Source of the DNA: Vibrio pelagius
GTDB taxonomy: Bacteria > Pseudomonadota > Gammaproteobacteria > Enterobacterales > Vibrionaceae
NCBI RefSeq assembly: GCF_024347575.1
Contig: NZ_AP025503.1
Span: 2,294,001 to 2,358,000 of the forward strand
DNA: 64,000 nucleotides
Reading direction: 5' to 3'
How positions within the stretch are numbered: the stretch's first letter is position 1; every line of letters begins with the position of its first letter. Shown piece after piece: positions 1-64,000 of this stretch. The notes below the pieces were generated by a model, which saw only the letters and a program-made list of their open reading frames with translations, did no database searches and had not been told where the DNA came from. A program made the translations under genes and the position numbers.

Positions 1-657
1 GTCGATGTTGATCTTGCCGTCTAGACAAAGAAGGTTGCCTTCGCCAGTGATAACAAGTGGGTTAATCTCTAGTAGAGCTAGGTCGTACTGAGAGAACATT
101 TGGCCAAGACCCATGAAGATCTTAACGAACTGTTTGATTTGGTCGCCAACTAGACCAAGTTTGAACGCAAGTTCACGGCCTTGGTAAGCTTGAGGGCCTA
201 CTAGAGGATCAATCGCAGATTGGTGAATCAACTCAGGAGTCTCTTCAGCGATTTTCTCAATGTCCACACCGCCTTCAGTAGACGCCATGAATACAATTTT
301 ACGAGTTGCACGATCGACAACTGCGCCTAGGTAAAGTTCGTTAGCGATGTTAGACGCTTCTTCAACTAGGATTTTAGTTACAGGCTGACCATTTGCATCT
401 GTTTGGTAAGTCACTAGGTGTTTACCTAGCCACTTTTGAGCAAACTCTTTCACGCCTTCTTTTGTGTCATGTAGTTCTACACCGCCCGCTTTACCGCGAC
501 CGCCAGCGTGTACTTGACACTTAACAACTTTCTTTTCAGTAGAGATACGACCCGCAGCTTCGAAAGCTTCTTGAGCTGTATCACATGCGAAACCTTCTGG
601 TACAGGCAAACCGAATTCTGCAAACAGCTGTTTGGCTTGGTATTCATGCAAATTCAT
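1..657 (-). CDS. sucC: succinyl-CoA synthetase beta subunit, 5' part only
   Basis: Beta subunit of the ADP-forming succinyl-CoA synthetase, which works with SucD in the cytosol to convert succinyl-CoA to succinate with nucleotide triphosphate formation. The first 219 codons are visible; the gene runs off the left edge. The protein begins [12 protein letters not shown], the usual family start. It shows the ATP-grasp nucleotide-binding stretch with Lys46 and the glycine-rich [10 protein letters not shown] at about residues 50-59. It lies downstream of sucA-sucB on the same strand, the normal sdh-suc order. The truncation is a window effect, not a defect. Confidence 0.97.
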
Positions 658-843
658 TTTGATATTCCGTTTATTTTCCCTTAAGGGATTATTATTTCCA
701 TAACGACACAGTTATCTGTGTTACGTCTGTAGGGTCTTCTCAAATCAGCCAAGACAACTCAAGATAAATAGCTAATATTTAACAAGTAATCCTTAGCTCA
801 AGTGAAGGCCAGACGTTGAGCTAGCCTAGCCTTTGAAACTATC

Positions 844-874
844 AACGTCTAGCTGTTGAGCACAACTAGACGTT
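844..874. repeat. intercistronic hairpin between sucB and sucC
   Basis: The 9-bp arms AACGTCTAG (844-852) and CTAGACGTT (866-874) form a perfect stem, with a further TTG/CAA pairing inside. No T-run follows on the minus strand, so this is more likely an mRNA processing or stability element within the sdh-suc transcript than a terminator. Confidence 0.5.
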
Positions 875-883
875 TTAGCGATA

Positions 884-2092
884 TTAAACGTCTAATAGGA
901 GACGTGCTGGATCTTCTAGTAGCTCTTTAATGGTTACTAGGAAACCAACTGACTCACGACCATCGATTAGACGGTGGTCGTAAGATAGCGCTAGGTACAT
1001 CATCGGTAGGATTTCAACCTTACCGTCAACCGCCATTGGACGCTCTTGGATCTTATGCATACCCAAGATAGCCGCTTGTGGTGGGTTGATGATTGGCGTT
1101 GACATCAGTGAACCAAATACACCACCGTTTGTGATAGTGAAGTTACCACCCATCAGCTCATCAACCGTTAGCTTGCCGTCACGGCCTTTGATCGCTAGCT
1201 CTTTGATGCCTTTTTCGATATCAGCGAAACCTAGAGTGTCACAGTCTTTAAGTACTGGAGTGACTAGACCACGTGGCGTAGATACCGCCATGCTAATGTC
1301 GAAGTAGTTGTGGTAAACGATATCATCACCGTCGATAGACGCGTTGACTTCTGGGTAACGCTTCAATGCTTCAGTTACTGCTTTCACGTAGAAAGACATA
1401 AAGCCTAGACGCGTGTCGTGGCGCTTCTCGAACTGGTCTTTGTACTGCTTACGAAGGTCCATGATTGGCTTCATGTTTACTTCGTTGAACGTCGTTAGCA
1501 TTGCAGTGCTGTTCTTCGCTTCAAGAAGACGGTTAGCAACTGTCTTACGTAGACGAGTCATAGGTACACGCTTCTGGCTACGAGCTGCTGCTGGTGCTTC
1601 TACCGCTGCAGGAGCTTCTGCTTTAGGTGCAGATTTCGCTGCCGCTAGGTGTGCATCGATGTCTTCACGAGTGATACGACCGCCTACGCCAGTGCCTTTA
1701 ACATCAGCTGGTTGTAGGTTGTGTTCAGCAAGAAGACGACGAACTGCTGGGCTTAGCGCGTCGTTGCTCTCTTCAGAAAGCGTCGCTTTGTGGCGCTTGT
1801 CTGGAGATGCTTCAGTATCTTCCGTTGTATCAGTCGTTGGTTCACCAGCAACCGCGCCAGGCTTAAGCTTAGCGATAAGTTGCTTAGAAAGTACTGTTGC
1901 ACCTTCTTCTTCGATGATAGCCTCTAGAACACCGGCTTCTGGAGCTGGTACTTCTAGAACCACTTTGTCAGTTTCAATATCTACGATGACTTCATCGCGC
2001 TCAACCGCTTCGCCCGGTTGTTTGTGCCAAGTTGCGACTGTTGCGTCAGCCACCGATTCAGGTAAATCTGGAACCAGAATTTCAATTGTCAT
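884..2092 (-). CDS. sucB: 2-oxoglutarate dehydrogenase E2, dihydrolipoamide succinyltransferase
   Basis: E2 core of the 2-oxoglutarate dehydrogenase complex. It transfers the succinyl group from SucA via a lipoyl arm to CoA. The 402 residues show an N-terminal lipoyl domain with the lipoylated lysine in ETDKVVLEV (Lys43). A Pro/Ala/acidic linker follows, then a peripheral-subunit-binding domain at about 112-149 and the catalytic domain from about 180. The catalytic HRLIDG motif has His373 and Asp377. It starts 21 bp after the sucA stop, so the two are co-transcribed. Length and domain order are normal for the family. Confidence 0.98.
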
Positions 2093-2113
2093 ATCTGTGT
2101 TTTCCTTTTACTT

Positions 2114-4930
2114 CTAGTTCGAAAGTAGGGTCAGAGCGTCTTCAATTAACGCTTTTTGTTGTTTCAAGTGTACTGACATGTAGCCAACCGCTGGTGATGC
2201 TGAAGCAGGACGGCCTGCATATTTAAGATCAGCACCCGCTGGAATCGCAGCACGGAAGTTGTGTTGACTGCTGTACCAAGCACCTTGGTTTTGTGGCTCT
2301 TCTTGACACCAAACGTAATCTTCAACATTTGTGTACTGTGCAATTGCAGCTTGAACTTCCTCAAGAGGGAATGGGTATAGCTGCTCGATACGCACAATAG
2401 CAACATCGTCTTGTTCGTTCTTACGGCGCTGCTCTAGTAGGTCAAAGTAAACCTTACCTGAACAGAACACTACGCGTTTCACGTTCTCTGGTTTGATGTC
2501 ATCAATCTCAGCGATTGCTGGCTGGAATGTACCCTCTGCGAGTTCTTCAAGTGAAGAGGTACACAGTGGGTGACGCAGCAATGACTTAGGAGACATTACA
2601 ATCAGAGGACGACGCATTGGACGCACAACCTGACGACGAATCATGTGGTAAACCTGAGCGGGTGTTGATGGCACAACAACCTGCATGTTCTGTTCAGCAC
2701 ATAGCTGTAGGTAACGCTCAAGACGTGCCGAAGAGTGCTCTGGACCTTGACCTTCGTAACCGTGTGGAAGCAGCATTGTTAGACCACATAGACGTGCCCA
2801 TTTTTGCTCACCCGACGAGATGAATTGGTCAATAACCACTTGAGCACCGTTAGCAAAGTCACCGAACTGCGCTTCCCAAAGGGTTAAACCGCTAGGCTCG
2901 GCTGTTGCATAGCCGTATTCAAATGCCAAAACTGCTTCTTCAGATAGCACTGAGTCAAACACTTGGAAAGGACCCTGCTTATCATGAATGTTCGCAAGTG
3001 GAACGTAAGTGCTCGCATCTGTTTGGTTATGTAGAACAGAGTGACGGTGGAAGAAAGTACCACGGCCGGAATCTTGGCCAGAAATACGGATACGTTTACC
3101 ATCATCTACCAGAGTCGCATACGCAAGTGTCTCCGCCATACCCCAATCGACTTGTTTCTCACCATTAATCATGGCAGTACGATCGTTGTACAGTTTGTTT
3201 ACTCGGCTTTGTAGCTTGTGGCTATCTGGGTATTGGCACAGCTTAGTACCAAGCTCTTTTAGACGCTCGATATCAACTTGGCTGTTCCAATCGATGTTCC
3301 AATCGTGACCAATGTATGGGCTCCAGTCTACAGAGTGTAGTGCCATTGGGCGCCACTCTTTAACAACAACTTCACCATGGTCTAGAGCATCACGGTATTC
3401 GTTCACCAGCTGAGTTGCTGTGTCGATACCAAACTCACCGCGCTCCATTAGGATGTCAGCGTATAGCTTACGTGGTGTTGGATGCTTTTTGATTTTTTGG
3501 TACATCAGCGGTTGAGTTGCATTCGGCTCATCGGCTTCGTTGTGACCGTGACGACGGTAACAAACAAGGTCGATAACCACATCGCGCTTGAACGTATTAC
3601 GGTAATCCAGTGCCAGACGCGCAACAAAAGCTACTGCTTCTGGGTCATCTGCATTAACGTGGAAAATCGGTGCCTGTACCATCTTAGCGATATCAGTACA
3701 GTACATAGTAGAACGCGTGTCACGTGGGTTTGATGTTGTGAAGCCAACTTGGTTGTTAACAACGATACGAACGGTACCGCCAACACAGAAGCCACGTGCT
3801 TGAGACATGTTGAATGTCTCTTGAACGACACCTTGACCTGCAATTGCAGAGTCACCGTGAATAGTAATAGGGAGCACGCTGCTACCATCTTTATCGTCTA
3901 GACGATCTTGACGAGCACGAACTGAACCAATAACTACTGGGTTCACAATCTCAAGGTGAGACGGGTTAAATGCCAACGCTAGGTGAACATCGCCACCTGG
4001 AGTTGCGAAGTCAGCAGAGAAACCTTGGTGATATTTCACATCACCTGTACCCCATGTTTCGTCGTGTTTGCCAGCAAACTCGTCGAATAGGTCTTGTGGT
4101 TTCTTACCAAGTACGTTCACCAACATGTTCAAACGACCACGGTGAGCCATACCAATAACAACTTCACGCATACCTTGACCACCAGCATGACGAATGATCT
4201 CTTTCGTCATTGGGATCAAAGCATCACCACCCTCCAGAGAGAAACGCTTCGCACCAGGGAACTTAGCACCAAGATAGCGCTCAAGACCTTCAGCAGCCGT
4301 TAGCTCTTCTAGGAAAGCTCGCTTCTCTTCTTTGTTGAATGATGGTTGACCAGAAACAGACTCTAGACGCTGTTGAATCCAACGTTTTTGTTCTGTGTTA
4401 GTCATGTGCATGTATTCTGCACCGATAGAGCCACAATACGTCTGCTTCAAAGATTTGTAGAGATCTTTAAGAACCATCGTCTCTTGACCAATCGCGTAAG
4501 AGCCGACGTTAAACGTCTCGTTGAGGTCTTCTTCGGTGAGAGTGTGGAAAGAGGGATCCAGTTCAGCGACTGTATCTCTTTTCCATAAACCTAGTGGATC
4601 TAGGTTTGCTGCTTGATGCCCACGGAATCGATAAGCATTAATAAGTTGCAGAACCTTTACTTGTTTCGCATCGACATCTGGATCACTAACTTGGACACTG
4701 TAATGCTTTGTTTCTTGAGCGAGTCGTCGGAAGTATTCGCGAACACGAGAGTGTGGTTGTTCCACCGTTTCTGAAGCTTGCACAGGCAACTCTTCAAAAA
4801 CACTTCTCCATTCGTCACTTACCGAGTCGGGGTCACTTAGATACAGTTCGTAGAGTTCCTCTACGTATGTTGCATTGGCGCCAGCCAAGTGTGAAGACTC
4901 GAGCCATGCCTTCATCACGCCGTTGTGCAT
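2114..4930 (-). CDS. sucA: 2-oxoglutarate dehydrogenase E1 component
   Basis: Thiamine diphosphate-dependent E1 of the 2-oxoglutarate dehydrogenase complex, which decarboxylates 2-oxoglutarate and succinylates the SucB lipoyl group. The 938 residues match the family length. Recognisable segments include GMAHRGRLNMLVNVLGK, HGDSAIAGQGVVQETF and the C-terminal transketolase-like region ending in YMSVHLKQQ. The start MHNGVMKAWLESSHL is supported by an AGGGA box about five bases upstream. It is the fifth gene of the sdhCDAB-sucABC cluster. A 97-bp gap with a hairpin separates it from sdhB, so its level may differ from that of the sdh genes. Confidence 0.98.
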   Translation of the reverse strand: MHNGVMKAWLESSHLAGANATYVEELYELYLSDPDSVSDEWRSVFEELPVQASETVEQPHSRVREYFRRLAQETKHYSVQVSDPDVDAKQVKVLQLINAYRFRGHQAANLDPLGLWKRDTVAELDPSFHTLTEEDLNETFNVGSYAIGQETMVLKDLYKSLKQTYCGSIGAEYMHMTNTEQKRWIQQRLESVSGQPSFNKEEKRAFLEELTAAEGLERYLGAKFPGAKRFSLEGGDALIPMTKEIIRHAGGQGMREVVIGMAHRGRLNMLVNVLGKKPQDLFDEFAGKHDETWGTGDVKYHQGFSADFATPGGDVHLALAFNPSHLEIVNPVVIGSVRARQDRLDDKDGSSVLPITIHGDSAIAGQGVVQETFNMSQARGFCVGGTVRIVVNNQVGFTTSNPRDTRSTMYCTDIAKMVQAPIFHVNADDPEAVAFVARLALDYRNTFKRDVVIDLVCYRRHGHNEADEPNATQPLMYQKIKKHPTPRKLYADILMERGEFGIDTATQLVNEYRDALDHGEVVVKEWRPMALHSVDWSPYIGHDWNIDWNSQVDIERLKELGTKLCQYPDSHKLQSRVNKLYNDRTAMINGEKQVDWGMAETLAYATLVDDGKRIRISGQDSGRGTFFHRHSVLHNQTDASTYVPLANIHDKQGPFQVFDSVLSEEAVLAFEYGYATAEPSGLTLWEAQFGDFANGAQVVIDQFISSGEQKWARLCGLTMLLPHGYEGQGPEHSSARLERYLQLCAEQNMQVVVPSTPAQVYHMIRRQVVRPMRRPLIVMSPKSLLRHPLCTSSLEELAEGTFQPAIAEIDDIKPENVKRVVFCSGKVYFDLLEQRRKNEQDDVAIVRIEQLYPFPLEEVQAAIAQYTNVEDYVWCQEEPQNQGAWYSSQHNFRAAIPAGADLKYAGRPASASPAVGYMSVHLKQQKALIEDALTLLSN

Positions 4931-4988
4931 ATTTTCCCTTAACCAGTAGTTTTCACGTTTGCTGCGGTCTATGCCGAGCTATTAAAAG

Positions 4989-5012
4989 GCCGCCCAAAAC
5001 AGCTAGGGCGGC
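4989..5012 (-). terminator. attenuator-like hairpin between sdhB and sucA
   Basis: The 7-bp GC-rich arms GCCGCCC and GGGCGGC flank a 10-base loop. On the minus strand a short CTTTTAAT run follows. The T-run is weak and sucA follows at once, so partial termination or mRNA processing between sdhCDAB and sucAB is more likely than complete stopping. A boundary here is familiar from enterobacterial sdh-suc operons; its use here is inferred. Confidence 0.55.
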
Positions 5013-5027
5013 AATTTTTATCCATTT

Positions 5028-5741
5028 CTAAACCGAACGATTTACGAGCATGGTCTTGATGTGACCAATCGCTTTCGTCGGATTTAATCCCTTAGGACAA
5101 ACACTTACACAATTCATGATGCCGTGGCAACGAAAAACGCTAAATGCATCATCAAGATCAGACAAACGTTCATCTGTCGCTGTATCTCGGCTATCAATTA
5201 ACCAACGGTAAGCAGCTAGTAGGCCTGCAGGACCGATGAACTTGTCTGGGTTCCACCAGAAAGAAGGACAAGACGTTGTACAACATGCACACATGATACA
5301 TTCATACAACCCATCCAAATGTGCTCGTTCATCAGGGGTTTGTAGGTTTTCGCGTGACGGTGGCACATTGCCATCAGACACTAAGAATGGCTTCACTTTT
5401 TCGTAGTTATTGTAGAACTGAGTCATGTCCACAATAAGGTCACGAACAACCGGTAGACCCGGTAGTGGGCGAATCACAATCTTGTCTTGGCCTGATAGCG
5501 CAGACAATGGAGTGATACATGCCAGTCCATTTTTACCATTCATATTAAGACCGTCGGAACCACATACACCTTCACGGCATGAACGACGGAATGAAATTGT
5601 TGGATCTTGCTCTTTTAATAGAATAAGAGCGTCCAAAAGCATCATGTCTGACCCTTCGTCTACTTCAAGGACGTAGTCCTTCATGTAAGGTTTTTGGTCA
5701 ACATCTGGATTGTAGCGGTATAAAGAGAAATTCAGTTTCAT
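5028..5741 (-). CDS. sdhB: succinate dehydrogenase iron-sulfur subunit
   Basis: Carries electrons from the SdhA flavin to quinone through three Fe-S clusters on the inner face of the cytoplasmic membrane. The 237 residues show the [2Fe-2S] ligands in SCREGVCGSDG (Cys55, Cys60, Asp63) plus Cys75. The Asp ligand is also present in E. coli SdhB. The bacterial-ferredoxin part has CIMCACCTTSCP and CHGIMNCVSVCPKG for the [4Fe-4S] and [3Fe-4S] clusters. An AGGAG box precedes the ATG. It follows sdhA by 12 bp and is the last sdh gene. Confidence 0.98.
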   Translation of the reverse strand: MKLNFSLYRYNPDVDQKPYMKDYVLEVDEGSDMMLLDALILLKEQDPTISFRRSCREGVCGSDGLNMNGKNGLACITPLSALSGQDKIVIRPLPGLPVVRDLIVDMTQFYNNYEKVKPFLVSDGNVPPSRENLQTPDERAHLDGLYECIMCACCTTSCPSFWWNPDKFIGPAGLLAAYRWLIDSRDTATDERLSDLDDAFSVFRCHGIMNCVSVCPKGLNPTKAIGHIKTMLVNRSV

Positions 5742-5753
5742 GGTTAGATCTCC

Positions 5754-7520
5754 TTAGTACGTACGTGCTTTTGGTGGGAACGCTTCACGGTGGATAGGTT
5801 CCATGTTTACGTTACGCTTAGACATCTCTTCCGTATCTGGATTGTAAAGCGTGTGGCATAGCCATTGCTCATCATCACGATCAGGGAAGTCAAAACGAGC
5901 GTGTGCACCACGGCTTTCTGTACGGTAATTAGCCGCTACAGCAGTCGCGTAAGCTGTTTCCATTAGGTTTTCAAGCTCTAGACATTCAATACGCTGCGTA
6001 TTGAACTCTGTAGACTTGTCAGAAAGGTGTGCATTCTTCAGACGCTCACGAATCGCTTTAAGCTCTTCTAGACCCTCTGCCATTGCTTTACCTTCACGGA
6101 ATACAGAGAAGTTGTTCTGCATACATTGCTGTAGATCTTTACGGATCTGCGCTGGATCTTCACCGTCTGTACTGTTTTCCCAACGGTTGTAGCGCTCCAG
6201 TGAACGGGCAATGTCTTCTTCAGTTGCTGGCTTCGCATCCGCTTGCTTCTTCAGTGTCTCACCTAGGTGTAGACCGGTCGCACGACCAAATACCACCAAA
6301 TCAAGTAGCGAGTTACCACCCAAGCGGTTTGCGCCGTGTACAGATACAGAAGCAATCTCACCACAAGCGAATAGACCTTGTACTTCGACATCGCTACCAT
6401 CGGCAGCTTGCTTGATCGCTTGACCAGAAACTTGCGTCGGCACACCACCCATCATGTAGTGACATGTTGGAATTACTGGAATTGGCTCTTTTACTGGGTC
6501 AACGTGTGCGAAAGTACGAGACAGTTCACAAACGCCAGGTAGACGAGATTCAAGCGTCTCTTTACCTAGGTGATCCAGTTTCAGTTTGATGTGTGGACCC
6601 CAAGGGCCGTCACAACCACGGCCTTCACGGATTTCAACCATCATTGAACGAGCAACAACGTCACGACCCGCTAAGTCTTTCGCGTTTGGTGCGTAACGTT
6701 CCATGAAGCGCTCACCGTCTTTATTTAGAAGGTAACCACCTTCACCACGACAACCTTCCGTTACCAAAACACCTGCACCAGCGATACCCGTTGGGTGGAA
6801 CTGCCACATTTCGATGTCTTGCATTGGAACGCCAGCACGGATCGCCATACCAACACCGTCACCAGTATTGATGTGCGCGTTTGTAGTTGACGCGTAAATA
6901 CGACCAGCACCACCCGTCGCTAGGATAGTTGCTTTTGCTTTGAAGTAGCATACTTCGCCTGTTTCCATGCAAAGAGCTGTTGTACCAAGGATGGCACCGT
7001 CTTCATTCTTCACAAGATCAAGCGCATACCACTCAGAGAATACGGTTGTTTTGTGCTTGATGTTTTGTTGGTAAAGCGTGTGTAGCAATGCGTGACCAGT
7101 ACGGTCAGCTGCTGCTGCAGTACGAGCTGCTTGCTCACCACCAAAGTTTTTCGATTGACCACCAAAAGGACGTTGGTAGATAGTACCGTTGTCAAAACGA
7201 GAGAATGGAAGACCCATCTTCTCTAGTTCGATAACGGATTCTGGGCCATTTTTACACATGTATTCGATAGCGTCTTGGTCACCGATGTAATCAGAACCTT
7301 TAACCGTATCGTACATGTGTTGTTCCCAGTGGTCCTCATGCGCATTACCTAGCGCAACCGTAATACCACCTTGAGCAGAAACGGTATGAGAACGAGTTGG
7401 AAATACTTTAGAAAGCAATGCACATGAAAGGCCTTGCTCTGAAATTTGTAGTGCGGCACGCATACCAGCACCACCAGCGCCGATTACTACGGCATCAAAC
7501 TCACGAACAGGAATAGTCAC
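5754..7520 (-). CDS. sdhA: succinate dehydrogenase flavoprotein subunit
   Basis: Catalytic subunit that oxidises succinate to fumarate with covalently bound FAD. The 588 residues begin [20 protein letters not shown] with the dinucleotide-binding loop. They carry HTVSAQGG, whose His45 is the covalent FAD attachment site in the family. The start is a GTG directly after the sdhD stop (TAA then GTG), so translation is probably coupled to sdhD. The length matches E. coli SdhA. The C-terminal R-x-Y region and the HPTGI segment are intact. Confidence 0.98.
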
Positions 7521-7865
7521 TTACGCACCCCACAAAACAAACAGACCAGAGAAGAAATATCCTAGAAGAACCGCAACTACACCTACTTGAAGACCAACAC
7601 GCAGTTTAGCGCATTTGATGTAGTCGGTTAGCACTTGCCATAGACCGATCCAAGCGTGAACAAGAACCGAGGTAAGCGCTAACATGGTAAAGACTTTAGT
7701 GAAAGTTCCACCAAAGAACTGAGTCCATGATACGTAAGAGATGTCGGTGAAGGCACAAAAGCTCACCAAATAAATTGTGTAAAGCGTCATAATGATTGCA
7801 GTTGCACGAATCAGTAGGAAATCGTGAACGCCATTACGACCAAATGTAGAAACGTTGTTTACCAT
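7521..7865 (-). CDS. sdhD: succinate dehydrogenase membrane anchor subunit
   Basis: Small hydrophobic subunit that, with SdhC, anchors SdhAB to the inner membrane and forms the heme b and ubiquinone site. The 114 residues contain three predicted membrane helices at about 17-38, 54-78 and 89-112. The conserved RNGVHDFLLIRATA lies at the first helix. It overlaps the end of sdhC by 7 bp and abuts sdhA with no gap, so translation of the three is tightly coupled. Confidence 0.96.
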   Translation of the reverse strand: MVNNVSTFGRNGVHDFLLIRATAIIMTLYTIYLVSFCAFTDISYVSWTQFFGGTFTKVFTMLALTSVLVHAWIGLWQVLTDYIKCAKLRVGLQVGVVAVLLGYFFSGLFVLWGA

Positions 7866-8251
7866 ACTAAGATCCCCGCTAGTAGAGACAATACCGCTGT
7901 CGCTGCGAATGCAACCTTAGCGCTCTTAGCGCCAGATTCCAGCTCTTCAAAGTGACCTAGGTCCATAAGAAGGTGACGAATACCACCAGCAATGTGGTAT
8001 GCCAGAGCGGTTAAAATGCCCCACAGAATAAACTTAACGAAAAAGCCATCGACGATGTCGCTTGCTTCCGCGAAGCCTTCCGGGGAAGAGAGGGAAATAT
8101 TTAATAGATAAAGTAAAATTCCAATCGCAACAAAAGTAATCACCCCAGACACGCGGTGTAGGATGGAAGCTATTGCTGTGATAGGAAAGTGGATAGTCTG
8201 CAAATCTAAATTAACAGGTCTTGTCTTTCTTTCTTTCACGGGCTTGCTCAC
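7859..8251 (-). CDS. sdhC: succinate dehydrogenase cytochrome b556 subunit
   Basis: Membrane subunit carrying one heme b axial ligand and part of the quinone pocket. The 130 residues include RPVNLDLQTIHFPITAIAS and the SILHRVSG motif. LTALAYH contains His86, matching the E. coli SdhC heme ligand. Three transmembrane segments are clear. The start is a GTG at 8251 with GGAG four bases upstream; no in-frame ATG is better placed. It is the first gene of the sdh-suc operon, divergent from gltA. Confidence 0.96.
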   Translation of the reverse strand: MSKPVKERKTRPVNLDLQTIHFPITAIASILHRVSGVITFVAIGILLYLLNISLSSPEGFAEASDIVDGFFVKFILWGILTALAYHIAGGIRHLLMDLGHFEELESGAKSAKVAFAATAVLSLLAGILVW

Positions 8252-8330
8252 TCAGCTCCATTGAGCATTACGGTCATTAAATAACCTTTGATATTGTTAT
8301 GGACAAAATTTGGTCGCAAACCTGCAAAAT

Positions 8331-8346
8331 TTAACATTAACTTAAC
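8331..8346 (-). promoter_or_regulatory. putative ArcA box upstream of sdhC
   Basis: On the minus strand this reads GTTAAGTTAATGTTAA. Two GTTAA repeats lie 11 bp apart, the direct-repeat spacing recognised by phosphorylated ArcA, with a third GTTAA between them. It sits about 80-95 bases upstream of the sdhC start. ArcA repression of sdh is established in E. coli; here it is inferred from sequence. The rest of 8252-8667 is AT-rich and holds the gltA promoter. Confidence 0.45.
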
Positions 8347-8586
8347 AAATAACTGAAGTTGAGCCTGAGTTAATTGTAAAATATTTGTTAACAACAAGAT
8401 TAACGAAGACACCTCACATTTCTTCTTAGCCTTGCATTTATAAGGTTTTAACCAAACTTTTCAGCGCCACTATACGGACGGCAACATTCTAATACAATTG
8501 ATGTAACAAATAATGCTACACAGCACAGATTTTTAACGAATTTAATGTAAAAAACACTAACAAGTGCACACAAAGCTGCAGAAAAA

Positions 8587-8615
8587 TTGACTTTCCCACG
8601 TAAGACCAGTAAAAA
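8587..8615 (+). promoter_or_regulatory. candidate sigma-70 promoter of gltA
   Basis: TTGACT (8587-8592), a 17-base spacer and TAAAAA (8610-8615) are followed by a leader of about 45 bases and a GGAG ribosome site before the gltA ATG. The -35 is good and the -10 is moderate. Other start sites in this AT-rich region cannot be excluded. Confidence 0.45.
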
Positions 8616-8667
8616 AATGGCACATAAACATCCTGGACGGATTAAATAATAAACAAAGGAGATTGTT

Positions 8668-9957
8668 ATGGCGGATAAGAAAGCTACCCTTCATATTGAA
8701 GGTCAAGCGCCAATCGAGCTGCCGATTACGGAAGGTGTACTTGGTACGCCAGTGATCGATGTTCGTACACTAGGTTCTAATGGTTTTTTCACTTTTGACC
8801 CTGGTTTTCTTGCCACTGCATCCTGTGAGTCTCAAATCACTTTTATTGACGGCGGCAAAGGTATCCTTTTGCACCGTGGATACCCAATTGACCAACTAGC
8901 CAATAACGCTGATTACTTGGAAGTATGTTACATCCTTCTCTATGGTGAAGCCCCATCTCGCGACGAATACGAGAAATTCAAAACGACCGTTACTCGTCAC
9001 ACCATGGTTCATGAACAAATCGCAAGCTTCTTCCACGGCTTCCGTCGTGACGCCCACCCAATGGCTGTTATGTGTGGCGTGGTTGGTGCTCTTGCTGCGT
9101 TTTATCATGACTCACTTGATATCAATAACGACACGCACCGTGAGATCGCGGCTTACCGCCTGATCTCGAAAATGCCAACGTTAGCCGCAATGTGTTACAA
9201 GTACTCGATCGGCCAACCGTTCATCTACCCTCGTAACGACCTGAACTACGCAGAAAACTTCCTTCACATGATGTTCGCAAACCCATGTGAAGAGTACGAA
9301 GTGAACCCTATCGTTGCTCGTGCAATGGATAAGATCTTCACTCTGCACGCAGACCATGAGCAAAATGCTTCTACTTCAACTGTACGTCTATCTGGTTCTT
9401 CAGGTGCTAACCCGTTCGCGTGTATCGCGGCAGGTATCGCGTCTCTTTGGGGTCCAGCTCACGGTGGTGCAAACGAAGCGTGTCTACGTATGCTGGAAGA
9501 AATCGGCAGCGTTGATAACATCGAAGAGTATGTTGCAAAAGCGAAAGACAAAGACGACCCATTCCGTCTAATGGGCTTCGGTCACCGCGTTTACAAAAAC
9601 TACGACCCACGCGCGACAGTAATGCGTGAAGCATGTCACGAAGTACTGAAAGAGCTGAACATCAAAGATCCACTGCTAGACGTTGCTATGGAACTTGAGC
9701 GTATCGCCCTTTCTGACGAGTACTTCGTATCTAAGAAACTGTACCCGAACGTAGACTTCTACTCAGGTATCATCCTGAAAGCGATCGGTATCCCTGTTTC
9801 AATGTTCACAGTAATCTTCGCGATGTCTCGTACTATCGGTTGGATTGCACACTGGAACGAAATGCACAGCGACCCAACGAACCGTATCGGTCGTCCACGT
9901 CAACTTTACACGGGTAAAGAGCAGCGTGACTTTAAAGCACTTCACGAACGTGAATAA
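8668..9957 (+). CDS. gltA: type II citrate synthase
   Basis: Condenses acetyl-CoA with oxaloacetate to give citrate, the entry step of the TCA cycle. The 429 residues match the hexameric, NADH-sensitive type II enzymes of Gram-negative bacteria. Seen are the catalytic histidines in [10 protein letters not shown] (His265) and [14 protein letters not shown] (His306), and Asp363 in NVDFYSGI. The N-terminal domain typical of allosteric type II enzymes is present. It is transcribed away from sdhC and is followed by a clear terminator. Confidence 0.98.
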
Positions 9958-9980
9958 TCGTTTTTAAAGTATGATTGTTA

Positions 9981-10012
9981 AAAAGGGTTGATGCGAAAGC
10001 ACCAACCCTTTT
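9981..10012 (+). terminator. intrinsic terminator of gltA
   Basis: The arms AAAAGGGTTG and CAACCCTTTT form a 10-bp stem, with an inner TGC-GAAA-GCA tetraloop stem, followed by TCTTTTT. It lies 24 bases after the gltA stop. Confidence 0.85.
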
Positions 10013-10020
10013 CTTTTTAT

Positions 10021-10083
<63 letters not shown>

Positions 10084-10111
10084 ATTTTGAATATCCGTGA
10101 CGGCCTGTCAA

Positions 10112-10152
10112 AGAGATTCCCTACTCCTTCCTTCGTCAGTCTAGGGAATGAC
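10112..10152. repeat. short palindromic intergenic element, copy 1
   Basis: The arms ATTCCCTA (10116-10123) and TAGGGAAT (10142-10149) flank an 18-base loop, with AGAG on the left and GACA on the right. It resembles the second element at 10222-10262 in inverted orientation (AGAGATTCCC... against GTCATCCCC...), suggesting a REP-like dispersed family. Family membership is an inference. Confidence 0.55.
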
Positions 10153-10221
10153 AGATTCAGATATAACCCTTTAGCGTTCTGACTGGCGCATCACATCGGC
10201 GGATACAAATTTATAGTTGCC

Positions 10222-10262
10222 CGTCATCCCCAAGAGCAAGGGACGAGCGAGTTGGGGATCTC
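10222..10262. repeat. short palindromic intergenic element, copy 2
   Basis: The arms ATCCCCAA (10226-10233) and TTGGGGAT (10252-10259) flank an 18-base loop, with GTC before and CTC after. The layout equals copy 1 (8-bp arms, 18-base loop, GTC and CTC flanks). No protein signal is seen in 10084-10345, so this gap is repeat-type intergenic DNA. Confidence 0.55.
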
Positions 10263-10345
10263 ATGAAGCGTATAGCGAACCTTACGAAGTTCCTCAAAGG
10301 TTTAAGGGATACTCTCTACTCATACCCCTCATCCCGTACTTGCTC

Positions 10346-11104
10346 TTATACCGGATTATCGATATCGATAAACTCAACATCCAAACCATGCTCTTTTGCA
10401 AGCCATTCACCGAGCGCTTTAATACCGTAGCGCTCTGTTGCATGGTGACCTGCAGCAAAATAATGGATGTCTTGCTCACGCGCTGAATACGTTGTGCGTT
10501 CTGAGATCTCACCCGAGATAAATGCATCTAAGCCGTTTGACGCAGCAAGCTCAATGTAGTCTTGACCACCACCCGTACACCAACCGACTGTTTCAATCAT
10601 TTTATCGGCGTTTTCCGGAGCAATATGCAAAGGAGCACGATTCAACACCTGATTGATCTTCTGCGCAAATTCAGCACCTGTCATTGGCTTGCTCAACTTA
10701 CCAAACATAGCGACTGATTGCGGGTGCCCTTCTAAACCACCTTCTACCTCGATTTCAAGCAGTCGAGCCAGCTCTGCGTTGTTACCTAATTCCGGATGAA
10801 TATCCAAAGGCAGGTGATAACCCATCAGGTTGATGTCATTCTTAATCAAAGTGCGGATGCGTTTACCTTTCATTCCGCGAATCGGTTCAGGCTCACCTTT
10901 CCAGAAGTAACCATGATGAACAAGCAGTGCATCTGCGTTTAGCTCAACCGCCTTATCAATCAAAGCTTGTGAAGCAGTAACTCCTGTTACAACGCGTTTG
11001 ACTTCAGGCGTACCCTCGACTTGTAGACCATTCGGACTGTAATCTTTAATCTGTTGAGGTTGCAGCTTCTCATTAAGAATTTTTTCTAACTGTAGGTTAT
11101 TCAT
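10346..11104 (-). CDS. Nif3-like dinuclear metal centre protein (YbgI type)
   Basis: Member of the NIF3/DUF34 family, toroidal hexamers with a two-metal site on the inner surface and no settled physiological reaction. The 252 residues show metal-ligand motifs LLVHHGYFW, MGYHLPLDIHPELGNN and, near the C-terminus, FAAGHHATERYG. Length and motif order match E. coli YbgI, often labelled a GTP cyclohydrolase type 2 homologue on weak grounds. It is a single gene with its own upstream gap, divergent from the DUF1853 gene. The biochemical role is uncertain. Confidence 0.93.
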   Translation of the reverse strand: MNNLQLEKILNEKLQPQQIKDYSPNGLQVEGTPEVKRVVTGVTASQALIDKAVELNADALLVHHGYFWKGEPEPIRGMKGKRIRTLIKNDINLMGYHLPLDIHPELGNNAELARLLEIEVEGGLEGHPQSVAMFGKLSKPMTGAEFAQKINQVLNRAPLHIAPENADKMIETVGWCTGGGQDYIELAASNGLDAFISGEISERTTYSAREQDIHYFAAGHHATERYGIKALGEWLAKEHGLDVEFIDIDNPV

Positions 11105-11210
11105 TGCTTGTTCCAGCTTACATTTTTGATAACGTGGTTATATCAATTTACGGGTAGAATGTCGAAAGCATACTTGGGTCGGACGACCTTGACCAATCAG
11201 TGAGGAAGAG

Positions 11211-11969
11211 ATGGCGTCATTACAACGATTTTTTCAATGGATCATAGATTCACCGCCAATATTAGAGTGCAAGGACCCCGTCAGTGATTTAACACTATTT
11301 GCATCGTCACAATCACTTCCAAATGACCACCAATATCAAGGCAATCCAAGATTAGGCTTTGTTTATCAGCATTTGTGCCAGACTCTGTTCGAAAACTCAC
11401 CAAATTACGTCATTGCTCATGATGAGATCCAAATCAATGTAAATGGTCGAACATTGGGTGCCATAGACTTTATTCTAGAAGATAAGCGCAACGCTCAATT
11501 GGAGCATTGGGAAGTGGCCATTAAGTTTTATCTGCTTCATGAAGATACTTGGTATGGCCCAAATGCGCATGACCAACTCGACAAGAAGCTTGATCGTATG
11601 CTTAGCCACCAATTGCAAATGTCTTGTTCTGAAGCATTTCGCGCTCAATACCCAGACCTCGATATTCAATCGCAACATCTGTTAATGCAAGGCCGCTTGT
11701 ATACTAACCCATTTCTTGAACAAAAAGTTCCAACTCATTGTTTAGGTTATAAAATTAATTCCACGCAAGTAAACGGCTACTGGTGTTATCAAAATCAAGC
11801 TCACCTTATTGAAGAAGCGCTGTACCCACTTACCAAGAATCAATGGGCGTCAGGTACTGAAGATTTCGAGCAGTCACCCATTACAGAGTTTGGCGATCGC
11901 TTTATACATGGCCAAACAAAGTCTGGGCAGTTCTGGTTCGTGATGCCAGAACGTTGGCCACATGGATAG
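11211..11969 (+). CDS. DUF1853 family protein
   Basis: Conserved protein of unknown function, 252 residues, recognised by NPRLGFVYQHL near residues 45-55, GRTLGAIDFIL at about 79-89 and HWEVAIKFYL at about 99-108. Asp86, Glu101 and Lys105 lie on what look like consecutive beta strands and recall the core of PD-(D/E)XK nuclease folds; this is a suggestion, not a known assignment. No signal peptide or membrane segment is seen, so it is probably cytosolic. A GAGGAAG ribosome site precedes the ATG. It is monocistronic and ends at a strong terminator. Confidence 0.85.
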   Translation: MASLQRFFQWIIDSPPILECKDPVSDLTLFASSQSLPNDHQYQGNPRLGFVYQHLCQTLFENSPNYVIAHDEIQINVNGRTLGAIDFILEDKRNAQLEHWEVAIKFYLLHEDTWYGPNAHDQLDKKLDRMLSHQLQMSCSEAFRAQYPDLDIQSQHLLMQGRLYTNPFLEQKVPTHCLGYKINSTQVNGYWCYQNQAHLIEEALYPLTKNQWASGTEDFEQSPITEFGDRFIHGQTKSGQFWFVMPERWPHG

Positions 11970-11993
11970 GGCTATTTTCAAAGTGGCACAAAA

Positions 11994-12021
11994 AAGGGTT
12001 GATGCTTTCACATCAACCCTT
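11994..12021 (+). terminator. terminator between the DUF1853 gene and pgm
   Basis: A perfect 11-bp stem, AAGGGTTGATG and CATCAACCCTT, with loop CTTTCA, is followed by CTTATT on the plus strand and by a run of Ts on the minus strand. It lies between two convergent genes and probably serves both. Confidence 0.85.
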
Positions 12022-12050
12022 CTTATTATCTAGCTAAAATCGATTACCGA

Positions 12051-13697
12051 TTATAAACCTGCCGCAGCAAACACTTGGTTAACGATCTCTTGAGCTTCTT
12101 CTTCGATTTGCTTCAGGTGCTCTTCGCCTTTAAAGCTTTCGCAGTAGATCTTGTAGATATCTTCAGTGCCTGACGGACGAGCTGCAAACCAACCGTTTTC
12201 AGTTGTTACTTTAAGACCACCGATAGCTGCGCCATTACCTGGAGCGTGCGTTAGACGAGCAGTGATTGCATCACCCGCCAATGTTTCCGCTGCAACCATC
12301 TCTGGTGATAGCTTTTTAAGTACGTCTTTTTGCTGGCCGTTAGCAACGGCTTGAATACGGTTGTATTTAGACTCTCCGTGTTTTGCCGCTAGCTCTTCGT
12401 AGTAGTCTTGTGGGTTCTTGCCCGTTACCGCGGTAATCTCAGCAGCAAGAAGACACAGAATGATGCCATCTTTATCTGTTGACCATGGTGTACCGTCTTT
12501 ACGTAGGAATGATGCACCCGCAGACTCTTCACCACCAAAGCCGAACGTACCCTTGTATAGACCATCTACAAACCACTTAAAGCCTACCGGAACTTCACAT
12601 AGTTCACGACCAAGGTCTGCAACTACGCGGTCAATCAATGCACTTGATACCAGTGTCTTACCAACCGCGACATCTTTGCCCCAACCTTCACGATGACGGT
12701 ATAGGTAATCGATACATACCGCTAGGAAGTGGTTCGGGTTCATTAGACCTTTTGGCGTTACGATACCGTGGCGGTCGTAATCGGGGTCATTACCAAATGC
12801 TAGGTCGTATTCGTCTTTAAGCGCTAGCAGACCTGCCATTGCGTAAGGAGAAGAACAGTCCATACGAACCACGCCGTCTTTATCTAGAGACATAAACTGG
12901 AACGATGGATCAATCGCTTCACTTACCAGTGTTAGGTCAAGGTTGTATGCCTTACCGATTTGACGCCAGTAGTCGATGCCGCTACCACCAAGTGGATCAA
13001 CACCAATTTTTAGGTTTGCTTTTTGGATTGCTTCCATATCGATCACATTCACTAGGTCATCGATGTATGGCTTAACAAGATCCATCTCTACAAACAGCTC
13101 AGATGCTTTCGCTTCTACAAGAGACATGCGTTTCACACCTTGCAAGCCTTCTGCGATCAGAACGTTTGCACGATCTTCGATAGCTTGAGTCAACTCAGCT
13201 TCCGCAGGGCCACCGTGTACTGGATTGTACTTGATACCGCCATCTTGTGGTGGGTTGTGAGATGGCGTAATAACGATACCGTCAGCCTTATCTTCGTGCT
13301 TAAGGTTGTACGTTAGAATCGCGTGAGAAACGCCAGGTGTTGGAGTATAGCCATTGTCTTGTTGAGTGATAACTTGAACGCCATTGGCAACAAGTACTTC
13401 AACAACACTGGAAAATGCTGGTTCCGAAAGCGCGTGTGTATCTTTACCTACAAACAGAGGACCAGTCGTGCCCTGCTCTGCACGCACTTCAGCTACTGCT
13501 TGAGCAATAGCGAGAATGTGGTTTTCATTAAATGTTGATTTGTCTGCTGTACCGCGATGACCTGAAGTACCAAACTGTACTTTGTGGTCTGGGTTTGAAG
13601 CATCCGGTTGCTGTAAGAAGTAGTTTGCAACTAAAGCCGGGATATTATGAAGATCTTCCTGCTGAGCTTTCTGCCCAGCACGAGGGTGCATAGCCAT
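12051..13697 (-). CDS. pgm: phosphoglucomutase (alpha-D-glucose phosphate-specific)
   Basis: Interconverts glucose 1-phosphate and glucose 6-phosphate, linking glycolysis to envelope and glycogen sugars. The chosen start [12 protein letters not shown] is supported by AAGGAT seven bases upstream and gives 548 residues, the E. coli length; a longer reading frame upstream lacks a ribosome site. The phosphoserine loop ITPSHNPP has Ser146. The sugar-binding GEESAGASF and the C-terminal [14 protein letters not shown] phosphate-binding motif are present. It follows seqA on the same strand, as in enterobacteria, but a strong hairpin separates them. Confidence 0.97.
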
Positions 13698-13732
13698 TTT
13701 GACATCCTTATATACAAAATTAAAAAACAAAA

Positions 13733-13774
13733 AAACCTCATAATATCTTCTTTAGCATGGATATTATGAGGTTT
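13733..13774 (-). terminator. hairpin with T-run between seqA and pgm
   Basis: A perfect 15-bp inverted repeat, AAACCTCATAATATC and GATATTATGAGGTTT, has a 12-base loop. On the minus strand it is followed by a run of Ts, the form of an intrinsic terminator. It stands between two genes usually co-transcribed, so it may limit read-through from seqA into pgm. Confidence 0.8.
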
Positions 13775-13787
13775 AAATCAGATTTCC

Positions 13788-14327
13788 TTAGATTGAACCT
13801 GTTACTTTTTCTATTAGTTCAGCTTGGAAATTCATGCGACTCATCAACTGTTCAACCATCTGTCTTTTGCGACTGGTGTTGTTATTGGTGATTACCCAAA
13901 ACGGGCTGTTTGGAATCGCTTTTGGCTTAGTCGTATTACCGTTAGCCAGCAGTGTCGCTTCATTGTCTGCGAAGTAGACACGTTTGCGACCTTTTACTTG
14001 AGTCGCTTCTGAAAAGCTCGCTGGGTCAATTTTATGCAGTGTTGATAGCACCAGCATGAAACGATCAATGGCTTTCTTTAAAGAGGCAAATTCATCTGAA
14101 ATAAGCAGCGAGCGCATCTCTTTAACGCCATCTAGCTTCTCTGGAGTAAAGCCTACTTCCTTACTCACAACGATACCTTTCGGCTCCACGATCTCTTCAG
14201 CCGGAGCCAAGCCTTGATTATCCACCTGCAATAAGCGGCGCAGAATATCTGAAGCACTTTCGCCGATACGTTCTGTCTGACCCGCGATATAACGGTACAG
14301 GTCCTCATCAACCTCAATTGTTTTCAT
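13788..14327 (-). CDS. seqA: replication initiation negative regulator SeqA
   Basis: Binds hemimethylated GATC sites, sequesters newly replicated oriC and limits re-initiation. The 179 residues start MKTIEVDEDLYRYIAGQTERIGES, the multimerisation domain. A linker follows, then the DNA-binding domain containing RKRVYFADNE and NSPFWVITNNNTSRKRQMVEQLM. The length is close to E. coli SeqA (181). It is divergent from the ybfF-like esterase, with start codons under 100 bases apart, and upstream of pgm. Confidence 0.97.
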   Translation of the reverse strand: MKTIEVDEDLYRYIAGQTERIGESASDILRRLLQVDNQGLAPAEEIVEPKGIVVSKEVGFTPEKLDGVKEMRSLLISDEFASLKKAIDRFMLVLSTLHKIDPASFSEATQVKGRKRVYFADNEATLLANGNTTKPKAIPNSPFWVITNNNTSRKRQMVEQLMSRMNFQAELIEKVTGSI

Positions 14328-14420
14328 TCGCTTTTCACAATCTCAATGTTTAAACTCTGGGGGATTATAGCGAGATCCGCGCGGATACTCTACGTCAAAC
14401 CCACCATGAATAAGATAAAA

Positions 14421-15182
14421 ATGTCAGTACAGCTCAACTATAAATTGGAAGGTGAGGGTCACACCATCGTTTTGATCCACGGATTATTCGGCAACTTGGA
14501 TAATTTAGGCCTACTTGCTCGTGATCTTAAAACCGATCATCAAGTACTCAGTATTGATCTACGTAACCATGGTATTTCCCCGCACAGCGATATACACGAT
14601 TACCACTCGATGGCTGGTGATGTGGCGCAGCTTTTGACGTCACTCAATATCTCTAAACCAACCGTTATTGGTCACTCAATGGGTGGTAAGGTTGCGATGG
14701 CGCTGACTGAATTAGTGAGCATCGAGAAACTTATTGTACTCGACATGGCACCTGTCGCTTATACGCAAAACCGCCACGACAATGTTTTTGCAGGTTTAAA
14801 CGCCGTCATCGAAAAGCAACCAACTTCTCGTTCAGAAGCGCTCAAGGTATTAGCCCGCCATATTGAAATTGACGGCGTACGCCAGTTTTTAACCAAGTCA
14901 CTGTACAAAAACGAAAGCGGGATAATGGTGTGGCGATTTAATGTTGCATCGTTAGAAGCAAATTACGCCAATATTATTGGTTGGGAACCAATCGAAAAAA
15001 CCAGCGTCAAAACACTACTGATTAAGGGTGGCGACTCTGACTACTTGATGCCAGAACATCAACCTCTGGTTCAGCAGCAGTTTTCTAATGTGAAAGCGCA
15101 TGTCATTGCCAATACTGGGCACTGGCTACATGCAGAGAAACCCAAGGAAGTTCTCAGAGCTATTCGCAAGTTTTTGAGCTAA
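14421..15182 (+). CDS. ybfF: alpha/beta-fold esterase YbfF
   Basis: Small cytosolic alpha/beta hydrolase acting on short acyl esters in E. coli; the natural substrate is not settled. With the start at MSVQLNYKLEG the protein is 253 residues. The oxyanion strand IVLIHGLFGNLDNLG, the nucleophile elbow IGHSMGG (Ser86) and the catalytic His in NTGHWLHAEKP are present. In-frame ATGs at 14406 and 14346 exist but lack ribosome sites, and the latter crowds the seqA promoter, so 14421 is preferred with moderate certainty. The seqA-ybfF divergence is conserved with enterobacteria. Confidence 0.9.
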   Translation: MSVQLNYKLEGEGHTIVLIHGLFGNLDNLGLLARDLKTDHQVLSIDLRNHGISPHSDIHDYHSMAGDVAQLLTSLNISKPTVIGHSMGGKVAMALTELVSIEKLIVLDMAPVAYTQNRHDNVFAGLNAVIEKQPTSRSEALKVLARHIEIDGVRQFLTKSLYKNESGIMVWRFNVASLEANYANIIGWEPIEKTSVKTLLIKGGDSDYLMPEHQPLVQQQFSNVKAHVIANTGHWLHAEKPKEVLRAIRKFLS

Positions 15183-15310
15183 CAGCCTCGTTTTTTAAAG
15201 CATAATCTCGATATCAATAGATAAATGAGAAGTCAGCGATTTCTGCCGATTAACTTTATCTCACAACAGTGATATAGTGCGCCCAAGCAAAATTGGTATA
15301 TAAGGTTCCC

Positions 15311-15532
15311 ATGCTTTACGACTACATGAACATCATTGAATCTATTGGTTTAGATCTTCTATTTGCATCGATTTTCTTTCTAATCGGTATGGCAATTAAA
15401 GACGTTCTGAAACAGGGTAATGTTCCGGCGTTTGGTCGTCGCATTGTGTGGTTAGTGTTGTTCCTTGGCTGCGCGGGTTTTATCGCCAAGGGAATTATTC
15501 AAGTGAGCTGGGAAGGTTCAGGAATCGGTTGA
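15311..15532 (+). CDS. DUF2788 small membrane protein
   Basis: Inner-membrane protein of unknown function, 73 residues, with two predicted transmembrane helices at about 11-30 and 41-65. The GMAIKDVLKQGNVPAFGRRIVW connector is the recognisable DUF2788 core. The ATG at 15311 follows AAGG by a few bases; a TTG 18 bases earlier is less likely. It sits 54 bp before fldA on the same strand and may share its transcript. No catalytic motif is visible. Confidence 0.85.
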   Translation: MLYDYMNIIESIGLDLLFASIFFLIGMAIKDVLKQGNVPAFGRRIVWLVLFLGCAGFIAKGIIQVSWEGSGIG

Positions 15533-15586
15533 TTCTCGTCCAAACTTATTACACCGACAACAGACAAAATGAAAGGTAATGATTCT

Positions 15587-16120
15587 ATGGCAAGTGTAGG
15601 TCTCTTCTTCGGTAGCGATACAGGTAACACTGAAGCTGTTGCAAAGATGATTCAAAAACAATTGAGCAAGCAGCTCGTTCATGTTCAAGACATTGCAAAA
15701 AGCAGCAAAGAAGATATCGATAACTTCGACCTGCTTCTTCTAGGTATCCCAACTTGGTACTACGGCGAAGCACAATGTGATTGGGACGACTTTTTCCCAG
15801 AGCTAGAAGCCATCGACTTCTCAACTAAGCTAGTGGCTATCTTTGGTTGTGGTGACCAAGAAGACTACGCTGAATACTTCTGTGATGCTATGGGTACAAT
15901 CCGCGACATCGTTGAAGCGAAAGGCGGGACTATTCTAGGTTACACTTCAACTGAAGGTTACGAATTCGAAGCGTCTAAAGCCCTTGTTGAAGGCGACGAC
16001 AGTCAATTTGTGGGTCTATGTATCGATGAAGATCGTCAACCAGAGCTAACTGACGAGCGCGTATCTAACTGGGTTAAGCAAATCCACGAAGAGATGTGCC
16101 TAGCAGAGCTAGAAGACTAA
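15587..16120 (+). CDS. fldA: flavodoxin
   Basis: FMN electron carrier used by pyruvate-formate lyase activation, methionine synthase reactivation and isoprenoid enzymes. The 177 residues begin MASVGLFFGSDTGNTEAVAK; the FMN phosphate loop is SDTGNTEA. The second loop has PTWYYGEAQCDW and the third GCGDQEDYAEYFCDA, typical of long-chain flavodoxins. The internal ATG at 15587 is chosen because it gives the family N-terminus. It lies before fur, with one minus-strand gene between, recalling the E. coli fldA-fur pairing. Confidence 0.96.
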   Translation: MASVGLFFGSDTGNTEAVAKMIQKQLSKQLVHVQDIAKSSKEDIDNFDLLLLGIPTWYYGEAQCDWDDFFPELEAIDFSTKLVAIFGCGDQEDYAEYFCDAMGTIRDIVEAKGGTILGYTSTEGYEFEASKALVEGDDSQFVGLCIDEDRQPELTDERVSNWVKQIHEEMCLAELED

Positions 16121-16148
16121 TCATCTCTCTGCTCGTTGAAGATATTGA

Positions 16149-16173
16149 AAAACCTCCACGCGGAGGTTTTTTT
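16149..16173 (+). terminator. terminator of fldA
   Basis: AACCTCC and GGAGGTT with a 4-base ACGC loop are followed by TTTTTTT. It lies about 30 bases after the fldA stop. Confidence 0.9.
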
Positions 16174-16201
16174 GTATCTATTACTTGCCAATTTCAGCTA
16201 A

Positions 16202-16702
16202 TCAAGCCTCTACAGGCTCATCGTCTTCTCTAAATTGTGGTTTCTTCCTTACATAGAGCGTGCGTTGGATTTCAGACACCACCTGCCCTTCTTTGTCTTT
16301 GACATAAATAATAAACTCCGGAAAGCACTTTTCACCCAGTTGGGTTTGACGATAAATGTCATCCAATTGATTTTGAGTAATTTCAAACTCGGCATACAGA
16401 TCCGACTGACCAGGTTTGATAAAATTAATGCTCGCTTCTTTATCCCAAACATAATAACGCTCACCAAGAATACCCATTAACATCAGTGAGTAAACTGGAT
16501 CAGTGAGAGAAAAGATACTGCCTCCGTATTGGGTACGATTGGCATTTTTATTCCACCAGCGTAACTTCAACACCGTCTTTACAACTCGAAAATCATGGCT
16601 AATGTGGTCGATTTTGATACCTGCTCCCCAAAAAGGCGGCCAGATGTTGAGCGCAAATTTAACGATACCGGGTTTGTAGATTCTAGCGAGTTGCTTGTTC
16701 AT
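16202..16702 (-). CDS. DUF4442 hotdog-fold protein
   Basis: A 166-residue cytosolic protein with the DUF4442 pattern, a relative of PaaI-type thioesterases. Visible are LNIWPPFWGAGIKI, LRWWNKNANRTQYGGSIFSLTDPVYSLML and YVWDKEASINF, with the Asn-x-x-Gly-type central helix expected in hotdog enzymes. An acyl thioester substrate is possible but not shown. The ATG at 16702 has GGAAGA a few bases upstream. It stands alone between fldA and fur on the opposite strand. Function unproven. Confidence 0.82.
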   Translation of the reverse strand: MNKQLARIYKPGIVKFALNIWPPFWGAGIKIDHISHDFRVVKTVLKLRWWNKNANRTQYGGSIFSLTDPVYSLMLMGILGERYYVWDKEASINFIKPGQSDLYAEFEITQNQLDDIYRQTQLGEKCFPEFIIYVKDKEGQVVSEIQRTLYVRKKPQFREDDEPVEA

Positions 16703-16851
16703 TACGATCTTCCATGTTCTGCTTCTATTCAGCACCATAATAACTGGTCTAACCTCTAATATAAGAGAGATATTTAGATTTTACAAAACAGATTGTGATA
16801 CAAGTGATTAACCCTTTGAAGTTCGTGGTTTATTGTTGTGGTCGAGTATCC

Positions 16852-16857
16852 TATAAT
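16852..16857 (+). promoter_or_regulatory. candidate -10 box of fur
   Basis: A perfect TATAAT lies 52 bases upstream of the fur start. The matching -35 (TTTATT, 17-base spacing) is weak, suggesting activator help or another start site. Confidence 0.35.
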
Positions 16858-16909
16858 AACGGGAATATTGAATTCTGTTAATTGCTGCAGATCATCAACA
16901 GGAAAGTAT

Positions 16910-17359
16910 ATGTCAGACAACAATCAAGCGCTAAAAGATGCTGGTCTTAAAGTGACCCTCCCAAGGCTCAAAATTCTAGAAGTATTACAACAGCCAGACT
17001 GCCAACACATTAGTGCTGAAGACTTGTATAAAAAGCTAATCGACTTAGGTGAAGAGATTGGCCTTGCGACCGTTTATCGAGTTCTTAACCAATTCGATGA
17101 CGCTGGCATTGTAACTCGTCACCACTTCGAAGGCGGCAAGTCTGTATTCGAACTATCAACGCAGCATCATCACGATCACCTTGTATGTTTAGACTGTGGT
17201 GAAGTGATTGAATTCTCAGACGACATCATCGAAGAGAGACAAAAAGAGATCGCTAAGCGTTATAACGTTCAGCTAACGAACCATAGCTTGTACCTTTACG
17301 GTAAGAGCATATCGGGTGACTGCAAAGGCAACCCGGACGCGCATAAAGCGAAGAAATAA
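16910..17359 (+). CDS. fur: ferric uptake regulator Fur
   Basis: Fe(II)-dependent repressor of iron uptake genes, a cytosolic dimer. The 149 residues start MSDNNQALKDAGLKVTLPRLK. The winged-helix recognition region GLATVYRVLNQFDDAGIV is followed by the metal-site HHHDH and the structural zinc pair Cys93 and Cys96 in LVCLDCGEV. The start is fixed by AGGAAA just upstream; the reading frame extends further 5' but without family similarity. It is monocistronic with its own terminator. Confidence 0.98.
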   Translation: MSDNNQALKDAGLKVTLPRLKILEVLQQPDCQHISAEDLYKKLIDLGEEIGLATVYRVLNQFDDAGIVTRHHFEGGKSVFELSTQHHHDHLVCLDCGEVIEFSDDIIEERQKEIAKRYNVQLTNHSLYLYGKSISGDCKGNPDAHKAKK

Positions 17360-17363
17360 AACA

Positions 17364-17388
17364 AACGCTGACCTCGGTCAGCGTTTTT
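17364..17388 (+). terminator. terminator of fur
   Basis: AACGCTGACC and GGTCAGCGTT form a perfect 10-bp stem with a two-base loop, followed by TTTT, directly after the fur stop. Confidence 0.9.
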
Positions 17389-17452
17389 TATTTGGAAGGC
17401 AACGAAACGTACCGAAGCAGACATTTAAGAACACAGTTAAACTCAAGATACA

Positions 17453-17514
17453 AAAAAGCCAGCTTCTGAAGCGGCTCCCAGTCATCGGGAGCCCATTCAA
17501 ATCGCTGGCTTTTT
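17453..17514 (-). terminator. two-tier hairpin terminator of glnS
   Basis: The outer arms AAAAAGCCAGC (17453-17463) and GCTGGCTTTTT (17504-17514) enclose an inner perfect hairpin, GGCTCCC and GGGAGCC (17473-17493). On the minus strand the outer stem ends in a T-run. It is 24 bases past the glnS stop, so it acts at least as its terminator. The size and nested form are unusual and would also fit a small RNA 3' end. Confidence 0.8.
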
Positions 17515-17537
17515 CCTTTATCTAACCGAAGAGGTTA

Positions 17538-19205
17538 TTAAGCTTCTGTTTTACCCCAAGTATCACGTAGACCAACCGTACGGTTGAATACTAGCGCGTC
17601 TGCTTTCGAGTCTTTTGAATCAACACAGAAGTAACCTGTACGCTCGAACTGGAAGCCTTGCTCTGGAGCTGCTTCAGCTAAGCTAGGTTCAACAAAGCCG
17701 TTCAGTTTAACCAGAGAGTCTGGGTTGATTGTTGCAGCGAAGTCATCCGCAGCCGCTGGGTTAGCGACTGTGAAAAGGCGATCGTACAGACGAATCTCTG
17801 CTGGTAGTGCTTTATCAGCCGATACCCAGTGGATAACACCTTTTACTTTACGACCATCAGCTGGATTCTTACCTAGCGTTTCATCATCGTAAGAACAGAA
17901 AATCGTTGTAATGTTACCTTCTGCATCTTTCTCAATGCGCTCAGCTTTAATCACGTAAGCACCACGTAGACGAACTTCTTTACCTAGAACCAAACGCTTG
18001 TACTTCTTGTTTGCTTCTTCACGGAAGTCATCACGCTCAATCCAAACTTCACGAGTAAATGGTACTTCACGAGTGCCCATTTCAGGTTTGTTCGGGTGGT
18101 TGGCTACCGTAAGTGTTTCCACTTTATCTGCATCGTAGTTTTCGATCACGATCTTAACTGGATCCAGAACTGCCATTGCACGCGGTGCGTTCTCGTTCAG
18201 GTCATCACGAATACAAGACTCAAGCGAACCGAATTCAATCATATTCTCTTGCTTCGTTACACCGATACGCTTACAGAACTCACGAATAGACGCAGGCGTG
18301 AAACCACGACGACGCAGACCAGAGATTGTTGGCATACGTGGGTCATCCCAACCGTTAACTAGGTTTTCAGTCACCAGTGTATTCAGCTTACGCTTAGACA
18401 TCACCGTGTACTCTAGATTAAGACGGCTGAATTCATACTGACGTGGCTGACAATCAATTGTGATGTTATCGAGTACCCAATCGTACAGACGACGGTTATC
18501 TTGGAATTCTAGTGTGCAGATAGAGTGCGTAATGCCCTCTAGCGCATCAGAAATACAGTGCGTGAAGTCGTACATTGGGTAAATGCACCACTTGTCACCC
18601 GTTTGGTGGTGATGAGCAAAACGCACACGGTAAATAACGGGATCGCGCATTACCATGAACGACGAGCTCATGTCGATCTTAGCACGCAGACACGCTTTAC
18701 CTTCTTCAAAGCCACCGTCACGCATCTTTTCAAATAGCGCTAGGTTCTCTTCAGGGCTACGATCGCGGTATGGACTCGCTTTACCAGGCTCTTTTAGCGT
18801 GCCACGGTATTCACGGATCTGCTCAGGACTTAGCTCGTCAACGTACGCTAAGCCTTTATTAATTAATTCGACAGCGTAAGCGTAAAGCGTATCGAAGTAG
18901 TTTGATGAGTAACAGATGTCACCAGACCACTCGAAGCCTAACCAGCTTACATCATTCTTAATTGACTCAACGTATTCAACGTCTTCTTTTTCAGGGTTTG
19001 TATCATCAAAACGAAGATTACATTGTCCCTGGTAGTCCTGAGCAATACCAAAGTTCAAGCAGATAGATTTAGCGTGACCGATATGCAGGTAACCATTCGG
19101 CTCCGGCGGGAAACGAGTATGCACGCTAGTGTGTGTACCATCCGCTAAATCTTTATCAATAATTTGGCGAATGAAATTCGATGGACGAGCCTCAGCTTCA
19201 CTCAT
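17538..19205 (-). CDS. glnS: glutaminyl-tRNA synthetase
   Basis: Class I synthetase that charges tRNA-Gln. The 555 residues match the E. coli length. The ATP-binding HIGH motif is at residues 41-44 in [12 protein letters not shown], and the second signature VMSKRKL (KMSKS equivalent) lies near residue 270. The C-terminal anticodon-binding beta-barrels end in [14 protein letters not shown]. It lies next to nagE, as in enterobacteria, and has a complex terminator. Nothing unusual in the coding region. Confidence 0.98.
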
Positions 19206-19427
19206 CTATAGCACCTCTATGTATTTAGTATTGTCAGAGAAAAATTCTTCTTTCCATTCCAGAAATAGCGCTTTTAACTTAAGCCTAGGATAGAAAGATC
19301 ATTGTTGCTAATCATCCACAATTCTAAGGCTTTACACAATAAGAACCATCAGTTTATTGCGAATATTTCTGCTATTCGATGAAGAATAGAACGCTGAATG
19401 ATTCAAGCGCCAAAGCCAGATACGAAA
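19206..19427. other. intergenic region upstream of glnS
   Basis: This AT-rich gap must hold the glnS promoter. No sharp -35/-10 pair, protein-coding signal or repeat was recognised. The nagE terminator follows at its right end. Confidence 0.5.
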
Positions 19428-19448
19428 AAGCCTCCCATAGGGAGGCTT
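19428..19448 (-). terminator. terminator of nagE
   Basis: AAGCCTCCC and GGGAGGCTT form a 9-bp stem with a three-base loop. On the minus strand it is followed by TTTCG. It lies about 60 bases after the nagE stop. Confidence 0.85.
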
Positions 19449-19510
19449 CAATTTCGACTTACTCAGCTCTTTAGGCTGTTGCGTGAGTGATTTGCTCTAC
19501 GCGAAAGCGA

Positions 19511-21070
19511 CTAAGGAAGTTTAACATCTGATAGGTCTTCACCTGCACCGATTGCTTTCATTTCGCCAGCAACGATTTCAGCTAGTGGGCCTAGGATAAC
19601 CTGTAGGTTGTTTTCACCTAGTTTAACCACACCTTTCGCACCTAGTTTCTTAAGAACAGCTTCGTCAGCTACTGAGCGGTCTTTAAGAGTTAGACGTAGA
19701 CGAGTAATACAAGCGTCGATTGAAGTTAGGTTCTCGTGACCACCTAGAGCTTTCAGGTATTGACGAGCTAGGTCACCTTTTGGCGCTTCACCGTCAGTTG
19801 CTGCAGCACCTTCTTCGTCATCTTCACGACCTGGCGACTTCAGGTTGAAAGCGCGGATTGCGAAGCTGAATGTGAAGAAGTATAGAGCACCGAAGCCTAG
19901 ACCGATGAATAGTAGCGTCATTGGCTTAGTCGCTAGACCGAAGTTCAATACGAAGTCGATTAGACCAGCAGAGAAACCGAAGCCGTGAAGCGTACCGAAC
20001 ATGTTAGCGATAACTAGAGATAGACCAGTAAATACAGCGTGCATTGCGTATAGAGCAGGAGCTAGGAATACGAACATGAATTCTAGTGGCTCTGTGATAC
20101 CTGTTAGGAATGAACAGAATGCTACTGAGAATAGTGCGCCACCAACTTGACCGCGTTTTTCAGCTGGAGCTGCTAGGTACATTGCTAGTGCTGCACCTGG
20201 TAGACCAAACATCATTACAGGGAAGAAGCCGTTCATGAATACGCCAGCGCCTTTGTCGCCGCCGAAGAAGCGGTGTAGGTCACCAGACTTAACTGTTTCA
20301 GTTACTTCTTTAACAACTGCAGTGATTTCTGGGTTTACAGAGTTCGCGAAGTTGAATGTGTACTCTTGACCAACAACTAGAGTTTTCGCTAGAGCTGGGT
20401 CAACACAAAGTTGTTTGAAGCTTTCGAAGCCAGCAGAACCAGCTACTACGATCTCTTGACAAGTACCCATACCGAACCAGAAGTAAGAGTTCAATACGTG
20501 GTGTAGACCTACAGGGATAAGTGCACGGTTAAGAGTACCGTATACAAACTGACCGATAGCACCAGACGTTGATACTGCGTGAGCTAATGCATCTAGACCA
20601 GATTGAACACCAGGCCATACCACACCAGAGATTGCACCAGCAACTAATGCAAATAGACCGGCCATGATTGGCACAAGACGTTTACCTGCGAAGAATGCTA
20701 GCCACTCAGGAAGGCGTGTTGCATGGAAAGCGTTGTATGAGTGACCTGCAATAATACCTGCGAAGATACCGCCAAAGAAAGACATGTTTACGTCAGCATT
20801 AATTGTTGTTGCTGTCGCTGTAAGTACGAAGTAAGCAACCGCACCAGCAAGACCTGCTGCACCATTGCCGTCTTTAGAAAGACCAATTGCGATACCTAGA
20901 CCAAATAACAGCGGTAGGTTACCGAAGATAGCACCACCAGCTTGCGCCATAAATGGAATATCAAGTAGATCGCCTTGACCTAAACGTAGTAGAAGCGCCG
21001 CAATCGGAAGCGTTGCGATAGGAAGCATTAACGCTTTACCTAGCTTCTGTGCATATCCTAGAATATTCAC
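19511..21070 (-). CDS. nagE: PTS N-acetylglucosamine transporter, IIC-IIB (no IIA)
   Basis: Imports GlcNAc and phosphorylates it to GlcNAc-6-P at the inner membrane. The chosen GTG start at 21070 gives NILGYAQKLGKALMLPIATLPIAALLLRLGQ, the family N-terminus, preceded by a GGGGGA box, and 519 residues; the frame extends 19 codons upstream without similarity. A IIC domain of about ten membrane segments is followed by an acidic linker and a IIB domain whose phosphocysteine is Cys454 in DACITRLRL. Unlike E. coli NagE there is no C-terminal IIA domain, so phosphate probably comes from Crr encoded at 54962. It is divergent from nagA-nagC. Confidence 0.95.
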   Translation of the reverse strand: MNILGYAQKLGKALMLPIATLPIAALLLRLGQGDLLDIPFMAQAGGAIFGNLPLLFGLGIAIGLSKDGNGAAGLAGAVAYFVLTATATTINADVNMSFFGGIFAGIIAGHSYNAFHATRLPEWLAFFAGKRLVPIMAGLFALVAGAISGVVWPGVQSGLDALAHAVSTSGAIGQFVYGTLNRALIPVGLHHVLNSYFWFGMGTCQEIVVAGSAGFESFKQLCVDPALAKTLVVGQEYTFNFANSVNPEITAVVKEVTETVKSGDLHRFFGGDKGAGVFMNGFFPVMMFGLPGAALAMYLAAPAEKRGQVGGALFSVAFCSFLTGITEPLEFMFVFLAPALYAMHAVFTGLSLVIANMFGTLHGFGFSAGLIDFVLNFGLATKPMTLLFIGLGFGALYFFTFSFAIRAFNLKSPGREDDEEGAAATDGEAPKGDLARQYLKALGGHENLTSIDACITRLRLTLKDRSVADEAVLKKLGAKGVVKLGENNLQVILGPLAEIVAGEMKAIGAGEDLSDVKLP

Positions 21071-21186
21071 CTGTTGTTTCCCCCTATAGGATTTTGAGTA
21101 TTCGTTTGAGAAACTTATTTTAGTCACTCAATTTAGTCCTAATCAGTGTATTCAATTAATTTTGCCCCGCAAATTAAAACCTTACC

Positions 21187-21208
21187 ATTTGTGATCATAA
21201 TCACCAGT
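21187..21208. promoter_or_regulatory. CRP site between nagE and nagA
   Basis: TGTGA-N6-TCACC (21190-21205) matches the CRP consensus at nine of ten core positions. It lies about 120 bases upstream of nagE and 340 from nagA. cAMP-CRP activation of nagE is established in E. coli. The position suggests control mainly of nagE. Confidence 0.65.
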
Positions 21209-21491
21209 TTTTGCCAAATCACAAGGTTTTTGCTAGCGAGATCATAAAACTTATTTTATCATTCAAAAAAATGAAGATTTACAGATAAAATTCAAGAGTA
21301 ATTATTAGGCCAATACATGGGGGCAACCTGCTTTCTTTACCCCACTAATAATCAATAATCAGGCCACGTAATGAAAGACCAAAACGTATTTGTTTACTGT
21401 ATTTTCAAAAACTTAATTCGCACTTCACCTTGAAGTTTGCCAGTTTCAAAAAGTTAAATCGTTACGTAAATGATGTTCGCAAAGTAAGTCG

Positions 21492-21516
21492 AAATTTTAG
21501 GTAACGAACAAAATTT
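21492..21516. promoter_or_regulatory. inverted repeat upstream of nagA, possible NagC operator
   Basis: AAATTTT (21492-21498) and AAAATTT (21510-21516) form a dyad with an 11-base centre, close to the nagA start. NagC operators in enterobacteria are AT-rich dyads of about this size with a CG-containing core. Assignment to NagC is inferred from location only. The rest of 21209-21491 shows no gene. Confidence 0.3.
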
Positions 21517-21547
21517 AAAGTTCTCACGAAATAAGGATTAGCTGACT

Positions 21548-22684
21548 ATGTACGCGCTAAGTAACTGTAAAATCTACACTGGTAGTGATGTTTTGACCGA
21601 TCACGCAGTTGTTATTGAAAACGGACTGATTAAGCAAGTCTGCCCTGTTGCTGAACTGCCAAACGGCATTGAAGTTCGTGACCTAGAAGGTGCTAACCTG
21701 AGTCCGGGCTTTATTGACCTACAGCTTAATGGTTGCGGCGGTGTTATGCTTAACGATGAAATCACTGCTGATACGATGCAGATTATGCATCGAGCTAACT
21801 TAAAGTCTGGTTGCACGAGCTTCCTACCAACGCTGATCACCTCTTCAGACGAAGACATGCGCGCAGTGATCACAGCAGCTCGTGAATACCACAACCAATA
21901 TCAAAACCAATCTCTTGGTTTGCATCTGGAAGGCCCATACCTTAACGTCGCGAAAAAAGGGATTCACAGCGTCGACCATATTCGTAAATCAGACAACGAC
22001 ATGATCGACCTCATCTGTGAGAACAGCGATTTGGTCGCTAAAGTTACTTTGGCTCCTGAACTAAATGACCCTGAGCATATCGAACGTCTACACAAAGCTG
22101 GCGTCGTTGTTTCTATCGGTCATACCAATGCGACTTATGCTGAAGCGCGCAAAGGCTTTGAGTCTGGTATCACCTTCGCAACACACCTTTTCAATGCGAT
22201 GACACCAATGGTTGGCCGTGAACCAGGTGTTGTAGGCGCAATCTACGATACACCTGAAGTCTATGCGGGTATCATCGCTGACGGCTTCCACGTTGATTAC
22301 GCAAACATCCGTATTGCGCATAAAATCAAGGGAGAAAAGCTTGTATTAGTGACGGATGCCACAGCTCCTGCAGGTGCTGACATGGAATACTTTATTTTTG
22401 TCGGTAAGAAAGTATATTACCGAGATGGTAAGTGTGTTGATGAGAACGGCACACTGGGCGGCTCAGCTCTGACTATGATTGAAGCAGTACAGAACACAGT
22501 TGAGCACGCTGGAATCGCTTTAGACGAAGCTCTACGCATGGCGACTCTGTACCCAGCAACTGCGATGGGTGTAGAAAGTAAACTAGGTCGAATTAAGAAA
22601 GGCATGGTAGCTAACCTGGCTGTGTTCGATAGAGACTTCAATGTAAAAGCGACTGTTGTTAACGGACAATACGAGCACAATTAA
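21548..22684 (+). CDS. nagA: N-acetylglucosamine-6-phosphate deacetylase
   Basis: Removes acetate from GlcNAc-6-P to give glucosamine-6-P, the second step after NagE uptake. The 378 residues carry the amidohydrolase motifs: [13 protein letters not shown] near residue 50, LHLEGPY around 120, the metal-binding [13 protein letters not shown] and [12 protein letters not shown] near 190-220, and the catalytic [10 protein letters not shown]. An AAGGA site precedes the ATG. nagC follows 2 bp after its stop. The deaminase gene nagB, next to nagA in E. coli, is absent here. Confidence 0.97.
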
Positions 22685-22686
22685 GT

Positions 22687-23901
22687 ATGAATGGCGGACA
22701 AATAGGTAACGTAGACTTAGTTAAACAACTAAACAGTGCGGCGGTATACAGGCTCATAGACCAACAAGGTCCTATCAGTCGCATACAAGTGGCTGACGTA
22801 AGCCAACTCGCACCAGCAAGTGTTACAAAGATTACCCGCCAATTATTAGAGCGCGGCCTCATCAAAGAGGTGGCTCAGCAAGCGTCTACTGGCGGTAGAC
22901 GCGCTATCTCCCTAACGACAGAGGTGGAGCCTTTTCACTCCATCGCTGTTCGTTTGGGGCGAGATTATATTCAACTTAGCCTTCATGACCTCGGTGGTCG
23001 TGAGCTGGCTTTCGTTCAAGAAGACCTAAACTACTCAGATCAATCCGATTTGATGGAAGGTTTATTGACCACCCTTAAATCATTTGTTGCTGAACAGCAG
23101 TATCAAATCGACCAATTGATTGCGATCGGCATTACCTTACCTGGCCTTGTAAACCCGACAACAGGTGTGGTCGAGTACATGCCAAATACGGATATCGATA
23201 ATTTAGCCCTCAGTGACATTATTCGCGACACATTCCACGTGGCTTGTTTCGTCGGAAATGACGTTCGCGGTATGGCTTTAGCAGAGCATTACTTCGGCGC
23301 AAGCCAAGACAGCCAAGACTCAATCCTAGTCAGCGTTCATCGTGGTACAGGTGCGGGTATCATAGTAAACGGCCAAGTGTTCTTAGGGCATAACCGTAAC
23401 GTTGGAGAGATCGGGCATATTCAAATTGATCCACTAGGTGAACAGTGCCAATGCGGTAACTTTGGTTGCTTAGAAACCGTTGCTGCAAACCCAGCTATTA
23501 TCGACCGTGTTCAAAAGCTAATTAAGCAAGGTTACGAATCTTCTCTAACTGAGCTTGAGTGCATCACAATTCAAGATGTTTGTGACCACGCAATGAATGG
23601 TGATGAGCTGGCAAAACAGAGCTTGGTTCGCGTTGGTAACCAATTAGGTAAAGCCATAGCAATGACGATCAACTTGTTTAACCCACAAAAAGTGATCATT
23701 GCTGGTGACATTACCAAGGCTCAAGACATTGTTTTCCCGGCAATTAAGCGTAATGTAGAGAATCAATCGTTAACGACTTTCCATAGCGGCTTGCCTATTG
23801 TAGCATCTGAGATCGACAAACATCCGACAATGGGTGCCTTCGCGATGATCAAACGTGCCATGCTCAACGGCGTGTTATTGCAGAAGCTACTCGAAGACTA
23901 A
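22687..23901 (+). CDS. nagC: ROK-family transcriptional regulator NagC
   Basis: GlcNAc-6-P-responsive repressor of the amino sugar and chitin uptake genes. The 404 residues show an N-terminal winged helix (about 20-75, ISRIQVADVSQLAPASVTKI), a ROK sugar-kinase-like core with GTGAGIIVNG, and the zinc motif CQCGNFGCLE. The start lies 2 bp after the nagA stop with a poor ribosome site, suggesting translational coupling. Targets probably include nagE-nagA and chiP at 46616, both in this window; this is inferred from the E. coli regulon. Confidence 0.95.
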   Translation: MNGGQIGNVDLVKQLNSAAVYRLIDQQGPISRIQVADVSQLAPASVTKITRQLLERGLIKEVAQQASTGGRRAISLTTEVEPFHSIAVRLGRDYIQLSLHDLGGRELAFVQEDLNYSDQSDLMEGLLTTLKSFVAEQQYQIDQLIAIGITLPGLVNPTTGVVEYMPNTDIDNLALSDIIRDTFHVACFVGNDVRGMALAEHYFGASQDSQDSILVSVHRGTGAGIIVNGQVFLGHNRNVGEIGHIQIDPLGEQCQCGNFGCLETVAANPAIIDRVQKLIKQGYESSLTELECITIQDVCDHAMNGDELAKQSLVRVGNQLGKAIAMTINLFNPQKVIIAGDITKAQDIVFPAIKRNVENQSLTTFHSGLPIVASEIDKHPTMGAFAMIKRAMLNGVLLQKLLED

Positions 23902-23924
23902 AGAAAAGCAATATTGATTTTCAG

Positions 23925-23957
23925 CGGGCCGTGTTTGGATAAAACACGGCCCGTTTT
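23925..23957 (+). terminator. terminator of nagA-nagC
   Basis: CGGGCCGTGTTT and AAACACGGCCCG form a perfect 12-bp stem with a five-base loop, followed by TTTTTAT. Confidence 0.92.
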
Positions 23958-23986
23958 TATAAGCTAGGGAACAACAACTACAAGTT

Positions 23987-25573
23987 ATGGAACTTATATT
24001 ATTATCCGCTGCATTTATTGCAGGCTTTATCTCTTTGAAGTGTCAATTACCCCCACTCGTTGGCTTTCTCATTGCAGGCTTTGCGCTTAACGCGTTTGGC
24101 TTTGAAAGCAATGACACCATCGTTACTCTTGCCGATCTCGGCGTCACTCTACTGTTATTTACGATAGGTCTTAAGCTGGATATCAAAACCTTGTTATCCA
24201 AGGAAATCTGGGCCGGCGCAACCGTACATAACCTGATCTCTACCCTCTTTTTTGCAGTGGCTCTGTTTGGCTTTAAATTGCTTGGGATCTCCTCCCTTGC
24301 TGCAATGTCAAATGAACAGCTCATCTTACTAGGCTTTGCTCTTTCCTTTTCAAGTACGGTTTTTGCGGTCAAAACGCTACAAGAGAAAGGTGAGATGAAT
24401 GCCACCTACGGCACCCTAGCGATCGGTATTTTGGTAATGCAAGATATCTTCGCAGTCGTGTTTCTAACCGCTTCTACCGGTAAGCTCCCTGAATGGTATG
24501 CTATTGCCTTGTTCGCACTCCCTCTTCTAAGGCCACTCTTCTACAAAATACTTGATTGGGTAGGACACGGCGAAATGTTGGTGTTGTTTGGTATCTTCTT
24601 TGCTCTCGTTGTCGGTGCCGGTCTGTTTGAGTTTGTTGGGGTAAAACCAGACCTTGGCGCACTGATTTTAGGTATGTTGCTGGCAGGTCACGCTAAAGCA
24701 TCGGAACTGTCAAAATCACTCTTTAACCTAAAAGAGTTGTTCCTTGTGTGCTTCTTCTTAAATATTGGCTTGTCTGAACAGCCGACTATTCAGGGCTTTA
24801 TGCTGGCAATCTTGTTCTTACTGTTATTGCCAGTCAAAGGCTTCCTCTACTTCTGGGTGCTTAATTTCTTCAAATTCCGAGTTCGTACCTCGCTGCTAGC
24901 ATCACTTTCTCTATTCAACTTCAGTGAGTTTGGTCTGATTGTTGGTGGCCTTGCATTTAAAATGGGATGGATGTCTGGCGATATCTTGGTTGCCGTCGCG
25001 ATTGCTGTCTCATTATCTTTCTTGATTGCCGCTCCACTCAATCGCGCTGGGCACAAACTGTATCAACACTCCGGTAGATGGCTAAAAGAGCACGCAGCAG
25101 AAAAGCTCAACCAGCGTGATAAACGGATTGATCCAGGCCATGCTCAAGTATTGATCCTTGGTATGGGCAGAATTGGTACTGGTGCTTATGACGAACTTCT
25201 CACTCGCTATGGAAAAGTCTGCTTAGGCGTCGAAGTACGAGAGGATGCCGCAGACAGCCATCGCAGTCATGGACGTAACGTTATCTCTGGCGACGCAACC
25301 GACCCGGATTTTTGGGAGCGTATTTTAGATACGGCTAATGTTAAGCTCGTTATTCTTGCGATGCCTCACCACCAAGGTAACCAGACCGCGCTTGACCAGC
25401 TCAAAGCTCGTAACTTTAAAGGTCAAATTGCTGCTATCGCAGAGTATTCGGATCAACTAGAGACACTGAAAGAAAACGGCGTTGACGCTGCATTCAACAT
25501 TTACAGTGAAGCGGGTAGCGGTTTTGCACGCCACGTGTGCGAACAACTTAGCCCTAACATTATGAAAATGTAG
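23987..25573 (+). CDS. CPA2-type cation/proton antiporter with TrkA-N domain
   Basis: Integral membrane transporter of the KefB/YbaL-like CPA2 group, 528 residues. About twelve hydrophobic segments span residues 1-365. LADLGVTLLLFTIGLKLDIKTL and FALSFSSTVFAVKTLQEKGE are typical Na+/H+ exchanger-domain stretches. A soluble Rossmann domain begins at about 385 with VLILGMGRIGTGAYDEL, an NAD(H)-binding TrkA-N fold that normally gates the channel. It probably exchanges K+ or another cation for protons; ion and trigger cannot be told from sequence. It follows nagC's terminator, so it is a separate unit. Confidence 0.88.
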   Translation: MELILLSAAFIAGFISLKCQLPPLVGFLIAGFALNAFGFESNDTIVTLADLGVTLLLFTIGLKLDIKTLLSKEIWAGATVHNLISTLFFAVALFGFKLLGISSLAAMSNEQLILLGFALSFSSTVFAVKTLQEKGEMNATYGTLAIGILVMQDIFAVVFLTASTGKLPEWYAIALFALPLLRPLFYKILDWVGHGEMLVLFGIFFALVVGAGLFEFVGVKPDLGALILGMLLAGHAKASELSKSLFNLKELFLVCFFLNIGLSEQPTIQGFMLAILFLLLLPVKGFLYFWVLNFFKFRVRTSLLASLSLFNFSEFGLIVGGLAFKMGWMSGDILVAVAIAVSLSFLIAAPLNRAGHKLYQHSGRWLKEHAAEKLNQRDKRIDPGHAQVLILGMGRIGTGAYDELLTRYGKVCLGVEVREDAADSHRSHGRNVISGDATDPDFWERILDTANVKLVILAMPHHQGNQTALDQLKARNFKGQIAAIAEYSDQLETLKENGVDAAFNIYSEAGSGFARHVCEQLSPNIMKM

Positions 25574-25583
25574 TATTTCACCC

Positions 25584-25640
25584 TAGCCACTCCCCCTTGT
25601 TTTCGTTCAAATATTGTCGGCAATGAGGGATGAGTGGCTA
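25584..25640 (+). terminator. inverted repeat after the antiporter gene
   Basis: TAGCCACTC (25584-25592) and GAGTGGCTA (25632-25640) form the base of a longer imperfect stem with inner CCCTTG/CAATGAGGG pairing, followed by AAAAATC. It is probably the 3' end of the antiporter transcript; the T-run is missing on the plus strand, so confidence is limited. Confidence 0.45.
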
Positions 25641-25806
25641 AAAATCACACCGCATTTAAATAAAATCAATCAAAAATACACTTTAAATAGAAAATCTCTA
25701 ATAGAACCCTCTTTATATAATTTTTTTCATCATACCCAGTTGCATTTTTTAACCAAAATGGCAAATTGAATACAGTTGATTTGGAAATGATTTGAAAGGA
25801 AGTTCT

Positions 25807-27471
25807 ATGTGTTCAGTATTTGGCATTCTTGATATTAAAAGTGATGCTGCAGCACTTCGCCCTGTTGCCCTAGAAATGTCTAAAAAACTCCGCCACCGTG
25901 GTCCAGACTGGTCTGGTATTTACGCAAGCGACAAAGCTATTCTTGCTCACGAACGTCTTGCTATTGTTGGCCTAAATAGTGGTGCACAGCCTCTTTACAG
26001 CCAAGATAAAAAACACATTCTGGCGGTAAACGGCGAAATTTATAACCACAAAGAACTTCGCGCTCGTTACCAAGATAAATACGAGTTTCAGACGGATTCT
26101 GACTGTGAAGTTATCCTTGCCCTATATCAAGAGCTTGGTGCGGATCTGCTTGAAGAGCTAAACGGTATTTTTGCATTCGTACTGTACGATGAAGAGAAAG
26201 ACGAATACCTAGTTGGCCGCGACCACATTGGTATTATCCCTCTATACCAAGGTTACGATGAACACGGTAACTACTACGTCGCGTCAGAAATGAAAGCACT
26301 AGTACCAGTATGTAAAACAGTGAGCGAATTCCCTCCTGGCTGTTCATACGGTTCAAAAGATTCAGAGCCTCAGCGCTACTACATTCGTGACTGGAACGAA
26401 TACGCAGCTGTACAAGGTAACTCAACCAGCAAAGAAGAGCTGACAGAAGCGTTAGAAGCTGCGGTTAAACGCCAGCTCATGACTGACGTTCCTTACGGTG
26501 TACTTCTATCAGGTGGTTTGGATTCATCCATCACATCTGCAGTAGCAAAACGCTTTGCGGCAATGCGTATCGAAGACGACGAACAGTCTGAAGCATGGTG
26601 GCCACAACTGCACTCTTTCGCTGTTGGTCTTGAAGGCGCGCCTGACTTAGTCGCTGCTCGTGAAGTGGCTGACAAGATTGGTACTGTTCACCACGAAATG
26701 ACCTACACAATCCAAGAAGGTTTGGATGCGATTCGCGATGTTATCTACCACATTGAAACTTACGATGTGACCACCATACGTGCATCGACTCCGATGTACC
26801 TGCTTGCTCGTAAGATCAAAGCGATGGGTATCAAGATGGTACTCTCTGGTGAAGGTGCAGATGAAATCTTCGGTGGCTACCTGTACTTCCACAAAGCGCC
26901 AAATGCGAAAGAGTTCCATGAAGAAACGGTGCGTAAACTTCTAGCGTTGAACATGTTTGACTGTGCTCGTGCTAACAAATCTCTGGCAGCCTGGGGCGTT
27001 GAAGGTCGCGTACCTTTCTTAGACAAAGAGTTTATTGATGTGGCAATGCGTCTAAACCCTGAAGATAAGATGTGTGGTAACGGTAAAATGGAAAAACACA
27101 TCCTACGTGAGTGTTTCGAGCACTACCTGCCAGACTCTATCGCATGGCGTCAAAAAGAACAGTTCTCAGACGGTGTGGGCTATGACTGGATCGATACACT
27201 GAAGGCAACTGCAGAAGCGAAAGTAACCGACCAGCAAATGGAAACAGCGAAATTTCGCTTCCCATACAACACGCCTACAACCAAAGAAGGTTACGCTTAC
27301 CGTGAGATCTTTGAAGAGTTGTTCCCACTAGAGTCTGCAGCAGAGTGTGTACCAGGTGGTCCTTCTGTAGCATGTTCATCTGCGAAAGCGATTGAGTGGG
27401 ATGAGTCATTCAAGAACAACGCCGATCCTTCAGGCCGCGCTGTTAAAGCGGTTCACAACGACGCATACTAG
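25807..27471 (+). CDS. asnB: asparagine synthase B (glutamine-hydrolysing)
   Basis: Makes asparagine from aspartate, glutamine and ATP. The start at 25807 gives MCSVFGILDIK, leaving Cys2 as the N-terminal nucleophile of the class II glutaminase domain after Met removal, and 554 residues, equal to E. coli AsnB. A GAAAGGA ribosome site precedes it. The synthetase domain has the PP-loop LSGGLDSS and SGEGADEIFGGY. Its place after nagAC recalls the E. coli nag-asnB order, here with an antiporter gene between. Confidence 0.97.
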   Translation: MCSVFGILDIKSDAAALRPVALEMSKKLRHRGPDWSGIYASDKAILAHERLAIVGLNSGAQPLYSQDKKHILAVNGEIYNHKELRARYQDKYEFQTDSDCEVILALYQELGADLLEELNGIFAFVLYDEEKDEYLVGRDHIGIIPLYQGYDEHGNYYVASEMKALVPVCKTVSEFPPGCSYGSKDSEPQRYYIRDWNEYAAVQGNSTSKEELTEALEAAVKRQLMTDVPYGVLLSGGLDSSITSAVAKRFAAMRIEDDEQSEAWWPQLHSFAVGLEGAPDLVAAREVADKIGTVHHEMTYTIQEGLDAIRDVIYHIETYDVTTIRASTPMYLLARKIKAMGIKMVLSGEGADEIFGGYLYFHKAPNAKEFHEETVRKLLALNMFDCARANKSLAAWGVEGRVPFLDKEFIDVAMRLNPEDKMCGNGKMEKHILRECFEHYLPDSIAWRQKEQFSDGVGYDWIDTLKATAEAKVTDQQMETAKFRFPYNTPTTKEGYAYREIFEELFPLESAAECVPGGPSVACSSAKAIEWDESFKNNADPSGRAVKAVHNDAY

Positions 27472-27497
27472 AACCTGACTCTTCTAGAAAATCAGAT

Positions 27498-27526
27498 CAA
27501 AAAAGGCGCTCTTAGCGCCTTTTTTA
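27498..27526 (+). terminator. terminator of asnB
   Basis: AGGCGCT and AGCGCCT form a stem with loop CTT, flanked by A and T runs. It lies between convergent asnB and rfaH and may serve both. Confidence 0.9.
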
Positions 27527-27550
27527 TTATCCAAAGATCCGAAAGTCAGA

Positions 27551-28069
27551 TTAAATGCGTGCTGCCAGAGCTGCGTTCTCAATGCTTACCGGAACCACCT
27601 GGCTAATCATCTGTACCAGCATAATCGATCGCGCTTCACCATCTTTTTCATGATAAACCGCTTTAATGCCTGCAAACTGGCCGCTACAGATCTCAACGAC
27701 ATCGCCCGCTTGATAGTCTGAACATAACTGCGGACAATCATCCACGGGATACCCCTGACACTCGTGTTCAATCTGCTTCAGTTCGTAAATCAGATCACCT
27801 TGCACTTCATGTGGCATCGCACCAAACTTAATGAAGTCCACCACACCTCTTGTTGACCGCAACGTAGTAAAACTCGGGCCTTGTTCATAATCAAATCGAA
27901 CAAAAATGTAAGAAGGAAACAACGGCTCTTTGACACGCTTCTTTTTTCCTCTGACGATTTTTTCGACTTCAAGTTGAGGATAGAAACACTCTACCCCCTG
28001 ATTTTCCATATGCTGTTTCGCTCGGATTTGCTCTCCTCGCTTACAGTAAAGTAGATACCAACGTTTCAT
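27551..28069 (-). CDS. rfaH: transcription antiterminator RfaH
   Basis: NusG paralogue recruited to ops sites that reduces termination and couples ribosomes in long operons for LPS, capsule or secretion. The 172 residues starting MKRWYLLYCKRGEQ contain the NGN domain (about 1-100, with EKIVRGKKK and EPLFPSYIFVRF). A short C-terminal KOW-type domain with GDVVEICSGQFAGIKAVYHEKDG follows. An ATG at 28081 is also in frame but has no ribosome site; the one used has AGGA very close. No ops element (GGCGGTAG-type) was seen in this window, so targets lie elsewhere. Confidence 0.93.
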   Translation of the reverse strand: MKRWYLLYCKRGEQIRAKQHMENQGVECFYPQLEVEKIVRGKKKRVKEPLFPSYIFVRFDYEQGPSFTTLRSTRGVVDFIKFGAMPHEVQGDLIYELKQIEHECQGYPVDDCPQLCSDYQAGDVVEICSGQFAGIKAVYHEKDGEARSIMLVQMISQVVPVSIENAALAARI

Positions 28070-28503
28070 TTTCCTAGCCATTTTGTATTTTTTTTACATC
28101 TTAACATAGCCAAATTCGGATTAATTCAGGTTGATGAGATGAATTAACCCTCGTTAGCCAATATTGCGGAACAGACCAATTATTCAACAAAAACAATTTC
28201 ATCAAAAGCCACACCCGAACTATACAGTGGAGCACCTCAAAAATGAGAACAAAATACATACGCTTACAAACCGCAAATGCTACTTACAAGCCAATAAACC
28301 ATTAATAAGCGCTTATTCAATAATGGAAAATTAGTTTGCAGCACACAAACCCCACTCCACATTAGCAATAAAAACAAATCAAATCATAGGTTTAACAAAA
28401 CATTGTCATCGTCACTATAAAAAGACCCTATTGCAGTTTTTTATCTGGGTATGTATACATGATTGACTATAAAATCTTTTAATATTTAAAATTAGTAAAA
28501 CTT
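28070..28503. other. intergenic region between rfaH and the peptide transporter
   Basis: About 430 AT-rich bases between divergent genes. It must hold both promoters; a TATAAA at 28468-28473 is the best -10-like box for the plus strand but has no good -35. No coding signal, repeat or conserved RNA was recognised. Confidence 0.5.
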
Positions 28504-29895
28504 ATGCCAAAAACACACAACATCTTCGGCCACCCACGAGGGCTGTTTCTACTCTTTAGTACCGAGTTGTGGGAGCGATTCTCCTACTACGCAATGCGCG
28601 CCATTCTCGTTCTATTTTTAACAGATACCACCATCAATGGCGGCCTTGGTTGGTCAACCAAAGACGCGCTCGACCTTTACGGTATCTACACAGGTCTTGT
28701 TTACATCACCCCTCTTATCGGCGGTTGGATTGCGGATAACTACCTAGGTCAACGTAAATCCATTCTGATTGGTGGCCTGTTAATGGCTCTGGGTCAGTTC
28801 ACTTTAGCATTACCTAACGGCTTTATGGGATTAGACCAGGTGAGCGCTTTATATCTAGGTTTAGCTCTACTGATCAGTGGTAACGGTATGTTCAAGCCAA
28901 ACATCTCTACTATGGTGGGTGACCTTTACCAAGAAGGTGACAACCGTCGTGATGGTGCATTTACTATTTTCTACATGGGCATCAACCTGGGCGCACTGCT
29001 GGGTGGTCTTATTTCCGGTGCAGCTGTGGATTCATACGGCTGGAAAGCCGGTTTCCTTGCAGCTGGTATCGGTATGGTCATCAGCCTTGTGATGCAAATG
29101 ACAATGGCTCAATCTTGGCTAGGTGATATCGGCTCAGTGCCAGCGGCTGCTCGTGCAAAGGCGCTAAGCAAATCGAAAGAGAAAGCACCATTAACCAAAG
29201 AAGAGTACGATCGACTCAAAGTTATCCTTATTATGGGTCTATTCGTTATCGTATTTTGGGCGGGCTTTGAACAAGCAGGTGGCCTAATGAACATCTACAC
29301 TCAGCAGTACACTGACCGTATGATTGGCGATTTTGAAGTACCAGCAGCTTGGTTCCAATCTCTAAACCCATTCTTCATTATTACGCTAGCACCAATTATC
29401 GCGGCATTTTGGGTGAAGTTAGGCAAACGTGAACCAAATTCTCCGGTCAAATTTGCTATGGCTCTATTCTTTTTGGCTCTTGGTTTCGTTTGTATGATCG
29501 GTGCGGTTATGGAACAAGGTGGCGACCTAAGCGTGAAGACTTCTATGCTATGGTTAGTTGGCGCATTCTTCTTCCATACTCTTGGTGAGTTGTGCCTATC
29601 GCCGATTGGTCTATCACTGGTAACGAAACTGGCTCCTCTTCGCCTAGCTTCTTTGATGATGGGTGCATGGTTCGGTTTCAATGCGATCGCAAACTATGTT
29701 GCTGGTCTGGTGGGTTCTCATGTCGGTGAGCTAGGTGCAATGGCTATCTTTAGTGGTATTGCTATCTCAGCAACGATTAGTGGTGTGATTCTACTCCTTT
29801 GCGCAAACAAGCTAGTTGCTTGGATGCATGGTGTCGAAGGCAACCCTGTGAATACCGAGTCAGAAGAGACTAGCGCACAAACTTCGCTAGCTTAA
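28504..29895 (+). CDS. POT-family proton-dependent oligopeptide transporter
   Basis: Inner-membrane importer of di- and tripeptides driven by protons (PTR2/POT family, DtpA-like). The 463 residues show the family signature ELWERFSYYAMRAILVLFL, whose ExxER motif is at residues 21-25 on helix 1. FYMGINLGALLGGLI and about 14 hydrophobic segments follow. The ribosome site is weak. The stop codon is directly joined to a MITE-like element. It is assigned at family level only, since the Dtp paralogues cannot be told apart by eye. Confidence 0.93.
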   Translation: MPKTHNIFGHPRGLFLLFSTELWERFSYYAMRAILVLFLTDTTINGGLGWSTKDALDLYGIYTGLVYITPLIGGWIADNYLGQRKSILIGGLLMALGQFTLALPNGFMGLDQVSALYLGLALLISGNGMFKPNISTMVGDLYQEGDNRRDGAFTIFYMGINLGALLGGLISGAAVDSYGWKAGFLAAGIGMVISLVMQMTMAQSWLGDIGSVPAAARAKALSKSKEKAPLTKEEYDRLKVILIMGLFVIVFWAGFEQAGGLMNIYTQQYTDRMIGDFEVPAAWFQSLNPFFIITLAPIIAAFWVKLGKREPNSPVKFAMALFFLALGFVCMIGAVMEQGGDLSVKTSMLWLVGAFFFHTLGELCLSPIGLSLVTKLAPLRLASLMMGAWFGFNAIANYVAGLVGSHVGELGAMAIFSGIAISATISGVILLLCANKLVAWMHGVEGNPVNTESEETSAQTSLA

Positions 29896-30056
29896 TACCA
29901 ATCACAGTAAATAGGTGATCAAAAATAGCGCAGGAAAAAGGCTTGAGAACAAGGCAGCATTTTTCGGTAAGTAGTTATTCTACAATCAAAAATTCTAACG
30001 CAGTTATCGAGCCTTTTAACAAGCTAGGATGAGCAATTATTTACTACGATTGGTAT
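29895..30056. mobile_element. MITE-like element, about 162 bp
   Basis: Terminal inverted repeats of about 26 bp start ATACCAATC (29895) and end GATTGGTAT (30056). Aligned, both arms read ATACCAATC-NN-AGTAAATA-NN-TG-N-TC. The interior has no open frame. The left end begins on the last base of the transporter stop codon. The form (short, non-coding, long TIRs) is that of a miniature inverted-repeat element; dispersal elsewhere is not visible here. Confidence 0.75.
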
Positions 30057-30087
30057 AATACTAGACTCAACAAACAGTAGATAAATA

Positions 30088-30118
30088 AAAAGGAGTGGCT
30101 CTGTGAGTCACTCCTTTT
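30088..30118. terminator. bidirectional terminator between the peptide transporter and hemH
   Basis: AAAAGGAGTG and CACTCCTTTT pair around an inner GCTC/GAGT stem with one mismatch, and A/T runs lie on both sides. It serves convergent genes. Confidence 0.85.
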
Positions 30119-30141
30119 CTGTTTTCTATGACGCTCTTTAA

Positions 30142-31104
30142 CTAGCGATGCATCTCGACGAGTTCTGCCATCATTTGGATGTGTTCATCATTGTCGTTGA
30201 GGCACTTAATATAACTGAAGGCTTCGCCACCCGCTTCAATGAAGGTCTCTTTACATTGATCAGAGATCTCTTCCAGTGTTTCTAAGCAGTCTACAGAGAA
30301 CGCTGGGGCCATGATATCGAGCTTCTTAATGCCTTGCTTTGGCAACTCTTCTAACGTTTCGTCCGTATATGGCTTAAGCCACTCTTCACGACCAAAGCGC
30401 GACTGATACGTCATGGTAATCTTGTCTGCAGACAAACCAAGCTCTTGAGCTAACAACTCGGTCGTTTGCTCACAATGTTGAGGATAAATGTCACCTTGGT
30501 CAGCCAAACGCTTCGGAATACCGTGGAAAGAACAAACAAGATGGTCACCTTGCCCATTTTCACGCCAATGCTTTCTCACACTCTCAGCCAGAGCTTTAAC
30601 GTAGCTTGGGTGGCTATAGTAATCACGGATAAAGCGGTAGCCCGGTATCACCGGCAGCTGTTTGAACGCTTTGGTGAGTCCGTCAGATACCGCAGCGGTC
30701 GTAGTTCCAGAATATTGAGGGTAAAGTGGCAGTACAATAATCTCTTCGACACCTTGTGCCATCAGGGCTTCAATACCTGATTTGAGACTTGGATTGCCAT
30801 AAGTCATACCAAGCGCAACAGGCATCTGCAACTTATCTTGTAGCTTAGCGACCTGACGCTGAGAGTAAACCAACAGAGGCGAACCTTGGTCCATCCACAC
30901 AGATTGGTAGAGCTTTGCAACTTTAGGTGAGCGGATTGGTAAGATCACGCCATGAAGAATCGGACACCAAAGCCAACGAGTGAGACTCACCACTCGTTTG
31001 TCATGCAGAAATTCGCTTAAAAAACGGCGCACAGCTGCAGGAGTTGCTGCATCAGGTGTCCCTAAGTTCACCAACAACACACCCTGCTTTTTTTTATTTT
31101 CCAT
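30142..31104 (-). CDS. hemH: ferrochelatase
   Basis: Inserts Fe(II) into protoporphyrin IX, the last step of protoheme synthesis, at the membrane face. The 320 residues begin [32 protein letters not shown]. The active-site segment [11 protein letters not shown] holds the catalytic histidine, and the conserved acidic region near the C-terminus reads [16 protein letters not shown]. It lies downstream of adk on the same strand in the conserved htpG-adk-hemH order, with its own upstream gap. Confidence 0.97.
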
Positions 31105-31261
31105 AGATACCTGAGACCATTAATGAAATTTGGAAAGCTTTATACTCAGCCAGTTACTCTAGGGATCACCTTGATATACCTATTCAAATTCTCAGCTCGT
31201 TTTGTGTAATCTAACAACCACTTTAGCGATTACATAATCGAACCTGACTGAGCATCAATAT

Positions 31262-31288
31262 AAAAAAAGCGACCTAACCGGTCGCTTC
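31262..31288 (-). terminator. terminator of adk
   Basis: AAGCGACC and GGTCGCTT form a perfect 8-bp stem with a five-base loop, followed on the minus strand by seven Ts. It separates adk from hemH. Confidence 0.9.
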
Positions 31289-31323
31289 CAATATATCAAA
31301 TTATAAAACTGGCTGTTAGCCAA

Positions 31324-32148
<825 letters not shown>

Positions 32149-32266
32149 CTACCACATTAATATTCATTGTGGCTGAATTTAAGACTAAAGAATGTAAGGT
32201 TGAAGAACAGTGCTACACTCCTTGCCATTTTTCAACCAAATTACAGAAGTTCAACGACATTCATAA

Positions 32267-32292
32267 AAAAAGCCCGCATTTGCGAGCTTTTT
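32267..32292 (-). terminator. terminator of htpG
   Basis: AAAAAGC and GCTTTTT surround CGCA/TGCG with one C-A mismatch. It lies 35 bases past the htpG stop. Confidence 0.8.
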
Positions 32293-32326
32293 AAAGAAAT
32301 TAGGCTTTTAGCCCAAAGTCGAAAGC

Positions 32327-34231
32327 TTAGCGTTTCGACAGCAGTTCATTGATTGCACCCAAGAACTGTGATGGATCTTCCATTGAACCTTTCTCGGCCA
32401 ACATTGCTTGACCTAATAGAAGTTCAACCCAGCGACCAAACGCTTGCTCGTCCGCTTCGTCGGCCATTTGCTTAACAAGTGCATGTTCTGGGTTAATCTC
32501 AAAGATGTATTTCACTTCAGGAGCCGCCTGACCAGCAGCTTCAAGAAGCTTCGCCATTTGCGTACCCATCTCGAAATCATCGGTAACAACAACTGCAGGA
32601 GTGTTTGCCAACTTGAATGTTGTACGAACCTCTTTAACACGATCACCTAGGTAAGACTGAGTGCGTTCAATAACAGACTTGAATTCCTCTTCTGTCTCTT
32701 TCTGCTTCTCTTTCTCTTCTTCACCTTCAAACTGACTTAAATCTAGGCCAGCTTTAGTAATAGATTGGAACTGCTTACCATCAAACTCAGTTAAGTAGTT
32801 CATCAAGAATTCGTCGATACGATCAAACATCAATACAACCTCAATCCCTTTCGCTCTAAATTGCTCGAGGTGAGGGCTGTTTTTAGCGGCTGTGTAGCTG
32901 TCTGCTGTCAAGTAGTAGATCTTATCTTGACCTTCTTTCATGCGCTCTACATAAGAAGCAAGGCTGATTGTCTGTTCAGAAGAGTCCACTTCCGTTGAAG
33001 CAAAACGCAGTAGACCGGCAATCTTCTCTTTGTTTGCCATATCTTCTGCTGGGCCTTCCTTCATCACTAAGCCAAACTCTTTCCAGAACTCTAGGTACTT
33101 GTCGTTATCGTTGTTCGCCATACGCTCTAGCATCGTCAGTACGCGCTTCGTACATGCGCCACGTAGCGATTGAGTCACCTTATTGTCTTGCAGAATTTCA
33201 CGAGAGACATTCAAAGGTAGATCATTCGAATCAATCAAGCCACGTACAAAACGCATGTAAGATGGCATGAACTGTTCTGCATCATCCATGATGAACACAC
33301 GCTGTACGTATAGCTTTAAGCCACTCTTATGGTCGCGGTTCATCATATCCCAAGGAGCTTTAGACGGGATGTAAAGCAAGCTTGTGTAGTCGTTCTTACC
33401 TTCAACTTTGTTATGGCTCCAAGTTAGAGCGTCTGCAAAGTCGTGAGAAACGTGCTTGTAGAATTCTTGGTACTCTTCTTTAGTAATGTCAGACTTGTTG
33501 CGAGTCCAAAGAGCTTGAGCTTTGTTGATTTGCTCCCATTTCTTCTCTTCGGTGTCTTTCCCTTCGTCATCTTTTACTGCCGTAAGAATAGAAACTGGAA
33601 TGCCAATGTGGTCTGAGTATTTACTGATAACATCGCGCAGACGCCACTCGTCCAGGAACTCTTTACCTTCGTCACGCATGTGAAGAATGATGTCAGTACC
33701 ACGAGACTCTTTTGAAATCGTCTCAATCGTGTACTCACCTTCACCAGCAGAGTGCCATTGAACCGCTTCGTCGCTTGCTAGACCAGCAGCGCGAGTACGG
33801 ACAGTTACAGCGTCCGCAACAATGAATGCTGAGTAAAAGCCAACACCGAATTGACCAATCAGTTGAGAATCTTTGCTTTGGTCTTCAGAGAGCTTAGAGA
33901 AGAAGTCAGCCGTGCCCGATTTTGCGATCGTACCTAAGTGCTCGATCACATCATCACGACTCATACCAATACCATTGTCTGAAATGGTTAGGGTGTTTGC
34001 GTCGGCGTCAAAAGAGAGTTTAACGCCAAGGTCAGCGTCACCTTGGTATAAATCACCGTTTGATAATGCTTGGAAACGCAGCTTATCAGCAGCGTCAGAT
34101 GCATTTGAGATCAATTCACGAAGGAAGATCTCTTTATTTGAATATAGTGAGTGAATCATCAAGTGAAGCAACTGCTTAACTTCTGATTGAAAGCCACGAG
34201 TCTCTTTATTTTGCGTTGCTGTTTCGCTCAT
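32327..34231 (-). CDS. htpG: molecular chaperone HtpG (Hsp90)
   Basis: Cytosolic ATP-dependent chaperone of the Hsp90 class. The 634 residues show the GHKL ATPase N-domain: [15 protein letters not shown], the [22 protein letters not shown] lid region and [12 protein letters not shown]. The middle domain has SREILQDNK, followed by the C-terminal dimerisation part. No MEEVD tail, as in all bacterial forms. It is divergent from toxR and has a heat-shock type promoter. Confidence 0.98.
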
Positions 34232-34308
34232 TTTTACTCCAAAACATCTATACTTGAAACGTCAAAATCGGAAGGATGTTCTGTTTCTCCCCCCTAGTAT
34301 GTTCAATA

Positions 34309-34336
34309 ACATGAGGATGACAATTGTAAATTCAAG
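34309..34336 (-). promoter_or_regulatory. sigma-32 promoter of htpG
   Basis: On the minus strand CTTGAAT, a 13-base spacer and CCTCATGT match the heat-shock consensus CTTGAAA / CCCCATNT closely. It lies about 80-105 bases upstream of htpG. Heat-shock control of htpG by sigma-32 is established in E. coli and Vibrio cholerae. Confidence 0.7.
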
Positions 34337-34502
34337 GTCAAAAATCATAAAAACACTGTTTTTTTTATCTGTTTTTATTATGCTAAGGCTCATAAATATA
34401 AAAGAACATAAAAGAATCATGATTTAGATGGAATTGAAGCTGAATTCCTTCGCAATTTGTCTATTTCGCATCCAAAAACAATTAAAAACATAGAAGAGTT
34501 CA

Positions 34503-35402
34503 ATGAGCAATATCGGCACAAAGTTTATTCTCGCGCAGCGATTTGTATTTGACCCTAATAGTAACTCCCTTGTTGATCAGGCCAACGAAGGTGAAATCGT
34601 CCGTTTGGGCAGTAATGAAAGCCGCATTCTCCTCATGCTTTCAGAAAGACCAAATGAAGTGATTACCCGAAATGAACTGCATGAATACGTATGGCGAGAC
34701 CAAGGCTTTGAAGTCGATGACTCAAGCTTAACGCAAGCGATCTCTACGTTACGTAAAATGCTTAAAGACTCAACTAAATCTCCCGAGTTCGTTAAGACCG
34801 TGCCAAAGCGCGGTTATCAGTTTATTGCAACGGTTGAGCGTTCAGCACCATTTTCATCAAGCGATCAAACCACTTCAATTGAAAAACAAGAGGTGACTCT
34901 AGAAGCGGTAAACTCAGCACCAGTTACCACTGAGGAAAGTATTGAAACCTCAACTTTTGAGCCAGTGGTATCTACAACACCAGTGGCGAAGCCTGAGCTT
35001 TCGAGCCAGAGCACTGGCACTACATCACCTCAAGAAAACAAATGGCTATATCGCGCTATTGGTTTGCTGGCGATTTTAATACCTATATTGGTTGTGACTT
35101 TCACGAACCCTGCCGAGTCTGAGTTCAGAACGTTAGCGGAAGTGGATGGCGTCCAAATCCTATCTCCGAAGAATCACCCTGATTTATCAGGCTGGATTCC
35201 TGCAATTGAAAAGTGTGTCACACACTACATTGCTGAGCATGATGGGCAACTTAAGCCAACACAAATTATTGCGACTGGCGGCCAAACTAATAACTTGGCA
35301 CTCAACTACATCCATGCACAAGAGTACTCAAGTGAGAACATCACATTGAGGCTATACGCTAACCAAACCGACCTAAGTGAAATTTGTAAGGGTGGCCAGT
35401 AA
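34503..35402 (+). CDS. toxR: transmembrane transcriptional regulator ToxR
   Basis: Inner-membrane regulator controlling outer-membrane porins and, in pathogens, virulence genes. The 299 residues hold an OmpR-type winged helix at about 15-112 (SNESRILLMLSERPNEVITRNELHEYVW; KTVPKRGYQFIATVE). A variable Thr/Glu-rich tether spans 113-178, one membrane helix 181-200, and the periplasmic domain has Cys238 and Cys295, the pair that forms a disulfide in V. cholerae ToxR. toxS starts 1 bp after its stop. The divergent htpG neighbour is conserved across vibrios. Confidence 0.97.
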   Translation: MSNIGTKFILAQRFVFDPNSNSLVDQANEGEIVRLGSNESRILLMLSERPNEVITRNELHEYVWRDQGFEVDDSSLTQAISTLRKMLKDSTKSPEFVKTVPKRGYQFIATVERSAPFSSSDQTTSIEKQEVTLEAVNSAPVTTEESIETSTFEPVVSTTPVAKPELSSQSTGTTSPQENKWLYRAIGLLAILIPILVVTFTNPAESEFRTLAEVDGVQILSPKNHPDLSGWIPAIEKCVTHYIAEHDGQLKPTQIIATGGQTNNLALNYIHAQEYSSENITLRLYANQTDLSEICKGGQ

Positions 35403-35403
35403 T

Positions 35404-35919
35404 ATGAAATTAAAAATCTCACTCGCGTTACTCGTCGCTTCTGCACTGTTCAGCGGCTGGCTATACTGGGGCAGCGATGCCAAGGTTGCGCGCCTACTAA
35501 CAGCACATGAATGGCAGTCAAAGATGGTCACGCTAATTACAGAAAGTAAGCAAGAAGACACAATTGGACCACTGCGTAAGGTAGAGTTATCTTCAAATGC
35601 CAAGTACCTGCCAAATGGCACTTATCTGAGAATGTCGATTGTTCGGCTATACGGAACAGAAACTGCACCAGCCAATGTGATCAACATTTCAGAGACGGGT
35701 CAGTGGGACATCAACGACAACTATTTGTTAGTGTCACCTACGGAGTTTAAAGACGTGACGTCAGCACAGACCCAAGACTTCTCCCAACAACAGTTGGATT
35801 TGATCACTCAAGTAATCAAAATGGATGCGGAACAAAGCAGAAGAATCGATATCGTAAACCCAAAGGCACTGCTGCTAACTAGCTTGAATCACGGTTCTAC
35901 AGTATTGTTTTCTAACTAA
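35404..35919 (+). CDS. toxS: ToxR-associated membrane protein ToxS
   Basis: Periplasmic effector that binds and stabilises ToxR, including in bile sensing. The 171 residues begin MKLKISLALLVASALFSGWLYWGS, an N-terminal membrane anchor at about 4-23, followed by a periplasmic lipocalin-like domain. An in-frame start 27 bases upstream lies inside toxR and is not needed. Translation is probably coupled to toxR. Confidence 0.95.
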   Translation: MKLKISLALLVASALFSGWLYWGSDAKVARLLTAHEWQSKMVTLITESKQEDTIGPLRKVELSSNAKYLPNGTYLRMSIVRLYGTETAPANVINISETGQWDINDNYLLVSPTEFKDVTSAQTQDFSQQQLDLITQVIKMDAEQSRRIDIVNPKALLLTSLNHGSTVLFSN

Positions 35920-35940
35920 GTCACTCAATATTTGCGATAG

Positions 35941-35965
35941 AAAAGGGGCATGATGCCCCTTTTTT
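35941..35965 (+). terminator. terminator of toxRS
   Basis: AAAAGGGGCA and TGCCCCTTTT form a perfect 10-bp stem with a TGA loop, followed by TTG. Confidence 0.92.
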
Positions 35966-36012
35966 GTTGTCAATAACTCATAATACCAACTTATACGATG
36001 AGAGAATACGAC

Positions 36013-36318
36013 ATGGAGCAACCCACTCTTAATCAAGCTGCTGATAGACCAACGGTCACTATTTATTACTGTCGCCAGTGCAATTGGATGTTACGCGCTA
36101 GCTGGTTATCTCAAGAGCTTCTGCACACTTTTAGTGAAGAGCTTAGTGCTGTCACACTCTGTCCAGACACGGGAGGTCGATTCGAGATTTTTTGTAACGG
36201 AGTACAAATTTGGGAAAGAAAAGCCGAAGGTGGGTTCCCTGAAGCAAAAATACTCAAACAGAGAGTTCGTAATATTATTGCTCCAGAGCGCGATTTGGGC
36301 CACGTCGATTCAAAATAA
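36013..36318 (+). CDS. SelT/SelW/SelH-type thioredoxin-like protein
   Basis: Small cytosolic protein of the SelWTH family, 101 residues. The family redox motif is CRQC (Cys20, Cys23) in VTIYYCRQCNWMLRA. Cysteine stands where some members have selenocysteine. The second half GRFEIFCNGVQIWERKAEGGFPEAKILKQRVR is the usual C-terminal pattern. The role, presumably thiol redox, is unproven. The ATG at 36013 is preferred over one at 35998 on family alignment. Confidence 0.88.
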   Translation: MEQPTLNQAADRPTVTIYYCRQCNWMLRASWLSQELLHTFSEELSAVTLCPDTGGRFEIFCNGVQIWERKAEGGFPEAKILKQRVRNIIAPERDLGHVDSK

Positions 36319-36372
36319 ACTCAGACCCTATGTTTCAAACAGGTTTGTAAAGTAGTTTAAGAGCGGTTTCTG

Positions 36373-36918
36373 TTATAGAGCACCGCTCTTCAAAACTTCC
36401 CCATCGAAACTCACGACTGATAACAGTCCATCTTCATAGAGACCATAACTGGCCGGGTAACCATCGCGAGGAAAGGTGACAGAGCTTGGATTAAAGATAA
36501 AAATTTCATCTTGATACTCTGCAACTGGAATATGAGTATGACCGTGAGCAATCACGTCACCTGGGTTCAATGGTGGGCGCTTATTGGTGTTATATAGATG
36601 GCCATGAGTCAAAAATATGCGCTGTCCCGTCGGCAACAGTACCCATGAATAATCCATCATCATAGGGAACGAAAGCAGCATCTGATCCACTTCGCTATCA
36701 CAGTTACCTCTCACCGCAATAATCTGCGAAGCAAACTCATTCAATTTATCCGCTACAACTGGAGGGTTGTAACCTTCAGGGATCGGATTTCTTGGCCCAT
36801 GATTTAGAGTATCACCCAGCAGCACCAAATACTGAGCTCCGGATGCCTTGTATAGCTCTAGCACTTTTTCAGTCGCAGGTAGCGATCCATGTAAGTCTGA
36901 AGCAAAAAATAATTTCAC
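36373..36918 (-). CDS. yfcE: YfcE-type phosphodiesterase
   Basis: Calcineurin-like metallophosphoesterase; E. coli YfcE cleaves phosphodiesters in vitro with Mn2+. The 181 residues show the family ligands: MKLFFASDLHGS (Asp8, His10), LLGDTLNHGPRN, VRGNCDSEVD, FLTHGHLYN and IAHGHTHIP. The length equals the family norm. It is the first gene left of the DUF1538-PII-CBS operon and on the same strand, with a 44-bp gap, but its general nuclease-type role gives no clear link. Confidence 0.93.
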   Translation of the reverse strand: MKLFFASDLHGSLPATEKVLELYKASGAQYLVLLGDTLNHGPRNPIPEGYNPPVVADKLNEFASQIIAVRGNCDSEVDQMLLSFPMMMDYSWVLLPTGQRIFLTHGHLYNTNKRPPLNPGDVIAHGHTHIPVAEYQDEIFIFNPSSVTFPRDGYPASYGLYEDGLLSVVSFDGEVLKSGAL

Positions 36919-36962
36919 GCGTACATCTCCATAAAAACTATGGGCCTATTGTACGGTTACAC

Positions 36963-37373
36963 TCACTTTACGTCATCCTTTGCCATACCATTTATCACAA
37001 TATTATTGTAACTGACCATGCCGATAATCTTTCCCTCTTGAATCACCGGCGCTCTACTCACACCGAAACGTTCAAACAACCGAGCGCAGTACTTAACGTT
37101 CATGTCCGCTGAGACACTCAATGCTGGCTTGGTCATAATTTCATAGATGTTAGTCCGTTGTGGAGCCCTATTTTTCGCCAAAACCTGTTTAGCAATATCA
37201 TTCATCAACACAATACCGTACTCATCACCATCATGACGTTTATCAACGATAAGTGCCTTCACTTGATGTTGCCTAGCCAATCTGATTGCCTCATCAACGG
37301 TGATCAATCCATCCACAATAATGTAAGTATTCGCCATCACGTCCGCGACGCACATGGTTTGTTGTTTGCTCAT
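36963..37373 (-). CDS. CBS domain protein of the DUF1538 operon
   Basis: A 136-residue soluble protein made of two CBS motifs: VMANTYIIVDGLITVDEAIRLARQHQVKALIVDK and IMTKPALSVSADMNVKYCARLFERFGVSRAPVIQEGKIIGMVSYNNIV. CBS pairs bind adenine nucleotides or S-adenosylmethionine and gate partners. The ATG overlaps the PII-like stop (ATGA) and has AGGAG. Last gene of the four-gene operon; a regulatory role on the DUF1538 pair is inferred. Confidence 0.88.
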   Translation of the reverse strand: MSKQQTMCVADVMANTYIIVDGLITVDEAIRLARQHQVKALIVDKRHDGDEYGIVLMNDIAKQVLAKNRAPQRTNIYEIMTKPALSVSADMNVKYCARLFERFGVSRAPVIQEGKIIGMVSYNNIVINGMAKDDVK

Positions 37374-37720
37374 AGTTTCTCCTCAACAACCTTGGTTAAT
37401 GTTTCAACTTGGTGTGCGACACCGACGGCATCTTCGACGTCGATTTGTACTGCAATCCCCTGTCCCGACTCTTGATCGAATTCCCCCACCTCACTGATGG
37501 TTTCTAGAATATGGCGGGATAGGTGCTCCTCGACAACAAACAAGAGGACATCCTTTTGAACCTCTAACGTTAACCCAAAAAATGTCCGCTTTTGATTAAG
37601 GCCTTCTCCACGAGCGTTGCTGATCACTGTTGCGCCTGTTGCCCCAGCACCGCGCGCCGCATCAAGAACGATGTCCGTTTTGCTGTCTTCAACAAAAGCT
37701 AGAATGAGTTTGAAACGCAT
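37370..37720 (-). CDS. PII-like regulatory protein of the DUF1538 operon
   Basis: A 116-residue GlnB/PII-superfamily protein: MRFKLILAFVEDSKTDIVLDAARGAGATGATVI forms the first ferredoxin-like half and GIAVQIDVEDAVGVAHQVETL the second. The loop between is short and has no tyrosine equivalent to the uridylylated Tyr51 of GlnB. The Lys/Arg pattern of classical ATP/2-oxoglutarate binding is not clear. It sits one base after the membrane gene (TAG then ATG) with AGGAG. By analogy with GlnK-AmtB and SbtB-SbtA it may gate the adjacent membrane proteins; this is inference. Confidence 0.85.
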   Translation of the reverse strand: MRFKLILAFVEDSKTDIVLDAARGAGATGATVISNARGEGLNQKRTFFGLTLEVQKDVLLFVVEEHLSRHILETISEVGEFDQESGQGIAVQIDVEDAVGVAHQVETLTKVVEEKL

Positions 37721-38548
37721 CTACTGCTCCTTATATTCTTGTGATTGAACTTCTTGTGGCTGAGCTTTCTGTGGTTCTGGCTGCTGTAACTGATTGAGCC
37801 ATTGAGTGACTTGTGCGTAACTCATGACAGAAATAATGGGAAAGAGGCTGGCAAAGGCGATCAAGCCAAAACCATCAATAACTGGGTTTCGACCAGGGAC
37901 TGTCGAAGCCAGACCGAGCCCTAATGCAGTGACCAAAGGCACCGTAACCGTCGATGTCGTCACTCCGCCTGAGTCGTATGCCAATGGTATGATCAATTTC
38001 GGGGCATAAAATGTCTGAACGACCACCACCACATAACCACAAATAATGTAGTAATGAATAGGGTCGCCCGCGACAATCCGATAGCTCCCTAAAGAGATAC
38101 CAATAGCGACCCCTAGCGCGACAGCAATTCGTAATCCATTAACGCTAATGCTGCCACCCGAAACCTGATTCGCCTTGAGAGCAACGGCGATAAGTGAAGG
38201 CTCGGCAATCGTGGTACTAAAGCCGATAAAGAAAGCGAACAGATAGACCCAATAATAGTCGAACCAGCCAAGCTGATGACCATGACTGAATTTAAAGTTA
38301 CTCAAAAAATCTGGAGCCGTCAGCTGCATCGCCATCGTCTCCCCCAATGGAAACAGAGCGAGTTCTAGCCCCATCAAGAAGAGAGTTAAACCCAGTATGA
38401 CGTAGAAAAAACCAAGAATGACTCTCATCAGATTAGTAACAGGCTTACGAAGAACGGCCAGTTGGAAGCCAAAAATGATGGCAGCAATCGGGATCACATC
38501 TGTCACTGTGCCTAAAAAGGTATCGAAAAATAGATTCAGGCTCATCAT
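37721..38548 (-). CDS. DUF1538 membrane protein, second of pair
   Basis: A 275-residue integral membrane protein with about seven hydrophobic segments and an unstructured Gln/Glu-rich C-terminal tail (from about 255). Family motifs are [34 protein letters not shown] and [19 protein letters not shown], all shared with its upstream paralogue. The ATG overlaps the paralogue's stop. No known transporter family is recognised beyond DUF1538; the paired glycine-rich Asp-Ser-Gly-Gly motif suggests an ion or substrate path built from two related halves. Confidence 0.9.
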
Positions 38549-39279
38549 GCAATCACCATCCCGTATACCATCACAAACATCATGGGCAATAAGGAAGCAA
38601 AGGCAATCAAACCAAAGCCATCAATCATAGGGTTGCGGCCCTTTATTGACGAAGCCAGCCCAACCCCTAAAGCGGTGACAAGAGGAACAGTAATGGTCGA
38701 TGTCGTTACCCCACCCGAGTCATAAGCAATACCGATAATGTTTTCTGGAGCAAATGCCGTCAGAATAACAACACCCACATAGCCGCCAATGATCATGAAA
38801 TGAATAGGCCAACCTTTAAGGATACGCAGCACGCCAAGCACTATCGCTAACCCAACAGAGAGCGCTACTGTGACACGAAGGCCGTTAGCGTACTCTTCCA
38901 TCTCTTGCTCAGAGTTAGGAATCACACCACCTTCTGCGGCGACTTCTGCGGCTTCATCGGCGACGGCGGTCAGTGCCGGTTCAGCTATGGTTGTACCAAA
39001 GCCCAAACAGAACGCAAAGATCAATAGCCACATGATGCTACCTTTACGAGCAAAAGCCTGCGCCATCGACTCACCTATGGGGAAAAGTCCCATTTCCAGC
39101 CCAAAGATAAAAAAGGTCAACCCCAGTACAACGAGCAACAGACCACTTAAGATTGAAAATAGGTTTGGGAGTGGCTCTTGCAGTACCACCAGCTGAAAAA
39201 ACGCGATAACAACGACAATAGGCAGCAAATCTCTTAGGCTACCGAGCATGGCTTTCATCAAAGCAAGTATCGCTGTCAT
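38545..39279 (-). CDS. DUF1538 membrane protein, first of pair
   Basis: A 244-residue integral membrane protein, first gene of the operon, started at the ATG at 39279 after AGGAG. It repeats the motifs of its partner: [35 protein letters not shown] and [20 protein letters not shown] short acidic insert ([20 protein letters not shown]) lies mid-protein. The two genes look like separate halves of the fused two-domain DUF1538 proteins I recall from other bacteria. Function unknown. Confidence 0.9.
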
Positions 39280-39560
39280 CAAATCTCCTTAGCTATCGAG
39301 TTAGGGCGGGCAAATTAACCACACAGTGAGTGTCACTTCTCAAATAAGCATGACAAATTATCCTTCGCTGTTATGTGACTCTCATTGAGCACTCAGTAAC
39401 ATATTGAAACATTTTCGCTAAACTGTGAGCACAACCACTAACCAGAGTGAACGCGTTATCACATGAATGAAACCTTATGATCGTTATATAGTTTTCTGCG
39501 TAATGGTTGGCAGACTAAAACAAGCCGGGTCTATAATTAACAAATTAAGAGGAGGTAGGT

Positions 39561-40475
39561 ATGAAGATTCTATTGACGGGTGGCACTGGGTTTATTGGCT
39601 CAGAATTAATCAAAAGCTGGCAAACAGATGAAGTAACACTGCTGACACGGGATCCGTCAAAAGCGAAGATGACACTTAACCACCTCAATCAAAACAATCT
39701 TCACTACATCAAATCGTTGGATGACCTTTCTGATCTCAACCGCTTTGACGCTGTTATCAATTTAGCGGGTGAGCCTATCGCCGATAAGCGTTGGAGCGCA
39801 AAACAGAAAGAACGTATCTGTCAAAGCCGCTGGCACATTACCGAGAAAATCGTTGAGCTGATTCACGCAAGCACTAACCCACCAAGCGTGTTTATTAGCG
39901 GCTCCGCCGTCGGTTACTATGGTGATCAACAAGCTCACCCTTTTGATGAAGCGCTGCACGTTTCAGACGAGAGCTTTGCGCATAAAGTTTGTGCACACTG
40001 GGAAGAGATAGCTAAACGAGCACAATCCGAAAACACCAGAGTCGTGCTGCTTAGAACTGGCATTGTCTTAGGAGAGCATGGTGGCGCACTCAGAAAGATG
40101 CTTTTACCCTATAAGCTAGGCTTGGGTGGACCACTAGGTTCAGGTGATCAGTACATGCCATGGATCCACCTCCTCGATATGATCCGAGCAATCAATCACC
40201 TACTCAATACTCCCCATGCGCAAGGGGAGTTCAATATGTGCGCCCCTCACCCTGCGACCAATAAACAGTTCAGTCGCACCTTAGCCAAACAGCTTGGGCG
40301 TCCCCATATACTGTTCACGCCCAAATGGGCGATGTCGCTGATGATGGGTGAATCCTCCTGTCTACTATTTGATAGCATTCGCGCTAAACCAAAGAAACTG
40401 ACAGAAACGGGCTTTATATTCAGTTACTCAAGAATTGAACCGGCATTGAAAAACTTGTTACAACATCGAGACTAA
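39561..40475 (+). CDS. yfcH: TIGR01777-family NAD(P)-dependent epimerase YfcH
   Basis: Extended short-chain dehydrogenase of unknown substrate, 304 residues. The Rossmann start is ILLTGGTGFIGSELI (GxxGxxG at 7-13). NLAGEPIADKRWSAKQK, the SGSAVGYYGDQ catalytic-site segment and the C-terminal DUF1731-type end KPKKLTETGFIFSYSRIEPALKNLL are seen. An AGGAGG box precedes the ATG. yfcE lies 2.6 kb away, echoing the E. coli yfcEFGH neighbourhood with the DUF1538 operon between. Confidence 0.93.
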   Translation: MKILLTGGTGFIGSELIKSWQTDEVTLLTRDPSKAKMTLNHLNQNNLHYIKSLDDLSDLNRFDAVINLAGEPIADKRWSAKQKERICQSRWHITEKIVELIHASTNPPSVFISGSAVGYYGDQQAHPFDEALHVSDESFAHKVCAHWEEIAKRAQSENTRVVLLRTGIVLGEHGGALRKMLLPYKLGLGGPLGSGDQYMPWIHLLDMIRAINHLLNTPHAQGEFNMCAPHPATNKQFSRTLAKQLGRPHILFTPKWAMSLMMGESSCLLFDSIRAKPKKLTETGFIFSYSRIEPALKNLLQHRD

Positions 40476-40522
40476 TTCCTTTAACCTAGGGAAAGGTAAC
40501 AGCCCCTAGGAAAGGAACCCCC

Positions 40523-41350
40523 GTGACGAAATCAATATTGATTACTGGATGCTCAACCGGCATTGGTTACACCTGTGCTCATGCTCTCAAACAACGAGGC
40601 TTTCATGTGATTGCGTCGTGCCGCAACGAGCACGATGTGAAGAAACTCCGACAAGAAGGGTTAGATTGCGTTCAACTCGACCTCAATAATGAGCAGAGTA
40701 TTGAACGAGGTGTAGAACAAGCATTTACATTAGCTCCAAATGGCCTTTATGCGGTATTTAATAATGGCGCTTATGGCCAACCGGGCGCGTTAGAAGATCT
40801 ACCAACGCAAGGGTTACGCGACCAATTCCAAACCAATTTTTTCGGCTGGCATCATCTGATTCGCTTAGTGCTTCCTAGTATGCGTGAACGTGGTGAAGGA
40901 CGAATCATTCAAAACAGCTCAGTACTTGGTTTCGCAGCGATGAAATATCGGGGTGCTTACAATGCTTCTAAGTTTGCGATTGAGGGGTGGACAGATACCC
41001 TAAGGCTTGAGCTGCATGGTAGCGGTATCCACATTTCCCTGCTTCAACCAGGTCCGATTGAGACGGAGTTTCGACGCAACGCTCTGGTCGCATTCAATCG
41101 TTGGATTAATCCAACCAGTAGTGTTCACAGTCAGTACTATCAACAGCAACAGCAGCGACTAGAAAACGAAGCCTCCGGCAACCGTTTCGTACTTCCTCCA
41201 GAAAGCTGTATTGAGCCCGTCTATCATGCACTCACTGCCGAAAAGCCTAGATTGCGTTATCGAGTGACAACACCAACAAAGATCTTTGCGATCCTAAAAC
41301 GCCTGCTACCCAACCGCTGGCTGGATCCGATTTTACGTAAAGCAGCCTAA
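40523..41350 (+). CDS. SDR-family oxidoreductase YbbO-like
   Basis: Classical short-chain dehydrogenase of 275 residues, started at a GTG after AAGGA. The cofactor motif is TGCSTGIG (8-15), the substrate-domain NNGAYGQ at about 80 and the catalytic YNASK near 150. C-terminal similarity to E. coli YbbO (KPRLRYRVTTPTKIFAILKRLLPNRWLD) and the neighbouring cnoX and qmcA support the assignment. Substrate unknown, perhaps aldehydes or lipids. It is 47 bp after yfcH and may be co-transcribed. Confidence 0.88.
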   Translation: MTKSILITGCSTGIGYTCAHALKQRGFHVIASCRNEHDVKKLRQEGLDCVQLDLNNEQSIERGVEQAFTLAPNGLYAVFNNGAYGQPGALEDLPTQGLRDQFQTNFFGWHHLIRLVLPSMRERGEGRIIQNSSVLGFAAMKYRGAYNASKFAIEGWTDTLRLELHGSGIHISLLQPGPIETEFRRNALVAFNRWINPTSSVHSQYYQQQQQRLENEASGNRFVLPPESCIEPVYHALTAEKPRLRYRVTTPTKIFAILKRLLPNRWLDPILRKAA

Positions 41351-41475
41351 CAACAAATAATCGAATAAATCGCAAAAATAATGTAACGATGTAATTTGTT
41401 CGTAACAATAAGATGTCATGATTCACATCGTAGCATCAAGCGCTCCTGCTTGGTGTATCAATTGAAGGTACATTC

Positions 41476-41541
41476 ATGACTCTTAACACCTTAAACTGGG
41501 TTGGTGTGAGTGTTGCCATCACCCTGTTTTTACTGTTTTGA
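41476..41541 (+). CDS. possible 21-aa hydrophobic small protein
   Basis: A short frame encodes MTLNTLNWVGVSVAITLFLLF, mostly one membrane helix from residue 8. GAAGG lies 8 bases before the ATG. A structured terminator follows at 41582-41633, so the 385-bp gap between ybbO and cnoX could hold its own small transcript. No homologue is recalled with certainty; alternatives are an upstream peptide for cnoX or chance. Confidence 0.45.
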   Translation: MTLNTLNWVGVSVAITLFLLF

Positions 41542-41581
41542 GTACTAACCGGGATTGCACCTCCAACCTAATTGGTAAATG

Positions 41582-41633
41582 ACGCTATGCTTTCACGCCC
41601 TGACAATCGGCGCAGAAATCGTAGCGTTTTTTT
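41582..41633 (+). terminator. structured terminator in the ybbO-cnoX gap
   Basis: ACGCTA (41582-41587) and TAGCGT (41622-41627) enclose an inner GCC/GGC stem and are followed by seven Ts. It marks a transcript end not tied to an annotated long gene, 41 bases after the 21-aa frame. Confidence 0.6.
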
Positions 41634-41735
41634 ATGGCCTAATCCCCTATCTTGCTCTCTCTTCACTGTAACCTTGAAGTTACGTTAGCTGCCCCCATAT
41701 CACTGTTAGCACTCAACTAAACTCAAGGAACGCTG

Positions 41736-42590
41736 ATGCAATCGCCGCATATTGTTGAACTCAATGAACAGAACTTTCGTCAGGTATTAGAAGGTTCAAT
41801 GCAGACTCCTGTTCTGATCCATTTTTGGGCACCGATGAGCCAAGAGAGCGCTCAGATCATCCCTGATCTTCAAACGCTTACCCAGCAGTACAATGGTGCA
41901 TTTACCTTGGCACTATTAAACTGCGAGCAAGAACAAGCGATTGCGAGCCAATTTGGTGTACAAGCACTACCGACCATTGCTCTATTCGTTAATGGGCAGC
42001 CTGTAGACGGCCTAGGTGGTCCACAAACTATCGAAGCAATTGTTGACATGCTAAGCAAGCATCTTCCTAGCCAAGATGAATTAGCGCTTCGTCAAGCTCT
42101 AGAGCAAATGCAAGCTGGAGAACATCTACAAGCGCTTACTGCAATGCAGCAGTTACCAGAAGAACTCACCAATAAAGGTGAAGTGAAACTCGCCATTGCA
42201 GAGTGTCTTCTAGAAACGCAACAGTTTGAGTTGGCGGAAGCACAACTCGCTGCTATCCCACTAGAGTATCAAGACAACTATTTCAAAGGCTTAGTGGCAA
42301 AACTCGAACTGCATAAGCAAGCTGCTGATAGCCCTGAGATTCAAGCATTAGAAGCAAACCTGCAAGCCAATCCTAGCGATGCGAAAATCGCTGCGGAGCT
42401 CGCACTGCAGTATCACCAAGTCAACCGAAGTGAAGAGGCGCTTGAATTGCTGTGGTCATTTCTAGTGAAAGACCTAAACGCACTAGACGGCGACATGAAG
42501 AAAAGCTTCATGGATATTCTAAGTGCACTGGGACAAGGCAACGCCAATGCGAGCAAGTACCGTCGACAACTCTACTCGCTGCTCTACTAG
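41736..42590 (+). CDS. cnoX: co-chaperone CnoX (YbbN), thioredoxin-TPR protein
   Basis: Holdase that protects proteins from hypochlorous acid and hands them to GroEL in E. coli. The 284 residues hold a thioredoxin fold at about 1-110 and helical TPR-like repeats to the end ([19 protein letters not shown]). The active-site region reads [11 protein letters not shown], so both CXXC cysteines are serine (Ser35, Ser38). E. coli keeps Cys38. Cys63, equivalent to the second E. coli cysteine, is retained. AAGGA precedes the ATG. Confidence 0.92.
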
Positions 42591-42648
42591 TCTCAGCTAC
42601 TGTGTAAGCACCCAATAAGCTCGCTCTTCCCCAGATAATAGAAATTAA

Positions 42649-42684
42649 AAATGGGCTATAAAATCAATATTTTATAGCCCATTT
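42649..42684. terminator. strong inverted repeat between cnoX and qmcA
   Basis: A perfect 16-bp stem, AAATGGGCTATAAAAT and ATTTTATAGCCCATTT, has a four-base CAAT loop. The plus-strand T-run is short, but the position after cnoX fits a terminator. Confidence 0.7.
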
Positions 42685-42768
42685 CTCATTTATAAATTTG
42701 CTCAGAGTACAAAATTAAGCCACTATCTTTAAAGTAAAATCGAAGACTCGTTTAAACAAGGATTTTGT

Positions 42769-43695
42769 ATGGCTATTGATACTCTAATTACTATCGGCGG
42801 TTTTACCGTTGTTGCCCTTCTATTTATTTTCGCAGGTGTAAAAACCGTCCCTCAGGGGAACAACTGGACCGTTGAACGTTTCGGTCGCTACACCCATACC
42901 CTCAAACCGGGTTTGAATTTGATCATTCCGTTTATTGATAGCATTGGTCAAAAAATCAACATGATGGAGCGTGTATTAGATATTCCAGCACAAGAAGTTA
43001 TCTCTAAAGATAACGCGAATGTTGTTATCGATGCAGTCTGTTTCGTGCAGGTGATCGATGCAGCAAGAGCGGCCTATGAGGTTAACGATCTTGAGCACGC
43101 AATTCGCAATCTAACGCTCACCAACATTCGTACTGTCCTTGGCTCTATGGAACTGGATGAGATGCTAAGTCAGCGTGACATGATCAACAGCAAGTTGTTA
43201 AATATTGTTGATGAAGCCACCAACCCTTGGGGCGTCAAAGTCACTCGTATCGAAATTAAAGACGTGCAACCACCCGCTGACCTTACCGCTGCAATGAACG
43301 CACAAATGAAAGCTGAGCGTAACAAACGTGCTGACATCCTAGAAGCAGAAGGTGTGCGACAAGCTGAGATCCTAAAGGCTGAAGGCCACAAGCAGTCAGA
43401 AATCTTAAAAGCAGAAGGTGAAAAGCAAGCGGCTATCCTTCAAGCAGAGGCGCGCGAGCGTGCTGCAGAAGCAGAAGCGAAAGCAACGGAAATGGTATCT
43501 ACAGCGATAGCTCAAGGTGACATGCAAGCAGTAAACTACTTCATCGCTCAAGGTTATACCGATGCGCTTAAATCGATTGGTCAAGCGGAAAATGGTAAGA
43601 TCATCATGCTGCCACTAGAAGCATCGGGGCTCATGGGCTCAGTTGCGGGTATTGCAGAGATGTTTTCTCACAAAGGAACAAATAACAAGGAGTAG
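42769..43695 (+). CDS. qmcA: SPFH/band-7 membrane protein QmcA
   Basis: Stomatin-like inner-membrane scaffold that in E. coli interacts with FtsH-HflKC. The 308 residues show one N-terminal membrane segment (about 7-25), the SPFH domain with [22 protein letters not shown], then a coiled coil from about 185. Three near-repeats of the type EILKAEGxKQ lie at about 200-230. An NfeD partner (ybbJ) follows 3 bp later, a standard SPFH-NfeD pairing. Confidence 0.95.
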
Positions 43696-43698
43696 CTG

Positions 43699-44154
43699 AT
43701 GATTGAACTATTGGATCAGGTAAACCACTGGCACTGGCTTGCTTTTGGGTTACTCCTACTTGGATTAGAGCTATTGGGCACTGCAGGGTACTTTCTCTGG
43801 ATTGGCATTTCAGCAATGATTGTCGGTGCGCTGCTTGGCATTTTACCACTGAGCTGGCAAATGCAATGGCTCTCGTTCGCCAGTTTTTCGCTAATCACAA
43901 CTTGGTTATGGTGGCGCAGACAACTAAAAAGTGATCGTAAGTCAGATAAAGCTCGAGTACTCAATCAGCGCGATAAGCAGTTGATAGGAAAAACCACTCG
44001 ATTGGAAGACGCTATCCAGAAAGGTCAATGTCGTATCCGACTCGGTGACACCACTTGGTCAGCCATTGCCGAGACTGACATCGCCGCAGGCTCCGAAGTC
44101 GTAGTAACAGCGGTTGATGGTATTGTTCTCACGATCGCACCAGTCAACAAATAA
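43699..44154 (+). CDS. ybbJ: NfeD-family protein YbbJ
   Basis: Partner of the SPFH protein QmcA. The 151 residues carry three membrane segments (about 13-75), then an OB-fold of the NfeD type from about 95: GKTTRLEDAIQKGQCRIRLGDTTWSA and ETDIAAGSEVVVTAVDGIVLTI. It starts 3 bp after qmcA with AAGGAG. Its membrane role is probably regulatory for the QmcA assembly. Confidence 0.92.
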   Translation: MIELLDQVNHWHWLAFGLLLLGLELLGTAGYFLWIGISAMIVGALLGILPLSWQMQWLSFASFSLITTWLWWRRQLKSDRKSDKARVLNQRDKQLIGKTTRLEDAIQKGQCRIRLGDTTWSAIAETDIAAGSEVVVTAVDGIVLTIAPVNK

Positions 44155-44159
44155 TCACA

Positions 44160-44205
44160 AGGCCATTAGGTTATGCGTTAACACTTCGTACTATGCTAAT
44201 GGCCT
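44160..44205. terminator. terminator between ybbJ and cueR
   Basis: AGGCCATTAG (44160-44169) and CTAATGGCCT (44196-44205) form a perfect 10-bp stem with a 26-base loop between convergent genes. No T-run follows on the plus strand. Confidence 0.55.
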
Positions 44206-44211
44206 GATCGA

Positions 44212-44601
44212 TTACTCATCGACAAGATCATTAATGATCGGACAATGACTATTGGTATCGCCCGGGCACTTTTCAACCCAACCCTCTAATGTTGTCTTTA
44301 TCGCCATCAAATCCGCAATTTTTCGATTCACTTCATCAAGCTTGCTCTGAGCTTTTGCTTTAACATCGGCGCTTTCTCGGCAAGGATTGTCCGCTAAAGC
44401 AACCAACTCCTTACACTCTTCTAAAGAAAAACCAGCGCTTCTTGCCTTAGCAACCACACTTAACTCTTTTAATTGCTTCTGAGTGTAGGTTCGATAACCA
44501 TTTTCTGAGCGCATCGGCTCAGAAATCACGCCTTTGTCTTCATAGAGACGAATCGATTTCGTAGATAAATTCGTTAGCTTGGCGACTTCACTTATATTCA
44601 T
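44212..44601 (-). CDS. cueR: MerR-family copper regulator CueR
   Basis: Cu(I)-sensing activator that twists promoters with 19-bp spacers. The 129 residues start MNISEVAKLTNLSTKSIRLYEDKG, a MerR winged helix, with SENGYRTYTQKQL next. The metal loop is CPGDTNSHCPII, whose two cysteines are eight residues apart as in CueR. The ATG at 44601 is preferred over an upstream TTG. The usual target copA is not adjacent, so the regulator acts elsewhere. Confidence 0.9.
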   Translation of the reverse strand: MNISEVAKLTNLSTKSIRLYEDKGVISEPMRSENGYRTYTQKQLKELSVVAKARSAGFSLEECKELVALADNPCRESADVKAKAQSKLDEVNRKIADLMAIKTTLEGWVEKCPGDTNSHCPIINDLVDE

Positions 44602-44961
44602 GATATTACTCAAATCATTAGCAGAACAAGGTTTCCAACCTCACTCATAAACCATCACATTACGTCCAAATCATACACTCAAATACGCTTAATGCGTAGC
44701 AAAGATAATAAGAGAAAATAAAGCTCGCGAATTATGCTCAGTTTCACTGACTTTTTAAATAAACGAACAAGTTTCAACAAATTCACATTACGTAATTTCA
44801 ATAAGTTACTGATTAAAATATTGAAATATTCCACTGTTATTTTTTATTTAAAATTTATATATTATTTTGATCTTTTATTGACCATGTACATACTGTGATA
44901 TTAAGCATGACGTTTGAATGCTATTTATTTCATTTTTGGTAAGTAACAAAGGATCGCGATC
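44602..44961. other. AT-rich intergenic region between cueR and the small secreted protein
   Basis: About 360 bases with many A/T runs. It holds the promoters of two divergent genes; neither has a clear -35/-10 pair, and no CueR-type 19-bp-spaced operator was recognised. No RNA gene or repeat was seen. Confidence 0.5.
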
Positions 44962-45153
44962 ATGAAACCTACAATGCTGTTAATTGTTCTGTGTGCTTCT
45001 TTTGCATCAGTTCCCGTAGCTGCAAACTACACAAATGGAGGTGCTAGTGGAGGTCAAACCCTTGGCCCTGAAATTAAATGTCTTTTACCTAATGGTAACA
45101 CTCAGCAACTTCCACCTTTGTACTGTGAGATTTTTGATGGGAAAGAGCAGTAA
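44962..45153 (+). CDS. small secreted protein, unknown function
   Basis: A 63-residue protein with an N-terminal signal peptide (MKPTMLLIVLCASFASVPVAA, likely cleaved after residue 21). The mature part is about 42 residues, rich in Gly, Pro and Asn: NYTNGGASGGQTLGPEIK and then CLLPNGNTQQLPPLYCEIF. The two cysteines (Cys40 and Cys55) could form a disulfide in the periplasm. AAAGGA precedes the ATG by nine bases, so translation is likely. It is convergent with chiP, sharing a terminator. No family was recognised. Confidence 0.75.
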   Translation: MKPTMLLIVLCASFASVPVAANYTNGGASGGQTLGPEIKCLLPNGNTQQLPPLYCEIFDGKEQ

Positions 45154-45158
45154 ATCAA

Positions 45159-45186
45159 AAACGCCCAATAATGACATTGGGCGTTT
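45159..45186. terminator. terminator of chiP and the small secreted protein gene
   Basis: AAACGCCCAAT and ATTGGGCGTTT form a perfect 11-bp stem with a six-base loop. T-runs are better on the minus strand, favouring chiP, but it lies between convergent genes. Confidence 0.88.
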
Positions 45187-45209
45187 GAACTTAGGATTTC
45201 GCTTGTAGA

Positions 45210-46616
45210 TTAGTGGAAGCTATATGGAATGATAACTTGGAAACGTAGATCTGTTTCGTCAGCATCACTAGCCCCTTCGAACTCATCACGCTCTAGAATA
45301 GTACCGTGTAAGCGTACAGTTGTACCTTTCAAAGAACCTTGTTGTACTGTGTAAGCAACCGTTGCGTTAACTGCCATTTCGCTTTCGTAATCCCAGTCAC
45401 CAGATGCACCGCTTGCTGCAGAATCAGCACCAGTACCGTAACCAAAGCCTAGGTAGTAGTTCCAGCCATTACCTTGAGCATAAGACAGGCGGTTGTACCA
45501 AGCTAGTTCACCAGCTTTGTTCCAATCCGATAGAGCATCCCACCATTGTGACCAAGTACCATTGTTCATACCGTAAGTATGGATTGTACGAGGAACAAAG
45601 TCAGACTTGTTGTCTGTATCTGTATAGCGTAGCTCAGACATCCATGAAATTTTGCCAAATGATTGATTAAGCGACAAGCCAGCATGGTAACCAAGGCCAT
45701 CGTACTTAACGTCATCATTAACACCATAGAAATCAAATGCTAAAGTTGTAGACTCTGATGCCGTATACTTTAAGTAAGCTTTATACGACGTGTTATCAGT
45801 TTTATCGTGGTAACTAGTTACTACACCTTGACCCCAGTCGATCCCGTTAGCGTATTTAACGCCTGTAGCTTGACCTAGACCAAGTTGGAAGAAAAGATTA
45901 TCTGAAAGGTTTCCGTTTAACCCTAAAGAGTGCAAGTAGCTCCAAGAAGTATCAGACCAAAGCGCTGGTGCGTAATCATCTTCATGTAGTAACCAAGGTG
46001 CTGTAAATTGGTCTGCACCAAAGTAGCTCAGGTTAAAGTCACCGATTTTACCATTTAGTTCGAAACCACGGTAAGTACCTGGAACAAAGCTCCAAACGTT
46101 ACCAATTGTACCGTTACCACCTGCTTGTAACATACCAAAACGGCCGTTAAAGTTCTCGTTAGCTTTAAACTTTAATGCAGCTTTGTAGATCTTTAGTTGC
46201 TCGCCGTCGCCAGCACCCCAGTCTAAGTTAGAACATGTTGAAATCTCATTACAAAGATATCCGTCTGCACCCTTTAAACTATCATTGTACAGATCACCAG
46301 AATAGTAACCTGCAATATCTGCACCCAACCAATCGTCATGGTAACCTGAGCTGAAGTCCAAGATAGCATTGTAAGAAGAGTAGTTTAGACGACTCCAACG
46401 ATCGCCATTTTCTCCACCAGGTTTACCTGTTGTTCTCGTGCGAGAACGAGTGTCAACAACAAACATTGCGTTCAACGTTGAATCTTGCATGAATTCATTA
46501 ACGGCTTCTACATATTGATCGCCAGCTGAACTCTCCGTCGAAGCAAATGCAGGCGCAGCAACTACTGCTCCAAACATCGCTGCTGTTAGCGCAGATATTT
46601 TGAAAAATTTGTCCAT
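45210..46616 (-). CDS. chiP: chitoporin ChiP (OprD-type outer-membrane channel)
   Basis: Outer-membrane porin for chitooligosaccharides. The 468 residues, equal in length to E. coli ChiP, start with signal MDKFFKISALTAAMFGAVVAAPAFA and cleavage before residue 26. Conserved pieces are SSYNAILDFSSGYHDDW, YKAALKFKANENF, WSFVPGTYRGFELNG and the C-terminal FQVIIPYSFH with the terminal aromatic needed by the BAM machinery. AGGAG lies upstream of the ATG. Its neighbours ligA and zipA follow on the same strand but with gaps and terminators. NagC control is inferred from E. coli. Confidence 0.9.
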   Translation of the reverse strand: MDKFFKISALTAAMFGAVVAAPAFASTESSAGDQYVEAVNEFMQDSTLNAMFVVDTRSRTRTTGKPGGENGDRWSRLNYSSYNAILDFSSGYHDDWLGADIAGYYSGDLYNDSLKGADGYLCNEISTCSNLDWGAGDGEQLKIYKAALKFKANENFNGRFGMLQAGGNGTIGNVWSFVPGTYRGFELNGKIGDFNLSYFGADQFTAPWLLHEDDYAPALWSDTSWSYLHSLGLNGNLSDNLFFQLGLGQATGVKYANGIDWGQGVVTSYHDKTDNTSYKAYLKYTASESTTLAFDFYGVNDDVKYDGLGYHAGLSLNQSFGKISWMSELRYTDTDNKSDFVPRTIHTYGMNNGTWSQWWDALSDWNKAGELAWYNRLSYAQGNGWNYYLGFGYGTGADSAASGASGDWDYESEMAVNATVAYTVQQGSLKGTTVRLHGTILERDEFEGASDADETDLRFQVIIPYSFH

Positions 46617-46796
46617 GGAATAAAACTCCTAAAAATGGATATAGCTGTTTGATTATTTCTCACCTAAAGTTGGCCGCCGTAGAGAGAAATACCTTTTCTT
46701 GTTTAGAACCTCTAACCACATGAGGCTCTTTTCCTTACTGGGTATACACTGCGTGCATCCATGACAATAAGACTAACTTCGCCTCTAAAAAGATCA

Positions 46797-46815
46797 ATGA
46801 GAACTTAATTCTCAT
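46797..46815. promoter_or_regulatory. Fur-like inverted repeat upstream of chiP
   Basis: The 7-bp arms ATGAGAA and TTCTCAT have a CTTAA centre. Vibrio Fur boxes normally have a 3-base centre between such arms, so this is a near match, not a consensus box. Confidence 0.3.
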
Positions 46816-47090
46816 CTAAAAAAATATGAGTTGGTGCAAATTTATCTATGACTTAGTGATCCCGATCGACAAATATTATAGCAATCTCAATAAGACCAAC
46901 AAAACAAAATAAAAACAACAACTTAAAATTAAAACAACTTTATAAATAGTGATATCACTCGCAAATAAAAGAGTGACAGAACGGTATTTCATTATTGTTG
47001 AGCAAGCTCACAGTCCTAAATTTAGACTTAATATAACAACAAATTTTTCCAAAAATAAAAAGAGTGATACTTAATGCTCACATACAAAAA

Positions 47091-47118
47091 AGGCACTCCA
47101 ACATGGGAGTGCCTTTTT
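47091..47118 (-). terminator. terminator of ligA
   Basis: AGGCACTCC and GGAGTGCCT form a 9-bp stem with a six-base loop; the minus strand continues as a T-run. It lies 22 bases past the ligA stop. Confidence 0.9.
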
Positions 47119-47139
47119 GCTTTTTTTAGAGCGGCTTAT

Positions 47140-49176
<2,037 letters not shown>

Positions 49177-49180
49177 TCAA

Positions 49181-49204
49181 AAAGGGCCCCATCAGGAGCC
49201 CTTT
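49181..49204 (-). terminator. terminator of zipA
   Basis: AAAGGGC and GCCCTTT with an inner CC/GG pairing and one mismatch; the minus strand has a T-run. It separates zipA from ligA, though read-through is likely. Confidence 0.7.
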
Positions 49205-49242
49205 CTATCATTATAGATTAACTGTAAGGCTTACATTGTCTA

Positions 49243-50247
49243 CTAAGCGCTTTGATTAGCCATAAAGTCTCGAATTTGTTTGCGGTATTCAGACAAGCGA
49301 TTTGGTGTCATCAGGTTTCGTGACTCATCCAATACGTTACCACCTAGATCATCGGCAATTTGTTGCGCAGCATTCAGCATCACATTGAAGTTTTGATCGG
49401 CTTGACCACAACAAGGTAAGGTCATGAAAAATGAAATACCTTTAGTTGTAAAGTCTGCTGGGTTGTCATGCTCTAACGTTCCCGGCTGCATCATATTAGC
49501 GACACTAAAAATCACTTTCGGAGTTTCTGCTGCTTCTGCGAAACAGTGATAGATAGACATCTCACCATAGGTTAAACCATTGTTTTCCATGCTACGGAAA
49601 AGTTCAGTGCCGACAAATGGTGTCTCACCTGCACAGTGTACATTCAGTACAATCACTTCCAAGCCCAAATCGTCGTCTTGTGTCTCTTCAGGCGCTTCTA
49701 CGATGGGTGAGGTGTCTTGCTGCTGCAAATTCTGTTGCACAGGTTGTGTGTCAAACTCAGACTCTTGTGGCATAGCACCGTAGTGCTCTTTAAAGTCAGC
49801 GTGGCTCTCTTTTTGTGCTTCGGTTAATTCAAAACTTGGAACAGCGAGATCAGCAGGTGACTCAGTTTGTAACTCTGACTCTTCTTTAACCGATGCCTCA
49901 ACGCTAAAAGATGGCAGATCGTTTAATTCAAGATCTTCTTGCTCATTCTTGCTCGATGGGCTTGAAGTCAGTGGATCAGAATCAATCAATGGGTCTGCAT
50001 TTGTCGGTGATACAGCAAAATCCGGCTCTTTGCGCTCTTTACGAATGATTTCAAAGTCGTCTTCTGGCGCAAAAGAGCGCTCTGGCGTCGAGCTCACGTC
50101 ATCTAAGCTGTCGTTGTCGAGCTTACCAAGTGGTTTATCACCAAATTTGGCTTTCCCTTCTTTTTTACTCGTCCACAATCCGTGGAACAATAATGCGGCG
50201 ATCGCTAACGCGCCAACAATAATGAGTACAAATCGCAATTCCTGCAT
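49243..50247 (-). CDS. zipA: cell division protein ZipA
   Basis: Anchors the Z ring to the inner membrane by binding the FtsZ C-terminal tail. The 334 residues begin [25 protein letters not shown], one N-terminal membrane segment. A basic-acidic linker rich in Pro, Gln, Glu and Ser follows (about 25-190), then the FtsZ-binding domain [20 protein letters not shown] to the end. Vibrio forms have the same short linker style. It is divergent from cysZ. Confidence 0.95.
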
Positions 50248-50481
50248 TTTTCGCTCTCAGCTTTCATAGTCACCCTGAATTTTCAGGTCGCTATATCAGT
50301 TAGGTTAATTTGACCAATCTCACTACTGTATCAAAAGTAGCTACTGTTTTAGAACAACTTAATACAATAAGTTCCTCAGTTGATGTGATTTTCACCACGC
50401 TTTTTTTCTTAATATCGGTCGAGTACACTATAGGTGTTTGCTATTTAACCAACTCCCCCTTATGTGAGCTGATATTCCAAT

Positions 50482-51237
50482 ATGACTAATTTATCGATTC
50501 CTCGCTCTGGCTTCGGCTATTTCATTTTCGGCGCTAAAATCGCTCTTTCTCCAAGCATCCGTAAATTCGTACTCATGCCTTTGTTGGCAAATGTTTTGCT
50601 GGTTGGTGGTGCGCTGTTTTACATCTTTTCTAACCTCAACACTTGGATTGATGGATGGTTAGAAGGTCTTCCTAGTTTTCTCACTTGGTTGAGCTATGTT
50701 TTGTGGCCGTTGTTGGCGTTAACCATCCTCGCAACCTTCTCATACTTCTTTAGTACATTAGCAAATTTCATCGCGGCTCCGTTCAACGGTTTACTTTCAG
50801 AAAAAGTAGAAGAGCTGTTAACGGGTAAAAAAGTAAATGACGATGGCTTAATGGACGTGCTTAAAGATACGCCACGTATTTTAGCTCGTGAATGGCGAAA
50901 GCTGGTTTACACGTTACCAAAAGCGATTGGGCTTTTCTTACTGCTGCTCATTCCCGCTCTTGGCCAAACTGTCGCACCGTTTTTATGGTTCATTTTTACA
51001 GCGTGGATGTTAGCTATTCAATACGCAGATTACCCGTTTGATAACCATAAAATCAGCTTTGATGATATGAGAAGCTCATTGAAACAAAAGCAAGGTAAAA
51101 GCTATGGATTCGGAGCACTGGTGTCTATTTTTACGACCATTCCAATCCTTAACCTAATTGTTGTACCTGTAGCAGTATGTGGCGCAACGGCCATGTGGGT
51201 ATCAGAGCACAAAGGACAATTTACTCACCTTCGCTAA
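50482..51237 (+). CDS. cysZ: sulfate transporter CysZ
   Basis: Inner-membrane protein that supplies sulfate for cysteine synthesis. The 251 residues start SGFGYFIFGAKIALSPSIRKFVLMPLLANVLL, and show hydrophobic segments near 27-50, 66-90 and 140-175, with the conserved NFIAAPFNGLLSEKVEELLTGK. Its place just before cysK matches E. coli. A long inverted repeat lies between the two. Confidence 0.95.
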   Translation: MTNLSIPRSGFGYFIFGAKIALSPSIRKFVLMPLLANVLLVGGALFYIFSNLNTWIDGWLEGLPSFLTWLSYVLWPLLALTILATFSYFFSTLANFIAAPFNGLLSEKVEELLTGKKVNDDGLMDVLKDTPRILAREWRKLVYTLPKAIGLFLLLLIPALGQTVAPFLWFIFTAWMLAIQYADYPFDNHKISFDDMRSSLKQKQGKSYGFGALVSIFTTIPILNLIVVPVAVCGATAMWVSEHKGQFTHLR

Positions 51238-51259
51238 CCTCTTTTATTATTCATAAAAC

Positions 51260-51306
51260 GCACGCCCATTTTGTTGAATCACTGATTTCTATCAAAATGG
51301 GCGTGC
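51260..51306. repeat. 14-bp inverted repeat between cysZ and cysK
   Basis: GCACGCCCATTTTG (51260-51273) and CAAAATGGGCGTGC (51293-51306) are perfect arms with a 19-base loop and no T-run. It may be a cysZ 3' end or a protein-binding or processing site. Confidence 0.6.
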
Positions 51307-51464
51307 ATTCTGCTACATATCTATATGATATAACTTTTTAATCCTTTTACCTTTTTTTCAACTTGTTTAATCTAAATTCAACTTAAACAAACATTGAAAT
51401 AAACGGGATGACTAAGTCATTGATATGCCGCGTTTAGTTCTGTCATCAAATGAAGGAATATTCC

Positions 51465-52433
51465 ATGAGCAAGATTTACGAAGATAACTCCCTTACGATC
51501 GGTAATACACCACTGGTTCGTTTGAACAAAGTAAGTAAAGGCAATGTACTAGCGAAAGTGGAGGCTCGTAACCCTAGCTTCAGCGTTAAGTGTCGTATCG
51601 GCGCGAACATGATCTGGGAAGCTGAAAAAGCTGGCACTCTTAAGCCTGGCGTAGAGCTTGTAGAGCCAACAAGTGGTAACACTGGTGTAGCACTTGCCTT
51701 CGTTGCAGCAGCTCGTGGTTACAAACTAACGCTAACTATGCCTGAGTCAATGAGCCTGGAGCGTCGTAAGCTACTTAAAGCGCTCGGCGCTAACCTTGAG
51801 CTAACAGAAGCGGCGAAAGGTATGAAAGGCGCGATCGCAAAAGCAGAAGAAATTGTTGCAAGCGATCCTGAGAAGTACCTACTTCTTCAACAATTCAACA
51901 ACCCTGCAAACCCAGAAATCCACGAGAAGACAACAGGTCCTGAAATCTGGGAAGCAACTGACGGTGAGATTGATGTATTCGTAGCCGGTGTGGGTACGGG
52001 TGGTACAATTACGGGTACAAGCCGTTACATTAAAGGTGAAAAAGGCAAAGCAATCACTTCTGTAGCGGTTGAACCAGCAGAGTCTCCAGTAATTGCACAA
52101 GCACTTGCTGGCGATGAAATTCAACCAGCACCACACAAAATCCAAGGTATCGGCGCAGGATTTATCCCAGGTAACCTTGATTTAGAGCTTGTAGACCGTG
52201 TTGAATCGGTGACTTCAGAAGAAGCCATTGAAATGGCACAACGCCTAATGGCCGAAGAAGGTATCCTAGCTGGTATCTCTTCTGGTGCAGCCGTCGTTGC
52301 AGCAAACCGCATCGCGGAACTACCTGAATTTGCTGGGAAAACAATTGTTACAGTTTTACCAAGCTCAGGTGAACGTTACCTCAGCACAGCCCTATTTGCC
52401 GGTATTTTTACCGACAAAGAGAACCAACAGTAA
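51465..52433 (+). CDS. cysK: cysteine synthase A
   Basis: PLP enzyme that makes cysteine from O-acetylserine and sulfide. The 322 residues have the PLP lysine in [14 protein letters not shown] (about Lys42), the substrate loop TSGNTG, and the PLP phosphate loop GTGGTITG. The ATG at 51465 is set by AAGGA seven bases upstream and family alignment; an in-frame ATG 15 bases earlier is not favoured. The C-terminal end is typical of CysK, not CysM. Confidence 0.97.
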
Positions 52434-52460
52434 TATGTGGTCAAATCAATATTTGGTCTA

Positions 52461-52486
52461 AAAAAGCCCCTAAATGGGGCTTTTTT
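52461..52486 (+). terminator. terminator of cysK
   Basis: AAAAAGCCCC and GGGGCTTTTT form a perfect stem with a five-base loop and T-run. Confidence 0.92.
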
Positions 52487-52693
52487 GTTGATCCCTGCCC
52501 CACCTTTGGTAATATCACCCTTGTTTTATTTTTCGCTTCAAAATAAAAGAAGCAATAAAACAGATTCTGAAAGTCGTGAGTTCTCACAAAAGAGCACCAA
52601 GGCTGGATAAAATTTTAACCAAACTGTTCAAACACGAACATAGCGCACTACACTCTGGCGAATGCATGTCAGAGAAGTTAAGCTAAACTTGGT

Positions 52694-52699
52694 TATAAT
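52694..52699 (+). promoter_or_regulatory. candidate -10 box of ptsH
   Basis: TATAAT lies 35 bases upstream of the ptsH start. There is no good -35 at 16-18 bp spacing, suggesting activation, perhaps by CRP as in E. coli; no consensus CRP site was found nearby. Confidence 0.35.
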
Positions 52700-52733
52700 C
52701 TTTACAAATAATAAATTAATTGGGGTATATAAA

Positions 52734-52991
52734 ATGTACGAGAAGCAAGTAGAAATCACAGCAGAAAACGGTCTTCACACTCGTCCAGCTGCACAGTTCG
52801 TTAAAGAAGCAAAATCTTTCGACGCAGACATCACTGTGACTTCTAACGGTAAAAGCGCTAGCGCTAAGAGCCTATTCAAACTACAAACTCTAGGCCTAGT
52901 TAAAGGCACTGTAGTTTCTATTTCTGCTGAAGGCCCACAAGCTCAGCAAGCTGTAGACCACCTAGTTGCTCTAATGGACCAACTACACTAA
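52734..52991 (+). CDS. ptsH: PTS phosphocarrier protein HPr
   Basis: Transfers phosphate from enzyme I to the sugar-specific IIA proteins. The 85 residues have His15 in NGLHTRPA and the regulatory-site serine Ser46 in [11 protein letters not shown]. The start at 52734 gives [17 protein letters not shown] is eight bases upstream. The gene leads the ptsH-ptsI-crr operon, whose order matches enterobacteria. Confidence 0.98.
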
Positions 52992-53008
52992 TTCGGTCTT
53001 CTTCTTTC

Positions 53009-53039
53009 AAAGCCATTTTGCCCCGCAAAGTGGCTTTGT
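53009..53039 (+). repeat. hairpin between ptsH and ptsI
   Basis: CAAAGCCA-T-TTTGC and GCAAA-G-TGGCTTTG form a 14-bp stem with one T-G wobble and a CCC loop, without a T-run. It probably stabilises or tunes ptsH mRNA, since HPr is needed in excess of enzyme I. Confidence 0.6.
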
Positions 53040-53129
53040 TCGAAATAGAACAGAATAAGCTCGGCATAACGCCAAGCGGTAAAAGTCACACACTCTCCCG
53101 TTTACAGTTGACCAACTTAAGGTAAAGCT

Positions 53130-54854
53130 ATGATTTCAGGTATCCTAGCATCTCCTGGTATTGCTATCGGTAAAGCACTACTACTTCAAGAAGATGAAAT
53201 CGTTCTAAACACTAACACTATCACTGATGACCAAGTTGAAGCAGAAGTTCAGCGTTTCTTTGACGCACGTAACAAATCTGCAGCTCAACTGGAAGTTGTT
53301 AAGCAAAAAGCGCTTGAAACTTTCGGTGAAGAAAAAGAGGCGATCTTTGAAGGTCATATCATGCTTCTTGAAGATGAAGAGCTAGAGGAAGAAATCCTAG
53401 CACTCATCAAGAACGACAAGATGCACGCTGATAACGCAATCCACACGGTTATCGAAGAGCAAGCATCTGCGCTTGAGTCACTAGACGACGAATACCTAAA
53501 AGAACGTGCAACTGATATCCGTGATATCGGTACTCGTTTTGTTAAAAATGCACTAGGCATCAATATCGTATCTCTAAGCGATATCAATGAAGAAGTTATC
53601 CTAGCAGCATACGACCTAACGCCATCTGAAACTGCACAAATCAACCTAGACTACGTACTAGGCTTCGCTTGTGACATCGGCGGTCGTACATCTCACACAT
53701 CTATCATGGCGCGTTCACTAGAACTTCCAGCTATCGTTGGTACGAACGATATCACTAAGAAAGTGAAGAACGGCGACATGCTTATTCTTGATGCGATGAA
53801 CAACAAGATTGTTATCAACCCATCAGAAGCTGAGCTTGAAGAAGCAAAAGCAGTGAAAGCTGCGTTCCTAGCGGAAAAAGAAGAGCTAGCAAAACTTAAA
53901 GATCTACACGCAGAAACGCTAGACGGTCACCGTGTAGAAGTTTGCGGTAACATCGGTACGGTTAAAGACTGTGACGGTATCATCCGTAACGGTGGTGAAG
54001 GCGTTGGTCTGTACCGTACTGAATTCCTATTCATGGACCGTGATGCACTTCCTACTGAAGAAGAGCAGTACCAAGCTTACAAAGAAGTTGCAGAAGCAAT
54101 GAACGGTGAGTCAGTGATCATCCGTACTATGGATATCGGTGGCGACAAAGATCTACCATACATGGATCTTCCAGAAGAGATGAACCCGTTCCTAGGATGG
54201 CGTGCAGTACGTATCAGCTTAGATCGTCGCGAAATCCTACGCGACCAACTACGTGGCATCCTTCGTGCGTCTGCGCACGGTAAGCTTCGCATCATGTTCC
54301 CAATGATCATCTCTGTTGAAGAGATCCGTGAACTGAAGAAAGCTATCGAAGAATACAAAGCTGAGCTTCGCGCTGAAGGCCTAGCATTCGACGAAGAGAT
54401 CGAGATCGGTGTAATGGTTGAGACGCCGGCTGCTGCCGCTATCGCACACCACCTAGCGAAGGAAGTTGCTTTCTTCTCTATCGGTACCAACGACCTTACT
54501 CAGTACACACTTGCGGTAGACCGTGGTAACGAGATGATTTCTCACCTTTACAACCCACTATCTCCTGCTGTGCTAACTGTAATCAAGCAGGTTATCGATG
54601 CGTCTCACGCTGAAGGTAAATGGACAGGTATGTGTGGTGAGCTTGCAGGCGATGAGCGTGCAACACTGCTTCTACTAGGTATGGGTCTAGATGAGTTCTC
54701 TATGAGCGGTATCTCTATCCCTAAAGTGAAGAAAGTTATTCGTAACTCTAACTTCGCAGAAGTTAAAGCAATGGCTGACGAAGCACTTTCTCTACCAACA
54801 GCTGAAGAAATCCAAGCAGTAGTAGAAAAGTTCATCGCAGAGAAAACTCAGTAA
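53130..54854 (+). CDS. ptsI: PTS enzyme I
   Basis: Takes phosphate from phosphoenolpyruvate and passes it to HPr. The 574 residues show the N-terminal HPr-binding helical domain, the phosphohistidine in [13 protein letters not shown] at about residue 189, and the C-terminal PEP-binding barrel. [29 protein letters not shown] and [15 protein letters not shown] are visible. It starts 138 bp after ptsH. Normal length. Confidence 0.98.
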
Positions 54855-54873
54855 TCACCAATGGCTTAATATG

Positions 54874-54902
54874 ATTAGACGACTTAAAAAAAGTCGTCTA
54901 AT
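54874..54902 (+). repeat. hairpin between ptsI and crr
   Basis: ATTAGACGACTT and AAGTCGTCTAAT form a perfect 12-bp stem with an AAAAA loop, followed by TTTG. It may act as a partial terminator or processing signal before crr. Confidence 0.6.
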
Positions 54903-54961
54903 TTGCTAGATTGGTATAGTATATTCTACAGAATAAAACTAAACGTTAGGAGCATGACACA

Positions 54962-55471
54962 ATGGGTCTGTTTGACAAACTTAAGAAGCTAGTATCTGAT
55001 GACAGTGCTGACGCAGGTGCAATCGAAATCATCGCACCTCTATCTGGTGAAATCGTAAATATCGAAGACGTGCCAGATGTTGTTTTCGCTGAAAAAATCG
55101 TTGGTGACGGCATCGCGATCAAACCAGCTGGCGACAAAATGGTAGCTCCAGTTAACGGTACTATCGGTAAGATCTTCGAAACGAACCACGCATTCTCTAT
55201 CGAGTCTGACGACGGTGTTGAGCTATTCGTTCACTTCGGTATCGATACTGTTGAACTTAAAGGCGAAGGCTTCACTCGCGTAGCAGAAGAAGGCCAAACT
55301 GTTAAAGCTGGTGACACTATCATCACTTTCGACCTAGCGCTTCTAGAAGAAAAAGCAAAATCAACTCTTACTCCAGTTGTTATCTCTAACATGGACGAAA
55401 TCAAAGAGCTGAACAAACTTGCTGGTTCTGTAACTGTAGGTGAAACTCCAGTTCTGAAAGTGACTAAGTAA
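54962..55471 (+). CDS. crr: PTS glucose-specific IIA protein (Crr)
   Basis: Soluble IIA domain that feeds glucose IICB and, in regulation, inhibits permeases and stimulates adenylate cyclase. The 169 residues have phosphate-site His91 ([13 protein letters not shown]) and its partner His76 (NHAFSI). AGGAG lies upstream. Likely also the phosphate donor to the IIA-less NagE at 19511. Confidence 0.97.
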
Positions 55472-55500
55472 TCTCTACTTAGCATTTCAAAAGTTCAAAA

Positions 55501-55526
55501 AGCGCAGCCTCAGGGCTGCGTTTTTT
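55501..55526. terminator. terminator between crr and flaE
   Basis: CGCAGCC and GGCTGCG form a 7-bp stem with a four-base loop and T-runs on both strands; bidirectional. Confidence 0.88.
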
Positions 55527-55540
55527 GTTGTCTAGAAAAA

Positions 55541-56668
55541 CTACCCTAACAAAGACAGAGCAGTGCTAGTATTTTGATTTGCCTGTGCAAACAGTGTTGA
55601 CGTAGCACGTTCAAGCATCTGAGATTTGGTTAGCTCTGTAGTAAGCTTGGCGTAATCGGTATCTTTGATTTGCCCTTCTGAATCCGCAATACGATGAAAA
55701 GTGTTGTTAAGACTATTCATCGTACGGCTAACCCCGTTCTGAAAACCACCGATTTCACTACGATGCCCGTCTACATAATTCAATGAGGCATCAATTACCG
55801 CTACACCAACTTGTGCCCCACCTACGGTCGTCATGTCCACATCATCTAACGATATCGCTTCAGTATCACCAAAATTAAAGGTGTTCGCTGCGCTTCCCGA
55901 AATGCCAAAACCTTGAGGTGCATCAGCATGAGCCGTAAACAACTGCAACTGATGATCTTCGTTTACCGAGGCTCTGACCACATCCTGTTGCCCATTAATG
56001 TACGTAGCAACCTGATAGATATCATCCCCTTCTTTAAGCCGAACATCGAGCGCCTGAGCCTCGTCATTGCTATCTTGATAGCGAATAGTTAACCCTTGAT
56101 TATGAGAAGAGACTCGCCAATTCTTGTCGACGTCACTGTTTGCTTCTGCAAACTGCCCGCCCATCTGTGGAATGTTGGTGTACATACTCTTAAGCGTGAG
56201 CGAGACTGCGTTCGAATCAGGGCCAAGGTTGAAATTACGCTTTCCAAAAGAGCCATCAAATAACTCATCCCCTGCAAACGTCGTTGACGATGCGATACGA
56301 TCGAGGTCGTTAATCAGCATTTTTGATTCAATCTGAATACTTTCGCGTTCGTCTCGACTCAACGCACCATTGGAAGCCTGTAATCCAAGGTCGCGGAGTT
56401 TTTGAAGCATATTCGTGCTTTCATGCAAAGCACCTTCAGCCGTTTGTGCAATAGAATCCGCATTGGTCGCATTCGACAAAGCAGCATCAATCCCTCGGGT
56501 TTGAGCTTTAAGTCGATTGGCTATTTGCAGGCCCGCTGCATCATCGCTACCTGCATTGATACGAGAACCCGATTGCAATTTTGATTGCGCCTCAACGGAT
56601 TGGCTTTGAGCATCACCAAGATGCCGTTGAGCGATTGAGGAAGATATGTTTGTGTGTATCGAAACCAT
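55541..56668 (-). CDS. flaE: flagellin, divergent paralogue (FlaE-like)
   Basis: Polar flagellum filament subunit, 375 residues. Conserved D0/D1 N-terminus ([41 protein letters not shown]) and C-terminus (LTKSQMLERATSTLFAQANQNTSTALSLLG). It diverges from the other two: [38 protein letters not shown], with changes across the middle. No clear sigma-28 promoter was found upstream. The name follows the V. parahaemolyticus flaCDE locus next to crr and is moderately certain. Confidence 0.85.
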   Translation of the reverse strand: MVSIHTNISSSIAQRHLGDAQSQSVEAQSKLQSGSRINAGSDDAAGLQIANRLKAQTRGIDAALSNATNADSIAQTAEGALHESTNMLQKLRDLGLQASNGALSRDERESIQIESKMLINDLDRIASSTTFAGDELFDGSFGKRNFNLGPDSNAVSLTLKSMYTNIPQMGGQFAEANSDVDKNWRVSSHNQGLTIRYQDSNDEAQALDVRLKEGDDIYQVATYINGQQDVVRASVNEDHQLQLFTAHADAPQGFGISGSAANTFNFGDTEAISLDDVDMTTVGGAQVGVAVIDASLNYVDGHRSEIGGFQNGVSRTMNSLNNTFHRIADSEGQIKDTDYAKLTTELTKSQMLERATSTLFAQANQNTSTALSLLG

Positions 56669-56805
56669 TTAGTTGTATTCCGTTTAACTAGGTTCACCCC
56701 AGCTCACCGCTTGTGTCGTTCTTTCAACATCCATTGCATACAGCTGAATGATACAACTCATAACATCAATACAATTTATCATTCGGTAAGTTTTACTCAT
56801 AAAAA

Positions 56806-56835
56806 GAAAGCTAGGTGTTTTACCACCTAGCTTTC
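56806..56835 (-). terminator. terminator of flaD
   Basis: GAAAGCTAGGTG and CACCTAGCTTTC form a perfect 12-bp stem with a six-base loop; the minus strand continues into TTTTT. Confidence 0.9.
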
Positions 56836-56855
56836 AGTCTTAACTTTATTTTGTA

Positions 56856-57989
56856 TTAGCCAAGTAGACTCAGTGCTGCGTTCGGTGCTTGCTTCGCTTG
56901 CGCAAGAATCGAGCTAGACGCTTGAGAAAGAATTTGCGACTTAGTCATTTGCGTCGTCTCTTTCGCGAAGTCTGTGTCTTTAATTCGGCTCTTAGATGCA
57001 TTTACGTTTTCGTTGATGTTATCTAAGTTGTTGATAGCGTGGTCGAAGCGGTTTTGGAATGCACCCAATTCTGCACGGTGGCTATCTACGTATTTTAGTG
57101 CTGCATCAATGATAGCTACTGATTCTTGAGCGCCACCTACCGATGTTACGTCGATGGTATCAACCGTTACTTCTTTACCACCTTGAATACCAAGCTCACC
57201 CGCAAGACCACCAGAGAAGTCTACCTTGCCTTCTACTTTGTTGTTACCTGCGAACATTTGTAGCTTGCCATCTTCCATTACAGACGCTTTCACAGAGTCT
57301 TGTTGACCGTTGATGTAAGTCGCTAGCTCTTCGATGTCATCACCCGCTTTTGCATTGATGTTGATCTCTTGAGCTTGACCAAAGTTATCTGTGAACGTCA
57401 TTTTCAGGTCGTTAGAGCCCTCTTGAACGTTCCAGTTTTTGTCTTTTGCGTTCTCAGTTTGGTAGCTCTGACCACCCATTTGGTCGTTGTCTGAACGCAT
57501 GTCTTTCAACTCAAGCATCACGGCTTCACCGTTGTCTGCGCCGATTTGGAAAGACTGAGTACCGTATGTACCGTTCAGAAGTTTGTTACCACCGAAAGAG
57601 GTCGTTTCTGCGATACGGTTCAGCTCGTCGTTCAGTGCTGTTACTTCTTCTTGAATTGCTACACGCTCAGCTTTGGAGTTTGAGCCATTCGCCGATTGTA
57701 GAGAAAGATCACGCATACGTTGCAGGATGTTTGTCGTCTCGTTCATTGCACCTTCAGCGGTTTGAGCAATCGAGATACCGTCATTCGCGTTACGTACCGC
57801 TACGTCTAGACCGCGGCTTTGTACGTTCAAACGGTTAGAAATTTGTAGACCTGCTGCGTCATCTTTTGCACTGTTGATTTTAGAGCCAGAAGATAGACGC
57901 TCCATAGAGGTCTGCTGAGCGCTGTTTGCGTTGTTTAGGTAACGTTGCGCAGTCATCGCTGAAACGTTGGTATTTACATTCACTGCCAT
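56856..57989 (-). CDS. flaD: polar flagellin (FlaD-like)
   Basis: Flagellar filament subunit, 377 residues, starting [21 protein letters not shown] at the ATG at 57989 with GGAGA upstream. N- and C-terminal D0/D1 helices are standard ([58 protein letters not shown]). It has a sigma-28-type promoter and its own terminator. The symbol rests on locus order. Confidence 0.9.
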
Positions 57990-58070
57990 GGTGATTTCTC
58001 CAATTGATTTTCCGGTGTTGCGGTTTCCGACGTCTCGGAAAACCAAGTAGTTCTCTCAAAGTTACTTTTA

Positions 58071-58097
58071 ATAACGGCGCTTAGTCTGAAACCTTTA
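58071..58097 (-). promoter_or_regulatory. sigma-28 promoter of flaD
   Basis: On the minus strand TAAA, a 15-base spacer and GCCGTTAT match the FliA consensus TAAA-N15-GCCGATAA at all but two positions. Confidence 0.7.
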
Positions 58098-58224
58098 GAG
58101 AAAAAACGAGAAAATTCAGAAATAAATTCGGTTGAATGAAGAAACGTGACCAGAGGTGTAAATATAAGAAAAAACAGAAAAAAATACTAAAGTTGTAAAA
58201 TGTGTGGCCGATGAGCGTAACAAT

Positions 58225-59358
58225 TTATCCCAATAGCGTTAACGCTAAATTGGGCGCCTGTTTAGCTTGAGCCAAAATAGTGGTACTTACCTGCTGCAAG
58301 ATTTGCTGCTTGATCATCTGCGTAGTCTCTTTGGCATAATCGGTATCTTTAATACGACTGTTTGAGGTCGCCAAGTTCTCGTGTACATTTTGTAGATTAT
58401 TAATCGCGTGATCAAAGCGGTTTTGCATCGCCCCCAACTCAGAGCGATGACTGTCTACGTACTTCATCGCTGTATCAAGAATAGATACTGCTCGCTGAGC
58501 ACCACCAGCACTGGTTACATCAATATCATTGACCGACTCATAGCGACCTGAAGACATGGATAACTCATCCGCTAAAGCACCCGAAAAGGAGATTGTTCCT
58601 GACGTTTGCTCGCCCGCCATGTAGATTTGTAGCTGCCCATCTTCATTGACCGATGCAGACACTTGGTCTGTTTGGCCGTTGATGTAAGTCGCAAGCTGCT
58701 CAATATCATCTCCCGCCTTGGCATTGATCGAGATGGATTGAGATTGCCCAAAGCGATCGGTAAACGACATATTGAACTCAGTATTACCTGAACTCACCGC
58801 CCAACGCTTATCAGCCATACCATTGGCAACATAGCTAAATCCGCCCATGTCGATACCATCTGTTCGCATACTTTTTAGGCCAACTTGTACCGCCTCACCA
58901 GAACTACCGCCTATTTGGAAGGCGGTGTTACCAAAACTGCCATTCAACAGCTTCTTACCACCAAATGAGGTGGTTTCGGCAATTCGGTTCAGCTCGTCAT
59001 TAAGAGCAGTAATCTCTTCCTGGATAGCAATTCGTTCCGATTTACTGTTCGAACCATTCGCTGACTGCAAAGAAAGATCACGCATGCGTTGCATGATATT
59101 GGTGGTCTCATTCATCGCACCCTCTGCGGTCTGCATAATAGAGATACCGTCGTTAGCGTTTCTAACCGCAACGTCAATACCGCTCATTTGCGCTTCAAGT
59201 CGATTTGATATTTGTAGACCAGCGGCATCATCCTTGGCGCTATTAATACGGTTACCAGAAGCCAATCTCTCCAAAGATTGGTTCAACATGTTGCTGGCAT
59301 TAGAGAGATTTCTCTGTGCCACCAGTGCTGAAACATTGGTATTTACCGTAATCGCCAT
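58225..59358 (-). CDS. flaC: polar flagellin (FlaC-like)
   Basis: Flagellar filament subunit, 377 residues, beginning [21 protein letters not shown]. Closely related to the central gene, with N-terminal [23 protein letters not shown] and C-terminal [37 protein letters not shown]. The ribosome site is weak. A sigma-28-like promoter lies at 59407-59433. The symbol follows the V. parahaemolyticus flaCDE order. Confidence 0.88.
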
Positions 59359-59406
59359 AGATATTCGCTCAACCGTTGGGAGGTAATAAAGTCAATCGTT
59401 GCTTCT

Positions 59407-59433
59407 GTATCGACCAAGTATGCTAACTCTTTA
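59407..59433 (-). promoter_or_regulatory. sigma-28 promoter of flaC
   Basis: On the minus strand TAAA, a 15-base spacer and GTCGATAC match TAAA-N15-GCCGATAA with two differences. Confidence 0.65.
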
Positions 59434-59437
59434 ATCA

Positions 59438-59462
59438 AAAAAGAGGCTGAACGCCCCTTTTT
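59438..59462 (-). terminator. terminator of the DyP peroxidase gene
   Basis: AAAAAG-A-GGC and GCC-C-CTTTTT pair with one A-C mismatch; the minus strand has a T-run. It lies just upstream of the flaC promoter and insulates it. Confidence 0.75.
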
Positions 59463-59492
59463 GTATTTATTTAATTGTCGCTACGGCTATCG

Positions 59493-60416
59493 CTACTTAA
59501 TCGACAGTTCAGCCAACATCTGCTGTGACGGTGCGAAGTAGTAAGCGCCAGTCACTGCACGGGTGAAACGCAGCAGTTGGTCTGTCTTCCCGTCAGTCAC
59601 GCCGTACATGCTTTCAAGCATCGCATCAAAGTTATGGCGAACATTACAGTAAGCGATGAAAAGTAAGCCATGATCGCCTGTCGCGCTGCCATAAGGCAGG
59701 CTGTGACGAACAATTTTCAGACCTTTGCCTTCTTCTTTGATATCGACACGGCCAACGTGCGATGCCGCAGGCACATCGTCTAGTTCAATCGAATCAGGCT
59801 TGGTACGACCGACTACTTTCTCTTGCGCCTTAATATTTAATCGATTCCAAGCAGGTAGGTTATGGATAAAACGTTGCACCATTACGTAACTGCCGCCTGC
59901 AAATTCACCTTCAGGAATTAATGCAACTTCAGCGCGCTGTGCATCTTTCGGGTTTTCGGTGCCATCCACAAAATCCGTCATGTCACGAGAATCTAAGTAG
60001 CGGTAGCCGTAGGTTTCATCAACCACTTCGACATCTTCCGAAACCTGCTCTAGCAACTTACGAATGACGTAAAAATGCAAATCGTGACGGTTCGAGTGGC
60101 AGTGAAGTAGCACGTCTGAATCTGTGCTTGGCGCAGTAATATCACCCTTGCCAAGTTCTGGAAATGCGATCAAGTCAGCTGGCGCTACTTGTTCAAACTT
60201 GTCCCAGAATGTCTTAGAAAAAGCCAATGAAAGAGTCAGGTTTGACTCTGGTTGCGACTCGTTCAGTTCCGCAACTAGAGAAGGCAACTGCTTTAATTGT
60301 TCTAAAACTTGTGGGGCATTGTCCACGACTTTTAGCTGCACATACAGAGCGAAAGGCCCAGCTTCAGGTAAAATAGCACCTTGTGCTTGAGGCAGCTCAT
60401 TTGAAGAGTTAAGCAT
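59493..60416 (-). CDS. yfeX: DyP-type heme peroxidase (YfeX-like)
   Basis: Heme-dependent dye-decolourising peroxidase, cytosolic since no Tat or Sec signal is present. The 307 residues have the family motif DFVDGTENP with catalytic Asp151, and the heme-ligand region ASHVGRVDI. AAGGAT precedes the ATG. The neighbour DUF2919 gene resembles E. coli yfeZ, near yfeX there, which supports the YfeX assignment. Physiological substrate unknown. Confidence 0.9.
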   Translation of the reverse strand: MLNSSNELPQAQGAILPEAGPFALYVQLKVVDNAPQVLEQLKQLPSLVAELNESQPESNLTLSLAFSKTFWDKFEQVAPADLIAFPELGKGDITAPSTDSDVLLHCHSNRHDLHFYVIRKLLEQVSEDVEVVDETYGYRYLDSRDMTDFVDGTENPKDAQRAEVALIPEGEFAGGSYVMVQRFIHNLPAWNRLNIKAQEKVVGRTKPDSIELDDVPAASHVGRVDIKEEGKGLKIVRHSLPYGSATGDHGLLFIAYCNVRHNFDAMLESMYGVTDGKTDQLLRFTRAVTGAYYFAPSQQMLAELSIK

Positions 60417-60466
60417 AGTTCGATCCTTTCAATTTTTAGCTTCTAGTATAAATATGACTATATTAA

Positions 60467-60946
60467 TTATTTTTGACTATTATCAGTTTCAACGCTGGTA
60501 AAACAATCTCGTACCGCGTTGCTCTTAATGAGGTAGATCAAAAGCCACAACAACAGCGTTAGTGTGACGCCATGTAACCAATGAAACACACCGCGATCGA
60601 GATAGACAAGATAAACGGTATGTACAAACTGACTTAAAACAGCGAAAAGGGTAACCCATCGTCCCCAAGAGACAATCGTATTAATATAGGGGCGTTCAGG
60701 CGATCTCAGACCAAACAACCACATCAATAAAACGCTCGGCACACTTAGAGTAATCCCCACATAAAACATTTGATGGTCAGGGTAAACTATCTCTAGTATT
60801 TTAGCGCCTGATTCTCGGCTGGCACCGGCCACAACAAACACGACCAAAGCCTTGGCTAAAAATAGCCAGCCAAGCCACAGTAAAGCTGGTGCTTTAAGAA
60901 AGCCATGTTTGTCATATTGTTCTAAAGAATACCGCACAACGTTCAC
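60467..60946 (-). CDS. DUF2919 inner-membrane protein (YfeZ-like)
   Basis: A 159-residue membrane protein with four predicted helices (about 20-42, 60-80, 92-112 and 122-142). The N-terminal YSLEQYDKHGFLKAPALLWLGWLFLAKA is the DUF2919 signature. The start is a GTG at 60946 with a poor ribosome site, the only plausible one. It precedes the DyP gene by 50 bp on the same strand. Function unknown. Confidence 0.85.
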   Translation of the reverse strand: MNVVRYSLEQYDKHGFLKAPALLWLGWLFLAKALVVFVVAGASRESGAKILEIVYPDHQMFYVGITLSVPSVLLMWLFGLRSPERPYINTIVSWGRWVTLFAVLSQFVHTVYLVYLDRGVFHWLHGVTLTLLLWLLIYLIKSNAVRDCFTSVETDNSQK

Positions 60947-61046
60947 TTCGACATATTAAAAAAACGGACACTTTAACGCAAATCATTCATACTTCTCTAG
61001 GTTTACGTTATCTTATTTACATATTGGAATTAACGATTATCTCGAC

Positions 61047-61388
61047 ATGAAAAAGAAGACACTAACACCTTCTATTGAATCCCAACAAGAAGCACTCAAA
61101 ATAGCCAGAGCAACTCAAAAGCCTGGACAAACCAAAGAGCAGACTAAACTGATCGCTCAAGGTATCGAAAAAGGCATCGCGCAATACAAGAAACAGCAAA
61201 AAGAGCGAAACCGTCAGGCCGATAAAGCGAAAAAGAAGCAACAAAAAGAGAAGCAACAAAACCTTAATCAAACCAATGAGGTTGTCTCTGATCACGCTGC
61301 AGTACCAACACAAAAGCCAAGCATGCTGCCGTGGGCACTATTGATTGCCAGCTGGCTTGGTTTCGCTGCCTACATTACTCAACTGTGA
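61047..61388 (+). CDS. DUF2956 membrane-anchored protein
   Basis: A 113-residue protein: a highly charged Lys/Gln-rich N-terminal part (coiled-coil-like, about 20-75, KKQQKERNRQADKAKKK) and a single C-terminal membrane helix at about 93-112 (LPWALLIASWLGFAAYITQL). It resembles a tail-anchored layout. Recognised as DUF2956; function unknown. The lipoprotein gene starts 9 bp later, so the two form an operon. Confidence 0.82.
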   Translation: MKKKTLTPSIESQQEALKIARATQKPGQTKEQTKLIAQGIEKGIAQYKKQQKERNRQADKAKKKQQKEKQQNLNQTNEVVSDHAAVPTQKPSMLPWALLIASWLGFAAYITQL

Positions 61389-61397
61389 GATGATGAA

Positions 61398-61730
61398 ATG
61401 AAACGACTACCATTGGCGCTAATAGCTCTTAGCCTGCTAGCAGGATGTACGAGCCCAACAAAAGCGCCGCATGAAAACGCACATCGAGTAAAGATGGATT
61501 ATCATGGCATTGTTGATATCAGTGATTGCCAATACAAAGGTGAAATAACCGGGAGCGAAGGGCATTGGTATAGCTACCTATTCTTTCCGAATGACACCAT
61601 GGTTCAAGGAGCGATGAACGAACTCAAGTCCAATGCTATCGCACTAGGTGCAAACACCGTCGTTTTCTCACTACCACAAGATTTCGCCACCTCAGTAACC
61701 ATGCTTGGCACTGCCTATCAATGCCCATAA
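61398..61730 (+). CDS. DUF4156 lipoprotein
   Basis: A 110-residue lipoprotein. The signal MKRLPLALIALSLLAGC has lipobox LAGC with Cys17 followed by Thr, so sorting to the outer membrane is expected. The mature domain has YHGIVDISDCQYKGEITGSEGHWY and NELKSNAIALGANTVVF, the DUF4156 pattern. Function unknown. Confidence 0.85.
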   Translation: MKRLPLALIALSLLAGCTSPTKAPHENAHRVKMDYHGIVDISDCQYKGEITGSEGHWYSYLFFPNDTMVQGAMNELKSNAIALGANTVVFSLPQDFATSVTMLGTAYQCP

Positions 61731-61783
61731 CCTTATCGCGCTTTCGATAATACACCTTGGAAAACAGGGCAACAAAAAAAGAA

Positions 61784-61803
61784 AAGCCAGCTTTCGCTGG
61801 CTT
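61784..61803 (-). terminator. terminator of the small winged-helix gene
   Basis: AAGCCAGC and GCTGGCTT with a TTTC loop; the minus strand continues as a T-run. The stem overlaps the stop codon of the gene at 61802, and also stands after the lipoprotein gene. Confidence 0.85.
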
Positions 61804-62089
61804 ATGCACTAAATCCAAGACTGGACGCTATATCACTCTTACGTTCCAGAACCCATTGGCTGTCGAATGGTCCCCAATCAGACAACTGATAGTAACCATC
61901 ATTATGACGCCGCCCATCTTGAATAAACATGAGTTCGATACCGATCCCCGGTAACGCCTTAAGTACATCTTGAATCGTACGACGAGGCCAACCCGTTTTT
62001 TCGATGAGTTTAGGCACATTCGGCCTTTCAAGGCTTTCGACGAGTAACGCTAAATATAGCCGCCTTGCAAAAACAGGACTCAACTCCAT
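61802..62089 (-). CDS. small winged-helix-type protein
   Basis: A 95-residue protein started at the ATG after GGAGG. RLYLALLVESLERPNVPKLIEKTGWPRRTIQDVLKALPGIGIELMF reads as a helix-turn-helix (TGWPRRTIQDVLKAL) with a wing region DGRRHNDGYYQLSDWG. A DNA-binding regulator is likely, but targets are unknown. It is single and divergent from the yffB-like gene. Confidence 0.75.
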   Translation of the reverse strand: MELSPVFARRLYLALLVESLERPNVPKLIEKTGWPRRTIQDVLKALPGIGIELMFIQDGRRHNDGYYQLSDWGPFDSQWVLERKSDIASSLGFSA

Positions 62090-62294
62090 TGACACCTCCT
62101 ATATCTGTGCCTGTTAATTATTTCTTTTTTCTCATCCGACATGTTGAGGTTGATCAATAAGTCTCCATTCGTGACATTTTCTTACCGTTTTTTTTCGTTC
62201 TTTGAAATATTCCTCACTCTGTTTTGTCTGAATTCCGAGTTCCTGATAGGATTCCATACATAACAATGAAAGAAGATCACCAAAAGGAAGAATA

Positions 62295-62642
62295 ATGACT
62301 ATCACAATGTTTGGTATCCCGAACTGCGACACAATCAAAAAAGCTAAGAAGTGGCTACAAGCTGAAGAGATCGGCTTCGAATTTCACGATTATCGTAAAC
62401 AAGGCGTCGATGAAGCGCTAGTTCGCGGTTTCTGTGAAGAACTCGGTTGGGAACAGGTGCTGAACAAGCGTGGCACGACTTATCGCCAGCTCACTCAAGA
62501 ACAAAAAGATGGCCTAAATGAAGAAAATGCTATCGCTCTTTTGGTTGAACAACCTGCAATGATTAAGCGCCCAATCCTAAAAGTTGAAGATAGGCTGCAT
62601 ATTGGCTTCAAAGCTGATCAATATTCCGCTATTTTTGCGTAA
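62295..62642 (+). CDS. yffB: ArsC/Spx-family reductase (YffB-like)
   Basis: Thioredoxin-fold protein of the ArsC family, 115 residues. The active-site loop is GIPNCDTIKKAKKWL with Cys11; TYRQL and IKRPILKVEDRLHIGFKADQY follow. YffB in E. coli is thiol-linked, not an arsenate reductase proven in vivo. AAGGAAG precedes the ATG. dapE follows 103 bp later, as in E. coli. Confidence 0.92.
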   Translation: MTITMFGIPNCDTIKKAKKWLQAEEIGFEFHDYRKQGVDEALVRGFCEELGWEQVLNKRGTTYRQLTQEQKDGLNEENAIALLVEQPAMIKRPILKVEDRLHIGFKADQYSAIFA

Positions 62643-62745
62643 TCCCCATTTGCACTAGCACTAAACAAGCACAACTTCAGAAATGTGGTACCCAAGTGCC
62701 ACGTTTCTCACAAAATAAACGACAAGTAGAACAAGGAACTCAAGG

Positions 62746-63885
62746 ATGACAGACAGCCCAACTTTGGCTCTGGCAAAAGATCTCATTAGCCGTCAATCAG
62801 TCACGCCAGAAGACGCTGGCTGCCAAGAAGTAATGATCGATCGCCTCAAAGCTCTCGGCTTTGAAATTGAGGTGATGGTATTCGAAGACACAACTAACTT
62901 TTGGGCCCGCCGTGGCACAGAAGCACCACTGTTCGCTTTCGCAGGCCACACAGATGTCGTTCCTTCTGGCCCAGCGGAGCTTTGGGATACGCCACCATTC
63001 GAACCAACGATTGTTGATGGTTATCTTCACGGTCGTGGTGCAGCAGACATGAAAGGTTCACTGGCTTCAATGATTGTGGCGGTTGAACAGTTCATCGCTG
63101 AAAATCCGGATCACAAAGGTTCAATCGGATTTTTGATCACTTCAGATGAAGAAGGGCCGTTCATTAACGGTACTGTACGCGTTGTGGAAACACTGATGGC
63201 TCGTGGCGAGAATATCGATATGTGCATCGTGGGTGAACCTTCAAGTACAGAGTTCGTCGGAGATGTGGTGAAAAATGGTCGCCGAGGCTCAATCACGGGC
63301 GACCTTACTGTAAAAGGGACACAAGGCCACGTGGCCTACCCTCACCTGGCGAATAACCCTGTACACAGCTCTCTGCTTGCAATTCATGAGCTTGCAACAA
63401 CGGAATGGGACAAAGGGAATGATTACTTCCCACCAACCAGCTTCCAAATTCCAAACGTCAGTGCGGGCACAGGTGCATCAAACGTTATTCCTGGCGAGTT
63501 CAATGTTCAGTTTAACCTCCGTTTTAGTACTGAACTGAGCAACGACATTATCGTAGAGCGCATCACTAGCACCCTAGATAAGTACGACTTTGAGTACGAC
63601 CTAAAGTGGACATTCAATGGCGACCCGTTCCTAACAGACACTGGCGCTCTTCTGGATGCAATCGTTGATGCCGTTGACCACGTAAACGATGTAAAACCAG
63701 CACTGCTAACCACAGGTGGAACATCTGACGGTCGCTTCATTGCACGTATGGGTGGACAAGTTGTAGAGCTAGGCCCTGTCAATGCCACCATTCATAAAGT
63801 GAACGAGTGTGTGAAAGTCGCTGATCTAGAAAAACTGACCGACATGTACCAACGTACGTTGGTGAATCTACTCGCAAACTCATAG
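62746..63885 (+). CDS. dapE: succinyl-diaminopimelate desuccinylase
   Basis: Dinuclear zinc enzyme of lysine and cell-wall precursor synthesis, splitting succinyl-DAP to DAP and succinate. The 379 residues show [13 protein letters not shown] (His68, Asp70), [10 protein letters not shown] (bridging Asp), SDEEGP and the late zinc histidine in [10 protein letters not shown], all normal for M20 family members. Confidence 0.97.
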
Positions 63886-63943
63886 TCTTTAAAAACACAT
63901 AGTCTTTGAGAACGAAAAGACAGCAAAAAAATTGGGCAACCTC

Positions 63944-64000
63944 ATGACACCAAAAGAGTTAACCGGACAAGTAGAGTCTCATTTAATTGAGACATTAATT
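63944..64000 (+). CDS. 5' end of a further gene, possibly an M15-type peptidase
   Basis: An ATG at 63944 opens a frame of 19 codons to the right edge (MTPKELTGQVESHLIETLI). The amino-acid start is reminiscent of M15 family D-Ala-D-Ala carboxypeptidase-like proteins that follow dapE in vibrios, but too little is seen to decide. The ribosome site is weak. Confidence 0.45.
   Translation, partial: MTPKELTGQVESHLIETLI

Follow-up and report, generated by a model that had tools for sequence, protein, structure and literature searches.

What do a PII-like protein and a tandem CBS protein do beside two membrane proteins of the DUF1538 family? The question is raised by a locus of Vibrio pelagius (contig NZ_AP025503.1) lying in the window, which is the whole stretch of 64,000 nucleotides that was analysed. 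The genes lie on the minus strand, between 39279 and 36963, in the order umpA-umpB-PII-like-CBS (Table 1). A first, sequence-only reading of this DNA had described four genes of one strand with overlaps of 4, 0 and 4 bp, and the coordinates and junctions agree with it: umpA/umpB and PII/CBS overlap by 4 bp (ATGA in both cases) and umpB/PII by 0 bp, on the assumption that umpB starts at its first ATG, the second ATG giving an upper end at 38545 and a protein of 274 aa. The good AGGAG sites claimed for the four genes are found 5' of umpA, of the PII-like gene and of CBS, and none is visible upstream of umpB, so that the claim stands for three of the four.

Table 1. Genes of the DUF1538 locus and its downstream neighbour, in positions of the window
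Feature	Coordinates	Strand	Product length	Profile matches and remarks
umpA, DUF1538 membrane subunit A	38545..39279	-	244 aa	PF07556 238 bits; NF041627 391 bits
umpB, DUF1538 membrane subunit B	37721..38548	-	275 aa	PF07556 230 bits; NF041628 352 bits
PII-like gene	37370..37720	-	116 aa	PF00543 40 bits (cut-off 25)
Tandem CBS (Bateman) gene	36963..37373	-	136 aa	PF00571 63 bits, two stretches
yfcE-type phosphodiesterase gene	36373..36918	-		NF006988 261 bits; start 44 bp past CBS

Since the whole genome of 4.96 Mb contains three PF00543 genes and the arrangement recurs in distant genomes, chance is not a realistic explanation for the adjacency of the PII-like gene and the DUF1538 pair, and the four-gene umpA-umpB-PII-CBS operon is confirmed. 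The yfcE-type gene was found in just 20 of 80 related loci, all of them titled Vibrio or Photobacterium, and is therefore a local, lineage-specific neighbour outside the operon core. Convergent with it lies a gene of the SelW/SelT/SelH (Rdx) family (35998-36318, plus strand).

The membrane pair gives the first part of the answer. UmpA and UmpB are 55% identical and have in common both of the motifs for which the sequence-only reading had taken them as two halves of one machine, a view that is upheld here; as in the DUF1538 antiporters, two homologous DUF1538 proteins are encoded side by side. Both are homologous over their full length to the NCBIfam families UmpA and UmpB (E 2e-117 and 2e-105), described there as the subunits of a Na,Li,K/H+ antiporter (NF041627, NF041628), and their scores lie below the equivalog cut-offs (391 bits against 490 for UmpA, 352 against 500 for UmpB), so that we class the pair as a DUF1538/UmpAB homologue and not as a certified UmpAB. 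According to passages of the original report, umpAB of Halomonas zhaodongensis, the third and fourth of four ORFs carried by a 4.2-kb insert, was cloned through the salt rescue of E. coli KNabc, and its products form a heterodimer, as shown by co-immunoprecipitation, which catalyses Na+(Li+,K+)/H+ antiport from pH 6.5 to 9.5 (PMC5484666). The Halomonas and Vibrio systems resemble each other in their paired homologous DUF1538 proteins, their overlapping genes and a longer, hydrophilic UmpB tail (PMC5484666, in the same passages), the C-terminal tail of the UmpB encoded in the window being hydrophilic too. The substrate, which had been called unknown in the sequence-only reading, thus counts as known at the level of its class. 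Furthermore, DUF1538 figures among the pH-adaptation genes tabulated for a growth-pH predictor (PMC13255231, in the part consulted).

Four conserved acidic residues of the pair, E100 (in TTIAEP) and D187 in UmpA, E116 and D192 in UmpB (275-aa numbering), correspond to E101, D177, E355 and D431 of the protein P0245, acids that never vary in either half across 95 fused proteins. As P0245 is modelled, its glutamates E101 and E355 fall at interruptions between short helices, and its aspartates D177 and D431 belong to a short helix, with the next interruption following four or five residues further on; these would be positions where ion sites often are. Could the pair of this lineage nevertheless carry a substrate differing from that of the Halomonas pair? 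The scores below the curated cut-offs would leave room for it, and no solved fold was recognised for DUF1538, so that nothing structural fixes the substrate; but the full-length homology, the conserved acids common to both and the clustering of two Vibrio pairs with the Halomonas UmpAB, among homologues of 54-93% (UmpA) and 52-90% (UmpB) identity in the passages cited (PMC5484666), make such a divergence unlikely in our opinion.

Are the two soluble proteins as constant as the membrane pair? Among the best 80 of 581 confirmed relatives, a choice that biases the sample to near relatives, the PII-like gene is directly downstream of DUF1538 in all 76 loci with room for it and a CBS gene is present in all 75 loci with room, on one strand and in the order umpA-umpB-PII-CBS throughout (L056, L060, L096 and L108 end before the PII-like gene and L091 before CBS). 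The titles of these relatives span Vibrio, Photobacterium, Colwellia, Thiobacillus, Sedimenticola and others. In a wider sampling, DUF1538 was detected in 116 of 299 genomes of the phylum and in none of 14 control genomes. A set of 78 diverse systems, hand-picked and not random (roughly one system from each genus, to which fused, weak and plasmid-borne cases were added, with L140 and L204 dropped as duplicates of L205 and L136), shows a PII-like gene immediately downstream of the transporter in 73, when linkage is defined as a PII-like match above 40 bits, on the same strand and within 800 bases. These linked systems include a Nitrospirota-type phylum and Clostridia, and split as well as fused transporters. 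A conserved PII-like gene thus stands beside the transporter gene, as expected of a PII-gated transporter, and an absence of the PII and CBS genes from the neighbourhood of DUF1538 in other genera, which would have spoken against the sequence-only reading, is clearly not what is observed.

The five systems without a downstream match differ from one another. L122 is a second system, with its PII-like gene upstream; the genomes of L176 and L183 (G084 and G116) carry a PII-CBS pair elsewhere, beside a malic enzyme/PTA gene; that of L163 (G121) carries PII-like copies elsewhere, one of them near mutS; and in the case of L137, 1,183 bases are left on the contig and the genome shows weak PII matches only. 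In the family that we name Halomonas-like, because its nearest named proteins are those of Halomonas and Billgrantia, the PII-like gene is downstream in 9 of the 9 systems listed, a count that uses 8 of 13 newly matched genomes and omits L239, where an overlapping frame hides the DUF1538 gene. One member of this family, L233, has a UmpB that passes the equivalog cut-off (504 bits against 500) and a UmpA below it (441 against 490), directly followed by PII-like and CBS genes, which ties the characterised UmpAB family to both partners.

The second soluble partner is more variable than the first. Of the 73 systems with a downstream PII-like gene, 36 have CBS (31 with split and 5 with fused transporters); 13 have a second, divergent PII-like gene and fused transporters of some 570-650 aa, one of which is truncated where its contig ends. 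Fused DUF1538 proteins beside PII or CBS genes, which the sequence-only reading had proposed to look for in other genomes, are therefore found with both kinds of partner. The second PII-like gene of this 600-aa group gave no Pfam match in 6 of the 8 members tried, and its relation to the PII-like profile appears in profile-profile comparison (98.3% probability, E 2e-14). No separate second gene is seen in the remaining 24 of 73 systems, some of which may be short of contig (L160 has 733 bases past PII); five of the 24 are Clostridia in which a single gene encodes tandem PII domains, the first of them weak in L194. In the DUF1538 tree (FastTree, midpoint root, 76 of the 78 systems), the types of second partner fall into separate groups, and the simplest reading of this sequence-based tree is that CBS may have been lost in one main subclade. 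The types are not strictly exclusive, since L122, L232 and L233 have PII, CBS and another PII-like gene together. The idea of two sensors therefore holds for many systems, with the restrictions that the second is not always a CBS protein and does not always have a gene of its own.

The PII-like protein belongs to the PII superfamily by sequence and by fold, and the Foldseek rows for its model include SbtB and CPII chains titled as adenylate-bound. Of 8,000 candidates scored, 7,987 were PII-type hits. Its T-loop, the least confident part of the structure model, is shortened and contains RGEG and TFFGL. At the places of Y51, K90, R101 and R103, which we take to be the uridylylated tyrosine and the ATP residues of classical GlnB/GlnK, it has V, I, G and A. 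In 114 PII-like relatives, Y51 is never present, which extends to the whole set the lack of the classical modified tyrosine noted in the sequence-only reading; K or R at 90, R101 and K58 are likewise kept in none and R103 in one, while the B-loop glycines are retained (G87 in 107/114, G89 in 112/114). These 114 were taken from 154 proteins of the near-relative loci and the hand-picked diverse regions, omitting 27 clade-I ORFs of diverse regions (at least 160 bits), 2 that are too long and 1 duplicate, as well as 10 of other type, too long or duplicate; they include one partial copy of 78 aa that is not beside DUF1538 (L156). In a few cases, an in-frame stop codon (TAG, TGA or TAA) lies within the PII-like match (e.g. 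G101:C80, G041:C108, G026:C174).

The protein of the window lacks the marks of classical GlnB/GlnK: Y51, K90, R101 and R103 are absent, and no NCBIfam GlnB/GlnK equivalog is matched at E 0.01. The genome has GlnB- and GlnK-type proteins of its own: each of its other two PF00543 proteins passes one of these equivalogs, and the GlnK-type gene adjoins an AmtB-like ORF (named by eye). As for the T-loop, 99 of the 101 clade-I members of the PII-like set that were counted carry the motif [TS]F[FLM]G[LM]; in the 600-aa group, TFFGL occurs in 0 of 13 proteins and LGxL[GS]V takes its place in 10 of 13, so that a contact through the T-loop, as proposed below, would not depend on one fixed motif.

The CBS protein has two CBS motifs in tandem (PF00571) and is thus a Bateman pair. 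R46, D50, G53, D59, R73, K82 and P83 are invariant in 76 aligned sequences (75 relatives and that of the window), the second motif is mostly G-x-V-S, with S121 in 61/76, and in the first motif L or M stands in 65/76 at the position for which T or S is usual in the nucleotide motif. The CBS family is known for adenylate binding, and by analogy such binding is plausible here.

Would both soluble proteins then sense adenine nucleotides and gate the transporter, in the manner of GlnK and SbtB? The PII fold with its adenylate-bound structural neighbours, the conserved B-loop glycines, and D59 and S121 in the CBS pair are consistent with this, but the almost complete absence of K/R90, R101, R103 and K58 from the PII-like relatives and the L or M of the first CBS motif argue against it, and we hold it to be rather improbable. 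The nucleotide gating supposed in the sequence-only reading is therefore weak for the PII-like protein, whose classical nucleotide role is weakened by its residues, while adenylate binding by the CBS pair stays conceivable.

Copies of the PII-like gene that lie away from DUF1538 raise a further question, that of the target. Close copies adjoin an SH3_3-domain protein in several genomes (L215, L219, L224, L226-L228, L231) and, in L213, an ETF-QO gene; in L129, SH3_3, umpAB, PII-like and ETF-QO genes are all in one stretch. In L216, L217 and L218 (G084, G116 and G156, of one family), a PII-CBS pair adjoins a malic enzyme/PTA (maeB-like) gene, whose PTA part alone is visible before the contig end in L218, and the umpAB pair seen in G084 and G116 lies elsewhere, without a PII-CBS pair. 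Genome G022 has a strong PII-like match (L212:3903-4274) and no DUF1538 match; two ORFs neighbouring it were tried and gave no Pfam match. In view of these copies and of G022, the PII-like protein may serve further functions. Both soluble proteins might accordingly be co-expressed with the antiporter in order to regulate something else, such as transcription or carbon metabolism, with no contact to UmpAB, and the malic enzyme/PTA, SH3_3 and ETF-QO neighbours could be understood in this way. Against this stand the near-universal linkage, for split and fused transporters alike, and the strong conservation of the T-loop in clade I, so that we regard it as unlikely.

The model we favour, with moderate confidence, is that the operon encodes a PII-gated cation/proton antiporter, whose gating and ligand we infer. 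By homology with the Halomonas proteins, UmpA and UmpB would assemble, as a hetero-oligomer of the cytoplasmic membrane, into a Na+(Li+,K+)/H+ antiporter. The PII-like protein, presumably trimeric as PII proteins are, would dock on its cytoplasmic face through the conserved T-loop TFFGL and serve chiefly to brake or gate the exchange. This brake would answer to a small ligand, probably not in the classical ATP mode of PII, and the CBS pair would add a second signal, plausibly the adenylate energy state. An unregulated K+/H+ antiporter would drain the cell of K+ and acidify the cytoplasm, and a brake makes sense for this reason. For basal transport, the PII-like and CBS proteins would be dispensable, since in E. 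coli the Halomonas UmpAB works with no gene for a soluble partner present (PMC5484666, passages cited). On the other hand, PII control so far seems limited to transporters able to work as trimers, according to passages of a review (PMC10710835), and UmpAB is described as a heterodimer (PMC5484666, passages cited), which counts against PII gating.

How does the proposed system compare with known ones? Like GlnK-AmtB, it has a PII-fold protein encoded beside a membrane transporter, with the T-loop as the likely contact; unlike it, the transporter is of another family and substrate, Y51, K90, R101 and R103 are missing, and the T-loop of the window protein is 5 residues shorter. SbtB, which is similar in fold and is among the structure matches of our protein, belongs to a system in which we know of no CBS partner. 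SbtB-SbtA and the present system both combine a non-classical PII-like protein with a Na+-linked secondary transporter, but SbtA is an importer of bicarbonate, and it is with AMP bound that SbtB acts (sections of PMC10710835). MgtE and CorB/CNNM also associate a CBS pair with cation movement (PMC10710835, in the same sections); in these it is built into the transporter as a domain, whereas here it is a separate protein that is replaced or missing in sister lineages. In the Halomonas work, finally, umpAB was studied alone, whereas the PII-like and CBS genes are conserved neighbours here (PMC5484666, passages cited).

The UmpAB antiporter family is thus known, and its proposed PII/CBS regulatory pair is apparently undescribed. 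The terms PII, P-II and CBS are absent from the main text of the UmpAB paper (PMC5484666); the portions seen of PMC13255231, PMC12093952 and PMC7221264 mention DUF1538 or UmpAB and describe no PII/CBS partnership; and no description of it was found in the literature searched, which covered few subscription papers or preprints and in which DUF1538 and PII-like are named together in no paper. In the sections of PMC10710835 consulted, the PII targets named are carriers of ammonium, nitrate/nitrite, urea and bicarbonate, and no Na+/H+ or K+/H+ antiporter is among them. The conserved PII neighbour may point to a form of salt-pump control not described so far. If an antiporter family has a near-universal PII partner, the reach of PII signalling would include the homeostasis of salt and pH, the control of UmpAB would be explained, and a defined set of two to four proteins would be at hand. 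Furthermore, one and the same transporter has either a CBS pair or a further PII-like domain in the second slot, which constitutes a natural experiment on the sensing required there.

Could DUF1538 then represent a whole class of PII-controlled cation/proton antiporters? In such a class, the first slot would almost always belong to a PII-like protein and the second, which some lineages have lost, to a CBS pair or a further PII-like domain. What the PII-like protein senses would be a ligand other than ATP or 2-oxoglutarate (bicarbonate, a cation or pH, for example), and the membrane part would work as a trimer or pseudo-trimer. We give this generalisation a low probability. A trimer or pseudo-trimer of DUF1538 units is hinted at by two natural cases: P0274, a single protein of 759 aa with three DUF1538 domains, and L200:3561-5764, where three DUF1538 genes stand in a row in a genome belonging to the phylum of a MAG titled Nitrospirota.
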